Shown here: positions 1 through 64,000 of the stretch, in pieces
How the letters are laid out: the number at the start of each line of letters is the position of its first letter
Numbering within the stretch: the stretch's first letter is position 1
Assembly: GCA_038881895.1 (NCBI GenBank)
Contig: JAVZOV010000001.1
Coordinates: 496,001 to 560,000 of the forward strand
Length of the DNA stretch: 64,000 bases
Direction of reading: 5' to 3'
Source of the DNA: Thermoprotei archaeon
Lineage (GTDB): Archaea; Thermoproteota; Thermoprotei; Gearchaeales; WAQG01
Notes under the pieces: generated by a model
What the model was told of the DNA's origin: nothing
The model's database searches: none
What the model saw: the letters and a program-made list of their open reading frames with translations, nothing else
Position numbers and translations under genes: made by a program

Positions 1-75
1 GTAGTCACCACTGAAGAATTCATAGATGCAGTTAAAAAGAATCTAGAAAAATTAATGTCAAAAAAGAATAAGTGA
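1..75 (+). CDS. C-terminal end of an unknown protein (partial)
   Basis: An open frame runs in from the left edge and stops with TGA at 73-75, giving 24 residues rich in Lys and Glu that end in a short basic tail. The piece looks like the last helix of a real protein, but it is too short to assign a family. The gene lies convergent to the relic that follows, and a dispersed 92-bp repeat begins about 60 bases after its stop. Coding is inferred only from the open frame and its plausible composition. Confidence 0.5.
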   Translation, partial: VVTTEEFIDAVKKNLEKLMSKKNK

Positions 76-134
76 ACTACCACGCGAAGAGAGTTTTCAG
101 AATTCAAAGTAAAATGAGAGGGCTATAAGCTTCT

Positions 135-225
135 GTTGTTAAATACTAGTTGACGTTTCGTTACTATCTGTTTCATCTTGGCTAGAGACTCATGGATAGC
201 TTTGGGGGTAACGAAAACTCTTCAT
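135..225. repeat. Dispersed ~92-bp repeat, copy A
   Basis: This stretch aligns along its full length with 19203-19295 and 49327-49420. Shared blocks are GTTGT, AGTT(A/G)AC about seven bases later, ACTATCTGTT, a GCT-rich middle, TCATGGAT and GGGG(T/C)AACG. Copies differ at roughly a third of positions. On the minus strand each copy can be read as a degenerate peptide of the form PK-x-IHE-x(7)-M-x-x-IV, so the repeat may be a coding remnant. All three copies lie just after the stop of a plus-strand gene whose next neighbour is convergent. Confidence 0.5.
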
Positions 226-235
226 GTCTTGGTTT

Positions 236-600
236 TCATAGAGTAAGGGATAAATGTAGAGTTACCAGACCAACAATATCAGAGTTTCTATCACTTATAA
301 TCCATTTAGTTGTTCCAATAGCAATTTTATTTAAATCAATATTTTTTATGCTTTAATAAAGCTATTACAGAAGACATTTGTGCACTTCCAGCTAATAATA
401 CATAAGCACCTGGTCTTATTATGCCATCGGTTAAACCAGCCATAGCTATTATCACAAGATCACTAACCTTACTGCAGTCCTTTAAAGTATCACCTCAGTC
501 TCGTCAACATTTAACTTAGCATCTGAACATCTCTCAGCTTTAGTCGTGGAGTGTGCCAAAAACATCATAAAGAGGATGATAAACAAAATAACAGAACTAT
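236..600 (-). pseudogene. Broken UPF0284 (CobT-like phosphoribosyltransferase) gene
   Basis: On the minus strand, three frames read in succession give a protein-like text with the marks of UPF0284, the archaeal relatives of nicotinate-nucleotide:dimethylbenzimidazole phosphoribosyltransferase. These marks are FLAHSTTKAE, then VSDLVIIAMAGLTDGI, then VLLAGSAQMSSVIALL (the family has GGTQM here), then KIAIGTTKWIISDRNSD. Frameshifts fall near 490 and near 350, and neither the N-terminal half nor the Gly-rich C-terminus is present. It is a decayed, truncated gene. The assignment rests on motif recall. Confidence 0.6.
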
Positions 601-647
601 TTATTAGAAAGAAAAATTTTTTATTTTGATGCTATTTTTTATGAGAT

Positions 648-1514
648 ATGCTTGGTTCAGTATTAGCAATAGCGATTGCGCTGGTTTGGGGCTTTTCAAC
701 TGTCCTTATTAGAAAGAATTTGACTGAGTCAAATTATTTTTCCGTTTCTCTAATTATTACCATTGTTGGTCTCATGGTTTTTGCACCTTTAGTTTTCCTC
801 TTCATTTCTTTGAATTCTGTTAACGTTTATGGTTTGTTATTCTTCTTCCTGGCTGGAATATTTCATCCTGGTTTTGTAAGACTTCTTTACTTTAAGGGTA
901 TGGAAAAAGTTGGTGCGTCAGTTAACGCGGCCATTTATGCTTCAAATCCCATTTTTAGTTCCTTAATTGCTGTCATTCTGTTAAATGAAAAATTAGAACT
1001 TATTGGTTGGATTGGTATTTTATGTGTTGTGTTAGGTGCCATTTTAATAGAAAATATAAACAGTGATCACCCTCAACCTAGCATAAGAAAAGGATTGGTT
1101 TACTCATTCTCAGCAGCTCTTCTTGTTGGTTTTTCTTATGTTGCCAGAAAGGAAGGTTTAATACTATGGGATTCTCCAATCATCGGTGCTACGATTAGTT
1201 ATATTGCAGCTTTACTCGTTTATAGTTGTGCCTTTCCTTTTCTCTCTAATAATGTAAATAACAGAACATTAAACAGATTAGCATTTAAATTGTTTTGGAA
1301 AGCTGGTGTTGGGATTAGCATTGGCCAGCTCCTATCTTTTTATGCACTTAAGTATAGTGATGTTTCAACTGTTGTACCATTGATACAAATAGAACCTCTC
1401 TTCATATTCCTGTTTATTCGTTATTATCTTAAAGGTATTGAAATTATATCACATAAACTTGTACTTGGCACGCTCATAATCATTTTAGGTGTTTTTCTTG
1501 TAATGTTATCATGA
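648..1514 (+). CDS. EamA/DMT-family membrane transporter
   Basis: The 288 residues form about ten hydrophobic helices in two similar halves, the usual plan and length of drug/metabolite transporter (EamA) permeases. A Pro-containing SNPIFSSLIAVILLNE segment near residue 100 and its counterpart VVPLIQIEPLFIFLFI near residue 245 are the hallmark half-repeat ends. The likely role is proton- or gradient-driven export or uptake of an amino acid or small metabolite; the substrate cannot be read. The ATG at 648 puts a hydrophobic helix first, as expected. It appears monocistronic, and a second EamA protein lies at 55253-56122. Confidence 0.85.
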   Translation: MLGSVLAIAIALVWGFSTVLIRKNLTESNYFSVSLIITIVGLMVFAPLVFLFISLNSVNVYGLLFFFLAGIFHPGFVRLLYFKGMEKVGASVNAAIYASNPIFSSLIAVILLNEKLELIGWIGILCVVLGAILIENINSDHPQPSIRKGLVYSFSAALLVGFSYVARKEGLILWDSPIIGATISYIAALLVYSCAFPFLSNNVNNRTLNRLAFKLFWKAGVGISIGQLLSFYALKYSDVSTVVPLIQIEPLFIFLFIRYYLKGIEIISHKLVLGTLIIILGVFLVMLS

Positions 1515-1938
1515 TTCTTGAAACTTAAAGATATCATGATTAATTTGTTCAAATATCCTAAAATATTAATCCAAAATAAGAAACACATTTTATTATCCTC
1601 TCACGTTAAAATCTATGAGCGTTTTAATACTTAGTTATCAACATCACAAATAGAAAAAATGCAATAATAACTTAAGGTAATAACCATTTATCTTTTATTG
1701 ATGTCCCACGCGATAAATTATTTGAGACTAAAATCATTCAATTAAAAGCAAAATGTTATGGTCATTGTTGAAAGATAAGTTGATGATAGTATGATATTAA
1801 CAAAAATTTAATATCATCTTTAAGTCTTTATACAATTGCTCTCTCTGAAGAAGCCAGATTTTCAGTTGTAAACGTTATTGAAAATTCTAAACGGAGATAA
1901 CGTTAATAGGTTTTGAGAGATATTTTAGTGTGATTATT
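1515..1938. other. Intergenic region with a perfect inverted repeat
   Basis: This is AT-rich, with no supportable gene on either strand. It holds a perfect 10-bp inverted repeat at 1791-1817 (ATGATATTAA, a 7-base spacer, then TTAATATCAT). The palindrome is 280 bases past the preceding stop and about 120 before the next start, so it suits an operator or RNA hairpin better than a terminator. Confidence 0.4.
1791..1817. repeat. Perfect 10-bp inverted repeat
   Basis: The arms ATGATATTAA (1791-1800) and TTAATATCAT (1808-1817) are exact reverse complements around a 7-base spacer. It is AT-only apart from one pair, so chance formation in this AT-rich gap is possible. Confidence 0.4.
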
Positions 1939-2541
1939 ATGGAATATTACACTTATGTTAATAGTCTGAAAGTAAGATTTTTAAACAAAGGTAAAGGCGA
2001 TCCTATAGTTCTTTTGCATGGATATAGTTTCAATGCAGATACTTGGGATGAAATAAACTTGGTGGAGTTTTTATCAGAAAGATATAATGTATATGCAATA
2101 GATATGCCGTATGGTCCAAAGAGCAGGTCAGATAAATTCATGGCTGAAAATCGTGATGAATATGCAGAATTCTTAAAGAATCTTTTCTCTAAACTTAATA
2201 TAGTGAAACCAATTCTGTTAGGTGCTTCTATAAGTGGTGAAGTTGTATTAAGATATCTTTCTAATAATTATGAAGCTACAGCTGGAATTGTCATAGGACC
2301 AGTTGGCATAAAGCTTCTTGTTAACAGACTAAATAAAATTAAGACTCCACTTTTGATCATATGGGGAGAGCATGATAATGTTGCATCTCTAGATGATGCA
2401 GAATTGTTAGCGTCTAATGTTAAAGGATCTGAGCTACATATTATTAAACATGCTGGACATGCATGCTATCTAGATAAACCTGAAGAATTTAAAAGCATTG
2501 TAATTGAATTTCTTGAAAAATATGTTCATAAAATTCATTAG
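1939..2541 (+). CDS. Small alpha/beta hydrolase
   Basis: This is a 200-residue alpha/beta-hydrolase-fold protein without a cap domain. Near the N-terminus, VLLHGYSF is the oxyanion-hole HG motif. GASISGE carries the nucleophile elbow (G-x-S-x-S/G), WGEHDNV holds the acid position, and HAGHACYLDKPEEF supplies the catalytic His. All triad elements are therefore visible. The likely activity is a soluble esterase, lipase-like or lactonase-like hydrolase; the substrate is not readable. The frame also opens at a GTG at 1930, but the ATG at 1939 starts right at the first conserved strand and was preferred. Its neighbours are unrelated. Confidence 0.85.
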   Translation: MEYYTYVNSLKVRFLNKGKGDPIVLLHGYSFNADTWDEINLVEFLSERYNVYAIDMPYGPKSRSDKFMAENRDEYAEFLKNLFSKLNIVKPILLGASISGEVVLRYLSNNYEATAGIVIGPVGIKLLVNRLNKIKTPLLIIWGEHDNVASLDDAELLASNVKGSELHIIKHAGHACYLDKPEEFKSIVIEFLEKYVHKIH

Positions 2542-2548
2542 GGATTGA

Positions 2549-2704
2549 TTAGTCAAGAGAAAATTCACTACTACATTTAGAACACTTAATGTAGGAACAG
2601 CTTAGATTTTCTGCTAAAACTGCACATCCACTACAGGATCTTGCTCTAGCATACATTATACTAAACCTAAAACCACAGAATGGACACTTAATCACTCTGC
2701 TCAT
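2549..2704 (-). CDS. 51-residue double CPxCG zinc-ribbon microprotein
   Basis: A short frame from ATG at 2704 encodes 51 residues. It has KCPFCGFRF near the start, a central SCSGCAVLAE segment and KCSKCSSEF near the end: two zinc knuckles flanking a third Cys pair. Small archaeal proteins with this layout (CPxCG ... ARA-x-x-C-x-GC ... KCPxC) are known, sometimes near metal-transport genes, but their function is not established. The repeated Cys pairs, which chance would not spare, make coding very likely. It is convergent with the hydrolase (7 bases between stops) and divergent from the recombinase-like operon, so it may share that promoter region. Confidence 0.75.
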   Translation of the reverse strand: MSRVIKCPFCGFRFSIMYARARSCSGCAVLAENLSCSYIKCSKCSSEFSLD

Positions 2705-2844
2705 ACTTGAAAGGAAAACTTAAGACTATTTATATTTTTTATTATTAAAAATTTATTATTAAAAATAGGGATAGGAATTAACAGAAAGGTAGGATTACGT
2801 TTATATTTTAGTTTAGGACTAAATGTCTATTAGAGGTGGATCTG

Positions 2845-3462
2845 ATGACTAATGCTGTGGCTTACATTGCTATTCATGATGAATCATTAATACAAAAAAT
2901 TCAACTTGAAGTGGAAAGTTTTGCAAAATTGCATGGGTTCAAGTTAGTTAATACGTTTATTGATTGTGATACACATATACCTATTCATAGAAGAGAAAAA
3001 TATAATGAAATGCTCACATTCATAAAAAATAATGGAATTGGTAACTTAATATTCCGCAGTCCATTAAATATTGGAAGAAGTTTTGAAGAAATCATCACAG
3101 AGATTAAAAAACTAATCAGTGAGAGCATTTTTATACATTTTTCTAAATACGAGGAGCTGAATTCTGAGCTAGAACAACTGTGTGTCGATACGAATAAAAG
3201 AAAGCTGTTTATTGAGGTTTTATCATGGTTTATGAAATTGCATAAATATGACCTAATAGAAAGAACACGTTATGGTCTAGAGAAAGTAAAACATAAAGGT
3301 GTAAAACTAGGAAGAAGACCAATTAAATTGCCATTATCAAGAATACGCGAATTATTATCAAAAGGGTTAACAAAAAAAGAGGTATGGAGGATATTGCGCA
3401 AAGAAGGATTAAAAATCAGTTATGGCAGATTTGTATCAAAATTATCTTCGCTAGGTGAATAA
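2845..3462 (+). CDS. Serine recombinase-like protein with lost active site
   Basis: The fold pattern is that of a small resolvase: an N-terminal alpha/beta domain, a long helix with ERTRYGLEKVKHKG, the GRRP hinge, and a C-terminal helix-turn-helix (LSRIRELLSKGLTKKEVWRIL). The catalytic motif Y-x-R-V-S reads YIAIHDES, so the nucleophilic Ser and its Arg are gone. The D-R pair of the L-D-R-x-x-R-S motif reads SPLNIGRS. Only the last Arg-Ser survives. It is therefore unlikely to cut DNA and more likely binds DNA as a regulator or structural protein. I chose the ATG at 2845 because GAGGTG lies six bases before it; a GTG at 2836 is also in frame. It is the first gene of an operon with the next two. 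Confidence 0.75.
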   Translation: MTNAVAYIAIHDESLIQKIQLEVESFAKLHGFKLVNTFIDCDTHIPIHRREKYNEMLTFIKNNGIGNLIFRSPLNIGRSFEEIITEIKKLISESIFIHFSKYEELNSELEQLCVDTNKRKLFIEVLSWFMKLHKYDLIERTRYGLEKVKHKGVKLGRRPIKLPLSRIRELLSKGLTKKEVWRILRKEGLKISYGRFVSKLSSLGE

Positions 3463-3463
3463 G

Positions 3464-3682
3464 ATGACTAAAATAATCTCTATAGAAGACGACATCAATG
3501 AGCATAAAGTTGAACAACTAAAGACGGAACTTATACGCGCTAGAATTAATGGAGAAAAAAGAATCGAAATTCATGTCTATTCCATAGAAGAACTAGACAA
3601 CATAATAGAAAAATTAAGAGGCATATTCATAAACAATATGCACCTAACTATTAAACTATACGTTCATAATCCAAGTTCATAA
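3464..3682 (+). CDS. 72-residue conserved-looking protein of unknown function
   Basis: I do not recognise the family. The protein is acidic and basic mixed, with a predicted beta-alpha-alpha-beta pattern (KIISIEDDI, a charged helix, KRIEIHVYSIEEL, a second helix, HLTIKLYVH), which suggests a small ferredoxin-like or ACT-like fold. The ATG at 3464 follows the stop of the recombinase-like gene by a single base, so the two are translationally coupled. The radical SAM gene follows 22 bases later. Coding is supported by this tight packing and by a composition like the neighbours. A GTG nine bases earlier is an alternative start. Confidence 0.6.
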   Translation: MTKIISIEDDINEHKVEQLKTELIRARINGEKRIEIHVYSIEELDNIIEKLRGIFINNMHLTIKLYVHNPSS

Positions 3683-3704
3683 AACAATTAAGGGGTGCAA
3701 CATT

Positions 3705-5264
3705 ATGGATAAAGGCAACGTAAAGTTTGATGTAATATTAACTACTGATAGGAGTATGATGACCAATCATCATGGAAAAGAGTTCTTAGGATTCATGACA
3801 ACAGGACCAGCACTAGGTATGCCAGAAGCTCTATGGATGTGGATTGCTGCACCTAAAATTAAAGTTGATAAGATTGGACGACCGTCAGAAGCTCCTTACG
3901 GTATGAGAAAAATAGAGGCAGTTTTAGTAGACAACGGAATTAATGCTGCAATAATAGATCCAGATTATTTGAAATACTATTTGAATGATGCTAAAGTTCT
4001 GATGTTGAGTCATCATGATTATTTTGCTCTAGGACCTCCCAGCTCAGAGTGGTGGTTCATTACAGGTAAAGAACCTGTCAACTTAAAAAGCTTCAAAAAA
4101 TTAATGGAAAAGAATGAAATAAAGCAAGCAAAAAAACATGGTCTTAAGATAATAGCAGGTGGACCAGCTGCATGGCAATGGCTTTTTAGAACTGATGCGT
4201 GGAAAAAATATGGCATAGATACTGTCTTTGATGGTGAAGGTGAAAAAATCATAACAGATCTAGTTCTTAAAGCTCTTAACGATGAAGAATTACCAGCATA
4301 CGTGTATGTTGGACCCGAAGACTCACCAAAAATTGAGGAAATACCAGTTATAAAAGCTCCATCGGTGAACGGGCTTGTGGAAGTCATGCGCGGATGTCCT
4401 AGATATTGTAGCTTTTGCTCAGTAACATTACGAAAACTTAGAATGATACCATTAGACGTCATAGAAAAAGAGATCATGATAAATGTTTCTCATGGAATAA
4501 AAGGAGGAATACTTCATTCGGAAGATGTACTCCTCTATGGTGCATACGGAATAATGCCAAGGGAAAAACCATTAATAAAACTTCATACCTTAGCAACGAA
4601 ATATTATAAAGGATTAGCATGGAGCCATATAGCATTGGCAACACTGCTCTCCGCGCAATATAATGGAAAAATTATAGATAAAATCATGGACATTATTTTT
4701 AGCAACACAGGACAAAAATTCATTGGAGTTGAAACTGGAATCGAGACAGGTTCTTCTAAGTTAGCATATAAGATAATGCCAGCCAAAGCAGCACCATTCA
4801 AGGTAGATATGTGGCCTGACTTAGTGGTAGAAGCATTCTCAATAATGCACGAACACAACATATTACCAGCCGCCACATTAATTTTAGGACTTCCAGGCGA
4901 AACCCCTGATGATGTAATCAAAACAGCTGAACTCATAGAACGATTAAGGCCATATCAAAGCCTAATAGTGCCGATGTTCTTTGTGCCATTAGGCATGTTA
5001 AAAGACAAAGATTGGTTCAGAAAGATCAGTTTAAGCACAGAACACACAGAAGTCTTAAAGCTAACACTAAAACACAGCCTTTACTGGTCACAAAGAATAA
5101 TAAACAAGTATCTAGATAAACCGCATGAACTACCATTACGATTAGCACTATATGGTTTCATGAAATATATAGAATGGAAAACTAAAAAATTCATAAACAT
5201 AATAGAAGAAAAACCAACGACCATAATTCAACAAGAAGTACAAACCATACATAACAATCTTTAA
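3705..5264 (+). CDS. B12-binding-type radical SAM protein
   Basis: This 519-residue protein has an N-terminal Rossmann-like region of the cobalamin-binding type (residues about 1-215, with KVLMLSHHDYFALG and KIIAGGPAAWQW strands). A radical SAM domain follows whose cluster motif is RGCPRYCSFCSV (Cys 231, 235, 238; C-x3-C-x2-C). Later strands include GVETGIETGS and a Gly-rich ATLILGLPGETPDD, typical of the MiaB/Elp3-like SAM barrel. No B12-ligating D-x-H-x-x-G is obvious, so cobalamin may be absent. It resembles an archaeal B12/radical SAM family (MJ_0865-like); the reaction is unknown. GGGGTG precedes the ATG. It is the last gene of the operon. Confidence 0.8.
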   Translation: MDKGNVKFDVILTTDRSMMTNHHGKEFLGFMTTGPALGMPEALWMWIAAPKIKVDKIGRPSEAPYGMRKIEAVLVDNGINAAIIDPDYLKYYLNDAKVLMLSHHDYFALGPPSSEWWFITGKEPVNLKSFKKLMEKNEIKQAKKHGLKIIAGGPAAWQWLFRTDAWKKYGIDTVFDGEGEKIITDLVLKALNDEELPAYVYVGPEDSPKIEEIPVIKAPSVNGLVEVMRGCPRYCSFCSVTLRKLRMIPLDVIEKEIMINVSHGIKGGILHSEDVLLYGAYGIMPREKPLIKLHTLATKYYKGLAWSHIALATLLSAQYNGKIIDKIMDIIFSNTGQKFIGVETGIETGSSKLAYKIMPAKAAPFKVDMWPDLVVEAFSIMHEHNILPAATLILGLPGETPDDVIKTAELIERLRPYQSLIVPMFFVPLGMLKDKDWFRKISLSTEHTEVLKLTLKHSLYWSQRIINKYLDKPHELPLRLALYGFMKYIEWKTKKFINIIEEKPTTIIQQEVQTIHNNL

Positions 5265-5382
5265 CATCTGCAATCCTAAATCACTGCAGCAAAATCATAC
5301 TACAAAACTGCTAAAATTTCTTCAAACCACCTTAAAGCAAAAATAAACATAAAAATAATGCATACCTTAAAGACCACATAAA

Positions 5383-5393
5383 TTTTATTTATA
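5383..5393 (+). promoter_or_regulatory. TATA-like box before the M20 peptidase
   Basis: TTTTATTTATA lies about 30 bases before the ATG at 5422, the archaeal promoter distance for a very short leader. A GGTG stretch seven bases before the ATG could act as a ribosome site. Confidence 0.4.
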
Positions 5394-5421
5394 AGAATTA
5401 TCTAATCAGTATGGTGAATTC

Positions 5422-6615
5422 ATGAATATCGAAGACTTAGAAATTATTTTAGCTAAAAAATATATAAGTATAAGAAGTATAACAGGTGAAGAACATGAAC
5501 TCAGCAAAGAAATACAAAAAGACCTTACCTCGTACGGTATAAGATCCGAAATAGATGAGTGGGATAACGTCATTGGAGTTATTGGTTCAGGAACTCCACC
5601 AATACTCGTGTTTAACGGGCATCTCGATACAGTCCCTCCAGTACCTGGATGGACTAAAAATCCTTTCAACGCTACTATAGAAGGTGATAAATTATACGGT
5701 CTTGGTTCTTCTGACATGAAAGGTAGCCTAGCATCAATGGTAGCATCAGTAATCGAACTATCTACGCACAAGTTTAATGGCACTATAATATTCACAGGTG
5801 TCGTTGGGGAGGAAAGCGGATCTGAGACATGGGGATCATTGCTAATAGCAAGTAGAGGTTTTTTAAGCAATAAAAAAATGGATTATATCATAGTCGGAGA
5901 AGGATCCGTAAGAGCAAATAAAATCATGGTTAGAATAGGACAACGAGGCTATGTAAGATTTAAAGTTGTATTAAAAGGCATTTCCGTACATAGTAGCGTT
6001 CCAACGGAGGGTGTAAATGCATTATATCGCTTAGCAGATTTTCTCAATGAAATAAGAAATTTAGATTACCATCTGAAATCAAGATACATTTCATCCATAA
6101 CATTTAACCCTTACATTAAAGGTACCATAACACCGACAATCGTAAAAGGAGGCCAGAAGCTCAATATTGTACCAGCTGAATGCGAAGTATACTTGGATAG
6201 AAGACTAATATATGGCGAAACTATTGATGAGGCTTACAATCAAGTAAAAAATATAATAAATCACCTAGACGAAACACATGCGAGCTCTTACCAAGTACCG
6301 AAAGAGATGATCCAATCACAAATAGAAATACTACACGGAAGGCCACCCTATCTAACAGATCTAAACGACCCACGCGGTCAAAAGCTAGTAAAAAGTGCAG
6401 AACAAGCCATATTAGAAGTCACTGGATCACATGCAGAAAAAATCTATGGCACAGGATACACAGATGCAGAGATTCTTAATTACTACACAAAAGCTCCTGC
6501 AGTAATTATAGGTGCAGGCGAGATGGGACACACCCCTGATGAATACGTAAGACTTAGCTTACTAAGGCAATTAAAAAAGATTTACATAGAACTTGCTCTT
6601 AAACTATTAGACTAA
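5422..6615 (+). CDS. M20-family metallopeptidase (ArgE/DapE-like)
   Basis: The 397-residue length and motifs fit the M20 dinuclear zinc amidohydrolases. VFNGHLDTVPPVPGW carries the first metal His and Asp; GLGSSDMKGSLASM has the bridging Asp; GVVGEESGSETWG has the catalytic Glu pair; IIVGEGS has the next ligand; and GAGEMGHTPDEYV supplies the last His. A dimerisation insert runs from about residue 180 to 290. The family deacylates N-acyl amino acids or cleaves dipeptides; ArgE, DapE, LysK and acylase types cannot be separated here. It is monocistronic with its own promoter and sits in a window rich in peptide catabolism genes. Confidence 0.85.
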   Translation: MNIEDLEIILAKKYISIRSITGEEHELSKEIQKDLTSYGIRSEIDEWDNVIGVIGSGTPPILVFNGHLDTVPPVPGWTKNPFNATIEGDKLYGLGSSDMKGSLASMVASVIELSTHKFNGTIIFTGVVGEESGSETWGSLLIASRGFLSNKKMDYIIVGEGSVRANKIMVRIGQRGYVRFKVVLKGISVHSSVPTEGVNALYRLADFLNEIRNLDYHLKSRYISSITFNPYIKGTITPTIVKGGQKLNIVPAECEVYLDRRLIYGETIDEAYNQVKNIINHLDETHASSYQVPKEMIQSQIEILHGRPPYLTDLNDPRGQKLVKSAEQAILEVTGSHAEKIYGTGYTDAEILNYYTKAPAVIIGAGEMGHTPDEYVRLSLLRQLKKIYIELALKLLD

Positions 6616-6676
6616 CATCACCCCATCCTAAAAGTCAAAATCTTATATTTTTCTTATGAAAAGTACAAAGTTACTC

Positions 6677-7078
6677 TCATCTCTCAGAAGATACAAATTT
6701 TACATATTTAGAGAGTAATTCCTCGAGCTTTGATCTAAACACTTTTATATCATTATCATTCTTATTTACCATTTCATATAAAGAAATAATACCACTTAAT
6801 CTTATTGTCTCAATCTTCGCTTCCTCTAACAACTGATAAAGTTGGAACTTTAAAACCGCTTCTCTTGAAGACAATTTAGCTAAAACTTTCAATAACTCTA
6901 AACAATTATCTTCGAACCCTTCATCCTTTCTAAAAGAATCTTCTGAATTTGGTAAATAATTCGCAAATCTTCTTGAACTTCTTGAATCCTTTTCTTTAGC
7001 ATTTCTATGTTTCTTAAGGTCTGATCGATCCTCTCCCTTATCTCTCTTTCCTTTGAACAGTCCATCTGTCCTCACCAT
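6677..7078 (-). CDS. Hypothetical charged, helical protein
   Basis: I do not recognise this gene. From the ATG at 7078 it encodes 133 residues. About 45 very polar, Lys/Arg/Asp/Ser-rich residues are probably disordered. Two amphipathic helices follow (LELLKVLAKLSSREAVLKF and IETIRLSGIISLYEMV). The second half has heptad-like Leu spacing, hinting at a coiled coil or helical bundle. It occupies an otherwise empty 760-base gap, convergent with the M20 gene. A GTG at 7102 would add eight residues. Coding is inferred from length and plausible helices only. Confidence 0.5.
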   Translation of the reverse strand: MVRTDGLFKGKRDKGEDRSDLKKHRNAKEKDSRSSRRFANYLPNSEDSFRKDEGFEDNCLELLKVLAKLSSREAVLKFQLYQLLEEAKIETIRLSGIISLYEMVNKNDNDIKVFRSKLEELLSKYVKFVSSER

Positions 7079-7376
7079 TTCTATACATCTCACATAAACC
7101 ACAAAATAGACGTCATTTCTTTTTTGTTAATAACTCTCTCAAATATAAACATTACCAAAAATCCTCGAAACAATCACAAAAGCACTCATCAGAACAGCTC
7201 TCTTTTTACTCTTTAGAAGACACCCAGTTGCAAATAAAACGCAAAAACTACTAGAGATCTATAAAATATTCACGCATACAATCAAAAATCATCTCCAAAT
7301 GGTTTTTATTAAATCATTAACATCAATTTTTATATCTAAAGAAAAACTTATAAAATAGTTTCCCTTAAGATTATTC

Positions 7377-8120
7377 ATGAAATTATTCGATAAGAATGAA
7401 AACAAAATAGATGATCAGCCAAAGGATATTATTCACATGGCACTTAAAGATTCAATGAATGAGAATGGATGTCCTGTGTGTAGATTGGTTGAGAAATCTG
7501 AGTATAGAATGATATGGACTCTACTTTATGAGCATGTTAACGATCCTTTTGTAAGAAAAATGATTGATTATGGAAATGGTTTTTGTGCCTATCATTTTTG
7601 GAAAATCGTTAACATCGCTCAGAACGACCCATTATTAGGCGGACTAGGCCCAGCAATAATTACTGAGAGCTTATTAAAAAATTATATAGAAAATGTTGCG
7701 AATAATAAAAATATTAATGTTCATTGTTATATTTGTTCTGAGCTCAGCAAGATTGAGGATTCCTACGTATCATCATTTGCCATAAAAATTGATAACACAG
7801 ATACTCTAGAACGTTATGAAAGCAATGATTACTCAATATTATGTGATAAACATTTCAATAAAGTATTGACTTTGATGTCGGTATCTATTAGAGATAAGTT
7901 AAAAGGAATTCAAATTAAAAAACTAAAAAAATTAGTTGAAAACATTGAATCTTATATTTCAAAACATGATTATAGAAACACAAGCATTATTAAAGAGGAG
8001 GAAGCTAAAGCATGGATCCAAGCAATTGAAGTAATGAAAGGCTTAGGTTGGTCTTCACTTGATATGGAGGAGAAAAGCAGAAACATAAAATTAAGGAAAA
8101 ACAAGCTGAAAATGCTTTAA
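7377..8120 (+). CDS. DUF6062-like cysteine-rich protein
   Basis: The protein has two similar modules, each with a CxxC pair followed about 35 residues later by a C-x-x-H. Module one holds GCPVCRL (Cys 32 and 35) and GFCAYHFW (Cys 70, His 73). Module two holds HCYICSE (near 115) and LCDKHF (near 157). This Cys/His layout is that of DUF6062, a family of unknown function that presumably binds zinc or another metal. The C-terminal 80 residues are charged and helical. The first ATG (7377) is used; a TATA-like stretch, TTATAAAATAG, lies about 28 bases before it. It stands alone, convergent with the S66 peptidase. Confidence 0.75.
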   Translation: MKLFDKNENKIDDQPKDIIHMALKDSMNENGCPVCRLVEKSEYRMIWTLLYEHVNDPFVRKMIDYGNGFCAYHFWKIVNIAQNDPLLGGLGPAIITESLLKNYIENVANNKNINVHCYICSELSKIEDSYVSSFAIKIDNTDTLERYESNDYSILCDKHFNKVLTLMSVSIRDKLKGIQIKKLKKLVENIESYISKHDYRNTSIIKEEEAKAWIQAIEVMKGLGWSSLDMEEKSRNIKLRKNKLKML

Positions 8121-8204
8121 TTTTATCTTCTTTGCTTGAAAGTGAGGATTTCAGTCAAAGACATTGCATTAACCGATATTAGTAGATATCTCATAGATAA
8201 TGAT

Positions 8205-9170
8205 CTAAAAGTTACCGTTTTTGTTTTTTATTACTGCTGGTTCGTCAATTCTTAAAGTAGCATTAGTAGCATCTAATGTTGCCTTTACTCCTATCGGTAA
8301 TGTTATTTTATGTTCTCCATGACCACAACACAATCCATAGATCGCTGGGATATTTAATCTTCCTATCCTATCTTGAATGACTTCTTCTAAGCTAAAAGTG
8401 TGTTTAAGTTTATTTGATTCATAGTTCTTAAATTCACATACGATAACACCTGCAACATTGTCTAACTTTCCTGCAAGAATGAGTTGGGTTAACATTCTAT
8501 CAACTCTGTAGGGTGCTTCATTTGTATCCTCGATAAATAATATTTTTTCCTCTGTATTGATTTCGTATGGTGTTCCTAAAGTTGAAACTATCAGAGATAG
8601 ATTTCCACCGATAAGCCCTCCTTCTGCTTTTCCCTCATTTATTACACGTATAAGTGGTCCATCAATAGGATTAAAAATAATACCCAGTGGTTCATCATCC
8701 ATGAGTACTTTCATCATATTATATTTAGTATATTCTGATAGGTTATGCATGTCTGACGCTACCATCGGGCCATGAAATACTATTAACCCTGTTTTTTGAT
8801 GAATCGCTATAAGTAATGCAGTAATATCACTATATCCAATAAAAATTTTAGGATTGCGTTTTATTAAACTGTAATCCAATAACGGAAGTATCCGCATTGA
8901 ACCATACCCTCCTGATGCAGAAAATATGGCTTTTATTTTTTCGTTAGAGAACATCTCATTAATTTCATTAGCCCTTTCTTCATCTGAAGCAGAAAAATAA
9001 CCTTTGCTAATCAATCTTCTAACCGTTTTTCCTAAATATACTTCAAATCCTAAATCTTTTAACGTTCTTATACCTTTATTTAATTGAACAGGATCCGCCA
9101 CACCAGCTGGAGCCACTATACCTATCGCGTCACCTAGACCTATCGCACGAGGTTTAATTTTTAACACCAT
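8205..9170 (-). CDS. S66-family LD-carboxypeptidase / MccF-like protein
   Basis: A 321-residue protein of the S66 serine peptidase family. The N-terminal strand GIVAPAG, the nucleophile motif GYSDITALL (Ser 114), the Glu in LFIEDTNEAPYRVDRML, and the His in GHGEHKITLPIGV give the full Ser-Glu-His triad. Bacterial LdcA trims peptidoglycan and MccF hydrolyses microcin C7-like peptidyl adenylates. An archaeon has no murein, so an MccF-like detoxifying or dipeptide-cleaving role is more likely. The length is normal. It lies between DUF6062 (convergent) and the tRNA, with no operon partner. Confidence 0.85.
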   Translation of the reverse strand: MVLKIKPRAIGLGDAIGIVAPAGVADPVQLNKGIRTLKDLGFEVYLGKTVRRLISKGYFSASDEERANEINEMFSNEKIKAIFSASGGYGSMRILPLLDYSLIKRNPKIFIGYSDITALLIAIHQKTGLIVFHGPMVASDMHNLSEYTKYNMMKVLMDDEPLGIIFNPIDGPLIRVINEGKAEGGLIGGNLSLIVSTLGTPYEINTEEKILFIEDTNEAPYRVDRMLTQLILAGKLDNVAGVIVCEFKNYESNKLKHTFSLEEVIQDRIGRLNIPAIYGLCCGHGEHKITLPIGVKATLDATNATLRIDEPAVIKNKNGNF

Positions 9171-9270
9171 AACATATTAACTAAAATGATGCACCAAATA
9201 AAATTAGCGAAAAAAGTGTATTATCAATAAATAGAAACAAGACTGCATTAAAAAATAATAAGTAGTTCAA

Positions 9271-9280
9271 AGATTATATG
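9271..9280 (+). promoter_or_regulatory. TATA-like box for tRNA-Leu
   Basis: AGATTATATG lies 25-34 bases before the first base of the mature tRNA at 9305, the normal distance for an archaeal tRNA promoter. Confidence 0.4.
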
Positions 9281-9304
9281 TTTGTTTTTAGTAATTTATA
9301 TTAA

Positions 9305-9389
9305 GCGGGGGTGGCCGAGTCAGGTCAAAGGTGCAGGGCTCAGAACCCTGTGCGTTAGCGCTGCGTGGGTTCAAATCCCACCCCCCGCA
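9305..9389 (+). tRNA. tRNA-Leu (anticodon CAG)
   Basis: All arms fold. The acceptor is GCGGGGG (9305-9311) with CCCCCGC (9382-9388) and discriminator A. The anticodon stem is CAGGG/CCCTG around loop CTCAGAA, giving anticodon CAG. There is a long variable arm of class II type (TGCGTTAGCGCTGC) and a T arm GTGGG TTCAAAT CCCAC. The variable arm and anticodon both mark it as leucine. There is no intron and no encoded CCA. No integrase or direct repeat of the 3' end is seen nearby. Confidence 0.95.
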
Positions 9390-9428
9390 TAATGAAGATG
9401 CTGGGTTTTTCCGTTATTTAAAAGAAAA

Positions 9429-9438
9429 GTTTATAAGA
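9429..9438 (+). promoter_or_regulatory. TATA box for the peptide-binding protein operon
   Basis: GTTTATAAGA is centred about 29 bases before the ATG at 9463, which predicts a leaderless transcript for the first gene of this operon. Confidence 0.45.
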
Positions 9439-9462
9439 TTGTAATGTCATTGTATAGACACT

Positions 9463-11232
9463 ATGAATAAAAAACAGGTATTAGATTTTGTTGTGATAAT
9501 GTTTCTAGTGACAACTTTGACTGTTCCAATGATTCCGGCAGCATATGGTTCTCCTGCTGTATTAAGAATAGGTGTACCAGGTGAAATTGATAGTTTTAAT
9601 CCGCTTACTAGTATATTATCTGCTGCCCAATCTATCATAGGAGCTATGTATGAATCTATGCTTTTTCTGCATACTAATGGCTCATATTCTCCATGGCTTG
9701 CTACGGGATATTCTGTGAATGCATCTGCATTAACTGTTACCTTTACTTTAAGGAATAATGTTATGTGGCATGACGGTAAACCTTTTACTGCTAATGATGT
9801 TAAGTTTACATTTGATACTATAATTGCAAATCCAACTCTTGATAGAAATAAATATAGAGATTTCATAGCTTCTGTTGATGCACCTAATCCGAGTACTGTC
9901 GTATTTCATCTTAAGAAAGCGTGGGCTCCTGCCCTTTATTATTTAGGCACTCAATGGATAGTCCCGCAACATATATTTTCTGTAGTCAACATTACAGTGT
10001 TCAAAAATACTGATAACCCGATAGGTACTGGACCGTACAAGTTTGTAAAGTACACTCCTGGTGTTAGTGTAGAGCTTGAAGCTTTTAACAATTATTGGCA
10101 GGGTAAGCCTGCAGTAGATAAATTAGTCTATATACTTTATAAGACTACACAATCTATCATGCTTGATTTGATGGCTGGGAATTTGGATACATTTGCTGGC
10201 GCTACGGTTGATCCTGAACTGGTTGCTACTATGTTAAGGACACCGAATATTAAAGTTATTGTTAATCCTGGAAGCATAATAAGATTTATGGGATTTAATC
10301 TTAAGAGATATCCGTTTAATATAAGTGGTGTGAGGGAGGCAATAGCATATGCAATAAATAAGCAGGATATTGTTAATACTGTTATGTTGGGTTTTGCTGA
10401 ACCTGCACCAGATGGTTGGATTCCTCCATATTTAGGTTATTGGTATGATCAAAGTATTAAGTGGAGATCACAAAACTTCACAAAAGCAAATCAAATTTTA
10501 GATAATCTTGGTTTTGTTAAAGGATCTGATGGCATAAGAATAACACCTAAGGGACAAAGAATGTCTTATTCACTTCTCACCATAGCAGGTAGAGCTGAAT
10601 TTGTCAGAACTGCGGAGTTAATACAAGGTTGGTTAAAGAACATTGGAATAGAAATCAATGTTGAGACATTAAGCCTTGGGACTGTAGATCAAAGAGAGGG
10701 TGTAGGAGATTTTGATCTTGGTCTTATGGGACTAGGTGTTTCTCTTGAACCAGACTTTTATCTTTACCAAAGATTTCACAGTAGTGCTTCAGCTCCATTA
10801 GGAACCTATGTGCCAAGAAATTGGTTTAGATATGAGAATCCTGAGATGGATAAACTATTGGATGCTCAAAGAACAGAAATGAATATAACAAAAAGGCGAG
10901 AAATAATTTATAAAATACAGGAAATTGTAGCTCGCGATTTACCAATACTTACGCTTTATGCAAAATATAGTATACTAGCATATCGTACTGATAAGTTTGT
11001 AGGATTCAATGAACCTGATGGCCCGGCATCATTAATCTCTTTAGTTAATATAAAACCTATAGGTTACACACCAACAACCACTACAACAACTACAACCACT
11101 ACAACAACTACAACCACTACAACAACTACAACAGCCATAGCGCCCCAAGATTATACAACACTAGTAGCGGGAATTGTTATTGTAATAATAGTGATTGGCA
11201 TAATATACGTTCTAATTAGACACAGACGTTAA
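9463..11232 (+). CDS. Family 5 solute-binding protein (peptide/oligosaccharide), membrane-anchored
   Basis: This 589-residue extracellular binding protein of the SBP_bac_5 family starts with a signal helix ending near PAAYGS. The family body follows: GEIDSFNPLTS, VTFTLRNNVMWHDGKPFTANDVKFTFD, NPIGTGPYKFVKY, and a C-terminal IVARDLPILTLYAKYS segment. It ends with a run of about 25 Thr, a membrane helix and a basic tail, the archaeal way of tethering a binding protein outside the cell. It probably delivers peptides or sugars to the two permeases that follow. No ATPase gene is in this operon. Poly-Thr is encoded by an 18-bp period repeat. Confidence 0.9.
   Translation: MNKKQVLDFVVIMFLVTTLTVPMIPAAYGSPAVLRIGVPGEIDSFNPLTSILSAAQSIIGAMYESMLFLHTNGSYSPWLATGYSVNASALTVTFTLRNNVMWHDGKPFTANDVKFTFDTIIANPTLDRNKYRDFIASVDAPNPSTVVFHLKKAWAPALYYLGTQWIVPQHIFSVVNITVFKNTDNPIGTGPYKFVKYTPGVSVELEAFNNYWQGKPAVDKLVYILYKTTQSIMLDLMAGNLDTFAGATVDPELVATMLRTPNIKVIVNPGSIIRFMGFNLKRYPFNISGVREAIAYAINKQDIVNTVMLGFAEPAPDGWIPPYLGYWYDQSIKWRSQNFTKANQILDNLGFVKGSDGIRITPKGQRMSYSLLTIAGRAEFVRTAELIQGWLKNIGIEINVETLSLGTVDQREGVGDFDLGLMGLGVSLEPDFYLYQRFHSSASAPLGTYVPRNWFRYENPEMDKLLDAQRTEMNITKRREIIYKIQEIVARDLPILTLYAKYSILAYRTDKFVGFNEPDGPASLISLVNIKPIGYTPTTTTTTTTTTTTTTTTTTTTAIAPQDYTTLVAGIVIVIIVIGIIYVLIRHRR
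11076..11133 (+). repeat. Microsatellite encoding the poly-Thr stalk
   Basis: About three tandem units of 18 bases (ACAACCACTACAACAACT) encode only Thr and form the stalk between the binding domain and the membrane anchor. Length is likely to vary by slippage without breaking the frame in steps of 18. Confidence 0.6.
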
Positions 11233-11269
11233 ATATTTTAAAATTTTTATTTTTTATTAGTGGTGTAAA

Positions 11270-12241
11270 ATGAGAGCGTATGTTGTAAGACGATTAGTTA
11301 GGTTGGCTGTAACTTTCGTTGTTGTTCTTGTTTTAAATTTCTTTATACCGAGAGCCATGCCTGGAAATCCTGCTAATATATTAGCTAATGAGAATCAATT
11401 GCCGCCAGAAACGGCTAAACAGCTTATAAAGTTGTTTAAGCTGGATGAACCCATATGGGATCAATTTTATGCATATATTATTAACACGTTTCAAGGAAAT
11501 TGGGGTATCTCGTATAGGTATTATCCGACTACTGTTTATGAATTGTTAATGCAACGTCTTCCATGGACAATATTTTTACTGGGAATCTCTACGATCACTA
11601 CTGCCCTATTGGGCATGTTTCTTGGCATTATAGCTGGCTGGAAGAGAGGGTCTAAAACAGATTCAACAATATCTATATCATCTATGTTTATATGGGCAAT
11701 TCCATATTATTGGTTAGCTATGATGTTAGTTTATGTTTTTGGCTATGTTTTAAAATTAACACCAATTAGTCAGGCTTTAACACCTGGTACTGAGTATTCT
11801 AATTTCTTTAATTTTGCTTTGGATGCTTTTTATCATGCAATACTTCCAGTGTCTGCTATAACATTAACAGCTTTCGCCACTTATACATTAATTACACGTA
11901 ATACAATGTTAGATGTCCTTGCTGAGGATTTTGTTACTGTCGCGAGGGCTAAAGGATTACCAGAAAGAGTTGTTGTGACTAAACATGTGTTAAGAAATGC
12001 TCTTCTTCCACCTATCACTATACTTTCGTTACGGTTTGGCTTTATAGTTGGTGGTGCTATCTTCACTGAGACTGTGTTCTCATATCCAGGTGTCGGTTCA
12101 TTAATTTATGAAGCTATAATATACCATGATTACCCGGTTCTCCAGGGAGCATTCTTCTTACTCTCCATAACTGTTATACTTGCAAACTTAGTCGCAGATA
12201 CTATATACATGATATTGGATCCCAGAGTTCGTTATGGGTGA
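11270..12241 (+). CDS. DppB/OppB-type ABC permease
   Basis: The 323 residues have the DppB layout: a first helix with RLVRLAVTFVVVLVLNFFIPR, the PGNPAN motif, a large extracellular loop, and five more helices. The EAA loop that docks the ATPase reads DFVTVARAKGLPERVVVTKHVLRNALLP near residue 225. The length is typical. The gene follows the binding protein by 37 bases and its stop overlaps the start of the next permease by 4 bases, so the three form one operon. The partner ATPases must be encoded elsewhere, possibly in the locus at 28508-30446. Confidence 0.9.
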   Translation: MRAYVVRRLVRLAVTFVVVLVLNFFIPRAMPGNPANILANENQLPPETAKQLIKLFKLDEPIWDQFYAYIINTFQGNWGISYRYYPTTVYELLMQRLPWTIFLLGISTITTALLGMFLGIIAGWKRGSKTDSTISISSMFIWAIPYYWLAMMLVYVFGYVLKLTPISQALTPGTEYSNFFNFALDAFYHAILPVSAITLTAFATYTLITRNTMLDVLAEDFVTVARAKGLPERVVVTKHVLRNALLPPITILSLRFGFIVGGAIFTETVFSYPGVGSLIYEAIIYHDYPVLQGAFFLLSITVILANLVADTIYMILDPRVRYG

Positions 12242-13110
12242 TGATAGTGATTAAGGTCTTTAATAAATTTTTAAAGAATGAGCTTTTTCGTGCAATAACT
12301 AATGATCGTAAAGGGAAAATTGGCTTAATAATCGTTATGTTTTTCATAATCGTAGCAGTTTTTGCAGATATGTTAGCACCTTACAACCCATGGATTCAAG
12401 TTGGTCCCCCATTTCAACCTCCTTCTCTGCAACATCCACTTGGGCTTAACGATGTAGGTTATGATATATTGAGTGAATTGATATATGGAACTAGAGTAAG
12501 CCTTATAGTAGGGTTTGCGGCAGCGTTTTTCCAAACATTAATAGGAGTTCCAGTAGGACTGATTGCTGGCTATTATGGGAAGTATGTAGATGAATTACTT
12601 TCTGGTACAATAGATACACTATTAATAATACCATCGTTACCGTTACTCATAATACTGGTAGCGTACTTAGGTCAGAGTATATTTAACATAATACTTGTAC
12701 TTTCAATACTTGGCTGGATGGGCACAGCAAGGGTTATCAGAGCACAGACGTTAACACTTAAAGAAAGAAGTTATGTTGAAGCATCAAAGGCCATGGGTTC
12801 CTCTAATTTAAGGATCGTATTCCGTATAATATTACCAGCAGTATTACCGATAGCATTAGTTCAAATGATTTTAGAAATAACAGGAGCCATACTTGCAGAG
12901 GCAGGACTCAGCTTCTTAGGATTAGGAGATCCTACACACAAGAGTTGGGGTATGATATTATACTATGCACAACAGAGGAATGCCTTACTCCTAGGATTAT
13001 GGTGGTGGTTCATTCCACCTGGAATATGTATAGCATTATTAGGAACAGGCTTTGTCCTTATTGGACTTAGCATAGAAGAATATGTTAACCCAAAGTTAAG
13101 ACATCTTTAA
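12238..13110 (+). CDS. DppC/OppC-type ABC permease
   Basis: A 290-residue permease with the DppC pattern: an N-terminal cytoplasmic segment and helix, LAPYNPW, HPLGLNDVGYDILSELIYGTRVSL (the usual H-x-x-G-T-D-x-x-G-R-D region is altered, GTD to GLN), and the EAA loop SYVEASKAMGSSNLRIVFRIILPAVLP. It ends with GFVLIGLSIEEYVNPKLR, the normal terminus. It pairs with the permease before it in a heterodimeric channel for the binding protein at 9463. The start ATGA overlaps the previous stop. No gene follows; a relic and then a convergent gene come next. Confidence 0.9.
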   Translation: MMIVIKVFNKFLKNELFRAITNDRKGKIGLIIVMFFIIVAVFADMLAPYNPWIQVGPPFQPPSLQHPLGLNDVGYDILSELIYGTRVSLIVGFAAAFFQTLIGVPVGLIAGYYGKYVDELLSGTIDTLLIIPSLPLLIILVAYLGQSIFNIILVLSILGWMGTARVIRAQTLTLKERSYVEASKAMGSSNLRIVFRIILPAVLPIALVQMILEITGAILAEAGLSFLGLGDPTHKSWGMILYYAQQRNALLLGLWWWFIPPGICIALLGTGFVLIGLSIEEYVNPKLRHL

Positions 13111-13244
13111 ACTCTTTATGATTTATTAAGAACAAAATGTGCATAAAAAATTTCTCAAAAACTTAATATATAGTGTTACCATGATCTTGAATAAAGAGTG
13201 TTTTCGAAAAGTATTGGAAACTTCAAAGTCTCACTATTGGCACT

Positions 13245-13475
13245 TTCTTCGCTAAAAGCGGTGATCCTCGATTTTCAATCTAGTGTTTCATCATATCGAG
13301 TCATGCATACTGCCAAGGATACTTCCACTATGGAGAAAAACACAATACCTTGTCTCATTATATTCATAGTTTCATCACAGTCTGAGCGACTTTCAAATTA
13401 AGAAACCAACAGTTATCTAAACCTATTAACAATTTATCTCGGTTTGTAAAATTAGCAAGAAATCTTACGGTTTTC
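13245..13475 (-). pseudogene. Degenerate TnpB-derived relic (copy 3)
   Basis: On the minus strand the end of this stretch reads SRITAFSEESANS after RYDETLD. It aligns with KNLPALAVESVNS after RADENLG in the better-preserved relic at 56240-56530. At DNA level GCTAAAAGC, GATCCTCGATTTTCAA and TTTCATC match that relic, and TAACAATTTATCTCGG at 13427-13442 matches its other end. The frame is broken by stops. It is a worn copy of a TnpB 3' end fused to a shared flank segment. The rest of the 13111-13577 gap shows no gene. Confidence 0.5.
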
Positions 13476-13577
13476 TAATTTTACATAATGATTTAAAAAT
13501 AATTCTTAATTTAGAGCATATAAAGTTTAAGTACTAAGTTTATATGAATTTAAATTTATAAAAAAATAAAATTATTT

Positions 13578-14630
13578 TTATTTCTTCCTAAGCATTAATG
13601 CTATTGCTACGATTGCTATTACTGCAAACACTCCTGCAGCTCCCCAACCAGTCATTGATTCTACAGTAGCTGTAGTTGTAGCAGTAGTAGTAGAGGTTAC
13701 TGTGCTAGTAACTGTTGTGGTGGAAGTTACTGTTTGTGTTACTGTTTGTACAACTGTGGTTGCAAGTGCAAGTGACCAATTTATCATGTTCGTAACAAAT
13801 TTCGGACCATCTAATTGAACGCCGTAATATATCCAAGACCATGTCGGTTCATAATCACCATAAGGACTTTCTCCACTAGCTATTACGACACTTTGCCACT
13901 TACCAACTTTCATAACTTCAGCTGCTAAGAGAACAAATCTTCCAGTATCGCCGGCCTTATGAGCTTTTGCTGGAGGAGGACTATTTTCTACAATCTTACC
14001 ATTTGGTGATGTCCAAACAATTCTGTAAACATTACCTGGTTTAGATTTTTCTAGTGGCGCCCACGTTCCATCGGGTAATACATACGCTAGTATTCCAGGA
14101 CCATGATATAAAACCCCATTTTTGATGCCATTCGCAACAGCTTCTGCACCACTATCGGGTGTTACGTTTCCTACTACTCTGTATGATGCTTTTGCATTCT
14201 GTACTGGATCTTCAACGGAACATAAATCAACTCTCAATACTGATCCTACGGATGATAATACTAGGTTTGCAATATCTTGATACCCAACACCGGGCCCATA
14301 ATCGCTATCACCGGCAACCCATAATACTTTATTGCCACTGCTAACCCAAGTTTTCAAAGCATTTAATTCATCTGGTGTAAATGAGGTTGTTGCCTGTCCA
14401 ATTATAAGCATATCTACATTGTTTAATGTGCTTATTGTGATGGGTGTAGTAATGTTAATCCATTCGACCCAAGTAATGTTACCTTGGATATATTTAAGAT
14501 ATTTGGAACTTTCTCCATGCGCTAAATCTACTGCTACAACGTATTTTACCGATTTAACAGACGTGGCTGTTGAAAATGCATACACTGTTATTAGTATAAG
14601 TAAAAGTATTATAGATAGTGTTTTCCTCAT
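13578..14630 (-). CDS. Secreted, membrane-tethered protein with a glutamine amidotransferase-like fold
   Basis: The 350-residue protein opens with a signal peptide (LSIILLLILITVYAF). An alpha/beta domain follows, with VKYVVAVDLAHGESSKY, NNVDMLIIGQATTSFTPDELNALKTWVSSGNKVLWVAGDSDYGPG, and a later RFVLLAAEVMKVGKWQSVVIASGES. These resemble the ThuA/DUF4350-type GATase-like fold. A Thr/Val-rich stalk and a C-terminal membrane helix with basic end (ALMLRKK) anchor it outside the cell. The function is unknown; such domains can bind glycans or help transporters. It is divergent from the iron/thiamine-type transporter operon, with about 130 bases between starts. Confidence 0.7.
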   Translation of the reverse strand: MRKTLSIILLLILITVYAFSTATSVKSVKYVVAVDLAHGESSKYLKYIQGNITWVEWINITTPITISTLNNVDMLIIGQATTSFTPDELNALKTWVSSGNKVLWVAGDSDYGPGVGYQDIANLVLSSVGSVLRVDLCSVEDPVQNAKASYRVVGNVTPDSGAEAVANGIKNGVLYHGPGILAYVLPDGTWAPLEKSKPGNVYRIVWTSPNGKIVENSPPPAKAHKAGDTGRFVLLAAEVMKVGKWQSVVIASGESPYGDYEPTWSWIYYGVQLDGPKFVTNMINWSLALATTVVQTVTQTVTSTTTVTSTVTSTTTATTTATVESMTGWGAAGVFAVIAIVAIALMLRKK

Positions 14631-14718
14631 TGCTAATCGCCAAAATTACTTTTGCGTTCACAATATAAATAGCTATCGTAAATAAATTTATATTTCTATT
14701 TAGATTACTAAACACAAT

Positions 14719-14727
14719 ACTTATAAA
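14719..14727 (+). promoter_or_regulatory. TATA box for the 14.8-19.2 kb ABC operon
   Basis: ACTTATAAA lies about 35 bases before the ATG at 14758. A GGTGAG ribosome site at 14749-14754 lies before that start, so this transcript has a short leader. Confidence 0.45.
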
Positions 14728-14757
14728 GTCTTTTAACCTTATTATTGTGGTGAGAAA

Positions 14758-16242
14758 ATGTTGCGCATGCGATCAATTTCTAGAACTGTTACAATTGTAG
14801 TGATTATTTTAATTCTACTGCTTTTGATTGGTGCCTACGTATATTATTTCGGAGGAGTTCCCCAGACAACAACTACTCCAACAACAACTACAACGTCAAG
14901 TGTGACCACACAAACTACTACTACAACCACCACAACTACTACCGGAGGCATTACTCTTGTAATCATAACCAGGCATGATACAACGATACAGGATGCTACT
15001 AAGAAAATGTTTTTGCAAAGTGATATTGCAAAAAAATTTAATATTGTTGACTTGAAATTCTTACCTGTTGCCGCAGGTTTATGGAAGGATTATATTTCTA
15101 GCGGAGGTGTTGACGTTGCTTGGGGTGGTGGTCCAACACTTTTTGATACTATATTAAGTATGAATCTTCTTGCTCCGATAACTGATAACAATACTCTCAA
15201 TGTTATCTCACAGATACCTAATACTATAGGCGGTGTTCCAATGAAACGCTTTAATGATAAGGGACAAATCATGTGGGTTGCTGCGGCGATTTCAAGTTTT
15301 GGTTTTACTGTAAATAATGACAAGCTTCAGGCATATAAATTACCTAAGCCTTCTAAATGGAGTGATTTAGCTTCTGATGTTTATGGAGAACTACTTCCAA
15401 TTCCGACAATCGGAGTAGCCAATCCGCTTGCTAGCACAAGCAATACTAGAATTTATGAAATTATTCTTCAAGCATATGGTTGGACTGATGGTTGGAAAAT
15501 TTTAACACTCATGGCTGCAAATGCTAAAATTTATGATACAAGTGATGCAGTTAGAGATGCTGTAATTACTGGTGATGTACCGGTGGGGATCACGATAGAT
15601 TTCTATGGTTATAATGCCATGTTTCAGAATCCTAAGACGGAGTATATCATACCAACTAATGAATCTATTATAAATGGTGACCCAATAGCATTAGTTAAAG
15701 GTGCCCCCCATGCTGCAGCTGCTCAAGCTTTTATTGCTTGGGTTCTTTCTGCTGAAGGACAGAAACTATGGCTTAATCCCAATATTAACAGGATGCCAGC
15801 GAATCCAGCAGTTTTTAGAACTCCTGAAGGGCAACAGCGGCAAGATCTTTATAAACTTTATAACATGACAATAGCCAACAGGGGTATTGATTTTAATGAT
15901 ACGAGAGCTTTGGTCACGGAATATGCCATGATGAATTATTTTAAATCAGTTTTGATTGATGCTAATACAGAGTTAAAGCAGGCATGGAGTGCTGTTCTCA
16001 GTTTAAAGGATAAAAACCCACAAAAATATCAGGAACTAAAAGAGAAATTAACAACTCTACTTCAATTCAAAGACCCCATTACTGGTAATATGGTTTCATT
16101 TACTGAGAGTTATGCTGCAAGTATTAATAACAGACTCCAGACTGATACAAGCTTTTTGAATCAGATAACAAGTACTTGGCGTGATGCAGCAAGAAATTGG
16201 TATTTAAATATTTATAATGAAGCAAAAGCTGCAGGTGCTTAA
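14758..16242 (+). CDS. Iron/thiamine-type periplasmic-like binding protein
   Basis: A 494-residue extracellular binding protein. It has an N-terminal membrane helix and a Thr-rich stalk (residues about 35-62), then a type II binding fold: TLVIITRHDTTIQDATKKMF, GVDVAWGGGPTLFD, KPSKWSDLASDVYGELLPIP, GVANPLASTSNT, AAQAFIAWVLSAEGQKLW. The last is the signature of the AfuA/FbpA and thiamine-binding group. Here the anchor is N-terminal, not C-terminal as in the peptide-binding proteins. It likely binds Fe(III), thiamine, phosphonate or a similar small ion; the ligand cannot be read. It is the first gene of a three-gene importer operon. Confidence 0.85.
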   Translation: MLRMRSISRTVTIVVIILILLLLIGAYVYYFGGVPQTTTTPTTTTTSSVTTQTTTTTTTTTTGGITLVIITRHDTTIQDATKKMFLQSDIAKKFNIVDLKFLPVAAGLWKDYISSGGVDVAWGGGPTLFDTILSMNLLAPITDNNTLNVISQIPNTIGGVPMKRFNDKGQIMWVAAAISSFGFTVNNDKLQAYKLPKPSKWSDLASDVYGELLPIPTIGVANPLASTSNTRIYEIILQAYGWTDGWKILTLMAANAKIYDTSDAVRDAVITGDVPVGITIDFYGYNAMFQNPKTEYIIPTNESIINGDPIALVKGAPHAAAAQAFIAWVLSAEGQKLWLNPNINRMPANPAVFRTPEGQQRQDLYKLYNMTIANRGIDFNDTRALVTEYAMMNYFKSVLIDANTELKQAWSAVLSLKDKNPQKYQELKEKLTTLLQFKDPITGNMVSFTESYAASINNRLQTDTSFLNQITSTWRDAARNWYLNIYNEAKAAGA

Positions 16243-16247
16243 TAATA

Positions 16248-18083
16248 ATGCAAAAGCTTAATACAATTAAGCAGAGATTTTCACGAAAAATATTTTTTGA
16301 GATTGATTTGGTCGTTCTAGCCTTTATATTTATATCACTTTTTTTCATTTTTACATTCTTATTAGTTCCAGTTATTATGATGGTTGAAACTGCATTCCTT
16401 TCTGATGGAACTTTTTCTTTAAGATGGTTTAATAATATTTTGTCATCATATTACATTAATTTGAACCCTCAAGGTTCATTGTATACTTATATACCTAAGA
16501 TTAGCACAATCTATGTGACTGGCATTGATTGCGGTGTGATTTTTAATTCGCTTATAGTTGCATCTTTTACCACGATAATAGCATCACTTTTAGGCATTAT
16601 TATAGCATTTGTATTTGCCAGGTATGAATTCCCTGGTAAGAAAGTTTTAAGAATCATAACTTTGATCCCACTTTTGATAACACCTTTTGTTAATGCATAT
16701 GTTGTTAAGAAAATTTTTGATCCAACTACAGGGTTAATAAACTGGTTTCTTTATGATATTCTTCATATAATACCGTGGCGTATATGGCTCGATGGTCTTG
16801 CTGCTGTAATTCTTACACAATCAATTACATATTATCCAATCGTTCTGTTGAATTTTTATGCTAGTTTAATGAATGTTGATCCAAGCTTGGAAGAACAGGG
16901 TGAAAATTTAGGAGCAAGAGGGTTTACTTTATTTAGAAAGATTACTTTACCTTTAGCTTTTCCTGGTTTAGCTGCTGGTGCAACATTAGTGTTCATTTTT
17001 AGCCTTGAAGATTTAGGAGCTCCTATAGTTTTTCAAGGCCATCCATACGTTCAAAAGCTCATGTCATATCAGATATTTTCCAATTTTATAAGATCAACTG
17101 GACAAAGACCACCAGAGATAGCTGCTTTATCTGTTGTTATGCTAGTTTTAGCCTTAGCAGGTTTTCTACTTATAAAAAAATATGTAAGCATGAGAACTTA
17201 TGCCATGATTAGTAGGGGTGGTAGATGGAAAGCTAGGCTTACAAAGTTAAGATTAAAGGGTTTACTAATTGTATACTTTATCATAGTTCCAATTGTGATT
17301 TTTACTATATTACCTCAAGTTGGAACTGTTCTTTTGGCCTTCTCCACAAGATGGAATGATGTATTTCCTGATGGAGTCACGTTAAATAATTTAATACAAA
17401 TTTTTGCTAATCCTAGAGTATCAGGTTTTGTTGTACGTAGTGTTTTATATTCTTTAGCTGCTGTGATAATTATTATACTGATTGGAATTGCGACTGCTTA
17501 TACAGCAAGTCGCGTAAGATTAAGTGGCATAACTGCGCTTGATGCACTAGCAACATTACCAATAGCAATACCAGGTATAGTAATAGCTATAGGATACTTT
17601 TATTTTTACTCTCAATTCTTTCAAGGCACATTTCTTGATCCACGAAATCCGTTATATTTTGATCCTGCTATCGTGCTAATCATTGCTTATGCAGTTAGAA
17701 GAATGCCTTTTACTGCTAGATCTATTTATGCCGGATTACAGCAGGTTCATTACAATCTTGAAGAGGCCTCTATGAGTTTGGGTGCAAAAAGATTTAGAAC
17801 AATTCGTAGCATTGTAATGCCACTCATTTCACTTAATGTTATTAGTGGTGCTATGATAAGCTTTATTTATAGCATTAGTGAGGTGAGTGTCAGTGTGACA
17901 TTAGGGGTTCTCAATATAGACAAGTCGCCTCTTACAGTATACATGGCTAATGTGTGGGTTTCTTCTGTAGGATCCGCTCAAATTGCTGCAGCTCTTGGAT
18001 TACTTTTAATGGTTATTCAATTAAGTGTGATCGCCATAGTGACTTTAGGATTCAAACAAAGATACGCATTTATAGGTGTGTGA
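16248..18083 (+). CDS. Fused double-module ABC permease (AfuB/FbpB-like)
   Basis: The 611 residues form about twelve helices and contain two complete permease modules, each with its own EAA loop: SLEEQGENLGARGFTLFRKITLPLAFPG near residue 220 and NLEEASMSLGAKRFRTIRSIVMPL near residue 510. One chain thus makes the whole channel, the standard plan for the FbpB/AfuB and PhnU/V-like group. It starts 6 bases after the binding-protein stop and the ATPase follows 19 bases downstream. It transports the ligand of the 14758 protein across the cytoplasmic membrane. Confidence 0.9.
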   Translation: MQKLNTIKQRFSRKIFFEIDLVVLAFIFISLFFIFTFLLVPVIMMVETAFLSDGTFSLRWFNNILSSYYINLNPQGSLYTYIPKISTIYVTGIDCGVIFNSLIVASFTTIIASLLGIIIAFVFARYEFPGKKVLRIITLIPLLITPFVNAYVVKKIFDPTTGLINWFLYDILHIIPWRIWLDGLAAVILTQSITYYPIVLLNFYASLMNVDPSLEEQGENLGARGFTLFRKITLPLAFPGLAAGATLVFIFSLEDLGAPIVFQGHPYVQKLMSYQIFSNFIRSTGQRPPEIAALSVVMLVLALAGFLLIKKYVSMRTYAMISRGGRWKARLTKLRLKGLLIVYFIIVPIVIFTILPQVGTVLLAFSTRWNDVFPDGVTLNNLIQIFANPRVSGFVVRSVLYSLAAVIIIILIGIATAYTASRVRLSGITALDALATLPIAIPGIVIAIGYFYFYSQFFQGTFLDPRNPLYFDPAIVLIIAYAVRRMPFTARSIYAGLQQVHYNLEEASMSLGAKRFRTIRSIVMPLISLNVISGAMISFIYSISEVSVSVTLGVLNIDKSPLTVYMANVWVSSVGSAQIAAALGLLLMVIQLSVIAIVTLGFKQRYAFIGV

Positions 18084-18101
18084 TTTTAGAGTAAATGAAG
18101 G

Positions 18102-19166
18102 ATGACTGACGTTAAACTAGAAAATGTTACGAAAAAATTCGGCAATGTGATAGCTGTAGATAATGTAAACTTGAATATACAAGATGGTGAACTCTTTACG
18201 CTCTTAGGACCCAGCGGATGCGGAAAAACAACACTACTTAGAATAATAGCTGGGCTTGAATACCCTGACAAAGGCAAAATATTTTTTGGAGGTAACGACG
18301 TGACTCTTATAAAGTCGTATGAAAGAAATGTAGCAATGGTATTCCAGAATTATGCACTCTGGCCTCACATGACTGTTTTTGATAATATAGCGTTTGGACT
18401 TAAGATCAAAAAGTTACCCAAAAGTGAAATAAAAGAAAGAGTATGGAAAGTACTAGATCTTGTTCAGTTAAGTGGCCTTGAAAATAGGTATCCAACCCAA
18501 TTAAGCGGAGGACAACAGCAAAGAGTCGCGCTCGCTAGAGCGTTAGTTGTTGAACCTAAATTATTACTCTTAGATGAGCCTCTCAGTAACCTAGATGCAA
18601 AACTTAGAATAGAAATGAGAGAGGAGATAAAGCGTATTCAGAAAAATCTTAAAATCACAACAATCTATGTAACACATGATCAAGAAGAAGCAATGAGTAT
18701 TTCCGATAGAATAGCAATCTTAGACAAAGGGAAAGTTTTACAAGTAGGAACACCTAAAGAGATTTACGAAAAACCACAAAATCTCTTCGTGGCATCATTC
18801 ATAGGAAGGAGCAGTATATTAAAAGGTGTTATCAAGGAAATAACAAACAATTATGCATTGGTAAGTTTAGGTGACTACACCATTAAAGGTCTCATATCAT
18901 CCAATACAACCTTAAGACCTGGTGATAGTGTTGCTGTTATTCTCCGACCTGAAGATTTTAAATTAAACGCAGAAAATGATCATAACATAATTGAGGGAGA
19001 TGTAGACATGGTTATGTTTCTTGGCTCATACCAATATGTACGATTAAAGTTAGTAGACGACTCAAAAATTCTTATCAAGCTTAACCCAAATGTAAATATA
19101 AGAGTGGGACAGAAACTTAAAACGTTCATAGAAGTAGACCAAGTAAATGTATTACCATGGGATTAA
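18102..19166 (+). CDS. ABC transporter ATPase (AfuC/PotA/MalK-like)
   Basis: The 354-residue ATPase has Walker A GPSGCGKTT near residue 39, Q-loop NYALWPHM, signature LSGGQQQRVALARAL, Walker B LLLLDEPLSNLDA and H-loop TIYVTHDQEEAM. The C-terminal 110 residues form a TOBE/OB domain (SILKGVIKEI ... VILRPEDFKL), typical of importers for iron, thiamine, polyamine or sugars. It completes the importer with the two genes before it. Dimeric ATPase on the cytoplasmic face is expected. A 92-bp dispersed repeat follows the stop. Confidence 0.9.
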   Translation: MTDVKLENVTKKFGNVIAVDNVNLNIQDGELFTLLGPSGCGKTTLLRIIAGLEYPDKGKIFFGGNDVTLIKSYERNVAMVFQNYALWPHMTVFDNIAFGLKIKKLPKSEIKERVWKVLDLVQLSGLENRYPTQLSGGQQQRVALARALVVEPKLLLLDEPLSNLDAKLRIEMREEIKRIQKNLKITTIYVTHDQEEAMSISDRIAILDKGKVLQVGTPKEIYEKPQNLFVASFIGRSSILKGVIKEITNNYALVSLGDYTIKGLISSNTTLRPGDSVAVILRPEDFKLNAENDHNIIEGDVDMVMFLGSYQYVRLKLVDDSKILIKLNPNVNIRVGQKLKTFIEVDQVNVLPWD

Positions 19167-19202
19167 TACACTATGATTTTCTTTATACTTTAAAACTTCA
19201 CC

Positions 19203-19295
19203 GTTGTCGGATAGTTAACACTTTATAACTATCCGTTCCATCTCTGCTTTGAAGGCTTCATGAATGACTTTCTGGGGCAACGGGACTCCCCTCAT
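19203..19295. repeat. Dispersed ~92-bp repeat, copy B
   Basis: This copy aligns with 135-225 and 49327-49420. On the minus strand it is open as VPLPQKVIHEAFKAEMERIV followed by a stop, the best-preserved reading of the three. It sits between the convergent ATPase and cstA-like genes. The rest of the 19167-19519 gap shows nothing I can name. Confidence 0.5.
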
Positions 19296-19519
19296 CCTTG
19301 CCTTTAAACACCAAAAACCAATATTCTTGGAATTTTAGTATGCTTCATAATAAAGCATCGTAACAAAACTTTTATCCTTCTCTATCAAAAAATTATCTAT
19401 TATAGTCTAAAACTGTTCCAAAATGAGAAATGCAATTCTGAATCTATGAAGAAACACCTGTCATAGGGAGGACAAGCTAAACATAGTTAATTTTAAAAAA
19501 ATATTTAAAATTCTGTTTT

Positions 19520-21304
19520 TTACTCTGTTTTAGTCGTTTCAGGAACCGTGGAGTGATATTTAAAATAGCTTTTTATTAAATAATATGCCATGATTATGCC
19601 CAGTATAACTAATACAACTCCAATAATTCCTGCAATCAAATTAATGATTACTCCTGTAGTTGCACCACCTAATGCTTCTGGAACCGATTGCCCACTAAGT
19701 AAAATTTTCTTAGGACTAAATAAAGTTACTGCTGAAGCTAGTACAACAGCACTTTCCCATGCAAGCGCCACTATTGTTGTTATTAGCATAAAAAGTCCTG
19801 GTATCAAGATTGGCAGCGTAGGCCTTCTTACTTTCATCAAATAAACTGCGACTATCGTAAGAGCAAAACCTGCTAATAGCTGATTCGTTCCTCCAAAGAA
19901 AATCCATACACTAGGCCAACTACCTATGGCTGCTAAAATAATGGGCAATATCAAACCTACTATGGTCGCTACATACTTATTTCCAAGAATACGTAGTGCT
20001 CCCTTAGAAAAGATCTCTGCAGAAACAATTCTCCAGTATCTTGTTATTAATGTCTGCACAGTAATTCCCATTAGCAATATAAATACGCCCAAAAATACAT
20101 TCCAAATACCTGCCGTTGCTGCTCCAAACATTCCAGAGAGTAATACTGAACCACCAGCAACATAACCGCCTGCGCCAGAAGGCACGGTAGCTAATATTGC
20201 ACCTGTTGTTAAAGCTGAGAGAGCTACCATTCCTTCAAGTATCATTGCGCCGCCACCAACAGGTCTCGCATCAGTCTCAACATCTAATTGCCTAGAACTA
20301 ATTCCGCTACTTATTAAGCTGTGCCATCCTGATATTGCGCCACAAGCAATTGTGACAAATAATATTGGCCAGATTGGACCCACTGCGGATCTTTGTGGAT
20401 CAGGTATTGTGATAAATGCATTGGCATAATTTATTACTGGTTGCTTAATAGATATGCCAATTAAAGGAGAAATTAGTGCAGCTATCAAAATAATTATTAC
20501 CGTGAAAGCTGTTGGATAAAACGCTATGTAGTTTACAGGTGTTATAAAGGTTGGTAAAGGTACTACTGATGCAATGAATAGTATTACACCAATTACGAGC
20601 ATCCACACAAATAACGATGCCCCACTGCCGAAAACTGGATCAAAGAAGTTTTTGGGAGGCCATTGTGTAATTACTCCTAACGTTACACTTGCAGCAGTTA
20701 ATATGATAGCTAAAATTGTTACTGATATGATATTCATTCGCAACTTATATATTAATTGTCCAACCAATAATCCAACAACAATAGTACCAAGAGCAGCAGT
20801 GAAAGAGCCTGGAAAGCCATTTATAGTCGATGCCAAAACATATATAAATGCTGCTGAAATTAAGAAGAAGTAAAAGAGGAGATAACCAAGAAGTAGTTTC
20901 CTTGGAGTGTCCCCTAATAGTTCATAAGTGATTGGCCCAAATGATCTTCCCTCGTTTCTTACTGAAAGAAGCATAGTACTATAGTCCTGTAACCATCCTA
21001 TAAAGAAGTTGCCAAGTATTATCCAGATTAATGCTGGTACCCAACCAAAGAGCGCCACTGCTGTTAATGGTCCTACAATAGGACCCAACGCTGAAACACT
21101 TTTAAATTGAAATCCATAAAGAACATATCTGTTGACTGGGAAAAATTCAACACCATCCATATAAACATGTGCTGGAGTAGGTCTCGACGGATCTACTTGC
21201 CAGACTTTAGTATCCATCCATTTTCCATAAATGACATATGCAATCGCGTATATTATTAATGCTGTAAGTACGTATGGCATCGGAGTTGAAAACAAGTCAG
21301 CCAT
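19520..21304 (-). CDS. cstA: CstA family pyruvate/peptide transporter
   Basis: A 594-residue polytopic protein with CstA family sequence throughout. The N-terminus has YVIYGKWMDTKVWQVDPSRPTPAH. Then come GFQFKSVSALGPIVGPLTAVALFGWVPALIWI, GNFFIGWLQDYSTMLLSVRNEGRSFG, and a central ACGAISGWHSLISSGISSRQL. CstA was first seen as a starvation-induced peptide transporter and later as a pyruvate importer in bacteria. Either substrate would fit this peptide- and amino-acid-using organism. The length is shorter than E. coli CstA (about 700) but usual for archaeal and short bacterial forms. It is monocistronic; GAGGTGA precedes the ATG. Confidence 0.9.
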   Translation of the reverse strand: MADLFSTPMPYVLTALIIYAIAYVIYGKWMDTKVWQVDPSRPTPAHVYMDGVEFFPVNRYVLYGFQFKSVSALGPIVGPLTAVALFGWVPALIWIILGNFFIGWLQDYSTMLLSVRNEGRSFGPITYELLGDTPRKLLLGYLLFYFFLISAAFIYVLASTINGFPGSFTAALGTIVVGLLVGQLIYKLRMNIISVTILAIILTAASVTLGVITQWPPKNFFDPVFGSGASLFVWMLVIGVILFIASVVPLPTFITPVNYIAFYPTAFTVIIILIAALISPLIGISIKQPVINYANAFITIPDPQRSAVGPIWPILFVTIACGAISGWHSLISSGISSRQLDVETDARPVGGGAMILEGMVALSALTTGAILATVPSGAGGYVAGGSVLLSGMFGAATAGIWNVFLGVFILLMGITVQTLITRYWRIVSAEIFSKGALRILGNKYVATIVGLILPIILAAIGSWPSVWIFFGGTNQLLAGFALTIVAVYLMKVRRPTLPILIPGLFMLITTIVALAWESAVVLASAVTLFSPKKILLSGQSVPEALGGATTGVIINLIAGIIGVVLVILGIIMAYYLIKSYFKYHSTVPETTKTE

Positions 21305-21535
21305 TTAATCACCTCAGTAAATTATTTCTTTGTAACAGGTATAAATTCTTTTCGTAATCATGAGAATATATTTAAATATTCTAGATAATGTGTTTAAATA
21401 TTAAAGTTAACATATATTATATTTAGAAATCTTGCCCCTTGTATGAAAGCTTATTAAAGATTATGGAGAACTATCAATGAATGTCTCAGAAGTAAGGATT
21501 TTCTATTTTTTAGCTGTGAAAAGTTAAAGAAGAAG

Positions 21536-22153
21536 CTAGAGTGTGATTTTAGTTAATGATTCTATTTTATTTACTATGTTTTTTAATCTATCTTCTGTTA
21601 TCTTTTCTAATGAGAGCATAAATGTTATATTAGGTTCATCACTGTTTATTGATATGCGCCATACTGAATCATCTATTACAGTTTTGGAAATATTTATTAG
21701 ACTTGTTAAGATAGTGAAGTGATTGGAATATATCATAAAATGATCGATACTATTTCTAAACCATGATTTCGGAATCGTTTTCATGATGCTTTTTGAGGCT
21801 CTGACTTTTAAGTTTATTATTTCAATTGATGATCTAGGAGCTTTGTTTAAGTTTCCTTTGAATATCATCATATCTCGTCTTTTAGCTAAATAGCTCACAA
21901 TCCAGTTAATCGGGTTCTCTCTCGAGATTAGTGTTACACCAATTCCGTAAATTTTAAAAGAATTCATTTCAAATCCAGAAATAAGCAACCCGCTTGTTCC
22001 GATTTTTTTAAGTTCTGAATTTTTAAATACATTTTTTATTGTTTTAAAATATTTTTTAACGAGCTTTCTGTTATACCAGGATCCAAAGGGATACCATACT
22101 CCTAAGAAAAGAACCATGTATATTATTGCTAGTATTATCGCTTGATCATTCAT
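21536..22153 (-). CDS. Hypothetical protein with one N-terminal membrane helix
   Basis: I do not recognise the family. Starting at the ATG at 22153 the protein has 205 residues. A single hydrophobic helix (AIILAIIYMVLFLGVWYPF) comes first, then a basic linker (YNRKLVKKYFKTIK), then a soluble alpha/beta domain with several beta strands and a final helix (LKNIVNKIESLTKI). Orientation predicts a cytoplasmic domain after the helix. The frame stays open 40 codons further upstream, but that part overlaps the divergent gene and lacks protein character. It is divergent from the next gene, with 52 bases between starts. Confidence 0.65.
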   Translation of the reverse strand: MNDQAIILAIIYMVLFLGVWYPFGSWYNRKLVKKYFKTIKNVFKNSELKKIGTSGLLISGFEMNSFKIYGIGVTLISRENPINWIVSYLAKRRDMMIFKGNLNKAPRSSIEIINLKVRASKSIMKTIPKSWFRNSIDHFMIYSNHFTILTSLINISKTVIDDSVWRISINSDEPNITFMLSLEKITEDRLKNIVNKIESLTKITL

Positions 22154-22174
22154 ACTATACGTAATAGATAAAAA

Positions 22175-22184
22175 AATATAAATA
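22175..22184 (+). promoter_or_regulatory. TATA box for the 22206 gene
   Basis: AATATAAATA is centred about 26 bases before the GTG at 22206, which supports a leaderless transcript starting at that GTG. The same 52-base gap must hold the opposing promoter of the 22153 gene. Confidence 0.45.
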
Positions 22185-22205
22185 GTTTTACTCCTAAAAT
22201 ACTCT

Positions 22206-22685
22206 GTGGCAAAGGGGTTTGCAATAGCAGCAGGAAATCCCCTTTTGGGGGTATCAAATTTTTTAGTTATCACATTGCCAGATGATTATAGTATTAAAGC
22301 AGGGGAAATCCCAACGGAGGTAAATACTAGCATAATTTTAAATAACGTGAAGTGGGTAGCTGACGGTGAGGCGTACCATTACATTTATAATTATAATCAT
22401 GGTTACCAGTTAAAAATTAAGGTGCGTCACTTTCAAAGAAAATTACATAAAACACAAGAAAGAGTACTAGAAAGTGGCGAATTTATGATATCTTCTCATA
22501 AAGCATCATACAACCTAGTTAATAAAAGTATAGGATTTATTAAAAAGCAACAAATGCAAACGCTAAGTATTCATTTTTACTGTGATCATACAAACAGAGC
22601 AATAGAGCTCGAAATCGTAGGTAAAGATGTTCTGAGCGAAGTAAAAAATTTCGTAAATAATTTAAAAGAATCTATCTGTCATTAA
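22206..22685 (+). CDS. Hypothetical soluble protein, 159 residues
   Basis: I do not recognise this gene with certainty. The text is protein-like, with a beta-rich first half (NFLVITLPDDYSIKAGEIP, SIILNNVKWVADGEAY), a helical segment, and a second half with HKASYNLVNKSIGFIKKQQMQTLSIHFYCDHTNRAIELEIVG ending in an amphipathic helix. The strand-with-Cys followed by D-x-T-N-R looks conserved. A TATA box 25 bases before the GTG supports this start. It is paired head to head with the membrane-anchored unknown at 22153, and both end in similar strand-helix segments, so they may work together. It is cytoplasmic by composition. Confidence 0.65.
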   Translation: MAKGFAIAAGNPLLGVSNFLVITLPDDYSIKAGEIPTEVNTSIILNNVKWVADGEAYHYIYNYNHGYQLKIKVRHFQRKLHKTQERVLESGEFMISSHKASYNLVNKSIGFIKKQQMQTLSIHFYCDHTNRAIELEIVGKDVLSEVKNFVNNLKESICH

Positions 22686-22763
22686 TTGAGATATATGTAT
22701 TTGTGATTATGATATATACTAATAAAATTTAGACTATATTAATGCATATCTTTATCTTTTTGT

Positions 22764-23690
22764 ATGACTAAATATACTTTGGTGATGTGCTTGGATTTGG
22801 AAGATAAAATATTCAATTCAACTATTCGTTTAATCGAAGCAGCAGCGACATGGCTTCCTGAAGACGTCGAAAACGCTTTGAAACTTGCTTATGAAAAGGA
22901 AACTAATTCTCTCGCTAAGAGTATGTTAAGAGCGATGATTGATAACGTTAAGGTAGCCAAAAATGAAATATTACCAATTTGTCAGGATACGGGCACTGTG
23001 ATATTCTACATTAGGGCTGGTGAGAACTTTCCTCTATTAGGTAAATTGCCAGTAATCTTAAAAAAGGCTACAATAGAGGCAACTAATAAAATACCATTAA
23101 GACCTAATGCTGTTGACGTGTTCACAGGTAAGAATAGTGGTGATAATACTGGTAGATACATACCATGGATAGAATGGGAGATAGATGAAAATTCTGATAT
23201 AGTTGAGATTACTGTCATGTTGAAAGGTGGTGGAAGTGAAGCTCCTTCAATAGCTAAAGTAATACCACCTGGTCAAGGGTTAAAAGGTGTTATGAAGATC
23301 GTTCTTGAAGACATTTTTGAGGCAGGTGCTAAACCTTGTCCCCCTGTAATAGTTGGAGTTGGCTTAGGACCTACAGGTGATATAGCAATGAAACTGGCAA
23401 AAAAAGCATTATTGAGACCAGTGAATATGAGAAGTGATAATCCAGAGGTAGCAAAATTTGAACTGCAACTATTAGAGGCTATAAACTCCATGGGTATTGG
23501 AACGCATGGTATGGGTGGCTTAACTACAGCTCTCGATGTTCATGTAGAATATGCTTACAGACATCCTGCCTCGCTTGCAGTTGCAGTAGCTACAAACTGC
23601 TGGGCTGCAAGAAGATCAGCAATGAAGGTTTATCCAAACGGAAAGATTGAATACCTTACGCACCCACATTTAAATAAGGAGGTGTTATAA
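22764..23690 (+). CDS. Class I fumarate hydratase (fumarase), alpha subunit
   Basis: This is the N-terminal half of the two-subunit, oxygen-sensitive 4Fe-4S fumarase/tartrate dehydratase family (TtdA/FumA type), which interconverts fumarate and malate. The three cluster cysteines are visible in PICQDTGT, KPCPPVIVGVG and ATNCWAARR. The substrate-binding segment MGIGTHGMGG is present. The length is about 300 residues, normal for the alpha chain. The family start resembles LDLEDKIFNSTIRLIE, so the true start may be the ATG at 22785 rather than 22764. The beta subunit follows at once. Confidence 0.9.
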   Translation: MTKYTLVMCLDLEDKIFNSTIRLIEAAATWLPEDVENALKLAYEKETNSLAKSMLRAMIDNVKVAKNEILPICQDTGTVIFYIRAGENFPLLGKLPVILKKATIEATNKIPLRPNAVDVFTGKNSGDNTGRYIPWIEWEIDENSDIVEITVMLKGGGSEAPSIAKVIPPGQGLKGVMKIVLEDIFEAGAKPCPPVIVGVGLGPTGDIAMKLAKKALLRPVNMRSDNPEVAKFELQLLEAINSMGIGTHGMGGLTTALDVHVEYAYRHPASLAVAVATNCWAARRSAMKVYPNGKIEYLTHPHLNKEVL

Positions 23691-24299
23691 ATGGTAAACG
23701 AATACAGATTAAAGACACCATTAAGTGAAGAAGATGTGCGTAAATTAGATATTGGGGACATTGTATACCTCTCAGGAATAATAGTAAGTGCGCGAGACGC
23801 TGGTCATAGAAGAACTCTTGAGCTTCTTAATAAGGGAGAAAAACTTCCACTGGATCTTCACGGTCTTGCGGTGTATCATCTTGGACCAGTGGTGAAAAAA
23901 ATCAACAATGAATGGAAAGTTATTGCCGCGGGGCCCACAACTAGTGCAAGATTAGAAATGTACGAAGCGGAATTTATAGAGAAGACTGGTGTTAGGATGA
24001 TTATCGGAAAAGGTGGAATGGGAGCTAAAACTGCTAACGCATGTAAAAAATTCGGTGCAGTTTATACAATATATCCTGGCGGTGTTGCAGCTGTAGCTGC
24101 AAAATCTATTAAAAAAGTTATCGATGTACATTGGTTAGATCTAGGCATTCCAGAAGCAATGTGGGTTTTAGAAGTAGACAATTTCGGACCATTAATGGTA
24201 ACAATCGATACAAAAGAAAGGAACTTCTATGACCAAATTTATGCTGAAGCGAGACGTAAATTAGACAAAGAGATATATCCAAAATTAGGCATCACTTAA
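23691..24299 (+). CDS. Class I fumarate hydratase, beta subunit
   Basis: A 202-residue partner of the preceding alpha chain, of the Fe-S hydro-lyase beta family. It has the N-terminal LSEEDVRKLDIGDIVYLSGIIVSARDAGHRR, the GPVV segment, GPTTSARLEMYEAEFIEKTGVRMIIGKGGMG and the C-terminal YPGGVAAVAAKSIKKV with ELGIPEA-like LGIPEAMWVLEV. The ATG directly follows the alpha stop, and a GGAGGTG site lies in the end of alpha, so the two are coupled. Together they form the heterotetrameric enzyme acting in the citric acid cycle or in amino acid breakdown to fumarate. Confidence 0.9.
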   Translation: MVNEYRLKTPLSEEDVRKLDIGDIVYLSGIIVSARDAGHRRTLELLNKGEKLPLDLHGLAVYHLGPVVKKINNEWKVIAAGPTTSARLEMYEAEFIEKTGVRMIIGKGGMGAKTANACKKFGAVYTIYPGGVAAVAAKSIKKVIDVHWLDLGIPEAMWVLEVDNFGPLMVTIDTKERNFYDQIYAEARRKLDKEIYPKLGIT

Positions 24300-24382
24300 A
24301 TACAAATATTTTTAATCTCAATGAACATTCAGCTAATCCTTCATCAAGTAATTTTTAAAATAGCTTAAATAGATGACTTTCT

Positions 24383-25132
24383 TTATCTCACATCATAATG
24401 TAGTTTATATGAAGTTCCTAAATCTTCAACATTTTTTATGGTGATTTCTTCTATTTCTTTTGTATTGTTTACATGCGTTCCTCCACATGGCATAGCGTTC
24501 ACGCCTTCAATCATTATTATTCTGTAAATTTCCAATTGCGGTATTCTTAATAAATTTGGTGCATTGAAAGTGATTCTTGATAATTCCTCTCTTTTTACGT
24601 ATAAAACTTTTACTGTTTTTCCTAATCTTACTATTTTGTTTGCCTCCTCTTCTATGTTCTTTAATTGCACTCGATTAGGAGGATCACCAAGATATTCTAT
24701 ATAAGCATGTGGACCATGATTTGCCGAGATCGTCGTAACTGGATTACCTAAAGTCTTCATAACAGCATAATCTATTACATGGCCAGCAGTATGCAATTTC
24801 ATATTATAGTACCTCTGTAACCAATCAATCTCACAAATAATTTTTTCTTGGGATTTAATATTGCCTTCAATCCATCCCCAATGAACCACAACACCTTTTG
24901 CCTCCATTGCCCTTTTAACATGCACTTCGAATTTCTCGCCCCTTATTATCCCTACATCAGATGGTTGACCACCACCTTGTGGATGAAAAATAGTCTGGTC
25001 CAATGCAATGTAAACATAATTTTTCTCAACCATATACTTTAATATTGCTGCCTCACACGATCTCATATAAGAATTGTCTAGATACAGCTTTTTTGTTGGA
25101 GATACACCTGATGCGAATGTGCCTAAATCCAT
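24383..25132 (-). CDS. alaX: AlaX-type alanyl-tRNA editing protein
   Basis: The protein is a free-standing relative of the alanyl-tRNA synthetase editing domain, 249 residues (AlaX-M size). The N-terminal part has TIFHPQGGGQPSDVGIIRG, the small OB-like domain of AlaX-M. The zinc site is complete: HTAGHVIDYAV gives the H-x3-H and MPCGGTHVNNTKEI gives the C-x3-H. It clears Ser or Gly wrongly attached to tRNA-Ala in the cytoplasm. It stands alone between fumarase (convergent) and the aminopeptidase-like cluster. Confidence 0.9.
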   Translation of the reverse strand: MDLGTFASGVSPTKKLYLDNSYMRSCEAAILKYMVEKNYVYIALDQTIFHPQGGGQPSDVGIIRGEKFEVHVKRAMEAKGVVVHWGWIEGNIKSQEKIICEIDWLQRYYNMKLHTAGHVIDYAVMKTLGNPVTTISANHGPHAYIEYLGDPPNRVQLKNIEEEANKIVRLGKTVKVLYVKREELSRITFNAPNLLRIPQLEIYRIIMIEGVNAMPCGGTHVNNTKEIEEITIKNVEDLGTSYKLHYDVR

Positions 25133-25280
25133 TTTATCTCATAGTCTTATTTAATTTCTCACTAAAAACCTTTTTCTAGGAAACGATATAATCCTTATGA
25201 ACATGTACTCTGATATTAAGTGGTGATATCTTAATAGATACTTTTTAGATTAGAAGAATAAATTTTATAATGATTTACCT

Positions 25281-26324
25281 TTATTTATATATCAGATTAT
25301 TACCTAATTTAAACAATTCTGGATGTACATATTCTCCGTTTTCTATTATTTTCTCGCCATCACCTAATACGGTGGGAAGTAAACATATTCCATCTGTATG
25401 GGAAGAAGCTTTTCCAAGTTTTCCTTTAAATGTTGGCGATTGATAACCTATTCCCCATTCTATTACACCCCAAACTCTTTCATCTTCTAGTATATTCCCA
25501 GTTAGTTTTGCACCTGGATTGCATCCATAAGATATGTGAGCTAGTCTAAGCATGTTTGGGTCGTTAAAGTGTTTTAACCATGTTTCGAATATTTTGGCTT
25601 CTGGACCTCCTTCAATATTAGTTATTTTACCATCTTTTATATATAGTCTGATTGGAGTTTTAAGAAGTCCAAGTTGTTCAGGGGGCCATACTGACCCATC
25701 AAATACTATAACACCATTAATACTATCTTCAATTGGGGCCCAATCAACTTGACCAAAAAGCATATATTCACCAGGGCCGGAGACTTCGCCCTCAACCAGG
25801 ACTGGTCTGTTCGGATCGTTATCAAATTCAATATTAGTTCCCGCTGGTGTTGTTATCTTCATGTGTTTTGAATGTTTAGTTATGCTTGCTAACTTTCTCT
25901 GGAATTCGTAAAGCAATGTAATGTTAATATTTCCTATGTTCCTTACCATCATATCAGTGTTCATTCCTACTAAACAAATGTATCTAATTTTGTTAGATTT
26001 CATAGCTTCTTCATAAGGTGTTGAATAAAGTAACCAACTTTTATTAAACTCTATCCATACATCAGCGTTTGGAAGCAATGATTTTAGGAGGTTAAGTGGT
26101 ATGTATTGATCTGCAGCTTTTCCTACGCCTGTAGGCATTTTATACCAGGCTACGAGAGGTTTTGCACCAATTGTGCCAACCATCTGAGCCACCGTCTCAA
26201 CAACTCTCCAATCACTACCAGTGTCTGCTGTTATAACTACCTCCTCTCCAGGTTTAATTTTCATGATATCATTAACTAGCTTATATGCTGATAAAGAGAG
26301 TTCTATGTCAAGACCCTGAGGCAT
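25281..26324 (-). CDS. M29-like aminopeptidase / NicX-like metalloenzyme
   Basis: The 347-residue protein matches the M29-like group that includes 2,5-dihydroxypyridine dioxygenase NicX and thermophilic aminopeptidases. It has MKIKPGEEVVITADTGSDWRVVETVAQM at the N-terminus and WIEFNKSWLLYSTPYEEAM. A metal-binding C-terminal half has a Glu before VWGVIEWGIGY, then KASSHTDGICLLPTVLGD and YVHPEL. The reaction may be removal of an N-terminal amino acid, or opening of a ring. It is the last gene of a three-gene minus-strand operon, 6 bases after the racemase. Confidence 0.75.
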   Translation of the reverse strand: MPQGLDIELSLSAYKLVNDIMKIKPGEEVVITADTGSDWRVVETVAQMVGTIGAKPLVAWYKMPTGVGKAADQYIPLNLLKSLLPNADVWIEFNKSWLLYSTPYEEAMKSNKIRYICLVGMNTDMMVRNIGNINITLLYEFQRKLASITKHSKHMKITTPAGTNIEFDNDPNRPVLVEGEVSGPGEYMLFGQVDWAPIEDSINGVIVFDGSVWPPEQLGLLKTPIRLYIKDGKITNIEGGPEAKIFETWLKHFNDPNMLRLAHISYGCNPGAKLTGNILEDERVWGVIEWGIGYQSPTFKGKLGKASSHTDGICLLPTVLGDGEKIIENGEYVHPELFKLGNNLIYK

Positions 26325-26330
26325 TGTTCA

Positions 26331-27002
26331 TCACCTACCATATCGTGAATTGTAAAGGTTTAATTTGACTAAGCCTTCAGCTACTTTGATTGCTGCACCT
26401 GTAGGGTCTATTACTGGGATGCCAACGATATTTTGAATTTCTTTAGCTAACCCTGTAAGTCCAGTACAACCTAATACTATTACTTCAGCTCCATTTTTAA
26501 TGGCATTTTTAGTTTCTTCAATTACTAATGCTTTTGTTCGTTTTATATCCTCATCAAGACTGAGAACACCAAGTGGTATACCACTTATGTGTATAACTTT
26601 ATCCTTAAAAGCTAACTCTTCCACTCTATCCTCTATCATCCAAATAGCTTTATTGCTTACAGTAACGATTCCTATCTTCTTCCCAATCATAGAAGCTAAC
26701 GCAAGTGAGGCCTCGCATGGTCCCACCACTGGAATTCTTATAATACCTTTTAAAAGATCAACAGCTGGATCAAGATAACAATTAACCACAATTGCATCAT
26801 ATTTTTTATAATATTCTATTGCAGTTTTAATTACTAAAGGTATTATCTGAGCCTCATTTTCCGGTGTTTCAACACTTAGAGGCCCTTCTGGTAATGAAAC
26901 TACATCAATTTGCGTATCAGGTGATGTAAAATCTTTACATATATTTTTATCTTTTTCATCCCATCTATCAGTACCTACAGGATTTATTACTAGAATTCTC
27001 AT
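26331..27002 (-). CDS. Asp/Glu/hydantoin racemase family protein
   Basis: A 223-residue protein of the cofactor-independent racemase superfamily, hydantoin racemase branch. The N-terminus RILVINPVGTDRWDEK and the two Cys positions, VVNCYLDPAVDLLKG and VLGCTGLTGLAKEI, are the catalytic pair region. GPCEASLALASMIGKKIGIVTVSNKAIW is typical of the branch. It may racemise a hydantoin or an amino acid derivative, or cleave a related substrate. The gene abuts the DUF917 gene (stop and start adjacent) and precedes the M29-like gene, so all three should act in one pathway. Confidence 0.85.
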   Translation of the reverse strand: MRILVINPVGTDRWDEKDKNICKDFTSPDTQIDVVSLPEGPLSVETPENEAQIIPLVIKTAIEYYKKYDAIVVNCYLDPAVDLLKGIIRIPVVGPCEASLALASMIGKKIGIVTVSNKAIWMIEDRVEELAFKDKVIHISGIPLGVLSLDEDIKRTKALVIEETKNAIKNGAEVIVLGCTGLTGLAKEIQNIVGIPVIDPTGAAIKVAEGLVKLNLYNSRYGR

Positions 27003-28115
27003 TTATCTCATCTCCTTAATGAGTTCTTCGACCGGAACATAATCATAATCAAAACCAAAATGACGTGGCCCAAATAATTCTAAACCTTTAGATGTTCTCC
27101 AAACTTTAGGTGCGCGCGTTGTGATAGCATTTATGAACATTCCTTCCCTCAATTCTGAATTAGTAATTGGATTGCCATCATTCTCTAAAAACATAAGTAA
27201 ATCAGGAGGCATTACTATTGGTTTATCATCAATCCAGGCTAGTATGTGCTCATTCATTATCCAAGATCTAAGAATGCGCCCTTTAAATTTATCTTTTCCT
27301 TCTATTATAGCTTCACCTCTAAGAAAACCACCTCTGCTCTCCCATGTGTACTTTTTAACAATACCTTCGAAAATTTTCCATCCATCGAGATATTTAACTG
27401 CAGCTAGTACGGGATCTCTTTTTTCTTTTCTAGCTTTTAAAATGTTTTCTCCTAATTTCATAGCAAACGTTATGGTTCCTTGAACAATGGCTTTTTTAGC
27501 TTGCTCTAAATTCATAGGTGTATCAACAACAGCTGCGAATTTTCCCTCCAAAACAGAAAGATGTCTAGCAATTGCCTCATAATCGTCAATATCAGCATAT
27601 TCTTTTACTATTATAATATTCCCACTCTTTGTTACTATAACCGCTGGATACATTGGTATCCCAAATATATGAACTGTACACTGATGAAGTTCTGGCGCCG
27701 CTCTACCTAAAAGATCTCCGTCAACTGCTGGTAAACCAAGTTCCGCCGCTATTGACAAAGCGGCTGGGGTATTAGAACCGCCAAGTTCACTTGCCACAAC
27801 GCCACCAACCTTTTTATTAAGAAAAGACTCCATTTCCTCTATTGCCCTTTTAATAGGGTTCACAATTCTAGTAATTTTTTTGGATTCGAGCCCAGGAGCT
27901 ATAGAACCTACATTATAAGGAACGACAATTATCGTATCTTTATGTAATTCATTCAATTGTACTATTTTCACAACATGACCAGAATTTATAACGTTTTTTA
28001 GCATTCTAAAACCTTCTTTGGGATCTCCTCCACCACCTGTACCAAGTATTGTCGAACCTAATACTATGCTTTCAACTTGATCTAATGTCTTTATTTCTAT
28101 CATAATTTGCACCAA
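27003..28115 (-). CDS. DUF917 protein (hydantoinase/ROK-associated family)
   Basis: The 370 residues match DUF917: an N-terminal GSTILGTGGGGDPKEGFRML, then VPYNVGSIAPGLESKK, a long middle with VVASELGGSNTPAALSIAAELGLPAVDGDLLGRAAPELHQCT (the family's acidic ligand-like signature), and a C-terminal VMPPDLLMFLENDGNPITNSELREG. DUF917 members occur beside hydantoinases and amidases and are thought to act on cyclic amides, but the reaction is not established. It is first in the operon with the racemase and M29-like genes. A protein start at the ATG at 28103 is also possible. Confidence 0.85.
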   Translation of the reverse strand: MVQIMIEIKTLDQVESIVLGSTILGTGGGGDPKEGFRMLKNVINSGHVVKIVQLNELHKDTIIVVPYNVGSIAPGLESKKITRIVNPIKRAIEEMESFLNKKVGGVVASELGGSNTPAALSIAAELGLPAVDGDLLGRAAPELHQCTVHIFGIPMYPAVIVTKSGNIIIVKEYADIDDYEAIARHLSVLEGKFAAVVDTPMNLEQAKKAIVQGTITFAMKLGENILKARKEKRDPVLAAVKYLDGWKIFEGIVKKYTWESRGGFLRGEAIIEGKDKFKGRILRSWIMNEHILAWIDDKPIVMPPDLLMFLENDGNPITNSELREGMFINAITTRAPKVWRTSKGLELFGPRHFGFDYDYVPVEELIKEMR

Positions 28116-28507
28116 TCTTTATAGTAAAGCAAAATGATATAAAACTATTTTTCATGCAATGGAAAAGATTTAGTTGTCAAAAATATTACTTTTTGCTGGA
28201 ATAATTCAATTATGTCAGGAATTACATATTTTATATGAGAAATCTTTGTTAGAAATCAAGGAGATAATATTCTTATAATCAATTGATTCATTTATATCTC
28301 ACTAAATAAATTAATCATATAAACAGAAGAATCATAACGAAATATCTTATATTCTTTAAATTAATAGTATTGTTTAGGTGCGCCCTTTGTTCTTATCTGA
28401 TACTATTAATAAGTTATTATCACAATAAAACATCAAAATGTAGTGTAATAAGAAATTAAACTATGCTATTTAAATAATAAAGCACGCTAGTTTTAACTTA
28501 ATAAAAA
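28116..28507. other. AT-rich intergenic region, no gene seen
   Basis: About 390 bases between the end of the Dpp-type operon and the start of the DUF917 operon, both on the minus strand. It must hold the DUF917 promoter and the Dpp terminator. I see several TATA-like stretches but none I can single out, and no repeat copies or small frames with protein character. Confidence 0.3.
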
Positions 28508-29464
28508 CTAGTAGAGCCAGCAACTCACTAGATGCTCACTGTTAACATTAATAAAATCTGGTTCTTCTTTTTTACATCTATCCATTACATAAGGACATCT
28601 GGGATGAAATCGACATCCACGTGGTATATTTATTGCACTCGGTACCTCACCTAATAGTATTTCTTTCCTAGTTCTCTTAATTTGTGGGTCAGGTACTGCT
28701 GAGAGAAGTGCTCGAGTATACGGATGAAGAGGATTTGTGAAAAGCTCTTCTGTACCAGCATACTCTACTATTTTACCTAAATACATTACTGCTACATAAT
28801 TACTGATGTATCTTACAACAGATAGATCGTGTGTTATTAGAAGGTATGATAATTTCATTTCTTCCTTTAAGTCAATTAACAAATTTAATAATTGTGCTTG
28901 CACTGAAACATCAAGAGCGGATGTGGGTTCATCTAGAATGAGAAGTTTCGGTTTTAATATGAGTGCTCTCGCTATAGCGACTCTCTGAGCTTGTCCACCA
29001 CTTAAATCATATGGTGATCGTCTTCCCAATTCTTTCGGTATACCAATTTTCTCTAAAAGTTCATAAACAATACTTTTAATTTCATTCTTTTCAAAATCTG
29101 TATGAATTCTTAATGGTTCAGCTATTATTGATTCTACTGTCATACGTGGATTTAAAGAGAGGAATGGGTTTTGGAAGACTGCTTGAACGTTTTTTCGATA
29201 CCATTTTAGCTCTTTGTCTCTCAATTTGAATACATCTTTGTCTTCGAATAAAATAGTCCCAGAAGTAGGTTTTTCAAGCCTAAGTATGCATCTTGCAGTT
29301 GTCGTTTTACCAGAGCCAGACTCACCTACAAGTGCTAGGACAGTATTTTCTTTGATTGATATATTAATACCATCAACAGCTTTTACATATCCTACTATGT
29401 GACCAAATAATCCTTTCCTGATCGGGAAATATTTTGTTAACTTCTCAATTTTGAGCAAGACCAT
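28508..29464 (-). CDS. DppF/OppF-type oligopeptide ABC ATPase
   Basis: A peptide-transporter ATPase of about 318 residues. It has Walker A GESGSGKTTTA, signature LSGGQAQRVAIARAL, Walker B LLILDEPTSALDVS and H-loop LLITHDLSVV. The C-terminal oligopeptide domain has HPYTRALLSAVPDP and CRFHPRCPYVMDRCKKEEP, in which four Cys bind an Fe-S cluster or zinc in this family. The ATG at 29464 lies four bases after GGTGAT and was preferred over 29473. It overlaps the preceding ATPase gene and ends the operon. Confidence 0.9.
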   Translation of the reverse strand: MVLLKIEKLTKYFPIRKGLFGHIVGYVKAVDGINISIKENTVLALVGESGSGKTTTARCILRLEKPTSGTILFEDKDVFKLRDKELKWYRKNVQAVFQNPFLSLNPRMTVESIIAEPLRIHTDFEKNEIKSIVYELLEKIGIPKELGRRSPYDLSGGQAQRVAIARALILKPKLLILDEPTSALDVSVQAQLLNLLIDLKEEMKLSYLLITHDLSVVRYISNYVAVMYLGKIVEYAGTEELFTNPLHPYTRALLSAVPDPQIKRTRKEILLGEVPSAINIPRGCRFHPRCPYVMDRCKKEEPDFINVNSEHLVSCWLY

Positions 29465-30446
29465 TAGTATCACCTAAATAATTAAAACACGCTACTTTAT
29501 GACCAGGATTAATTTCGATAAATTTTGGCATGTCTATAAAACAGTGTGATTTAGCAATGTCACATCTGTCTACAAATGGACAGCCAGATGGTGGGTTTCT
29601 TAGGTCTGGGAGAGTTCCAGGAATACTCTTAAGTCTATTGATTTTAACTTGCACTCTAGGTATAGACTCTAGTAACCTAATAGTGTATGGGTGTAAAGGA
29701 TTTGCAAGTATTTCTTCTGTAGGACCATCTTCTAGTATTTTACCTGCATACATGATTGCTATTCTGTCAGCTATTTCAGATGCAACTCCTAGATTATGAG
29801 TTATGAAGAGCATTGAAAGTTCTAGTTCTTTCTTAAGCTCCTTTAAAAGTTCTAATATTTGAGCTTGTAAAGTAACGTCTAACATAGTAGTTGGTTCATC
29901 AGCTATTAGTATTTTGGGATTAGTTACTAATGCTATTGCTATTGATACTCTTTGAAGCATACCACCGGAAAGCTCATGGGGATATGCTTTTCTAATCCTT
30001 TGAGGGTCTGGTAATCCAACTTTTTTAAACATCATTTCAGTCATTTCTAGTACTTGCTTTTTATCATGAATATTTAAAACGTTTTTAATTACATCAGAAA
30101 TATGCTCTCCTATTGTAAATAATGGATTTAATGATGCAACAGGATCTTGAAATACCATCGATACAGCTTTACCTACATAATCTTTTAACTTATCATTAGT
30201 TATTTTTAACACATCAATTCCCTCGTATAGTATTTTTCCAGATACGATTTTTGCATTTGATGGTAAAGCTCTAGCTATAGCTAATCCTAGAGTTGATTTC
30301 CCTGACCCAGATTCTCCTACAATGCAAACTGATTCCCCCCTTTTAATCTCAAGATCGATGTTGCGTAATGCTTTTATAACACCCTCCATTGTATAATAGT
30401 TTATACTAAGATTTTCAACTCTCAATAGAACATTATTAATTTTCAT
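29445..30446 (-). CDS. DppD/OppD-type oligopeptide ABC ATPase
   Basis: The paired ATPase of the peptide importer, about 333 residues. It has Walker A GESGSGKSTLG, Q-loop MVFQDPVASLNPLFTIG, signature ELSGGMLQRVSIAIAL, Walker B ILIADEPTTMLDV, and LFITHNLGVASEIADRIAIMYAG. The C-terminal oligopeptide domain has HPYTIRLLESIPRV and CPFVDRCDIAKSHC. The ATG at 30446 follows the DppC stop by one base with AAGGTG upstream, which supports this start over a GTG at 30455. DppD and DppF form the heterodimeric motor and could also serve the ATPase-less transporter at 9463-13110. Confidence 0.9.
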   Translation of the reverse strand: MKINNVLLRVENLSINYYTMEGVIKALRNIDLEIKRGESVCIVGESGSGKSTLGLAIARALPSNAKIVSGKILYEGIDVLKITNDKLKDYVGKAVSMVFQDPVASLNPLFTIGEHISDVIKNVLNIHDKKQVLEMTEMMFKKVGLPDPQRIRKAYPHELSGGMLQRVSIAIALVTNPKILIADEPTTMLDVTLQAQILELLKELKKELELSMLFITHNLGVASEIADRIAIMYAGKILEDGPTEEILANPLHPYTIRLLESIPRVQVKINRLKSIPGTLPDLRNPPSGCPFVDRCDIAKSHCFIDMPKFIEINPGHKVACFNYLGDTNGLAQN

Positions 30447-30447
30447 T

Positions 30448-31320
30448 TTATACACCTTTAACTAGTATTGACCTCCTCAATCTAGGATCAATAACTTCTC
30501 TTACAACATCTGATAAAAGGTTAAATCCTAAGACCACTATTACCAATGCCAGTCCAGGGAAGAATGATATCCACCAAGCTCTATTTATGGATTGCCATCC
30601 TTGACTTACTAATAATCCCCATTCAGGCGTTGGAGGATTTACCCCTATTCCTAAGAAACTAAGACCTGCTGCCTCGAGAACTGCGGATCCCAGATCTAAA
30701 GCAGCTTGAACCATGACAGCAGTAAGTGAATTTGGAAGTATATATTTAAACATTATTTCAACAGTATTTAATCCTACTACTTTAGCTCCATCAACGTAAG
30801 GGAGTGCTTTAATAGAATTAACCTGAATAAATATGAGTCTAGCATACCAAGGCCACCATGATATTGCCAATGCTATTACAACATTAGTTAAACCTCTTCC
30901 AAGCGTTGCTGCTAATGCTATAGCTAACAGAAGCGGTGGAAATGCAAGGAACATATCAGTAACCCTCATAAGTAGTAGGCCTAATTTTCCACCAACATAA
31001 CCTGCTATAAGACCTACCAATATTCCTATAAGGAGAGCTAATCCAACAACACCTAGAGCTATCATGAGAGAAAATCTTGTCCCTAATAATACTCTGTTGA
31101 ACATGTCTCTTCCATATTCATCTGTACCAAAAGGATGTTCGAGTGATGGAGGAAGGTATGCCTTACTGACATTATAAGACAGACCCCAAGCATCATTAGG
31201 ATTTGTTAAGATATATGGTGCTATTGCTCCAATTATTATAAATACCATAACAATTACTAATCCAGTTAATGAAACAATATCTTTTTTGATTAGTTTAAGT
31301 ATACTTATAAGTTCGGACAT
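30448..31320 (-). CDS. DppC/OppC-type peptide permease
   Basis: A 290-residue permease with the complete DppC hallmark HPFGTDEYGRDMFNRVLLGTRFSL, the EAA loop YVDGAKVVGLNTVEIMFKYILPNSLTA, and the C-terminal GFNLLSDVVREVIDPRLRR. Six helices are expected. The start ATG immediately follows the DppB stop. Compared with its paralogue at 12238 it has the canonical GTD motif, so this locus is the more typical importer. Confidence 0.92.
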   Translation of the reverse strand: MSELISILKLIKKDIVSLTGLVIVMVFIIIGAIAPYILTNPNDAWGLSYNVSKAYLPPSLEHPFGTDEYGRDMFNRVLLGTRFSLMIALGVVGLALLIGILVGLIAGYVGGKLGLLLMRVTDMFLAFPPLLLAIALAATLGRGLTNVVIALAISWWPWYARLIFIQVNSIKALPYVDGAKVVGLNTVEIMFKYILPNSLTAVMVQAALDLGSAVLEAAGLSFLGIGVNPPTPEWGLLVSQGWQSINRAWWISFFPGLALVIVVLGFNLLSDVVREVIDPRLRRSILVKGV

Positions 31321-32343
31321 TTACAGTTTCACCCTGGGATCTATATATGCGTGAGCAATGTCGACAGTTGTGTTAATCGTTGTATAGAAAATTGCTGTTA
31401 TGATCACTACACCAATTACCGCTGGATAATCAAAACTTAAAAGTGACATAGCTAAGTAAAGTCCTATTCCCGGCCAAACAAAAATAAGTTCAACAAGGAA
31501 AGCACCAACAATAGTATAACCAAATGAAAGACCTAAAGAAGCTATAACAGGTGATATCGCATTCTTTAATGCATACTTGTATACCACTATATTACTTGGA
31601 ATTCCCCAAACTGTTGCACTCCTAATATACTGTTCACTGAGAACCTCGACCATTAATGCCCTGGTCATTCTAGCACTCAAACTCATTGGATACAAAGAAA
31701 GAACTACAGCAGGTAAAATCATGTGCCATAACGTATCTAAAAATATTGAAATCTTGCCTTCAAGTAATGAATCTATGAGATAAAAACCTGTAATAGGATG
31801 AAAACCAGTTTGAATAACTAACAAATCAGTAACCCTTCCTGCTGCAGGAAACCAATGAAGCCATGAAGCAAAAACCAATTGGACTATAAGAGCTAGCCAA
31901 AAAGTTGGCATCGAGGCACCTAAAACAGTAAGCACTCTAATCATATTATCTGTAATGCCTCCCCTCTTCACTGCAGCTAAAATACCAATAGGAACACCAA
32001 TTATTATTGCAAAAGTAAAAGCAATAATAATTAATTCAAGTGTAGCAGGAAGTGCATGCGACAGATCATCTAAAATAGGTGATCTTGTCCTCCAAGAAAT
32101 ACCCCAATTTCCTTTAAATAAATCACTGAGATACAAGTATAACTGAACTAAAATATTCTTATCGAGATGAAGAAATTCTCTAGCTTTTTGCAACTGCTCT
32201 GGTGTTGGATGAGGACCAGCCCAAAGAAATTCTGGTCTGGCTGGTATAACTCTAGTAATTATGAATGTTATAATAATTACACCGAGAACTACAGCAATTT
32301 GTAAGATTACTCTCTTAATCAAATATTCTTTGCTTAACGGCAT
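31321..32343 (-). CDS. DppB/OppB-type peptide permease
   Basis: A 340-residue permease with the first-helix RVILQIAVVLGVIIITFIITRVIPA, the DppB-type loop GNWGISWRTRSPILDDLSHALPATLEL, and the EAA loop YIRSATVWGIPSNIVVYKYALKNAISPVIAS near residue 245. The usual A-R-A-K-G-L of the loop is changed to SATVWGI, a mild divergence. GGAGGG lies nine bases before the ATG. It follows the binding-protein gene by 33 bases in the minus-strand operon. Confidence 0.9.
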   Translation of the reverse strand: MPLSKEYLIKRVILQIAVVLGVIIITFIITRVIPARPEFLWAGPHPTPEQLQKAREFLHLDKNILVQLYLYLSDLFKGNWGISWRTRSPILDDLSHALPATLELIIIAFTFAIIIGVPIGILAAVKRGGITDNMIRVLTVLGASMPTFWLALIVQLVFASWLHWFPAAGRVTDLLVIQTGFHPITGFYLIDSLLEGKISIFLDTLWHMILPAVVLSLYPMSLSARMTRALMVEVLSEQYIRSATVWGIPSNIVVYKYALKNAISPVIASLGLSFGYTIVGAFLVELIFVWPGIGLYLAMSLLSFDYPAVIGVVIITAIFYTTINTTVDIAHAYIDPRVKL

Positions 32344-32376
32344 CTAATCCCTCCAATTAAAAAATAAAAAAATCGA

Positions 32377-34053
32377 TTAATACTGGACAGTTAATACTTG
32401 TGGGAATATCACTGTAGGATATGCAGGATTTATTGCATCGCTCAAATTACCAATTCGTATTGTTGACACTCTTACATCTACCATATCCCAAAGTGGAATA
32501 GTTGGAACGTCATCATATAAAATCTTCTGAGCTTTATAATAGAGCTGAAGAGATTTTTCTGGATTAATCCCTTCCCAGTAGTGCGCATCATTAATTATTT
32601 TATCAAATTCTGAGTTAGTGTAGTATGCTAAGTTGAACAATTGACTTTCACTTGAATACATGTTGTATAAGAAATCATATGGGGTTATGTATGTAGGCCA
32701 CCAATACATTATGAAAAGATCTTGTGCAACACTGGGATCTTTCCAACCACTTTGAGCAAGAGACCATTGTTCTTCCCAGCTCATTGGTCTAATTTCTACC
32801 TTTATACCTATTTCAGCTAATCTTGTTCTTATTAGTTCTGCAGTCCTTTGTTCATAAATATCACCAGCCGTATAAGTTAACAGTAATGTTCTATTTATCC
32901 CACCTGAGAACCCAGCTTGAGCAAGTAATTGTTTAGCCAAATTAAGATCAAACGAATAAGTTAGATTGTCAAAATGACCCCACATACCATGGGGTATGGG
33001 ACCGCTAGCTACAGCAGCTAAACCACTTCTTGCAACACTCACTATATCACTATATGGTATGGCATGCGCAATAGCTTTTCTAACTAAAACATTATCCAAT
33101 GGTGCTTTCTTCGTGTTAATAAACATGAGAAGATTTTGAAAACTTGATTTAGTCACAACTCTTAAATTAGGGTTATTCTTTAGTGTACCTAAATCTGTTA
33201 AAGGCACATATTCTGCTATATCTATTGTTCCTGCTACAACCAAGCTCTCTTGAGTTACACTATCCTTAACAATCTTAACTATGAAAATATCAGGTGCTTT
33301 ATTTGATTTTAATGGATATGTTGGATCGTTCCAGCCCCACCACTCATTAAACTTCTCAAGTATAACCTCATTTTCTGGATCCCATTTAACCAATTTATAA
33401 GCTCCAGAACCTACATCATGCCCAGCATTAAACCAATCAGCAATTTTAGGATCAGTAGAATTTTTGGCATTCGCATACTTAACAACTTCTGGACTAAATA
33501 TCCATGCACCGTAAGCTGAAGCTACTATTTTATCAAATGGAGCTGGATACTTTAAATAAAACACTACAGTATAGTTATCAGGTGTTTCAATTTTATCAAC
33601 AGGAGACCATATGAATGCAGCTCCTTGACCTAATGCTATAGTTCTCTCGATTGAAAACTTAACAGCAAATGCATTTACTGGAACACCATCGTGGAATTTT
33701 GCATTTTTTCTCAAATGAAAAGTCCAAATAGTTCCATTATTACTAACTTCGTAACTTTGAGCTAAAGCAGGTATAAATTTATTCTGCAAAGGATCATAAA
33801 TAAGCAATGGTTCATAAACCACAGCCATCCAAAGTATTGAATTTGAAAAATCTGTGCTAGGATCAGCTGTGGTCATTTCAGACAAAGAAGCATAGGTCAC
33901 AGAAGTCTTAGTTGGTGAGACCGTCGTAGTGGTTAGTGAGGGTGTTGTGGTAGTTGTGGTAACTGAAGGTACTAAGAATTGAGTAAAATATACTCCAGCA
34001 ACAATTATAACTACGATCACTACCACTATTACTAATATCACACTACGTTGCAT
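32377..34053 (-). CDS. Family 5 peptide-binding protein, N-terminally anchored
   Basis: A 558-residue SBP_bac_5 protein, first gene of the Dpp operon. An N-terminal membrane helix (ILVIVVVIVVIIVAGVYFTQF) and a Thr/Ser-rich stalk tether it outside. The binding domain has LVYEPLLIYDPLQ, WTFHLRKNAKFHDGVPVNAFAVKFSIERT, DVGSGAYKLVKWDP and the C-terminal AQKILYDDVPTIPLWDMVD. Unlike the 9463 protein, its anchor is at the N-terminus and no C-terminal stalk is present. GAGGGGG lies upstream of the ATG. It feeds peptides to DppBCDF in the same operon. Confidence 0.9.
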   Translation of the reverse strand: MQRSVILVIVVVIVVIIVAGVYFTQFLVPSVTTTTTTPSLTTTTVSPTKTSVTYASLSEMTTADPSTDFSNSILWMAVVYEPLLIYDPLQNKFIPALAQSYEVSNNGTIWTFHLRKNAKFHDGVPVNAFAVKFSIERTIALGQGAAFIWSPVDKIETPDNYTVVFYLKYPAPFDKIVASAYGAWIFSPEVVKYANAKNSTDPKIADWFNAGHDVGSGAYKLVKWDPENEVILEKFNEWWGWNDPTYPLKSNKAPDIFIVKIVKDSVTQESLVVAGTIDIAEYVPLTDLGTLKNNPNLRVVTKSSFQNLLMFINTKKAPLDNVLVRKAIAHAIPYSDIVSVARSGLAAVASGPIPHGMWGHFDNLTYSFDLNLAKQLLAQAGFSGGINRTLLLTYTAGDIYEQRTAELIRTRLAEIGIKVEIRPMSWEEQWSLAQSGWKDPSVAQDLFIMYWWPTYITPYDFLYNMYSSESQLFNLAYYTNSEFDKIINDAHYWEGINPEKSLQLYYKAQKILYDDVPTIPLWDMVDVRVSTIRIGNLSDAINPAYPTVIFPQVLTVQY

Positions 34054-34449
34054 GCATGAATCCCCCTCTTATTTTATATTATCACAAGAATTTATATTTA
34101 ACTTATGATGAACAAAGATAAACATAGTCGCTCATAATTGACCAAAATTTTCTTGTGATTAAAGAGAATCAAAAAATATTTTTCAGTGCTCTAAACACCT
34201 AACAATTTTAAATAAACCAATAATTTTAATTATCACAAAATAATAGAACCTTATATTTTATAAAAATTAAGTAGATTGAATTACTCTTTCAGAGAAACGT
34301 TTAACATAGAGAGAAAGACTAAGTATGCATTCCATACATGCCCATTAGTTCAGAACCCTTAGAATATCAAAAATAGTCCATGATGAAACTCTAGTTTTTC
34401 TTAGTAGTTTTTCCGTAAAATATTTAAATGCTGTTTCTTTTAATGCTCT
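34054..34449. other. Divergent promoter region with a solo IS607-type end
   Basis: This is the gap between the divergently read Dpp operon and the epimerase gene. ATAATATAAAATAAG near 34067-34081 is a TATA-like stretch for the minus-strand operon, and AAAATATTTAAATGC at 34417-34431 for the plus-strand epimerase. The middle holds a repeat described separately at 34318-34361. No gene with protein character is seen. Confidence 0.4.
34318..34361 (+). repeat. Solo copy of the IS607 element right end
   Basis: The block runs from ACTAAGTATG through TCCATACAT to TTAGTTCAGAACCC. It matches, in the same order, the 3' end of the TnpB gene and right end of the IS607 element (minus strand, 57067-57112), differing at about six positions. 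There is no TnpB or TnpA sequence beside it. CTCTTTCAG at 34285-34293 also occurs near the element's other end (58918-58926 on the minus strand), so this may be a very short left-end/right-end derivative of about 78 bases. Confidence 0.6.
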
Positions 34450-35430
34450 GTGAGAGTTTTTATCACTGGTGCTGGTGGGTTTGTTGGTATAAATGTAGCT
34501 GAAGAACTTATGAATAATGGCTATGATGTAAGAGGTTTGGTTCATAGTAAGAATGAAGATATTTTAAAACACATGGGAGTAAAAACTGTAAGGGGAGATT
34601 TGCTTCAACCAGAAAGTTTTATGGAGAGCATGCGTAACGTTGATGCTGTAATACATTTAGCATCTCCTCATCCATATAAATATAGTATAGAGTATAGGAG
34701 AGAGAATCATGTTAATGCTACTAGGAATCTTTTAGAAGTTATGATGAAAAATAACGTGAAACGCATTATTTTTTCGAGCGTCGCAGAGGTAATGGGTGAT
34801 TCTAACAAATTACCTTTTACAGAAAATATGGAAGAGAGGCCAATAATGTTGCACGCTAAGTTTAAACTAGAAACCGAGAGGTTGATAGGAAGTTATGGAG
34901 AATTAAGATATACAATTCTTAGAATGGTTACAATTTATGGTCCTTGGCAGATTAATGATGGCTTTTACATTTTGATAAAAGGAATAGCTAATAGTGAATA
35001 TTGGACAAAGTTTTACATAGGTAATGGAGAGAAATTAACCCAACTTGTATATGTTAAGGATGTTGCTAAGGCAATTAAGCTAGTTCTTGAAAAAGAAGTA
35101 TCGCTAAACAAAAAGTATTTTATTGCTGAAGAAAAACCGTATACTTACAAGGAACTATATACCATTATTTGTGAAAAGTTTGGTAAGAAATCACCCTCTC
35201 ACGGTGTTCCTGTAACGTTAGCAAAATTAGGGGTAAGGGTTTTAAGCATCGTGAATAAGATAACTGGAGAATATTCACCATTCTTTAACAGTGAGGTCAT
35301 AGAGATTATGTCAAAGGATAGATATTATAGTATAGAGAAGGCTAAAAAAGAACTTGGTTTCGAATCAACACCGTTTTCTGAGGGCCTAGAAAAAACTATT
35401 TCATGGTACAGAGAAAGAAATTTAATCTAG
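34450..35430 (+). CDS. NAD-dependent epimerase/dehydratase (extended SDR)
   Basis: The 326-residue protein has the SDR glycine motif FITGAGGFVGINVAEEL at the very N-terminus, D-to-DVRGLVHS for cofactor preference, AVIHLASPHPY, and IIFSSVAEVMG with the catalytic Ser. The usual Y-x-x-x-K is not clear: MLHAKFKLETE occupies the place where YxxSK is expected, with Tyr replaced by His or Ala. This points to an atypical or non-epimerase SDR. The start is a GTG at 34450, fixed by the glycine motif. The C-terminus (SIEKAKKELGFESTPFSEGLEKT) is typical. The substrate is unknown, perhaps a nucleotide sugar or sterol-like compound. Confidence 0.8.
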   Translation: MRVFITGAGGFVGINVAEELMNNGYDVRGLVHSKNEDILKHMGVKTVRGDLLQPESFMESMRNVDAVIHLASPHPYKYSIEYRRENHVNATRNLLEVMMKNNVKRIIFSSVAEVMGDSNKLPFTENMEERPIMLHAKFKLETERLIGSYGELRYTILRMVTIYGPWQINDGFYILIKGIANSEYWTKFYIGNGEKLTQLVYVKDVAKAIKLVLEKEVSLNKKYFIAEEKPYTYKELYTIICEKFGKKSPSHGVPVTLAKLGVRVLSIVNKITGEYSPFFNSEVIEIMSKDRYYSIEKAKKELGFESTPFSEGLEKTISWYRERNLI

Positions 35431-35449
35431 CTCTTAACGACACGATTGG

Positions 35450-37036
35450 TTAAGGAGAAAATTGTGAGAACACAGCATTTCCAGAGACTACAGTCATTAA
35501 TGTTTTTATTGAACGCAATTCTTCTATTTCCACCTCCAATGGATCCTTATCAATAACTATGAAATCTGCATACTTTCCTTTCTGCAGTGTGCCTGTATTT
35601 TCATCTTCAAATAATAAATATGCTGAGCCTGCAGTGTAATAATGAAGTGCCTCACTAACCGAGAATTTTTCTTTCATAGTATATTTATAAAGATCTACGT
35701 TTTTTCCACCTCTTGTTACTGCTGCATAAACAGTTTCCCATGGATTCAACGGTTCAACGGGACTATCTGTTGAAAAACCAATATTGATTTTGGATTTAAC
35801 CATTGATTTAAACGGATATACCCATGGAGCTCTTTTCTCTCCTACCCTTTTAACAGCCCACCAATCACTCATGATAAAGTGAGGTTGTACTGCAGCAGAT
35901 ACACCAAGCTTGCTCATTTTCTCAATTTGATCAGATCTAATTACTGACGCATGTTCAATTCTATGTCTATATTTTGCTAAATTATTCCCAAGATGGCTGT
36001 AAGCGTTTAATACTTTATCAATAGCTTTATCACCAATAGCATGAATAGCCAGTTGCAATCCTCCATCGTGAGCTTTTCTCACTAGGTTTATTAATTCCTC
36101 TTCTTCGATTGTTGGTATTCCTGAAGTTTTTGAATCATCATTATAAGGTTCTGTGAGCCATGCTGTACGTGCGCCAAGAGAACCATCCGTAAAAAGCTTT
36201 ATACCCATGATTTGTAAGTATTCGTCGCCAAAGCTCCTCCTAATACCCAATGATAATAACGAATCTAAAGCTGAAGCATTCATGTAAACCCTAACTCTCG
36301 CAGGCAAACCCTCCATCATTTTTAGGATCTGTAGAATGTTAAACGTTTCGGGACTACATGAAACAAAACCATTCATGGTTACACCTAATGACGCAGCATA
36401 AAATAAGGCATCTCGCAACATTTTTAATTTCTCGTCAAAATTATATACTAATCGATTCCTGAAAAAATCAACTGCGTCTTCGACAACCACACCAGTAAGA
36501 GTTTTATTTTCATTTTTAAGAAAATACGCAGATTCAGGTATTTTTTCAAGTAAACCTGTTACCTCAAGAGCTTTTGTATTTACAACGGCAGCATGTCCAC
36601 AGATTCTTTCAAGAAAAACAGGTTTATCAGAAATTACTTCATCAAGATCCCAATGATTAGGCCATCTTTTTTCTATAAATAATTCCTGATCCCAACCTCT
36701 TCCTATTATCCACGTAAAGTCCTTATGTCCCTCATAATATTTTCTCAAACGTTCTTTAAGTCCACTTATAGAATCAACACCACGTAGATCAAGAGTATTA
36801 AGAGAAAGACCCAAACTGTCGAGGTGTACATGAGAATCAACAAAACCAGGGATAACAGTTTTGCCCTCCAGATCGATAATACGTCCATTAAACAGTACAA
36901 CTAACCGTTTAGCCTTATTAGAATTACCGGCATAAATTATACGCCCATTATAGGACACAAGAGCAGAAACCACCCTTAAAGGCTTAAATGAAACATAAAT
37001 ATTTCCATTAATAAAACCCTTAACATTAAAATTCAT
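35450..37036 (-). CDS. YtcJ-like metal-dependent amidohydrolase
   Basis: A 528-residue amidohydrolase of the YtcJ/N-substituted formamide deformylase type. It has VIPGFVDSHVHLDSLG with the first H-x-H, IIGRGWDQELF, VFLERICGHAAVVNTKAL, GIKLFTDGSLGARTA, LAIHAIGDKAIDKVL, RHRIEHASVI and the C-terminal metal Asp in GFSTDSPVEPLNPW. All metal ligands of the fold are visible. GGTGG just before the ATG at 37036 fixes the start six codons into the open frame. It hydrolyses an amide or cyclic amide; the substrate is not readable. Downstream of saccharopine dehydrogenase-like gene by 66 bases, perhaps co-transcribed. Confidence 0.85.
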   Translation of the reverse strand: MNFNVKGFINGNIYVSFKPLRVVSALVSYNGRIIYAGNSNKAKRLVVLFNGRIIDLEGKTVIPGFVDSHVHLDSLGLSLNTLDLRGVDSISGLKERLRKYYEGHKDFTWIIGRGWDQELFIEKRWPNHWDLDEVISDKPVFLERICGHAAVVNTKALEVTGLLEKIPESAYFLKNENKTLTGVVVEDAVDFFRNRLVYNFDEKLKMLRDALFYAASLGVTMNGFVSCSPETFNILQILKMMEGLPARVRVYMNASALDSLLSLGIRRSFGDEYLQIMGIKLFTDGSLGARTAWLTEPYNDDSKTSGIPTIEEEELINLVRKAHDGGLQLAIHAIGDKAIDKVLNAYSHLGNNLAKYRHRIEHASVIRSDQIEKMSKLGVSAAVQPHFIMSDWWAVKRVGEKRAPWVYPFKSMVKSKINIGFSTDSPVEPLNPWETVYAAVTRGGKNVDLYKYTMKEKFSVSEALHYYTAGSAYLLFEDENTGTLQKGKYADFIVIDKDPLEVEIEELRSIKTLMTVVSGNAVFSQFSP

Positions 37037-37102
37037 AAAACCACCACACATCAAAATATAATAAAAAATAAAAATATAAATATTTTAAGTTAAAACAAAA
37101 TT

Positions 37103-38290
37103 CTATAGAGTCCCATACTGCACTTCTGAATACTCAATAGTAAACACTTTCTTTATTCCGTTAAGAAGTTTACTAACATCAACGACTCCTGCCTCAGGAG
37201 GATACACACCACTCTTAAACCCTTGAGAAGAAGCAAGCTCCAATGCAGCAAGAGCAGCAGGTAAAGCAGTAGCCTGACTGGCCTCTCTACAGGCAACACC
37301 ATACTTAATTATATGTGCACTACCATTCTTAATGCCCTTTACCATAACGCCTAAGCCCACACCAGTTAAGGCATATTCACCAAGCCTCTCATAGAGCGAT
37401 GAAATCGTCCTCTCTATTTCCTCTGGCGGTGTGAGTTCAGGTAATGCTAAAGTTATAGCTATGGCAACATCACGAGCAACATAAGCCTGCTCTTTAATAC
37501 TCATCATCTTCAAACTTGTAAGCCCTAACATGGAAAAAGCTTTAGCAATATCATTAAGATCAGACGGCCAAACACCACCCTTATTATATACACTCCTAAC
37601 TTTAATATAATGCGGAATTGTAATCGGCTCAGGATGACCAGCATGCGCAACCTCCCATACACCTATAGGCTGCGGGAATTCATAACGTTCAGGCTCAGAA
37701 AGAGCCTTTATATCAACCCAAGCCCCATCCTTATATGTTTTAATCATACCAGTTATAGCATGAAAATAATGATCTATGATCGCAGGTCCCATCGTTGGAT
37801 CTATAGCAGTCCAAACCCAATAAGTTCCAATCTCATGCACTTCATCAAATTTTTCAGAACCATACTTAGCAAGAAGATTAGTAATACCAGGTGTAGCACC
37901 CAGACCAATAATAGCTGTAACATTTCTTTTTTGAGCCTCTTCGTGTAATTTAAGAGCCTCAAGAGTAGCATCATAATCATCATTAATATCAACAAAATTA
38001 ACACCAGCACGTATGGCTGCCCTTAGAATAGGTACTCCAAATCTGTAAAAAGGCCCGATAGCATTAATCGCAGCATCATAACCCTTTAACATACTGACAA
38101 CTAAATCCTCAACAGACGCATCAACATCAACAACGTTAATGCTCCCACCAACATCCTTAGCAACATCATTAGCCTTCTCAACATTCTTATCAGCAATAGT
38201 TATCTCAACACTAGAGTTAAGTTCACGAAGCTCCTTAACAATCCTCGAACCTATGTGACCGGCTCCACCTAAAACAATTATTTTAGACAT
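37103..38290 (-). CDS. Saccharopine dehydrogenase-like oxidoreductase
   Basis: A 395-residue protein with the Rossmann start MSKIIVLGGAGHIGSRIVKEL and the family segment AINAIGPFYRFGVPILRAAIRAGVNFVDINDD. The second domain is rich in beta strands and ends near VFTIEYSEVQYG. It likely oxidises or reduces an amino-acid-derived imine/secondary amine (saccharopine, carboxynorspermidine or similar); the length is normal for the short archaeal form. The ATG at 38290 precedes the glycine motif directly and was chosen over a frame opening at 38335. It precedes the amidohydrolase on the same strand. Confidence 0.8.
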   Translation of the reverse strand: MSKIIVLGGAGHIGSRIVKELRELNSSVEITIADKNVEKANDVAKDVGGSINVVDVDASVEDLVVSMLKGYDAAINAIGPFYRFGVPILRAAIRAGVNFVDINDDYDATLEALKLHEEAQKRNVTAIIGLGATPGITNLLAKYGSEKFDEVHEIGTYWVWTAIDPTMGPAIIDHYFHAITGMIKTYKDGAWVDIKALSEPERYEFPQPIGVWEVAHAGHPEPITIPHYIKVRSVYNKGGVWPSDLNDIAKAFSMLGLTSLKMMSIKEQAYVARDVAIAITLALPELTPPEEIERTISSLYERLGEYALTGVGLGVMVKGIKNGSAHIIKYGVACREASQATALPAALAALELASSQGFKSGVYPPEAGVVDVSKLLNGIKKVFTIEYSEVQYGTL

Positions 38291-38364
38291 AAGAAAAAAT
38301 AGCATTAAGTATTTATAAATATTCCGATCGTGCATCCTATCATTTCTAACAATTTTTTATCGAA

Positions 38365-39708
38365 TTATTTTTGCATCAGTTTAGTTTTTTTCCTTTTATG
38401 CAGTTCTTCTAACTCCAACTTAATTCGTTGCAAATACTGGCCATCTAACGGATATTCTTTTACAAAAATTAAAGACAAAAACAATATTACAAAGGGTATT
38501 ATAGACATTAACGCTCTTATTCCAAATTCTACAATTCCAGGTTGCGGTATTATGTCAGGAATGTATCCTGTGATGGACAAAACAAAACCAATGATTATTG
38601 CTTGAAGAACTATCGATATCCTAATAAAGAAAGCATTAATTCCAAAATACATACCTTCCCTTCTGACACCAGTCTTCACTTCGTCCTCATCTATTACATC
38701 AGAAATAACTACATCCGGAAGTAATAATGATCCAGAAAGCCCCGCACCAATTAATACCGCCACGACGATACCACTAACAAAATCAAAAGCAAAAAGAGCC
38801 GGTAACAACATAATACCAAAATAACCAATGGATAACATGTAAGCTCTTTTTGCTCCATATTTTACTGTTATTTTACGCCAAACATACAACATTGGTATGG
38901 CAGATAGAAATGCAGTTAGAAAGAATAGTGATGTTTCAAAAGCTCCAACTTTAAGCACATACTTTGTATAAAAAGGTGCTGTCGCGGCCAAGAGCAAATA
39001 TGCAAGTTCTATTCCCACGTTACCAGAAATATAAGTCATAAAGGACTTATTATGAAAAGTTGCAATTAAAGCATCTTTTATATTAAGCGGTTTATCAAAC
39101 TTAAACTCCTCTTTTTCATAAACTCCAAACAATGAAATATACATAGTTATAGCAGTAATCACAGCGATAAATACGCCCATCCATACCCAACCCAAAGTAC
39201 TATAAATCAGTGGTGGCGCAGCAATTCCGAATATTAATCCAACAACTCCAAATAACTGTCTATAAGCTGATACCTCAGCACGCTCACTCAACTCAGAAAA
39301 CATTTCAGGAAACAAGCTAGTCCAATTCAGGATCACAAAAGTATACACAGTGTCAAAAAGATTGATAACAAAAGTATAATACATAAAAAGCAGTATCATA
39401 TCTCTACTAGCAGGCGGAGTCCAAATAATTATAAACGACAAAGCCATCGGTATAAATCCAAACAAAATGTAAGGTTTTCTTCTACCCCACCTTGTCCTAT
39501 ACCTATCAGATAAATACCCTGCCAAAGGATCATTTACCGCATTCCAAACACCATACACCATCATCCCAATACTGGCAAGAGCAACAACAAGCCTCACCAC
39601 ATCAACATAGAAAAAATAAAAGTATGTAGAAAACGCTTGATAAGAAATAGCAGAACCCAAAGCACCTAAACTATACGCAATTTTGTATAACCTCTTCATT
39701 ATATTCAA
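38365..39708 (-). CDS. GPH-type sugar:cation symporter (MFS)
   Basis: The 447 residues form about twelve helices and follow the glycoside-pentoside-hexuronide family. Motifs are YGVWNAVNDPLAGYLSDRYRTRWGRRKPYILFGFIP (the D-P-x-x-G-x-x-S-D-R-T-R-T-R-W-G-R-R signature), RAEVSAYRQLFGVVGLIFG and a C-terminal DVISDVIDEDEVKTGVRREGMYFG. Such proteins import sugars or glycosides with H+ or Na+, but close relatives in archaea may carry other compounds. The start may be 39708 or the ATG at 39699. It stands alone, followed by the saccharopine dehydrogenase-like gene 75 bases on. Confidence 0.85.
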   Translation of the reverse strand: MNIMKRLYKIAYSLGALGSAISYQAFSTYFYFFYVDVVRLVVALASIGMMVYGVWNAVNDPLAGYLSDRYRTRWGRRKPYILFGFIPMALSFIIIWTPPASRDMILLFMYYTFVINLFDTVYTFVILNWTSLFPEMFSELSERAEVSAYRQLFGVVGLIFGIAAPPLIYSTLGWVWMGVFIAVITAITMYISLFGVYEKEEFKFDKPLNIKDALIATFHNKSFMTYISGNVGIELAYLLLAATAPFYTKYVLKVGAFETSLFFLTAFLSAIPMLYVWRKITVKYGAKRAYMLSIGYFGIMLLPALFAFDFVSGIVVAVLIGAGLSGSLLLPDVVISDVIDEDEVKTGVRREGMYFGINAFFIRISIVLQAIIIGFVLSITGYIPDIIPQPGIVEFGIRALMSIIPFVILFLSLIFVKEYPLDGQYLQRIKLELEELHKRKKTKLMQK

Positions 39709-39842
39709 GAAAATAACTTCATCACAACAATATAAAGCTTATCCCTACACATGAAAGAAAAACTACACGAAAGAGCGGCAGCGCTACACTATTTAAATTT
39801 TAAAAATACACACTGAATGTTAGTTTTAAACACTCCGATTTT

Positions 39843-40187
39843 TCAAATACTTTGCATCTTAATTAAGAATTTACTCTGCTTCCCGCTTGCATCCTGCTTG
39901 CATCTATACTCTACAGTATAGTTGAGTATAGTTGAAGTATAATCCACGGCATAGTGCAGATCCGCGGCAAGCATGCCTTCATCGCCATAAATATCCCTTA
40001 AGAGAGAGCGAACAACGTTCATAGCAAACACCCTATCATCGTCATGCTTCAGACCATAGAGGTTCTGTAAACCGCGCTCACTAAACCACTTGTCCGGATC
40101 ATCAATCAAGAGGTTTGCATCCCTTAATGCAGACATATTTATGCCCATAAGAGCACCAATCTCTTCATGATACCTATGACTCGGCAT
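39843..40187 (-). CDS. Hypothetical protein in a small foreign-looking island
   Basis: I do not recognise it with certainty. From the ATG at 40187 it has 114 residues with a convincing globular core (SHRYHEEIGALMGI, NLLIDDPDKWF, VVRSLLRDIYGDEGMLAADLHYAVDY). It is richer in G+C than its neighbours. The 3' end carries two short tandem duplications: GCTTGCATCCT/GCTTGCATCTA at about 39887-39908 and AGTATAGTTG repeated at about 39916-39936. The C-terminal 35 residues may therefore be frameshifted relative to the original protein. Proteins of this look occur in archaeal integrated elements, but that is recall, not evidence here. Confidence 0.55.
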   Translation of the reverse strand: MPSHRYHEEIGALMGINMSALRDANLLIDDPDKWFSERGLQNLYGLKHDDDRVFAMNVVRSLLRDIYGDEGMLAADLHYAVDYTSTILNYTVEYRCKQDASGKQSKFLIKMQSI

Positions 40188-40442
40188 TAAAACAACCCTC
40201 AACAATAATTAGAAATTACTTATCCATTTTAATTTTGCTGCGCGCGGGTTCTGTTAACTTTTAGGGACTTGGATGGTTAAGCTCCTTTCCTGTTAACTGC
40301 AATTAACATAAGGATAGCACATTATGATGATGTTTCTTCTGCTTTTATGCGTAAGTGCTAACACTTCGCTTTTCATGGTTCGGCTTATTTACAGACTTAT
40401 AAAGGCAAAGGTTAATAAGTGTTTCCATAAATTATTAAGTGA

Positions 40443-40769
40443 GTGTCGTTTGTGCTCACCGAGTTGAAGGAGAAGTATAGGAAGGAGAGGGGTGAGGTCG
40501 AAGCTAAGCGTGGTGAGAGGATGATAGAGCTCAGGGTCGCCTTCTTCACAAATGAGATAGCCAGCGAAAAGGGGAAGGTTGTCCCAAGGGTGTGCTGGAG
40601 CGTTGGAACCGTGCACCTATTAGCCAATGCAAGTCACGGGTTGAAGTCCTCTAAATCATACTTCTTCAACGAGCTGAGTGAGCTCTTCCCAACTATAGAG
40701 AAGCTATTAGCCGAAAATGGGGTCAAGGTCTTACACTACCGCGGTAGGACCAGGAGCTTGCACCATTGA
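40443..40769 (+). CDS. Hypothetical protein, 108 residues, island gene
   Basis: I do not recognise the family. The protein begins with a very charged helix (LTELKEKYRKERGEVEAKRGERM), followed by a beta-rich core IELRVAFFTNEIASEKGKVVPRVCWSVGTVHLLANASHGLKSSKSYFFNELSELFPTIEKLL and VKVLHYRG. Its G+C and codon use resemble 39843-40187 and differ from the AT-rich surroundings, suggesting joint transfer. The start is a GTG at 40443; a GTG at 40452 would remove three residues. The segment N-A-S-H-G-L-K-x-S-K-x-Y-F-F-N-x-L-S-E-L looks like a conserved family signature. It is divergent from its island partner, 255 bases away. Confidence 0.6.
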   Translation: MSFVLTELKEKYRKERGEVEAKRGERMIELRVAFFTNEIASEKGKVVPRVCWSVGTVHLLANASHGLKSSKSYFFNELSELFPTIEKLLAENGVKVLHYRGRTRSLHH

Positions 40770-41017
40770 GGTTTTAATTGAAGAAAAAGACAAGTGCAAA
40801 AGCCCCTCGCATTATCCACCATTTTTTATTTGACAGGGGCCGTTAATAGTAAAGCCGTTTAAGCTTAGATTTATCATGAGCTTAAATTGAATGAGCTTTA
40901 GATGTACCCTCGCTGCTGTTCCATACACAGAATACCTCTAGAAGCACATAGATAGCATACCTTTTTTCCTTTTTTATGCAAGTTTAAGGTTTGAATTTCC
41001 CATTTTAATACAGAATT

Positions 41018-42166
41018 TCATAAATTGTTTTCCACTTCATCAAAGAATTCTTTAATCCTGCGCGCACCCTCTTTTACATTTTTCATAGAAGTAGCAAATG
41101 AAATTCTGAAATGATATTCCCCGTTTTTACCGAATGCAGATCCAGGAACAATAAGAACTTTCTTTTTCTTAAGCATCATACTTGCTATACTTTGGGAATC
41201 CATATCAACTTCATACCTAGGAAACAGATAAAAAGTACCTGCAGGCTTAATTATTTTTAAATTTCTTACACCACTGAGCTCACTCAAGAGAAAATCTCTT
41301 CTCTCTTTATACTCCTTTACATATTTGGAATAAACTTCAGCACCTAATTCTAATGCCTTAATAGCGGCTCTCTGAATAAAGACAGGAAGGCACGTTAAAG
41401 TATGTTGAACAAATTTCTCCATCCTCTTTATTAAATCCTCAGACGCTACAGCATAACCAATTCTCCAACCAGTCATAGCAAAAGCTTTAGAAAAACCGTT
41501 CACAAGTATAACACGGTTCAGATCGTAAGACGCTGGAGAAACATGTTCGCCCTCATATATTAACTTCTCATAAATCTCATCACTAATTATGTGCAAACCA
41601 TGATCCTTAGCAATATCAACTAATGCCTTGACACTATCCTTAGAAAAAACAGCACCTGTAGGATTATTAGGAGTGTTAACGATAATGACCTTGCTTCTTG
41701 AAGATATCTTCGATTTCAAATCCTCAATATCTAATGAAAAATCATCACGAAAATTAAAAAAGACAACTCTTCCACCGACAAGTTTCACTTGAGCCTCATA
41801 GCTAACCCAATAAGGATCATGAATTAAAACCTCATCGCCCCTATCCACAACGCTCATTAAAGCAGCATATATGGCAAATTTCGCAGGCAAAACGATCACG
41901 TTCTCAGGACCAACAGAGATATTATTCTCTTCACGAATCTTCCTAGCAATACATTCCCTCAACTCATACAAACCTAACGAACTAGTGTAATGAGTCTCAC
42001 CCCTCAACATAGATTCATAAGCTTTATCAACGATCCTTTTGTCAGTATCAAAATCAGGTTCACCAGCAGCAAAAGAAATAACATCCTCACCCTTTCGCTT
42101 CAACTCCAAAGCCAAGTTATTTAAACTAACAGTGGCTGCAGGCTCAATACCATCCAAAATGCTCAT
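41018..42166 (-). CDS. Class I/II pyridoxal-phosphate aminotransferase (AspC-like)
   Basis: A 382-residue fold-type I aminotransferase. It has SFAAGEPDFDT, TSSLGLYELRECIARK, NTPNNPTGAVF, ISDEIYEKLIYEG, the PLP-lysine motif NGFSKAFAMTGWRIGYA, and the C-terminal YHFRISFATS with the carboxylate-binding Arg. These are the marks of archaeal aspartate or broad aromatic/aspartate aminotransferases of the Igamma group. It transfers the amino group to 2-oxoglutarate. It is monocistronic; aspartate racemase lies about 400 bases away in the opposite direction, hinting at an aspartate-centred pairing. Confidence 0.9.
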   Translation of the reverse strand: MSILDGIEPAATVSLNNLALELKRKGEDVISFAAGEPDFDTDKRIVDKAYESMLRGETHYTSSLGLYELRECIARKIREENNISVGPENVIVLPAKFAIYAALMSVVDRGDEVLIHDPYWVSYEAQVKLVGGRVVFFNFRDDFSLDIEDLKSKISSRSKVIIVNTPNNPTGAVFSKDSVKALVDIAKDHGLHIISDEIYEKLIYEGEHVSPASYDLNRVILVNGFSKAFAMTGWRIGYAVASEDLIKRMEKFVQHTLTCLPVFIQRAAIKALELGAEVYSKYVKEYKERRDFLLSELSGVRNLKIIKPAGTFYLFPRYEVDMDSQSIASMMLKKKKVLIVPGSAFGKNGEYHFRISFATSMKNVKEGARRIKEFFDEVENNL

Positions 42167-42562
42167 AAAAAATCAGGTGCAAACAATTATTTATATTTAA
42201 CCAAATCATTAACAATACCACATTCATTTAAATCTGGTCACCTTCCTGCACTTATAGTGAAGAATTCTCTTCAAGAGTTCTTGGTGTATTGCCCTATCAG
42301 GAGTATTTCCCAGTCTTGGTTCCTCTCAGGGATGATGAACTTAGGAACACGTACAGCTAGCTTATGTCGTTTAAGAAGACAATATTTCCCATGAAAATCT
42401 AAACCAAACATAGTAAGCTTTAACCTATCCTTAAAAGATGAGACCTACTGTTGTCATGATAGTTTTACTCTAACTCCACGCTAAGATGTATCCACTAAAT
42501 CTCATTGGTTCGCTCCTAAGCAGAACAGATAATCATAAATATTGCTAGGATATTAAAAAAAT
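42167..42562. other. Divergent region between aminotransferase and aspartate racemase
   Basis: The gap must hold both promoters. TTTATATTTAACC at 42191-42203 is a TATA-like stretch facing the aminotransferase. The middle contains a 46-codon minus-strand frame listed separately. I see nothing else that can be named. Confidence 0.35.
42271..42411 (-). pseudogene. 46-residue gene remnant or small protein
   Basis: From the ATG at 42411 the frame reads MFGLDFHGKYCLLKR, then HKLAVRVPKFIIPERNQDW and EILLIGQYTKNS before a TGA. The text is protein-like (W, P, aromatic residues in a strand-rich pattern), stays open about ten codons further upstream, and stops abruptly. After the stop, other frames continue briefly in similar composition. 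It looks like a piece of a larger decayed gene, but a real small protein is possible. I do not recognise a family. Confidence 0.35.
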
Positions 42563-43291
42563 ATGAACAAAAGAATATTAGGAGTATTAGGAGGAATGGG
42601 ACCAGAGGCATCAGCGTACTTCTATACACTCATAACAAAACTTACAAAAGCTAAAAAAGATCAAGATCATATAAGCATGATAATATACAGCGAACCAACA
42701 ATACCAGACAGAACAAAAGCATTCCTAAACAAAGGACCGTCACCGGTCCCAGCAATGATAAAAGCAATAAAATTCTTAGAACAAAACGGAGCACACATAA
42801 TAGCAATACCATGCAACAGTGCGCACTACTGGATTAATGAACTAAAGAATAACACAAACGCACGAATAATAGACATGATAGAAGAATTCTCAAAAGACGT
42901 AAAACAACTCAACTACAAAAAGCTTGGACTAATAGCAACCACAACAATAGTACAATCAAAACTATATGAAAAATACCTACAACAATACAACATACAAATA
43001 ATACTACCACAAAACCAAGAACAAATCATGCAAGCAATCTATCAAATAAAAGCAGGAAAAATAAAGAGAGCAAGAAAAACACTCAAAAAAGCAGCAAAAG
43101 AACTAGAACAAAAAGGAACACAAGCAATCATAGCAGGATGCACAGAAATACCACTGGCACTAAAACCAAAAGACACAAAAATACCACTATTAGACCCAAT
43201 GATAAGCCTAGCCAAAAAATCCATCATAGAAACAAAAGGACCACAAGCACTAAACCAAGAAACATATAAAAAACTATGGCCAACAAAATAA
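42563..43291 (+). CDS. Aspartate racemase
   Basis: A 242-residue cofactor-independent racemase. It has ILGVLGGMGPEASAYFYTLI at the N-terminus, the first catalytic Cys in IAIPCNSAHYW and the second in IIAGCTEIPLAL. Both belong to the two-base mechanism that interconverts L- and D-aspartate or a close relative. The length is normal. The coding strand is strikingly A-rich (ATA, ACA, AAA, CAA dominate), more so than most neighbours; the DNA glycosylase-like gene at 44878 shares this bias. It is convergent with the regulator at 43307, with 15 bases between stops. Confidence 0.9.
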   Translation: MNKRILGVLGGMGPEASAYFYTLITKLTKAKKDQDHISMIIYSEPTIPDRTKAFLNKGPSPVPAMIKAIKFLEQNGAHIIAIPCNSAHYWINELKNNTNARIIDMIEEFSKDVKQLNYKKLGLIATTTIVQSKLYEKYLQQYNIQIILPQNQEQIMQAIYQIKAGKIKRARKTLKKAAKELEQKGTQAIIAGCTEIPLALKPKDTKIPLLDPMISLAKKSIIETKGPQALNQETYKKLWPTK

Positions 43292-43306
43292 ATAAAAAAT
43301 AAAAAA

Positions 43307-44509
43307 TTATGAAACAATAGAATCCTCAGTCTTCTCTTTCTCTAAAGACTTTTGCAAATTCAACAGATACTCCTCTTGATCCCATCTCCAAGTGCCAGTT
43401 CTAGTGTCATATTTTCTATAAGGCAATGTTTCATTCCTTCCCGTCCTAAGATCTAACCAAATATATCTGTATGTTGTAATGATTCCCTCTTCAATCATGG
43501 CATCGAGTATATTAAAGAAGTCGTTAGTTTCAACATGAGGTAAGTAAATGTTAAACATTAGAGTGTTTCCGCCTAAAATCCTACTAACTCTTCTTATGAA
43601 TACTCCATTCAATGTATTTGTAAATTTAAATAACCATTCCTGATCCTTAAATGTGATGAACATTACCATATAGTCGATAACTGTTTTTCCATTGACTAAA
43701 TATGGATAGGGAATTAATATTATTCTAAGGCTATTTATAAGTCCTCTTTTGATTACATGATTTATATAGTGATAATAGACTGCTTGAAAAGTTACATCTT
43801 TTAGTGATTTTTGTATGATACGCAGATCCGCAAATACATTAATCTCTAAATTTTTGAGTATTCTTAAATCAATTTTATCTAGGCTCTGTGCGTCTACATT
43901 GGAGCGTATTAATCGTTCATCTGGGATTGGAGTAGCATTACGGATATTATCCAAAAATTCATACCAATTAAAACTCAACGTTTTTGCTCGAAGATCGAAA
44001 TTCTTGAAATTTAAAGGGGGATCATATACTACCGTAGTCGGGTAAATTTCATAACCACTAATCAGGTTTAATTGTAATGCTGTTTCTAAAAATTCCGTGA
44101 AATCCTTTTCATGTTTATCGGGTATTACATATTTAACATAAAAACATGGTTTATCAGTTCGCCCCTTAGCTGAGTAGATCCAGTAATCTTTATTAGCTAG
44201 TAAAATCCTTTCAGCGTTTTTATTACTGGTATGATACAGAATAACATCATAGGGTCTAAGTCCAAGTGCTATTGTATTGATTATTGTTCTTAAAGATAGT
44301 AGATTTTTCTCCTTTAATTTAGCTACTATATTATATACTGTAGAATTTGGCAAATTTAGCGTTTTTGCTATTTTTGATAAATTTGTTGTATTTTTAATCG
44401 ACATTGTTTCAAGAATTTTTGCTGCTCGCTCGTTAAGATTTTCAATTATTCCATAATATTTGTTAATCCAATCTCTATAAATATTTGTAACTTCATATGT
44501 ATTCTGCAT
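43307..44509 (-). CDS. Large winged-helix transcription regulator (archaeal, Lrp-like HTH)
   Basis: A protein of about 400 residues. The N-terminal helix-turn-helix reads LNERAAKILETMSIKNTTNLSKIAKTLNLPNSTVYNIVAKLKEKNLL. A second HTH-like part is near residue 215 (LDKIDLRILKNLEINVFADLRIIQKSLKDVTFQAVYYHYINHVIKRGLI). The rest is alpha/beta and could bind a ligand. This double-HTH plan of about 400 residues is seen in archaeal regulators that I cannot name. The ATG at 44509 was chosen. Ligand and targets are unknown; the nearest candidates are the aspartate racemase (convergent) and itself. Confidence 0.7.
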   Translation of the reverse strand: MQNTYEVTNIYRDWINKYYGIIENLNERAAKILETMSIKNTTNLSKIAKTLNLPNSTVYNIVAKLKEKNLLSLRTIINTIALGLRPYDVILYHTSNKNAERILLANKDYWIYSAKGRTDKPCFYVKYVIPDKHEKDFTEFLETALQLNLISGYEIYPTTVVYDPPLNFKNFDLRAKTLSFNWYEFLDNIRNATPIPDERLIRSNVDAQSLDKIDLRILKNLEINVFADLRIIQKSLKDVTFQAVYYHYINHVIKRGLINSLRIILIPYPYLVNGKTVIDYMVMFITFKDQEWLFKFTNTLNGVFIRRVSRILGGNTLMFNIYLPHVETNDFFNILDAMIEEGIITTYRYIWLDLRTGRNETLPYRKYDTRTGTWRWDQEEYLLNLQKSLEKEKTEDSIVS

Positions 44510-44616
44510 GATTATCAAAATAATATTATATTTAAAGGAATAAAAACTTATCCTAACACTCCGCCTAATTTTATATTTAAAAGTGATAAAAAATAATATA
44601 TGATAAAAATATTGGC

Positions 44617-44739
44617 CTAAAGTGGATCATCTATTGGTGTTTCACCTAAAACTGTGATCGCGGTTGCTAATAGTATTACTGCTATAGTTAATAGTTGATA
44701 TTTGTGTGTCTTTATTAAGAGATTAACCTTGTCTAACAT
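44617..44739 (-). CDS. 40-residue single-span membrane microprotein
   Basis: The ATG at 44739 opens a 40-codon frame. It has a basic amphipathic start (LDKVNLLIKTHKYQ), one hydrophobic helix of about 18 residues (LLTIAVILLATAITVLG) and an acidic tail (ETPIDDPL). Positive charges before and negative after the helix predict the N-terminus inside. No family is recognised. It occupies the gap between the regulator and the glycosylase-like gene, all on the minus strand. Coding is inferred from the well-formed topology only. Confidence 0.45.
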   Translation of the reverse strand: MLDKVNLLIKTHKYQLLTIAVILLATAITVLGETPIDDPL

Positions 44740-44877
44740 TTTGTATCATTATGTATTTAGTTTTACATATTTTTAAACTTTTCCATTTTTGTATCATGAA
44801 TTGATGAGGGATAGTTTAGAATTATTCAAAATTTTGATGGTGCGTTTTATGATAGTCAATTTTTGTTTGATGACACT

Positions 44878-45813
44878 TTAATAGTACCATGTGTTTATAT
44901 ATTTGTGTTCTTGTAGTATTTGTTTTTCTGGGTTTTTGTATGCTCGGCATGTGCTTTGTAGTTGGCATGCGTTGCATTTTGGGTTTTGGTGTGTGCATAT
45001 GTTTTTTCCGTGTGCCCAGAGGTAGTCGTCTAGTCTGTCCGGTGGTTGGTTTGAGAGTTCTGAGAGTTTTTTGTATGCTCTTCTTGTTTGTAGTCTTATT
45101 ATGATGTCTTCTTCGTATGTTGCTTCTCTTTGGTTTATGAAGATTGTTGGATCTTCCGTTTCTATTATTCCTGTTCTTATTGCTATTCTTGTTAGGTGGT
45201 TGTCTATTGGTAGTTGCATGTTTTGTGGGTCTGTTGGTTTGAAGAGGTTTCTTCTTATGAGGAATTTTGCTAATAAGTATGATTTCTTTTCTACTGGGTC
45301 TTGGTATGCTTTGAATATTTTTAGTTCGTTTATTAATCCTTTTTTGTTTTTGAGTTTTTGGTTTGTTTGTTGTATTAGGTTTTCTACTTTTCCGTCGTAG
45401 ATTTTTATTAGTTTCCATCCTACGTCTCTTAGTAGCTGTGCTCTTACTTCTGGGTCTCTGATTGTTCCCGTGTCTGAGGTTAGCCATTTTTTTATGTTTG
45501 TTTCTGTTATGTTTGCTAGGTTTTCTGGTGCAAAGAAGTCTTTGTTTTTGTCGTACATTGTTTTTCCGAGTTTGTATAGCAGGTTTGCGCCTGAGTATTC
45601 TCTGTTTCCTATCTTTGAGGCAAATGTTGTTTGTCCTGGTATTTGCGTTCTATGGTCTATTGCTACCATTGTCAGGAAGTATCTTAAAATGTTTTCTGTG
45701 TTGTCGTTGGCTGATGGATATAGTTCAGGATCTGTGAGGGGGTCTGTTTGTATTTTTATTTGTTTGAATGCTTCTGCTAGTTCTTCTATCTGTTTCCATA
45801 CTATTCTGATCAT
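44878..45813 (-). CDS. HhH-GPD-like DNA glycosylase with an Fe-S cluster motif
   Basis: The 311-residue, largely helical protein ends with ICTHQNPKCNACQLQSTC, the exact C-x6-C-x2-C-x5-C spacing of the endonuclease III/MutY 4Fe-4S loop. LPIDNHLTRIAIRTGIIE resembles the catalytic segment after the helix-hairpin-helix (P-V-D-x-H-V-x-R), with an Asp suited for catalysis. No strong Lys of bifunctional lyases is seen, so it could be monofunctional. A base-excision repair role is inferred; the lesion is unknown. The coding strand is very rich in A and C, leaving long open shadows in other frames. It follows the S9 peptidase by 26 bases on the same strand. Confidence 0.7.
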   Translation of the reverse strand: MIRIVWKQIEELAEAFKQIKIQTDPLTDPELYPSANDNTENILRYFLTMVAIDHRTQIPGQTTFASKIGNREYSGANLLYKLGKTMYDKNKDFFAPENLANITETNIKKWLTSDTGTIRDPEVRAQLLRDVGWKLIKIYDGKVENLIQQTNQKLKNKKGLINELKIFKAYQDPVEKKSYLLAKFLIRRNLFKPTDPQNMQLPIDNHLTRIAIRTGIIETEDPTIFINQREATYEEDIIIRLQTRRAYKKLSELSNQPPDRLDDYLWAHGKNICTHQNPKCNACQLQSTCRAYKNPEKQILQEHKYINTWYY

Positions 45814-45839
45814 TGGTGTTTATATTGTTTTTAGGATAT

Positions 45840-47645
45840 TTAAGTGTTTAAGTTGTTAAGGTGTTTTTTGAGGAATTCTATAATGTGTATTGTTTGTTTT
45901 GTTATGTTTTCTACTTTTTGTGGTCCATGTCCTTCCTCTGGTATTATGTGTAGTTCGAAGGTTTTGTTTGATTCCAGCAGTTTCATTGCGTATTTGAGTA
46001 TTGGTTTTAATGGGACACGTGAGTCGTTTGCTCTGTGCCATATTAGTAAGGGTGTTTTTAGGTTTTCAACAAAGTTTGTTGCTGATCTGTCTTTGTATAG
46101 TTCTGTTTTCTGTTCTGGTTTTCCTGCCATGAGTTTTTCTATGAAGTTTCTGAAAATTGAATCTGAGAGTTCGTACATTTCTAGCCAGTCTACTATTCCC
46201 ACAGCTGCTGCGGCTGCTTTCCATAGTTCTGGTGCTTTTACTGTAGCTATATATGTCATGAATCCTCCATAGCTAGCTCCTGTGATAGCAATTTTGTTTG
46301 CGTCTGCTAGCCCTATGTTTACTGCGTATGTTCTTGCATGTATTATGTCCTGTAAGTCTCCTCCTCCTGGATCTCCTATGTCTAGGTATTGGAATTCTGG
46401 TCCATATCCTGTTGATCCTCTAAAGTTTGGTGCTATTACATGTAGTCCTGAGATCGCTAGGGCTTGCATTGAAGGATTCCATTCGTTTGATACTTCCCAC
46501 CATGGTCCTCCGTGAACCCATATTACTGTTGGTCCCGGTTTCTTAGTGTTTTTCGATTCTATAATGTATGCTGGTATTTCTAGGCCATCATATGATTTGT
46601 ATTTTGTGAATATTGGTTCATTTAGTTCGTTTATTAATTCTTGTGGCACTTTTGGTTTTATTATTATTTCCATTTTCCCGTTTTCTATTGTGATTCTGTA
46701 GATTGATCTTGGCGATGAAAGTGATGAGTGCGCGATGTAAAGGTGCCTATTATCTTTAGTTATTTTTGAATTTGATATAAATCCTCTTGGTGTATTAAGT
46801 TTTGTTACTGTTCCATTGTCAAGGTTTTCAATGTATATATTTGTTTCTCCGTTTCTTTTTGCAATGTAGTACACTGCGTTTTTATTACGGAACCATTCAT
46901 AGTTTATGAAATCTAATCCGTATTCCTTTGCTTTTAAATATCGTATCTCATTATTTTTTATATCATATATTGCTAAATTGTATACTTTTAAGTTTTCTGC
47001 ATTTGTTGTGAAAAGGACCTCTTGACCATCTGGGCTAATGATGGGTGTTAAATTTTCTGAGCCGTCTTTTGGTGTATAGAGTAGTACTCTATCTTTAATC
47101 GTATCGTAAAGAATTAGGTATGAGACCTTTGGTTCATCGACGGACCAACTGTACCCTGTTATTAGGTTTTTGTTCCAATCTGTTATGAACATGCCTGCGC
47201 TTCTCTCATATATTATTTCATAGTCTCCATTAGGCTTCATTAAAAAGAGCTTATTAGATTCTTGATCTGCACCAGTGAGCACTATCATGTTTGCGTCTGG
47301 AGAGATTTTGAGTGTTAAGATTCTTGTTGGTGGTAAATTGCTTATTTTCTTTTCGGAACCTTTTATTGCATCTGTTATGAATACTTGATGCTTTTCATTT
47401 CCACCTCTATCTCTTGCAAAGATTACTAACTCGCTGTCTTCATGAACATCAACACTAGTAACTCTGTCTTCACCATAGGAGATTTGTCTCTTTACCATGG
47501 TTGAAAGATCTAAGCTCCATAACTGATATGATCCAGTCTCATTTGAGAGATAGACAAGATGTTTATCTTTGTTTGCTAAACCTGCAAGATAAATGTCTGG
47601 AATTTTAAAGAGCTCTTCAACTTTATTTTTCCAACCCATCGCCAC
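45840..47645 (-). CDS. S9 prolyl oligopeptidase family (acylaminoacyl-peptidase-like)
   Basis: A 601-residue protein with an N-terminal beta-propeller (residues about 1-340, repeated strands such as LVYLSNETGSYQLWSLDL and VTSVDVHEDSELVIFARDRGG) and a C-terminal alpha/beta-hydrolase domain. The catalytic parts are WVHGGPWWE (oxyanion), ITGASYGGFMTY (Ser), WHRANDSRVPLKPIL (Asp) and IPEEGHGPQKV (His). These fit acylaminoacyl peptidase or a related S9C peptidase that trims small peptides in the cytoplasm; no signal peptide is present. The start at 47645 or the ATG two codons later are equally good. Confidence 0.9.
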   Translation of the reverse strand: MAMGWKNKVEELFKIPDIYLAGLANKDKHLVYLSNETGSYQLWSLDLSTMVKRQISYGEDRVTSVDVHEDSELVIFARDRGGNEKHQVFITDAIKGSEKKISNLPPTRILTLKISPDANMIVLTGADQESNKLFLMKPNGDYEIIYERSAGMFITDWNKNLITGYSWSVDEPKVSYLILYDTIKDRVLLYTPKDGSENLTPIISPDGQEVLFTTNAENLKVYNLAIYDIKNNEIRYLKAKEYGLDFINYEWFRNKNAVYYIAKRNGETNIYIENLDNGTVTKLNTPRGFISNSKITKDNRHLYIAHSSLSSPRSIYRITIENGKMEIIIKPKVPQELINELNEPIFTKYKSYDGLEIPAYIIESKNTKKPGPTVIWVHGGPWWEVSNEWNPSMQALAISGLHVIAPNFRGSTGYGPEFQYLDIGDPGGGDLQDIIHARTYAVNIGLADANKIAITGASYGGFMTYIATVKAPELWKAAAAAVGIVDWLEMYELSDSIFRNFIEKLMAGKPEQKTELYKDRSATNFVENLKTPLLIWHRANDSRVPLKPILKYAMKLLESNKTFELHIIPEEGHGPQKVENITKQTIHIIEFLKKHLNNLNT

Positions 47646-47916
47646 TCAAAACAGTTAACTATGACAGACTTATATATGTTTAAACTCTATATAATTTTCC
47701 TCAAAAGATAAACACATGTTTCTATTTGACTTAAAATATCCGAACAAGATTGCTATCTTTAATGTGACAAATATCAATCAATATTAAATACAGAAAACTA
47801 ATCACATAGATTCCTCTGATTTTCTTAATAAATTGTTTAAATTGTTATCGTACTTTTGTATATGAAGAATAGGTTTAAATATGATATGTTGTATTTTGAT
47901 ATGATAGGTGATATAT

Positions 47917-49314
47917 GTGGAGACATTCGATCTTGTGATAATCGGCGGTGGTTCAGCAGCTTTTGCCGCAGCGATTAAGGCATCGGAGTTTGATGCGAGC
48001 GTAGCGATGATTGAACGAAGCACTATTGGTGGAACCTGTGTGAACGTCGGATGCGTGCCCAGCAAGCGCATGTTGAGGGTAGGAGAAGTCTATTACTATA
48101 GTGACTATAATTACAGTGGAATAGCTCTTGAACAAGGTGCACTAAATTTTGAAGCAATAGTAAGACAAAAAGATGACATCGTTCTCGATCTTAGAGCCAC
48201 GAAGTATTCTGATGTGCTTAAGAGTCTGTCTAACGCCACTCTCATTAAGGGATCAGCAAAATTCGTTTCAAAGGATCATATAGATGTGAATGGTCAAATA
48301 ATTCGAGGGAAGAAATTCATAGTTGCTACAGGTTCTTCACCAAGGATATTATCCATAGAGGGGATAAACAAGGTCGACTATCTCACGAATGTCGAAGCGC
48401 TCAGTCTTAGAGAGCTGCCCAAGTCAATGCTAATAATTGGTGGAAGAGCGCTGGCTTTAGAATTTGCTCAAATGTACGCTCACTTTGGAACTAACGTTAC
48501 AGTTCTCCAAAGAAGTCCAAGAATAATACCTAATGAGGAGCCGGAGATATCTGAGGCACTTAGAACATATCTCGAAGATGAGGGAATAGAAATCCATACT
48601 GGTGTTACCATCAAGAGAGTTCAGCAACGAAACGGGTCTAAGATCGTCATTGCTCAGATAGAGGGGAAAGAAAGGGATTTTGAAGCTGAGCAGCTCTTGA
48701 TAGCCACTGGTAGGATCCCAAACACCTCTAACTTGGGGTTAGAGAGGGTAGGAGTAAAATTAAGAGAGGATGGAGCAATACTTGTAAATGATGAAATGAG
48801 GACAACAGCTCCAAACATTTGGGCTGCAGGAGATGTAACAGGACAACCGATGCTCGAACCGGTCGCTGCAAAGGAGGGGGCAATAGCAGCTGAAAACGCT
48901 CTATCTAATGCTGGAAGAAAGATGGATTTCTCAGCTGTGCCCCATGCTATATTCACTACTCCTCAAGTTGCTAGCGTGGGTATGACAGAGGCCCAGGTAG
49001 TAGCACAAGGATACATATGCAATTGTAGAGTTCTTGATATGTCCCTTGTTCCTAAGGCGAAGATTATCGGTGATACGCGTGGTTTAATAAAGATGGTTAC
49101 AGATTACAAAACAGGACGTATACTTGGTGTTCACATACTATCATATGCAGCCGCTGAGATAATTCATGAAGCCGTCTTAGCAGTGAAATTTAAGCTTACG
49201 ATAGATGACATTATCGATACGGTCCATATCTTTCCCACAATGGCAGAGTCTATTAAACTGGCTGCTCTATCATTCAAGAAAGACATATCAAAAGTGAGCT
49301 GCTGTGTAGAGTGA
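47917..49314 (+). CDS. merA: Mercuric reductase-like flavoprotein
   Basis: This 465-residue pyridine nucleotide-disulfide oxidoreductase has an FAD-binding start LVIIGGGSAAFAAAI, the redox-active pair GGTCVNVGCVPSK (Cys 41 and 46), NAD(P)H-binding IIGGRALALEFAQMY, and GYICNCRVLDM. It also has the C-terminal vicinal Cys pair VSCCVE (462-463) that receives Hg(II) in MerA. The Cys pair separates it from dihydrolipoamide dehydrogenase. The N-terminal metal-binding domain of some MerA proteins is absent. The GTG at 47917 follows GGTGA by five bases and fixes the start. A TATA-like GGTTTAAATA lies about 40 bases upstream. No merR or mer transport genes are adjacent. Confidence 0.88.
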   Translation: METFDLVIIGGGSAAFAAAIKASEFDASVAMIERSTIGGTCVNVGCVPSKRMLRVGEVYYYSDYNYSGIALEQGALNFEAIVRQKDDIVLDLRATKYSDVLKSLSNATLIKGSAKFVSKDHIDVNGQIIRGKKFIVATGSSPRILSIEGINKVDYLTNVEALSLRELPKSMLIIGGRALALEFAQMYAHFGTNVTVLQRSPRIIPNEEPEISEALRTYLEDEGIEIHTGVTIKRVQQRNGSKIVIAQIEGKERDFEAEQLLIATGRIPNTSNLGLERVGVKLREDGAILVNDEMRTTAPNIWAAGDVTGQPMLEPVAAKEGAIAAENALSNAGRKMDFSAVPHAIFTTPQVASVGMTEAQVVAQGYICNCRVLDMSLVPKAKIIGDTRGLIKMVTDYKTGRILGVHILSYAAAEIIHEAVLAVKFKLTIDDIIDTVHIFPTMAESIKLAALSFKKDISKVSCCVE

Positions 49315-49326
49315 ATAAGAACCGCG

Positions 49327-49420
49327 TTGTAAGACAGTTAACTTCTATTACCATCTGTTCAGTCCTGCCTTAAAGGTTTCATAGGTGGCTTTTAGGAGCA
49401 ATAGTAAAAACACTCCCATT
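49327..49420. repeat. Dispersed ~92-bp repeat, copy C
   Basis: It starts 13 bases after the merA stop and aligns with copies at 135-225 and 19203-19295 (GTTGT, AGTTAAC, ACCATCTGTT, TTAAAGGTTTCAT, GGAGCAA). It is the most degenerate reading on the minus strand, with two stops. It lies between merA and the convergent oxidase operon. Confidence 0.45.
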
Positions 49421-49507
49421 AAGAGCTCCATAATTGATGCAAAGAGTTTTACAAAAACTTAGATAATGAATGATTTTATTAAACATGTAAAAAGTTAAAA
49501 AATTTAA

Positions 49508-51085
49508 TTATTGTTTCAGTGGTATGAATATTCCTACCAGTGTTTTTAATCCATAGGTTTTTATTATGTTAATTATAAATACTAGATATCCTATGGCCAT
49601 TATTATTGCAAATGCTGTTCCGATGTACATGTACGGTAAGTACATTGATGTTCCAAAGTATAAGTCTCTTCTTAGCATGCCTGCTGTTCCAGCTAATCCT
49701 ACTGAGATTGCCATACCAACGCTTCCAATCATCCAAAGCCAGAAGTGAAGGTTACTAAGTTTTTCACTTATTAATCCTCTGCCTGTCAACATTGGTAGAA
49801 GCGTATAAATGACTGCAAATATTAAGCTACTTAATCCTGCTAGGAGCATCATATGAATGTGTATTCCAGCTATCCATTGTGTATTGTGTATTATCACGTT
49901 CAACCCGTAGTTTGCTTGTACAAGCCCTGCGAATCCTCCAAGTGCAAACCCAAAGATTGCTCCTAACATGAATTTTAATGACATGCTTGATTTTATGGGA
50001 CGCCCGAACCATAATGTTATTAATGCTGTGAAGAAACTGAGCCCCATTGTAAAGAATTCGCCCCATGTGATGAACTGTCCTGAAACTAATCTTAGCATCG
50101 CAGGTTGTGGTCTGTCAGAGAGTAGGTGATGACTCCATACTCCCATTGATACTATTAAATCTGCGAGTATTACATAGCGTACTACTCTTTCACCGTAAAG
50201 TGCTCGATTTGCCAATAATGGTGCTAATAAATATAATGTTCCTGCAGTCCAGATTAAAACATCACCATCAGCTATCATATCTAATCCCCACCAGTACCAA
50301 TTTTTATAAATAAGTGGATCAACAAATTGTGGATTTAAATATGTTCCCATAATAGCTGAAATACTGTAAATAAGGATTATTAATCCGGCTACTATTAGTA
50401 CTATTGAATTTATTACTGCATCTATTGAACCCCTCATGACAGATACTATGAAAACTGGAGGAGGTGGATCAGCTCCTGCACCATCCATGTTAGAAAGACG
50501 TTTCGTGTGTCTGATATGATTTAGAAGTCCAAGTAATGCATCGATCCCGAAAGCTGCGATGAGAAAGTTCCTAATAACTTTCTGTTCTCTTCTCTTGTGA
50601 GAAAATATTGTTGCGAAGATGTTAAATATGAAGAGCAGCACTGAAATCTCGATAAGCGCAACGCCTACAGAATAAGTTAATGCTCCTATTGGCTCAAACC
50701 TATTCCATGCTACAGGAAGCGGCCAGTAAAGTGTGTATAATGCTCCATAACGGAAGAAGAATCCGGCTGACCATGCTATTATTACTCCGGCAGTTTGCAT
50801 CCATAATCCGATCATTGCTATCTTTTTACTGTAAAGTTCTTTATTGAGTAGTTTTGGTACCAAGTAATAAAATGCTCCCATTACAGCTAAGTATGCCCAA
50901 CCGTAGATCCCAACTATAGGATGTGCTGTCATTACTGCAAAGTAATGATCATAAGATAAGAGTGGTATATTATCAAGCTCAACTCGCATCATCATTCCTT
51001 CTATGCCTGCTACTGCAAGAAAGAGTAATGCTATTATTTCATATCTAAGAGTGATTTTTTCTATTGGTAATGTTGATTGTGACAT
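49508..51085 (-). CDS. Heme-copper oxidase superfamily subunit I, divergent CuB site
   Basis: A 525-residue protein of about twelve helices. Heme ligands are in place: His 55 (MTAHPIVGIYGW), and His 409/411 in NTQWIAGIHIHMML. Two CuB ligands, His 319 and 320 (WSHHLLSDR), are present. The third CuB ligand and the crosslinked Tyr of oxidases (GHPEVY) are missing. WYWWGLDMIADGDV takes that place, with Asp 269 where nitric oxide reductases have the His of WWVVHLWVEG. This points to a nitric oxide reductase-type or other non-canonical member rather than an O2-reducing oxidase. It is transcribed after subunit II, the stop of which overlaps its start. Confidence 0.85.
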   Translation of the reverse strand: MSQSTLPIEKITLRYEIIALLFLAVAGIEGMMMRVELDNIPLLSYDHYFAVMTAHPIVGIYGWAYLAVMGAFYYLVPKLLNKELYSKKIAMIGLWMQTAGVIIAWSAGFFFRYGALYTLYWPLPVAWNRFEPIGALTYSVGVALIEISVLLFIFNIFATIFSHKRREQKVIRNFLIAAFGIDALLGLLNHIRHTKRLSNMDGAGADPPPPVFIVSVMRGSIDAVINSIVLIVAGLIILIYSISAIMGTYLNPQFVDPLIYKNWYWWGLDMIADGDVLIWTAGTLYLLAPLLANRALYGERVVRYVILADLIVSMGVWSHHLLSDRPQPAMLRLVSGQFITWGEFFTMGLSFFTALITLWFGRPIKSSMSLKFMLGAIFGFALGGFAGLVQANYGLNVIIHNTQWIAGIHIHMMLLAGLSSLIFAVIYTLLPMLTGRGLISEKLSNLHFWLWMIGSVGMAISVGLAGTAGMLRRDLYFGTSMYLPYMYIGTAFAIIMAIGYLVFIINIIKTYGLKTLVGIFIPLKQ

Positions 51086-51639
51086 TATGGTACCACCTCT
51101 ATTGCATTAGGGAGAACCATGTAAGGATGTTCTGGTCCTGAGTATTCGGTTGATCTTATTGTATAGTTTCCTGGTTCGTTAAAAATCCATATTATACTAT
51201 TGTTATACCATGGAATGACTTGCATCTGAAAGACCATACTTCCATCATTTCGAAAAACTCCAAAACCATACGTTACGTCTTTAGACGTCACTATGAATTC
51301 TACAGGCTCATTGACTTTAATTGTCATAGGATTGCTAGGTAAGTAAAACGTATAATTGTTCATTGTTATGTAAAATATTTTTGTAGGTTTTGCTGATGCC
51401 CACGGCAGTAACCATTTTTGCCATGGTAATAATGTTAGTGTTATTATGTTAAAAATGAGAAACACAATTACTAAGAATACTAACCACTCTTTTTCCTCTT
51501 TTCCCATCCCACCATGCTCTCCTCCATTGAGACTTTTTTGTCTTGGTTTTGTAAGTTTTATTGCAAAGATCACGAAAAATGTTAATACGGCGAAGAAATA
51601 AGCTCCATAAGCTAGTTCTATGATTTGCTGAATATACAT
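51085..51639 (-). CDS. Heme-copper oxidase subunit II-like cupredoxin lacking CuA ligands
   Basis: The 184-residue protein has two membrane helices (residues 8-28 and 52-72) and a C-terminal cupredoxin domain, the standard subunit II plan. The CuA loop is readable but stripped: where the family has C-x-E-x-C-G-x-x-H-x-x-M it has S-T-E-Y-S-G-P-E-H-P-Y-M (Ser 163 and 167 for both Cys). The upstream His of D-V-x-H-G-F reads DVTYGFG. CuA cannot form, so it cannot take electrons from cytochrome c or cupredoxin in the usual way; a quinol-linked complex is likely. GGTGA before the ATG fixes the start. Confidence 0.85.
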   Translation of the reverse strand: MYIQQIIELAYGAYFFAVLTFFVIFAIKLTKPRQKSLNGGEHGGMGKEEKEWLVFLVIVFLIFNIITLTLLPWQKWLLPWASAKPTKIFYITMNNYTFYLPSNPMTIKVNEPVEFIVTSKDVTYGFGVFRNDGSMVFQMQVIPWYNNSIIWIFNEPGNYTIRSTEYSGPEHPYMVLPNAIEVVP

Positions 51640-51688
51640 AGGATTTTCACCAAATTAATATATAACCCTCTTTGAATTTAAAAATTAT

Positions 51689-51704
51689 ACCGAATATATT
51701 CGGT
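51689..51704. promoter_or_regulatory. Perfect 16-bp palindrome, putative operator
   Basis: ACCGAATATATTCGGT is its own reverse complement. It lies in the 99-base divergent gap between the oxidase-like operon and the HTH_10 regulator. Its right edge touches TTAAATATAAATA (51704-51716), the probable TATA box of the regulator, so a bound dimer would cover the TFB-recognition side of that promoter. It also stands upstream of the oxidase promoter. It is the obvious candidate binding site for the adjacent regulator. Confidence 0.6.
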
Positions 51705-51738
51705 TAAATATAAATAGTTGTTAACAAGTATATTTATT

Positions 51739-52437
51739 ATGAAACATAAACTTTTAACGATAAATATAAAACCGGAGAAGGTTTCTCTAGCATATCAGTT
51801 AGAAAAATATGATACTAAAGCTAGGCTACTTGGTTGTAAGCTTGTTAGAGGTTATAAGGCTCTTCTTATGATAGAAATTATTCATGATGACAATTATAAA
51901 AAATTGATCTCCTCATTAAAGAATGCATTAGGTAAAAGAAATGTCATTGTAGTGAATGAAAATGATTCAAGATCGTTTTTAATAACTACATTGAAGCATC
52001 GTGCTATACATGATGCCGTCAGCAAGTCAAAAACTTTCTGTATAACTTGTCCTTTTATAACACCGTCAAGACCTGACGGTTATGTATCGTGGACTGTGTT
52101 AGTACCTTCATCAGAATCAGCAAAGAATTTTATTAAAATTCTTGAGCAAAGAAATGTTGAGGTAAAGAGTGTTAGCTCAAATAAGATAGCAGTTAACCCA
52201 CTTACTGCAAGAGAATTTGAAATTTTAAGAACAGCTTATAATTTAGGATACTATGATTATCCAAGATTAATTAGTTTTAACGAATTAGCTAAAAAGTTAG
52301 GTATTGTCCCATCCACGCTTTCAGAAGAACTGCGGAAAGCTGAAAAAAAGGTTATAACAATCTATATGAGAAATCTCCTTAAACCTCTTTCAATTACCTC
52401 ATTCCATGAAAATAGGTTTACAACCTCAGCATACTGA
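51739..52437 (+). CDS. HTH_10 (bacterio-opsin activator-type) regulator
   Basis: A 232-residue regulator. The C-terminal region NPLTAREFEILRTAYNLGYYDYPRLISFNELAKKLGIVPSTLSEELRKAEKKVI matches the archaeal HTH_10 domain (L-T-x-x-Q-x-x-x-L-x-x-A-Y-x-x-G-Y-x-x-x-P-R). The N-terminal 150 residues form an alpha/beta sensor with two Cys (FCITCPF) that could bind metal, heme or sense redox. The ATG at 51739 was preferred over a TTG at 51718. It is divergent from the oxidase-like operon across a perfect palindrome, so control of that operon, and of itself, is likely. Confidence 0.85.
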   Translation: MKHKLLTINIKPEKVSLAYQLEKYDTKARLLGCKLVRGYKALLMIEIIHDDNYKKLISSLKNALGKRNVIVVNENDSRSFLITTLKHRAIHDAVSKSKTFCITCPFITPSRPDGYVSWTVLVPSSESAKNFIKILEQRNVEVKSVSSNKIAVNPLTAREFEILRTAYNLGYYDYPRLISFNELAKKLGIVPSTLSEELRKAEKKVITIYMRNLLKPLSITSFHENRFTTSAY

Positions 52438-52693
52438 AAAAGCTTTCGAGAGATCAAGAACCATTCTTTAACGGTGTTACTATTATAAGATATGCTTCGT
52501 ATTTTGTAATCAATTAATACTTCATCATACATGGTTTTTTGCTTTTTATATTCTTTTGATTACCTCAACGCACTAAAGGGCAAAATCTTCATACGTAAAT
52601 ACTTATCATACAAAAATGTATTCATGGTAGGATTTCATGAAGTCCATAACATTAATTTAAACATTTCTAACTATAGTTGGGTCGTCAAGAAAA

Positions 52694-52706
52694 CTTTATA
52701 TATTAA
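52694..52706 (+). promoter_or_regulatory. TATA box for the acyl-CoA synthetase gene
   Basis: CTTTATATATTAA is centred about 25 bases before the GTG at 52725, which suits a leaderless start there. GGGTGAT four bases before a TTG at 52734 offers a second start. Confidence 0.45.
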
Positions 52707-52724
52707 ATATTCAATATACTTAGG

Positions 52725-54503
52725 GTGATAGTTTTGCAAAGTTATGGATTAAGTATTGTTTACAAAGAGTTTATAGATTTGATAAAAATACCGAATAATC
52801 AAGAGAAAGAAGCAAAAATGCGAGCATTCTTCACTAAATTAAACGATATGAAATTGCCTGATTATTTTAACTGGGAGTGGGAAATATTTGAGGGTATTCA
52901 TGTAAGGGAATATGGACAAAGAGTAGGATTACATTGGGTCAACTTAGATACACAAGAGGAAAGAAAATATTCTTACAGTGATTTATCTAATGAAACTAAT
53001 AAGCTCATTAATTATTTGAGGGGTAACGGATTAAGCAAAGGAGATTCTCTTTATATGATGATGCCTCTTATACCTGAATTATGGGTTACGTTCTTAGCTG
53101 TTATAAAGGCTGGATTTGTGGGTGTCCCAATAGCTACAACACTTACTTTGGCAGATTTAATCTACAGGTTTAATGCGTATCCACCAAAAGCTATAATAGC
53201 GGATGAACAATCAGTAAAATTAATAGATGAGAGCATAGAGAAGACTGGAATAAAACCTGTTGTTAAACTGGTTATTGGAGAAAAAAGTGGTTGGGAAAGT
53301 TATGAATCTATTAAAAGTGAATCAACTAGAGCGGAGCCTGCAATGACAAGAAATGATGATCCTATATTTTTATATTTTACGAGTGGAACAACAGGTATGC
53401 CAAAGAGAGTTATTCATACTGCAACTAGTTATCCTGTAGGGCATCTCAGTACTGCTATGATAATAAATGTTCAACCTGGGGGGGTTCATAATAATTTAAG
53501 TGCTCCGGGATGGGCTAAGTATGCATGGAGTTCTTTCTTTGCACCGTTCAATGTTGGGGCCACTGTAACAGGATTTTATTATTCAGGACGACTTGAACCT
53601 GATAAATATCTTCATGCCATAGAAGAGTTAAAAGTATCAACTTTTTGTGCTCCACCCACAGCTTGGAGAGCTTTCTTAAAAAGTGGTATGAAAAAATTTA
53701 ATTTTGATTATCTTTATGATGCTGTCTCTGCAGGTGAACCCTTAGGAATTGGAGTTTATAAAAAAGTTTTAGAAGAAGCTAAATTAGAAGTAAGAGATTT
53801 TTATGGTCAAACTGAGACTACTGCAATGATAGGTAATCCTCCATGGTTTAGGGGTAATAAAATAAAGCCAGGCTCCATAGGTATACCAACTTTTATGTAT
53901 AATATGATACTATTGGATGATAACGGGAATGAGATAACAAAGCCTGGAGAGATAGGTCATATAGCCGTTAAATTAACTCCCTGGAGACCATTAGGTTTAC
54001 TCAAAAGTTACATGGAAAAAGAAAAGAACGAAGAAGTATTCAGAAATGAATATTATCTAACAGGTGATAAAGCGTTCTTTGATGAAGATGGATATTGGTG
54101 GTTTGTGGGTAGGAGTGATGATGTGATTAAGACTAGTGATTACAGAGTAGGACCAACAGAAATAGAGAGTGTACTTATCCAACATCCTGCTATAGCAGAA
54201 ATTGCAGTAGTAGCCAGCCCGCATCCAGAAAGATACCAAATCGTTAAAGCATTCGTAGTCCTAAAACCTGGATACGAACCATCAAAAGAATTAGCACTGA
54301 ACATATTTATGTATGCGAAGAAAACATTGCCATATTATAAAGTACCTAGAATAATAGAATTTGTTAATGACCTCCCTAAAACAATAAGCGGCAAAATTCT
54401 AAGACGAGAACTTCGAAAAATGGAGGAGGAGAAGAAATCCAAAGGTATTAAAGAAATTTACGAGTACTTTTATGATGAGTTCCCGGAACTTAAAAAAACC
54501 TAG
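52725..54503 (+). CDS. AMP-forming acyl-CoA synthetase
   Basis: A 592-residue ANL-superfamily enzyme. It has the P-loop YFTSGTTGMPKRVIHT, DFYGQTETTAM, YLTGDKAFFDEDGYWWFVGRSDDVIKTSDYRVGPTEIE (hinge and ribose binding), and the C-terminal catalytic Lys in LPKTISGKILRREL. It activates an acetate-like or medium-chain acid to acyl-CoA through an acyl-AMP. WSSFFAPFNVGATV and the length fit the acetyl/propionyl or medium-chain group. It sits alone after the HTH_10 gene and ends with a 4-base overlap into the convergent small gene. Confidence 0.9.
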   Translation: MIVLQSYGLSIVYKEFIDLIKIPNNQEKEAKMRAFFTKLNDMKLPDYFNWEWEIFEGIHVREYGQRVGLHWVNLDTQEERKYSYSDLSNETNKLINYLRGNGLSKGDSLYMMMPLIPELWVTFLAVIKAGFVGVPIATTLTLADLIYRFNAYPPKAIIADEQSVKLIDESIEKTGIKPVVKLVIGEKSGWESYESIKSESTRAEPAMTRNDDPIFLYFTSGTTGMPKRVIHTATSYPVGHLSTAMIINVQPGGVHNNLSAPGWAKYAWSSFFAPFNVGATVTGFYYSGRLEPDKYLHAIEELKVSTFCAPPTAWRAFLKSGMKKFNFDYLYDAVSAGEPLGIGVYKKVLEEAKLEVRDFYGQTETTAMIGNPPWFRGNKIKPGSIGIPTFMYNMILLDDNGNEITKPGEIGHIAVKLTPWRPLGLLKSYMEKEKNEEVFRNEYYLTGDKAFFDEDGYWWFVGRSDDVIKTSDYRVGPTEIESVLIQHPAIAEIAVVASPHPERYQIVKAFVVLKPGYEPSKELALNIFMYAKKTLPYYKVPRIIEFVNDLPKTISGKILRRELRKMEEEKKSKGIKEIYEYFYDEFPELKKT

Positions 54504-54802
54504 TCTTTCTCCACATCATCTTGATATTTTACATAACCTAAGGATTTTGCTTTATAAAAATTTTCAAGAGCTTTTATAGGATTATCAGAATGTATAAGTA
54601 TTATCTCAATATACTTTGTTCCGGCATTCCCTAAAAATTCTGCAATAAAAGACCCATCATTAATATAAGTCGCATTCAAAAATACTGACCTGATAGGTAT
54701 CCCTAGATCCTTCACAGTATATTTTATTAAATTGAGTACAACATTTTTATCCCTATCCCACATACTCAATAGTGATGATAAGGTTACATCAAGCTGTAAC
54801 AT
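54500..54802 (-). CDS. Hypothetical 100-residue protein
   Basis: I do not recognise it. From the ATG at 54802 it encodes LQLDVTLSSLLSMWDRDKNVVLNLIKYTVKDLG, then strands (SVFLNATYINDGSFIAEFLGNAGTKYIEIILI) and a helix NPIKALENFYKAKSLGY. The alternation is that of a small alpha/beta protein. The frame extends upstream to 54841 with a hydrophobic stretch. Its stop overlaps the acyl-CoA synthetase stop by 4 bases, convergently. Moderate evidence from composition only. Confidence 0.5.
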   Translation of the reverse strand: MLQLDVTLSSLLSMWDRDKNVVLNLIKYTVKDLGIPIRSVFLNATYINDGSFIAEFLGNAGTKYIEIILIHSDNPIKALENFYKAKSLGYVKYQDDVEKD

Positions 54803-54984
54803 GACTCCAAATAAATACAGGTAAACCATTACCCTCACCATAATGTATTCAACCTAAATGTAAATAAACAAATCAATAAAAAAAGTAACAAAGATTAAGC
54901 AATTACACAATATTAAATAGTCATTAATGTATAAACATCCATTCATCATTCTTTATCACAATTCAATTGCTATTCTTTACAGCA

Positions 54985-55175
54985 TAAAGCTAAAAACCCT
55001 TGTTCCCAGTCTATTTCAACATTTGAATATCCTATGGTAGAATCAGGAGCTATCTGCAAAGACCACATTATCAGCCTACTAATACCTCTAAGGAAGTATC
55101 ATCAAGAGCTTACTAAACTAATCAACAATTTGCTCGGGACTAAAACTCTAGGATTTCTTATCGAGAACAGATAAA
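54985..55175 (-). pseudogene. Degenerate TnpB-derived relic (copy 2)
   Basis: Shared with the relic at 56240-56530: GCTAAAAACC near 54989, GAGCTAT at 55047, CAACAATTT at 55122, ACTAAAACTCTAGG at 55139 and TTATCGAGAA at its end. Spacing between GAGCTAT and ACTAAA is about 93 bases here against 99 there. About 90-130 bases between the first and second blocks are deleted. No coding frame survives. The rest of the 54803-55252 gap shows no gene. Confidence 0.5.
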
Positions 55176-55252
55176 CGACGTGACAAAGTAGATGAACGCA
55201 TCTTTAGTATTAAAAATCTTTTAATCGTAATTTAAGTATTTTAATAAGGAGT

Positions 55253-56122
55253 TTATTGTTGTTCCCTATATAGCGTTGTGATTATAATACCTAGCACGAC
55301 TATTATTCCTCCTATCACAGTTGATATCGTCGGTATTTCATTAAAGATAATTATAGCCAATACGCTAGCACCAACAGGTTCCCCTAGAATACTTACACTT
55401 ACTATTGATGCTTTCAGGTATTTCAAGGCATAATTATAGGAATTGTGCCCAAGTCCTGATGGTATTAATGCTAATGCTAAAAATATTAGCATTTCATGCA
55501 ATGACGAGACCATTACATTATTCATTAAAAATAATGCTATAATGAAAAGTGTTATAGATGCTATCCCATATACCGTAAACGTATATGACACCAAATCTAC
55601 TTTTCTCCTTAGTTTTCTTCCCACTACTAGATAAATAGACAAGAAAAATGCACTTAATAGAGCTAATAAATCACCATAAAGATTATTCATATCTTTGATT
55701 GCTACTGAGCCGCTTATTATTATCACAGCTCCGATTAGAGAAATGATAATACCCAATAGTTCTCTGAGTTTGGTTTGTTCCTTAAACAGTACATAAGATA
55801 TTATTACCACAAATATTGGTGAAGAATCTGTTAGAATTGTACTTGCTGCTATTGTTGTGTAAAATAGTGACATAGTCCATGCTCCAAAATGTGCGCCAAG
55901 CGCTACTCCTGATAATATTATCAAAATAAAGATTTCTTTTTTAGAAAGAATTTTAATGTTCTTTAAATTGTTAATACTCAATAAACCCATGAGAACACTC
56001 GCAAAAAGCATCCTATAAGCTGCTATAACCAACGCAGGTGAACTACTTAATCTTACAAAAATGCTTGCAGTAGATACAGCAATAATCCCTACGAACAGTG
56101 CTATCTTCGGATTTACACTCAC
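55253..56122 (-). CDS. EamA/DMT-family membrane transporter
   Basis: The 289 residues form ten helices in two EamA halves. The first half ends with TIAASTILTDSSPIFVVIISYVLFKEQTKLRELLG and the second with ASIVSVSILGEPVGASVLAIIIFNEIPTISTVIGG, the diagnostic P-x-x-x-x-x-x-x-x-x-x-x-x-x-E positions. Substrate is unknown (amino acids or metabolites). It is only distantly similar to the EamA protein at 648-1514. The start at 56122 places KIALFVGIIAVSTASIFVRLSSSPALVIAAYR as the first helix, as usual. It is flanked on both sides by TnpB relics. Confidence 0.88.
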   Translation of the reverse strand: MSVNPKIALFVGIIAVSTASIFVRLSSSPALVIAAYRMLFASVLMGLLSINNLKNIKILSKKEIFILIILSGVALGAHFGAWTMSLFYTTIAASTILTDSSPIFVVIISYVLFKEQTKLRELLGIIISLIGAVIIISGSVAIKDMNNLYGDLLALLSAFFLSIYLVVGRKLRRKVDLVSYTFTVYGIASITLFIIALFLMNNVMVSSLHEMLIFLALALIPSGLGHNSYNYALKYLKASIVSVSILGEPVGASVLAIIIFNEIPTISTVIGGIIVVLGIIITTLYREQQ

Positions 56123-56239
56123 GACTATAGAACTAAAAATAAAAATACAAAAACTCTTCGTTATTCTACTCTAAACTAATTTCTCACTTTCTTGAAAGAA
56201 ACATGAGGAAATCACGCTTTTCATTAAATACACTAAACC

Positions 56240-56530
56240 TTAAGAATTGACACTCTCCACGGCTAAAGCCGGGAGATTCTTGCTTCCAAGGTTTTCATCG
56301 GCTCTGTTTTTCATTGCCCTTCTAGGCTCCCACATCATCCCATCCCACCTTAGAGGCGAGGGGTGTGCCACCACCCCGTTAACCTCGCCTCCGTGGAGGC
56401 GAGCTATGTTCAACACGCCTACGGCATCCCTTCGGTAGCTCCGCACAAATCGATGGATCTGTCGAAGCACATAAACATATCAACAATTTCATCCCAGAAC
56501 TAAAGCTCTAAGCTTTCCTGTCGAAAAAAT
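56240..56530 (-). pseudogene. TnpB-derived relic with right-end hairpin (copy 1)
   Basis: On the minus strand, YRRDAVGVLNIARLHGGEV is the last part of a TnpB (RDAVGVLNI follows the zinc finger and carries the final catalytic Asp region). It is followed by PSPLRWDGMMWEPRRAM and RADENLGSKNLPALAVES, typical TnpB tails. GGCTAAAGCC at 56261-56270 is the right-end hairpin. Upstream, in place of the zinc finger and RuvC domain, come about 100 bases ending in AAAGCTCTAAGCTTT (a 6-bp palindrome around CTA) and TGTCGAAAA. The catalytic core is absent, so it is a deletion derivative. It is the best-preserved of four copies. Confidence 0.7.
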
Positions 56531-56558
56531 TTAAAAATGTGCAGTCTATATTATTTGT

Positions 56559-57068
56559 ATGATCAGTGTGGGTGTTGCTGCGCATAGTGAAGGTAGTAAT
56601 AAAGAACTAGCAAGGAGGTTTATTAAGAAACTCCCGGATAATGTGCGGATTATTTTAGGTGGATATTGGGGTTTAATGCGTGATGTTGCTGATGCCGCAG
56701 CAGAGAGAGGAATGCAAGTCGTTTTTATCTTACCTAATAATCCAAAGGAAATGCCGCCACGAAATAAGTTTTTCATACCTATTGATACGGGATTAGATTT
56801 TAAAGCACGTAGTACGATTCTTGTTAGGTCGTCGGATATATTAGTTACTCTTGGTGGTGAAATAGGAACTATAATAGAGCTGTTCATGGCCTATTCATAT
56901 GGTAAACCAGTTATTGTGTTAAGGAATTCTGGTTTTTCGACTGATAAGCTCGAAAGAGCGTTTGGCTCTAGTTTTGATAATCGATTAATGGCTTCCATAA
57001 TATATGTTGATACTCCTGAAGAGCTTGCAGAAAAAGCTCTTATGATTATAAATAAAATTAACTATTAG
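56559..57068 (+). CDS. LOG/lysine decarboxylase-like nucleotide-binding protein
   Basis: A 169-residue Rossmann-like protein of the TIGR00725/LOG-like group. It has ISVGVAAHSEGSNKELARR at the N-terminus, LGGYWGLMRDVADAAAERGMQVVFILP, and the P-G-G-x-G-T-x-x-E motif in altered form, VTLGGEIGTIIELFMAYSYGKPVIVL. The Lonely Guy proteins hydrolyse nucleoside 5'-monophosphates to bases; short members of this group have unknown substrates. The last codons overlap the end of the IS607 element's right-end sequence (57067), so the element inserted right at this gene's stop. Confidence 0.8.
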   Translation: MISVGVAAHSEGSNKELARRFIKKLPDNVRIILGGYWGLMRDVADAAAERGMQVVFILPNNPKEMPPRNKFFIPIDTGLDFKARSTILVRSSDILVTLGGEIGTIIELFMAYSYGKPVIVLRNSGFSTDKLERAFGSSFDNRLMASIIYVDTPEELAEKALMIINKINY

Positions 57069-57075
57069 GGTTCTG

Positions 57076-57114
57076 AACTAAATATGGATATGTATGGATT
57101 CCATACTTAGTTCT
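57076..57114 (-). ncRNA. Right-end hairpin, probable 3' part of the TnpB guide RNA
   Basis: Arms GAACTAA (57076-57082) and TTAGTTC (57108-57114) enclose GTATGGA/TCCATAC (57093-57099 and 57101-57107), a nested hairpin over the last codons and stop of tnpB. In TnpB systems the omega RNA is made from this region and its guide is the flank just outside. A diverged copy of this block stands alone at 34318-34361. RNA production is inferred from the family, not seen. Confidence 0.5.
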
Positions 57115-58295
57115 TGAGCCTCATCCCTCTTGTCCTCCTCTGGGTTCATTGGAGGGCTCATCGAGCTCTGCTCCTTTCGGGGGGAACCCATGAATCCCCA
57201 CATCCTAAGGAACGTTTTCCAAATGTTTATTGATGCATTCCTCTGCCTATCGATTATAAAACCACATTTTGGGCACTTGAAGACTGCTCCCCTTAGGTCT
57301 TTATTATAGTACCCGCATTTGGAGCAGGTTTTTGATGTACCATAAGCCTTAACAAATACTGTCGTGTGTCCATTCCATGCAGACTTATAATCTACGTACT
57401 TTTGGAGCTTTATATAGTCGTGCTTGCTGTTCTGCCTATTCATACTTCTACTCTTCGTCCTAGCCACCCTCTCCTTGAAGTTCGTCAAGTCCTCGAAGAT
57501 ATTTGTCCTGTTGGATAGCTGCTTAGCCAGCTTGTGTAATACATCGTTAACCCTGTTTTTCTCCCTTGAACCGTACTTCTTCAGGAGCTTCTTCCTCGTT
57601 TTTCCGTGTAGCTTCTGGATGACCCTTCTCTTCAGCTCGTACGTTCTATGAATTGTGTAGATTTCCTTCAGGCTTATCGAATAGTGGTCTTCACCATCAA
57701 AGCCGTCCAAAGTTAAGAGGTTCGTGTCCCATGCTATTGGGTCTTTAATCTTTAGCTCCACCTCTCTTCTAACAGTAACTATGAACCTGTCCTGTTTAAG
57801 TATGAGTTCGCCGAGCTCCAATCCCCTTATCCTATCCCAACACCACGCCTTCCTCAAATCTATGGTTATACTCTCTTTGTAAGGTCTTACCGAAATCCTG
57901 AGAACCCCATCCCTGTAACTGTAGAGGGTTTCCTTAACTCTAACGAACTTCCTCTTCAACTCAGGCTTTCTTCTTCCGGCCCGCCCACGAAGGTACCTCT
58001 TCCTCCACGATTCAAGTACGGAATAGGCCTGTTTTATCGCGGAGTCCACGTAATGCTTAGAGTAAACCCATCCTCTGAGGTGCTTGTCTCTAAGCTTTTT
58101 CCTAAAAGCCTTATCTTTCCTCAGAAACGGTATAAGCCTCTTCCCATTCCTATTCCATGCAATGTTCCTCCATAAATCTTCCAAGATAGCGTTTAAGACG
58201 CTCATGTAGTCCTCTATGAGCTCGTTCACCTCAAGATCATGCGGTATCGAGTATGCTTTAACCAACAAGGTTCCTGACACCTTCAACAACCTCAT
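57078..58295 (-). CDS. tnpB: TnpB RNA-guided nuclease of the IS607 element
   Basis: The 405-residue TnpB is complete. The RuvC residues are Asp 190 ([11 protein letters not shown]), Glu 268 (NIFEDLTNF) and Asp 349 ([14 protein letters not shown]). The zinc finger has CSKCG (324, 327) and CPKCG (341, 344). The N-terminal 180 residues hold the wedge/REC-like part with the basic [17 protein letters not shown]. All catalytic residues are present, so it should be active as an RNA-guided DNA endonuclease that helps retain the element. The ATG at 58295 overlaps the end of tnpA by 38 bases in another frame. Confidence 0.92.
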
Positions 58296-58866
58296 TATAC
58301 TTATGGCTTCTCATTCCGTAGAGCTTTCCAGCGAAATGAGCAACTATGGTGATTAAGTCTTCCACAAGCTCTTCATGAGGAGTCTTCTTTTCATGGTTTA
58401 TCACTTCTATTTCTGTTCCGAAAACCGAGAACATCTTTCTGAGTGTTTCAAAACCAAACCTCGTGAGCCTGTCTTCGTAAGCGATTATCAGCTTGGATAT
58501 TTTCCTTTCTGAAACTATGTCTAAGAGCTTCAGGAATTTTTTTCTGTTTTCGTTAAGCCCAGAACCAACATCCGTTAAAACTTGAATTTCACCGTAACCT
58601 TTCTCCTTAGCGTAGCTTGAAATGAGCTGTTTCTGCCTTTCAAGGTCATCCTTTTGTGTTGGAGATGAAACCCTTGCATACCCTACAATAATTCTTTCCT
58701 CTCTTAAACCAAGGATGCGTTTTATTTCGCTCTCGGGGATCCTCCTACGTCCTCCAAGTGTTCTAACACACCTAATCTTGCCCTGCCTATCCCATTGCTG
58801 AATAGTCCAGGTGGTGACTCCAAGAAGCTTCTTCGCCTCTTTGATTGTATAGAGCTTTTCAGACAT
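58258..58866 (-). CDS. tnpA: IS607 TnpA serine transposase
   Basis: A 202-residue serine recombinase of the IS607 type with its DNA-binding domain first: a MerR-like helix-turn-helix [27 protein letters not shown]. The catalytic domain follows, with [10 protein letters not shown] (nucleophile Ser 67, Arg 65) and the D-R-x-x-R motif in [13 protein letters not shown]. All active-site residues are present. The ATG at 58866 directly precedes the HTH; the frame opens 12 codons further up. It overlaps tnpB, the usual IS607 layout, and moves the element through a circular intermediate. Confidence 0.92.
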
Positions 58867-58946
58867 CAATATTCTCCTATATCTACCAATATTTAAACAC
58901 ATCTATTCTGAAACCGCTGAAAGAGGCAAGTCGTAGAGGAGAAAAG

Positions 58947-59966
58947 TTAAGGTTTTATTGTTTTTAAACCGTTTCCAGTGATGTGTAGTACTACATTTTC
59001 GTCCTTTATTTTCATCTTTTTGTAGGCAGCATATACGGTTGCTGAGCTATATTCAACTAAGATTCCGTTTTTTGCTAGTTCTCTATGCGCATCTATTATT
59101 TCTTCATCGTTAACAACTATGCATTCGCCTGTTTCCTTAAGGATTTTGACCATCTCGTTAAGTAGATATGGCTGAGTGCTAATCAGTGCATCGGCTATTG
59201 ATGTGATTTTTGTGGGTGGCGTATAGTTGATTTCTTTAATTTTTGCGCAAACTGGCATAACTTGTTCAGTTTGAACTGAGATTATTTTTGGCATTATTTC
59301 GATTATTCCATTATTTAATAAATGCTTAAACCCCTCATAAACACCGAGGAGTAGAGTTCCAGCCGACGTAGGTATAAAGAAATAATCAGGAACATTCCAA
59401 CCCAAATCTCTAACAATTTCATAAGCAAGCGACCTTATTCCATCCCTAAAATGGGGTTGTAAAATATGTGAAGCATAGTACGCACCTGAGAGTTCGGCAG
59501 CTTTTGCAACGTCTTCCCTACTACCTTTAACTTTAATAATTTTTGCACCATAAAGTTCGATTTGTTTAGCCTTAACACCAACTACATTTTCCGGAACATA
59601 AATTTCAACCTCAATGCCTGCAGCAGCACTATAGGCAGCTATTGATGCCCCTGCATTACCTGAAGAGTCCTCGCTTATTCTTTTAACACCTCTCTGCTTT
59701 AAATAAGAGATGAGTGTAACAGCCCCCCTATCTTTATACGATCCTGTCGGATTTAAAGAGTCAAGTTTGAACCAAACGTTATTCTTTTTTATCATAGGAG
59801 TATTAAATTCACCAAGAGTTATCCATTCCTTTATGTAAGGAAAGTTTGCTCTCAAATTATCTTTCACAAAAGGAAAATCAACTACCACTTTAAATGGACC
59901 ACCACACTTTTTACACCTCAATTCTAAATCTTCTCTTACATAGCCGCACCTCATGCATATTTCCAT
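58947..59966 (-). CDS. thrC: Threonine synthase
   Basis: A 339-residue PLP-dependent enzyme that makes threonine from O-phosphohomoserine. An N-terminal zinc ribbon (Cys 5, 8, 18, 21: CMRCG and CKKCG) precedes the PLP-lysine motif [12 protein letters not shown] (Lys 78). Then come [20 protein letters not shown], and [17 protein letters not shown] for phosphate binding. It is shorter than classical archaeal threonine synthase (about 390), so a related threonine/serine dehydratase-like or cysteate synthase-type activity is possible. Monocistronic; its stop lies close to the IS607 left end. Confidence 0.8.
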
Positions 59967-60120
59967 GATTTATATATTCCCTACACTCTTATTTATATCT
60001 CCTCACAAATACTCATGAAACCTGAAAGCTTGGAGGCAAATTTTGCATTAATGGTTTTATGATATTTTTATTTCTGTATTTTTTGATAAATTTATTTAGT
60101 TTGGAGTTTTAAATATTCTG

Positions 60121-60732
60121 GTGATTGTTTTGGTTAGTGTAGAAGTGCCTGAGATTCGTATTGTTGATAGTGTGAATGTAGATAGTACTAGAGCTGCTGT
60201 TATTGTTATCGATATGCAGAATGATTTTGTTGATCCTAAAGGAAAATTATCGGTTCCTACTGCTCTAAAAACAGTGCAGAATATTAAAAGGCTTATTGAA
60301 AATGCTAGGAACCATAATGTTCCTATCATATATACGCAAGATTGGCATATGAAGGATGATCCGGAATTTAGGATCTGGGGTGAGCATGCAGTTGCTAATA
60401 CTTGGGGTGCTGAAATTATCGATGAACTGAAACCTCATGAAAACGACATTGTTGTCAAAAAATTAAGATATGATGCATTTTATGGTACGCATCTTGAACA
60501 CATCATTTCTAGAGTTCTTAAAAGGGACACTCTTACAATAGTCGGCACTGTAGCCAACATATGCGTTCTACATACTGCAGGTAGTGCGGCGCTGAGATGG
60601 TTTGATGTTATAGTTCCAGTTGACGGAATATCAGCTCTCACAGAATTTGATCTGCATTCTGCGCTCAGGCAGATAGACTTTTTATATAAAGGTAAGATTA
60701 TAAAAAGTACCGATAAAATCACTTTCATTTAA
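60121..60732 (+). CDS. Isochorismatase/nicotinamidase-like cysteine hydrolase
   Basis: A 203-residue protein with the family triad: Asp in AVIVIDMQNDFVDPKG, Lys in DIVVKKLRYDAFYGT, and Cys in IVGTVANICVLHTAGSAALR. YTQDWHMKDDPEFRIWGEHAV supplies the metal-binding Asp and His residues typical of nicotinamidases. The protein may hydrolyse nicotinamide to nicotinate for NAD salvage, or cleave another amide. The start is a GTG at 60121; a TTG at 60130 is possible. It stands alone, upstream of HAL by 107 bases on the same strand. Confidence 0.85.
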   Translation: MIVLVSVEVPEIRIVDSVNVDSTRAAVIVIDMQNDFVDPKGKLSVPTALKTVQNIKRLIENARNHNVPIIYTQDWHMKDDPEFRIWGEHAVANTWGAEIIDELKPHENDIVVKKLRYDAFYGTHLEHIISRVLKRDTLTIVGTVANICVLHTAGSAALRWFDVIVPVDGISALTEFDLHSALRQIDFLYKGKIIKSTDKITFI

Positions 60733-60839
60733 AGCTTAAACAAAGAATGTTGCCTACCGTGTTTTCGCAATACTTTTATGTTAAACTAAATTGTATCAAG
60801 ACAGATAATCTTTTTAGTTTTGCCCAATATTTTTAAAGC

Positions 60840-62516
60840 ATGTGGTTTACAATTTTTGATGTAAAGAAGGTTGCTTGCGATAGAGAAGAGGCGAAATTTG
60901 ATGAAAGGATTGTTAAGAATTTAGAGATTGGAAGAAAGATCGTAGAATATTTTGTTCAGAATAGAATACCCATCTATGGTGTGAACACTGGTTTAGGAAC
61001 ATTAGTTAATGTTTTGATTCCGGAAAAAGAGGCGATAGAGTTGCAATATAATTTAATACGAACTCATGCTGCAGGTGTTGGTAAATACTTTTCAGAAGAA
61101 GAAGCGCGTTCAATAATGTTTGCGCGATTGGTTTCATTAGCTAAGGGATATTCAGGAATCTCACCTGAGGTATTTCATACGTTAAAGGATATGCTTAATA
61201 AGGGAATAATTCCTTTAATACCAGAAAAAGGGTCATTAGGTGCGAGTGGTGATTTAGCTCCTTTAGCACACATGGCACTAGGTGTTATCGGTGAAGGTAA
61301 ATGTTATTACGGTAACACTATCTGTGATGTAAAAAATGCGATGGAGAAAAAGGGGTTAAAACCAGCAAAATTAAGTTACAAAGATGGATTAGCCCTAATA
61401 AATGGTACTTCAGCCATGACGGGTATTTCATGTTTAGTATTATATAATGCATATAACATCTTTGCGCATTCTTTGGTATCAGTCTCTATGGCGCTTTTAG
61501 CATTGCATGCAAGTAAAGCACCATTTGATATTGAGGGCAATGCAAAAAAGGAGCATCCAGCTCAGAGGTTAGTGGCAGGAATCATCATGTCGTTAATTGA
61601 AGAGAGTAATATGATCAGAGATGAAAGAGAAATTATTAAAAAAATAAAGGAAGAATATGAAGAAAATAAGATAAAAATTGTACCAGAATCTTTACAGGAT
61701 GCGTATACTTTAAGAGCAATACCTCAAGTACTTGGAGCTATACTCACAACTTTATGGCACGTTAATGATGTTATAGAAAATGAGCTAAACTCTTCTAGTG
61801 ATAATCCCCTAGTTTATGTTAACAAGCACGGTAATTATGATGCTTTTCATGGAGCAAATTTTCATGGGCAACATGCAGCTCTTTACATGGATTACCTCGC
61901 TATCGCAATGACACAATTATCTAATTTTCTTGAAAGGCAAATAAATAGACTATTAAATCATCATCTGAATAAAGGTTTACCTCAATTTCTTATAAAGGGT
62001 ATACCAGGATTGAATTGTGGATTTGAAGGAGCTCAATACATTGCAACAAGCTTAGCAGCTGAAAACAGAGTTTTATCAACTCCTGCAAGTATTAATAACA
62101 TACCCTCTAACGAGGATAACCAGGATATAATCTCGATGGGATTACATGCCGCAGTAAAAGCAAGAGAGATCGTGAAAAATACATTAACAATATTAGCTAT
62201 TCACATGGCCGCATCTTATCAAGCACTGCATCTAAAAGAGAAACCGGAATACATTTTAGGTCATCCTATATCATATGCGTATCATATAATTTCCGAAAGG
62301 ATAAAACCATACACTGATAATATTATCTTTTCAGAGTATATTAAAAAATTTGAAAACTTAATAATAAGTGAAAAAATTTTAAGAAGCATAGAAAATTACT
62401 TCAAAACAAACCAAAAGAGCGAGCATGCAAAGATTTTTAACAAATTTTTTAAACAATATATAAGAGGACATACCACAACATACATTAAAAGACCTCCTAA
62501 CTTAAAAGAAGAATAA
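60840..62516 (+). CDS. hutH: Histidine ammonia-lyase
   Basis: The enzyme deaminates histidine to urocanate, the first step of histidine degradation. The MIO cofactor triad Ala-Ser-Gly is at residues 135-137 in GSLGASGDLAPLAH. IYGVNTGLGTL, SLQDAYTLRAIPQVLGA, SSDNPLVY and FHGQHAALYMDYLAIA are the family's active-site segments. It is about 50 residues longer than the usual 510, mainly from a charged helix near residues 265-285 and the C-terminal tail. No hutU, hutI or hutG lies in the window, so the pathway may be completed elsewhere or urocanate exported. A tyrosine or aromatic ammonia-lyase is less likely. Confidence 0.88.
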   Translation: MWFTIFDVKKVACDREEAKFDERIVKNLEIGRKIVEYFVQNRIPIYGVNTGLGTLVNVLIPEKEAIELQYNLIRTHAAGVGKYFSEEEARSIMFARLVSLAKGYSGISPEVFHTLKDMLNKGIIPLIPEKGSLGASGDLAPLAHMALGVIGEGKCYYGNTICDVKNAMEKKGLKPAKLSYKDGLALINGTSAMTGISCLVLYNAYNIFAHSLVSVSMALLALHASKAPFDIEGNAKKEHPAQRLVAGIIMSLIEESNMIRDEREIIKKIKEEYEENKIKIVPESLQDAYTLRAIPQVLGAILTTLWHVNDVIENELNSSSDNPLVYVNKHGNYDAFHGANFHGQHAALYMDYLAIAMTQLSNFLERQINRLLNHHLNKGLPQFLIKGIPGLNCGFEGAQYIATSLAAENRVLSTPASINNIPSNEDNQDIISMGLHAAVKAREIVKNTLTILAIHMAASYQALHLKEKPEYILGHPISYAYHIISERIKPYTDNIIFSEYIKKFENLIISEKILRSIENYFKTNQKSEHAKIFNKFFKQYIRGHTTTYIKRPPNLKEE

Positions 62517-62574
62517 TGTGAGACTTAAAATAACCTATCTCTTCGTCTGCTGATTTTTGGAAATTTATTTGTAG

Positions 62575-62710
62575 GGTTCATGCGAGCTATGTCGATATAA
62601 GTGTTCAAGTTTCTGTCTCTCTAATGAAACATCACTTTTATTAGATTTTGACATGTTTAAATTACGCCTATTTATTCCAAAACTAAAATCCTAAGTTTTC
62701 TGAACGCTCA
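62575..62710 (-). pseudogene. Degenerate TnpB-derived relic (copy 4)
   Basis: GCGAGCTATGT at 62582 and AACTAAAATCCTAAGTTTT at 62681 match GCGAGCTATGT at 56399 and AACTAAAGCTCTAAGCTTT at 56498, with exactly 99 bases between the block starts in both copies. The sequence between them is worn but alignable in places. No frame survives and the right-end hairpin side is not clear. The rest of the 62517-62785 gap shows no gene. Confidence 0.5.
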
Positions 62711-62785
62711 TCTTTAGATGAAAAATTAATTTATGGATTAAATTTTAAGCTTCTCGTTCTATGTACGTTAAATAATGAGAGTTGG

Positions 62786-63460
62786 CTAAAGAAGTTTAAT
62801 ATTTGAAGGAAGAGTAAAAAAGCTTATGATGCTCAAAATTGTGAGCAATGCTAACGTAACAAGGTCTTTTTTAGTGAATTTGACGTTTCTCCAAAAAATC
62901 CTTTTATCATCGAAACCTCTTATTTCCATTGATGTTCCCAATATTTCTGAATATTCGTATATGTAGTTTGCAGCTGAAATAGTAATTGGAATTAAAAGTC
63001 TTAAAATGCTTAAACGAGACTTTAAAAGGAGACGACTTTTCATTGCTTGATAGGTATCTTGATAGCGCCTAATCATTGTTTGCATCATGTTGTATGCTAT
63101 ATAAAAAATATAACCTATACTTGGTGAACTAATTCTGGCAAAATTTTCTGCTAACTCATAAGGCTCAATAGTGAAAATAAAAAATGCTGAAAGATTGATA
63201 AGAGTTAAAAGTCTAGAAAAAACCATTATGAACACAGAGAAGAAATTTCCACCATGTATAAACGATACAAACCCATTAAACCACGATAAACCAAAAATTA
63301 AAGGCATAAACAGTAAATACCCTCTCAATACAGTTTTTAGACCTCTGCCAACGATGAGTAAAGTAAGAAAGGCTAAGAAGAGAGGATATATAGGATCCTT
63401 TCTCCAAGTCATCAAACCCACTATTAATGCTATAATAATAGAAGTCACCAAGGCTCTCAT
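62786..63460 (-). CDS. Energy-coupling factor transporter transmembrane protein (EcfT/CbiQ-like)
   Basis: A 224-residue protein of about five helices matching EcfT/CbiQ. It has LMTWRKDPIYPLFLAFLTLLIVGR at the N-terminus and two coupling motifs: SRLLLKSRLSILRLLIPITIS and LGTSMEIRGFDDKRIFW (the A-R-G diagnostic, reading M-E-I-R-G). It links a substrate-binding S component to the ATPases. Its start overlaps the stop of the upstream ATPase gene by 4 bases. The vitamin or metal ion transported is unknown because no S component is in the window. Confidence 0.85.
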   Translation of the reverse strand: MRALVTSIIIALIVGLMTWRKDPIYPLFLAFLTLLIVGRGLKTVLRGYLLFMPLIFGLSWFNGFVSFIHGGNFFSVFIMVFSRLLTLINLSAFFIFTIEPYELAENFARISSPSIGYIFYIAYNMMQTMIRRYQDTYQAMKSRLLLKSRLSILRLLIPITISAANYIYEYSEILGTSMEIRGFDDKRIFWRNVKFTKKDLVTLALLTILSIISFFTLPSNIKLL

Positions 63461-64000
63461 AACACAACACTCCTTGGAACACCATCATACATTATATTTC
63501 CGTTGCCTAAAACAAGAAATCTATCCGCTAACTTTAATGCAAAATCTATATCATGCGTTATAAACATTAAGGTAACGCCCATGGACACAAGCTTTGAAAG
63601 CGTAACACCAATTAAACTTTTGTAATAATTATCAAGACCCACAGTAGGTTCATCGATTATTAAAATATCAGGTTTAAGTGCTAATGAAATCGCAATGCTT
63701 ACTAATTTCTTTAAACCCCTACTTAAACTATAAACAGGATAATTTGCATACTGAAAAATATCCAAACTTCTCATCAAATCCTCTACATTTACAGCATTCT
63801 TTGAAATTTTTATACTAAAGGCAATATCTTCATAAGGTGTAGACTTAACAAATAATAAATTTGGATCCTCAGGAACATATGCAATTCTACCTTGAACTTT
63901 TAGCATTCCTCTCCACGGTCTTATCAAACCCGTCATAATTTTTGATAAAGTACTCTTTCCAGAACCATTTCTTCCCAATAAAGCAACAATTTCTGATCGC
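63457..64000 (-). CDS. ECF transporter ATPase (EcfA-like), partial
   Basis: The gene enters from the right edge and lacks its N-terminus. Visible are Walker A LLGRNGSGKSTLSKIM, the signature region SLSRGLKKLVSIAISLAL (the usual L-S-G-G-Q-x-Q-R is altered to LSRGLKKL), Walker B ILIIDEPTVGLDN and H-loop MFITHDIDFALKLADRF. About 180 residues are in the window. It is the motor of the ECF transporter with the EcfT gene it overlaps. The altered signature suggests it may be one half of a heterodimeric pair. Confidence 0.85.
   Translation of the reverse strand, partial: RSEIVALLGRNGSGKSTLSKIMTGLIRPWRGMLKVQGRIAYVPEDPNLLFVKSTPYEDIAFSIKISKNAVNVEDLMRSLDIFQYANYPVYSLSRGLKKLVSIAISLALKPDILIIDEPTVGLDNYYKSLIGVTLSKLVSMGVTLMFITHDIDFALKLADRFLVLGNGNIMYDGVPRSVVL

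Follow-up and report, generated by a model that had tools for sequence, protein, structure and literature searches.

The two overlapping genes described here probably encode a two-subunit membrane quinol:nitric oxide oxidoreductase, whose metal site would be made up of two His and two Asp together with a Glu. They lie in a stretch of 64,000 nucleotides which is called the window throughout. As read from the sequences, the evidence suggests the reduction of nitric oxide (NO) to the greenhouse gas N2O with electrons from membrane quinol and not the reduction of O2; the missing active-site Tyr and the carboxylate-rich site are in keeping with NO reduction and not with O2 cleavage.

Locus, annotation and neighbouring genes

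Both open reading frames were confirmed. They overlap by one base, with subunit II coming first and subunit I following, and a regulator gene lies beside them:

49508..51085, minus strand: subunit I, catalytic, 525 aa; heme-copper oxidoreductase fold, COX1 family
51085..51639, minus strand: subunit II, 184 aa; cupredoxin domain without CuA ligands
51718..52437, plus strand: HTH_10 regulator with a CxxC motif, divergently transcribed; Pfam HTH_10 at 6.5e-22

Subunit I matched Pfam COX1 with 215.7 bits (cut-off 34.8) and has the features of the heme-copper oxidoreductase (HCO) superfamily, namely the COX1 fold, the heme His (H and HxH) and the HH pair, while none of the NCBIfam oxidase equivalogs came near its cut-off, the best being CtaD_CoxA with 127.5 bits against 670.75. 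In the case of subunit II, the NCBIfam matches were CoxB (1.1e-9) and SoxA (5e-9), and a profile search against the PDB retrieved subunit II of ba3 and bo3; by its sequence this protein groups with the CyoA and SoxA-type subunits.

The HTH_10 protein is probably the regulator of the operon. A homologue adjoins the operon in 11 of the 19 loci, either divergent or co-directional, and the CxxC motif is present in several of them. Since a similar regulator flanks the bd operon of the same genome, its presence would mark respiratory control and not NO, and it was therefore downgraded as NO-specific evidence. In four closely related loci (L005, at 8762-9760, L006, L007 and L008), a ferritin-like/rubrerythrin-like protein and a Fur-family regulator adjoin the operon. 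The window also encodes, at 47908-49314 on the plus strand, a pyridine-nucleotide disulfide oxidoreductase with a C-terminal SCCVE which resembles mercuric reductase, and serine recombinase and TnpB-like proteins (IS607-like) are found both in the window (57078-58902) and elsewhere in the genome (L126, 8940-12678; L127, 8743-9954).

Family, phylogeny and selection

Named Thermoproteota MAGs contain homologues with 47–63% identity, as do Ca. Hecatella orcuttiae, whose record places it in Ca. Bathyarchaeota, and one Anaerolineae (Chloroflexota) contig, whose neighbouring genes look bacterial. The gene was present in 12 further genomes of the same phylum (398 searched). No closer relative was obtained by tblastn against plasmids, where the best listed match had 25% identity over the full length, or by search among viral contigs. 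In the tree, the 19 sequences formed one clade with 100/100 support and a long branch, the sister group of which was unsupported. This clade stands apart from cNOR, qNOR and cbb3, and thus from NorB/NorZ, on the A/B (oxygen reductase) side of the superfamily.

Nine residues of subunit I (H55, H319, H320, H409 and H411 together with D269, D273, E343 and E29) are invariant in 19/19 sequences, which come from several archaeal families and the Chloroflexota contig, and pairwise dN/dS values of 0.02–0.08 across the family denote purifying selection. Consequently, D269 is neither a chance substitution nor a sequencing error, being invariant here whereas the 38 other HCOs all have His. The same data bear on the possibility of a degenerate paralogue without catalytic activity, retained because it assists assembly or binds heme, an idea which the combined loss of a canonical CuB ligand, the Tyr and CuA might bring to mind. 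This is highly improbable, given that the replacements are invariant over distant lineages under such dN/dS values, that all the heme ligands are retained and that in several genomes (G065, G105, G153, G260 and G313) subunit I is the only PF00115 match over the cut-off.

Metal site of subunit I

Helix VI of subunit I reads WWGLD269MIAD273G, with Asp at the positions of both the first CuB His and the oxidase Tyr. The residues of the site are the following:

50279..50281, minus strand: D269, Asp at the first CuB His position; 19/19 members, against His in 38/38 HCOs outside the family, placed by the register test
50267..50269, minus strand: D273, Asp at the oxidase Tyr / cNOR Glu211 position; 19/19 in the family, 30 Tyr, 6 Glu and 2 Gly in the 38 others
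50126..50131, minus strand: H319 and H320, second and third CuB/FeB His; invariant
50921..50923, minus strand: H55, low-spin heme ligand; invariant
49853..49861, minus strand: H409 and H411, high-spin and low-spin heme ligands; invariant in the family
50057..50059, minus strand: E343, aligned with cNOR Glu280 (STLE motif); 19/19 in the family

To assess the register of helix VI, 18 family sequences were compared with 35 references at a series of offsets. Among the 17 offsets tried, offset zero was the best both against oxidases and against nitric oxide reductases (NORs), and at the best register the mean BLOSUM62 score was 0.36 to NORs versus -0.05 to oxidases. A richer alignment, to which a third HCO type had been added, aligned D269 with His and D273 with Tyr or Glu, and the AlphaFold2 model of subunit I built from 37 sequences (pLDDT 90.0, pTM 0.91) has a single continuous helix from 257 to 292. 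All three approaches give helix VI without a gap, so that in this protein Asp takes the place of both the His and the Tyr of the oxidase pair. A first MAFFT alignment, with a 6-residue gap in helix VI that left D269 unaligned, was rejected on the basis of the offset test, the richer alignment and the pLDDT-90 model, which itself replaced a first structure model (16 sequences, pLDDT 76) that was too weak in the active site. D275 was also discarded as the equivalent of the first CuB His, as it is Asn in many members. The five His and D269 listed in the initial annotation were all present, and its assignment of D269 to the first CuB His position held with respect to register, helix continuity and invariance; its reading of helix VI nevertheless overlooked the second Asp, D273.

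The resemblance to nitric oxide reductases extends beyond register. The helix VI motif WWGLDMIADG mirrors the WWxxHxxxEG of cNOR, and E343 aligns both with the Glu of the cNOR STLE motif, which lies 21 residues past the HH pair and is Glu280, and with its qNOR counterpart; outside the family, Glu at this position is confined to the 3 c/qNORs among the 38 HCOs compared. It has been reported that cNOR depends critically on both Glu211 and Glu280 for its activity and for taking up protons (PMC3431322), and the coordination of FeB varies between NOR subfamilies (PMC10256718). In subunit I, the non-heme metal is probably iron (FeB). In addition, all the family members shown have a single-residue insertion immediately before the proximal heme His, H409 (GIHIH versus GHFH in other HCOs).

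Oxygen reductases of the A, B and C types have three CuB His and an active-site Tyr, the latter being needed for O-O cleavage, and in 19/19 members these positions show D269 and D273 instead. It is unlikely, therefore, that the pair is a quinol-linked O2 reductase, or a peroxide/O2 scavenger, with an unusual CuB site able to work without Tyr: the residue that cleaves O-O is absent throughout and a His-Tyr pair is impossible, most carriers have an A-type or bd oxidase in any case, and the Tyr-less relatives on the B side (eNOR, sNOR, gNOR and bNOR) have been assigned to NO reduction (PMC8756737, PMC11388526). Such an enzyme would, nevertheless, account for the position of the clade on the oxygen reductase side of the tree and for the Foldseek search with the subunit I model, in which aa3 and bo3 oxidases were the nearest solved structures (TM about 0.8). 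Moreover, several carriers have other O2 reductases and hence meet O2, and the ferritin-like/rubrerythrin-like and Fur-family neighbours of the four related loci are of the kind seen in oxidative stress.

Electron donor

The positions relevant to electron entry are found in both subunits:

50999..51001, minus strand: E29, carboxylate at the E. coli CyoB D75 position; 19/19 in the family, Asp in CyoB and four other archaeal HCOs
50945..50947, minus strand: H47, aligned with E. coli CyoB H98; 18/19 in the family, His in 1/38 others (CyoB)
51118..51153, minus strand: former CuA loop STEYSGPEHPYM, with Ser163 and Ser167 replacing both Cys; conserved in 18 family members
51268..51270, minus strand: Y124, replacing the first CuA His; Tyr in 15 members of set A2, His in L031

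D75 and H98 of CyoB are known quinol-site residues of the E. coli bo3 oxidase. The counterparts of the subunit II loop are SASYSGPGFSGM in CyoA and CTEYCGFRHSEM in the family member L031, and the stretch Ser..Ser-Gly-Pro is common to the loop studied here (STEYSGP) and to that of E. coli CyoA (SASYSGP). The CuA ligands of cytochrome-c-type A/B oxidases are thus replaced by S163, S167 and Y124. With Y124, S163, E165, S167, G168, H171 and M174 all in place, subunit II is as the initial annotation had described it, that is, with Ser at both Cys positions, Tyr at the first His, and the Glu, Gly, His and Met retained.

Homologues sharing the Asp and a Ser/Ser subunit II, the combination first pointed out there, do exist, D269 being found in 19/19 members and the Ser/Ser/Tyr pattern in 18 subunit II sequences. 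The description of subunit II as CuA-less applies to these 18, but it is not fixed in the family, since the exception, L031, retains every CuA ligand (HGF...CTEYCGFRHSEM) in its orthologue of subunit II, which is 47–54% identical to the others tested, yet L031 keeps E29 and H47 in subunit I. This implies that electron entry has changed within the family. When a single CuA loss with L031 outermost was evaluated, the AU test gave a p of 0.057.

Genome context

The genome to which the window belongs encodes an A-type fused oxidase, cytochrome bd and a copper nitrite reductase (NirK) of 368 aa, which contains the ligands expected of type 1 and type 2 copper and matches at 2.6e-62 a copper nitrite reductase of solved structure in the PDB (3wia). 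This archaeal NirK-type protein, encoded in locus L107 (937-2043, minus strand; C1, about 390 kb), has a C-terminal tail resembling a membrane anchor. As for the other carriers, a cd1 NirS (6e-100) was found in G313, the genome of the CuA-bearing L031, NirK-like proteins in G079, G117 and G218 (that of G117 matching a NirK structure at 1.4e-139) and NosZ-like proteins in G072, G117, G171 and G230, the NirK and NosZ matches scoring under the curated cut-offs of NCBIfam. A NosZ-like protein is encoded by 4/13 carriers versus 4/385 non-carriers (Fisher p 4.5e-5), and NirK or NosZ outside ammonia oxidisers distinguishes carriers from the others with a p of 3e-7, values which ignore kinship and assume one common 398-genome draw across the counts. 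The association with NirK is partly a matter of lineage, since NirK is also common in the non-carriers of family f39. In G072, G171 and G230, all the other HCOs are canonical HPEVY oxidases, which leaves subunit I as the only HCO candidate for the NO-reducing step.

No nir or nos genes adjoin the operon in the loci read, and 5 of the 13 carriers have no NirK, NirS or NosZ. These five all possess cytochrome bd, subunit I (split into two in G129) being the only protein in each to exceed the PF00115 cut-off, and a role in NO detoxification would fit them. They could also be taken, together with a metal site that has no exact counterpart among the HCO references tested, to favour a different small substrate (NO dismutation, hydroxylamine or sulfur species), or mainly gas sensing or scavenging, through the same quinol route. 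We consider this quite improbable, as E343 and D273 match the NOR carboxylates and denitrification genes are enriched in carriers.

Other unusual redox proteins were observed in these genomes. In locus L125 of G313 (1442-3211 and 3589-5517), the cd1 nitrite reductase has a fused N-terminal CuA-like cupredoxin (FECAIFCGVEHPNM), and it is followed by a membrane polyferredoxin-like protein with a CuA-like loop of its own (CATPCGPLHPFM). A second odd HCO type is present in G117 and G218 (L120, 953-2431; L122, 959-2431; L121, 936-2507; all on the plus strand), with the helix VI motif WxWAHNLMEAMG, in which the CuB His is kept and a NOR-like Glu occupies the Tyr position. It has the HH pair, Met in place of a low-spin heme His (HxH to HLM) and a subunit II with CuA (CLEYCGDGHAAM / CLEFCGDGHSAM), and may represent another NOR type.

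Comparison with known systems and proposed mechanism

Judged by its published description, gNOR (NorGH) is the closest described family. This non-canonical NO reductase of Sulfurimonas, Sulfurovum, Persephonella and Ca. Methylomirabilis has two subunits, with a cupredoxin subunit II (PMC8756737), is quinone-oxidising (PMC8906906) and carries an Asp at the oxidase-Tyr/NOR-Glu position (PMC8756737 Table A4). The same helix VI position is Asp in the present family (D273, 19/19), and quinol may likewise be the donor in all members but L031. The gNOR Asp mentioned in the initial annotation corresponds, as published, to D273 and not to D269. The hosts also differ, being here Thermoproteota and one Chloroflexota MAG, and L031 keeps CuA. 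Other NORs of the B side (eNOR, sNOR and bNOR) are likewise two-subunit HCOs with a cupredoxin subunit II and a replaced Tyr, but the replacement is Gln in eNOR and Asn in sNOR/CuANOR (PMC8756737 Table A4), in contrast to the Asp found here.

With cNOR (NorBC) and qNOR (NorZ), the family shares the carboxylate at the Glu211 position, the Glu280 equivalent and a WWxx[H/D]xxx[E/D]G helix VI, and with qNOR, presumably, the quinol donor. Unlike those enzymes, which have three His and a Glu at FeB, it has two His and two Asp, the first His being Asp, with a Glu at the Glu280 position; it is devoid of heme c or a NorC-like part and belongs to the A/B side of the tree. The bo3 oxidase (CyoAB) resembles it in the Ser..Ser-Gly-Pro of the former CuA loop and in having an acidic residue and a His at the quinol-site positions, but possesses three CuB His, the cross-linked Tyr and the K-channel Lys, where the family has two His, two Asp and Thr or Ser at the Lys position.

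The proposal of a quinol-linked nitric oxide reductase, and not a standard oxidase, had been put forward in the initial annotation; its core is independently strengthened by E343, by E29/H47, by the Ser-Ser loop and by the NirK, NirS and NosZ of carrier genomes, and as a whole it can be regarded as partly supported. In such an enzyme, quinol would be oxidised near E29/H47 in subunit I, and the electrons would travel by way of the low-spin heme (H55/H411) and reach the high-spin heme (H409) and the non-heme metal. The latter would be held by H319, H320, D269 and D273, with E343 as a second-shell acid, and two NO molecules would bind at the heme/non-heme metal site to yield N2O and H2O. Its role may be to remove or respire NO, whether this is formed by the cell's own NirK or NirS or comes from neighbours.

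Significance

Should the pair be an NO reductase, it would have been missed by denitrification surveys, since enzymes of this kind are usually annotated as coxA, as described for bNOR and sNOR (PMC11388526). It would also supply the NO-to-N2O step in three nosZ-bearing archaeal genomes with no other HCO candidate NOR, and would extend the N2O-making enzymes of Thermoproteota and Chloroflexota. The site offers a mechanistic test of whether a heme/non-heme metal centre can work with carboxylates replacing His and Tyr, and the CuA-bearing L031 allows a direct comparison of CuA with quinol electron entry. Were the first CuB His of gNOR to be replaced by Asp as well, the present proteins would be a new archaeal gNOR branch; otherwise, they would constitute a new family. 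It is possible, though rather doubtful, that they form an archaeal NOR family distinct from gNOR, with a binuclear site in which iron is bound by two His and two Asp, backed by a second-shell Glu, where other enzymes use three His, and with an electron entry that has switched between CuA and quinol. In that case, the family would itself be a natural series showing how oxygen reductases give rise to NORs and quinol oxidases.
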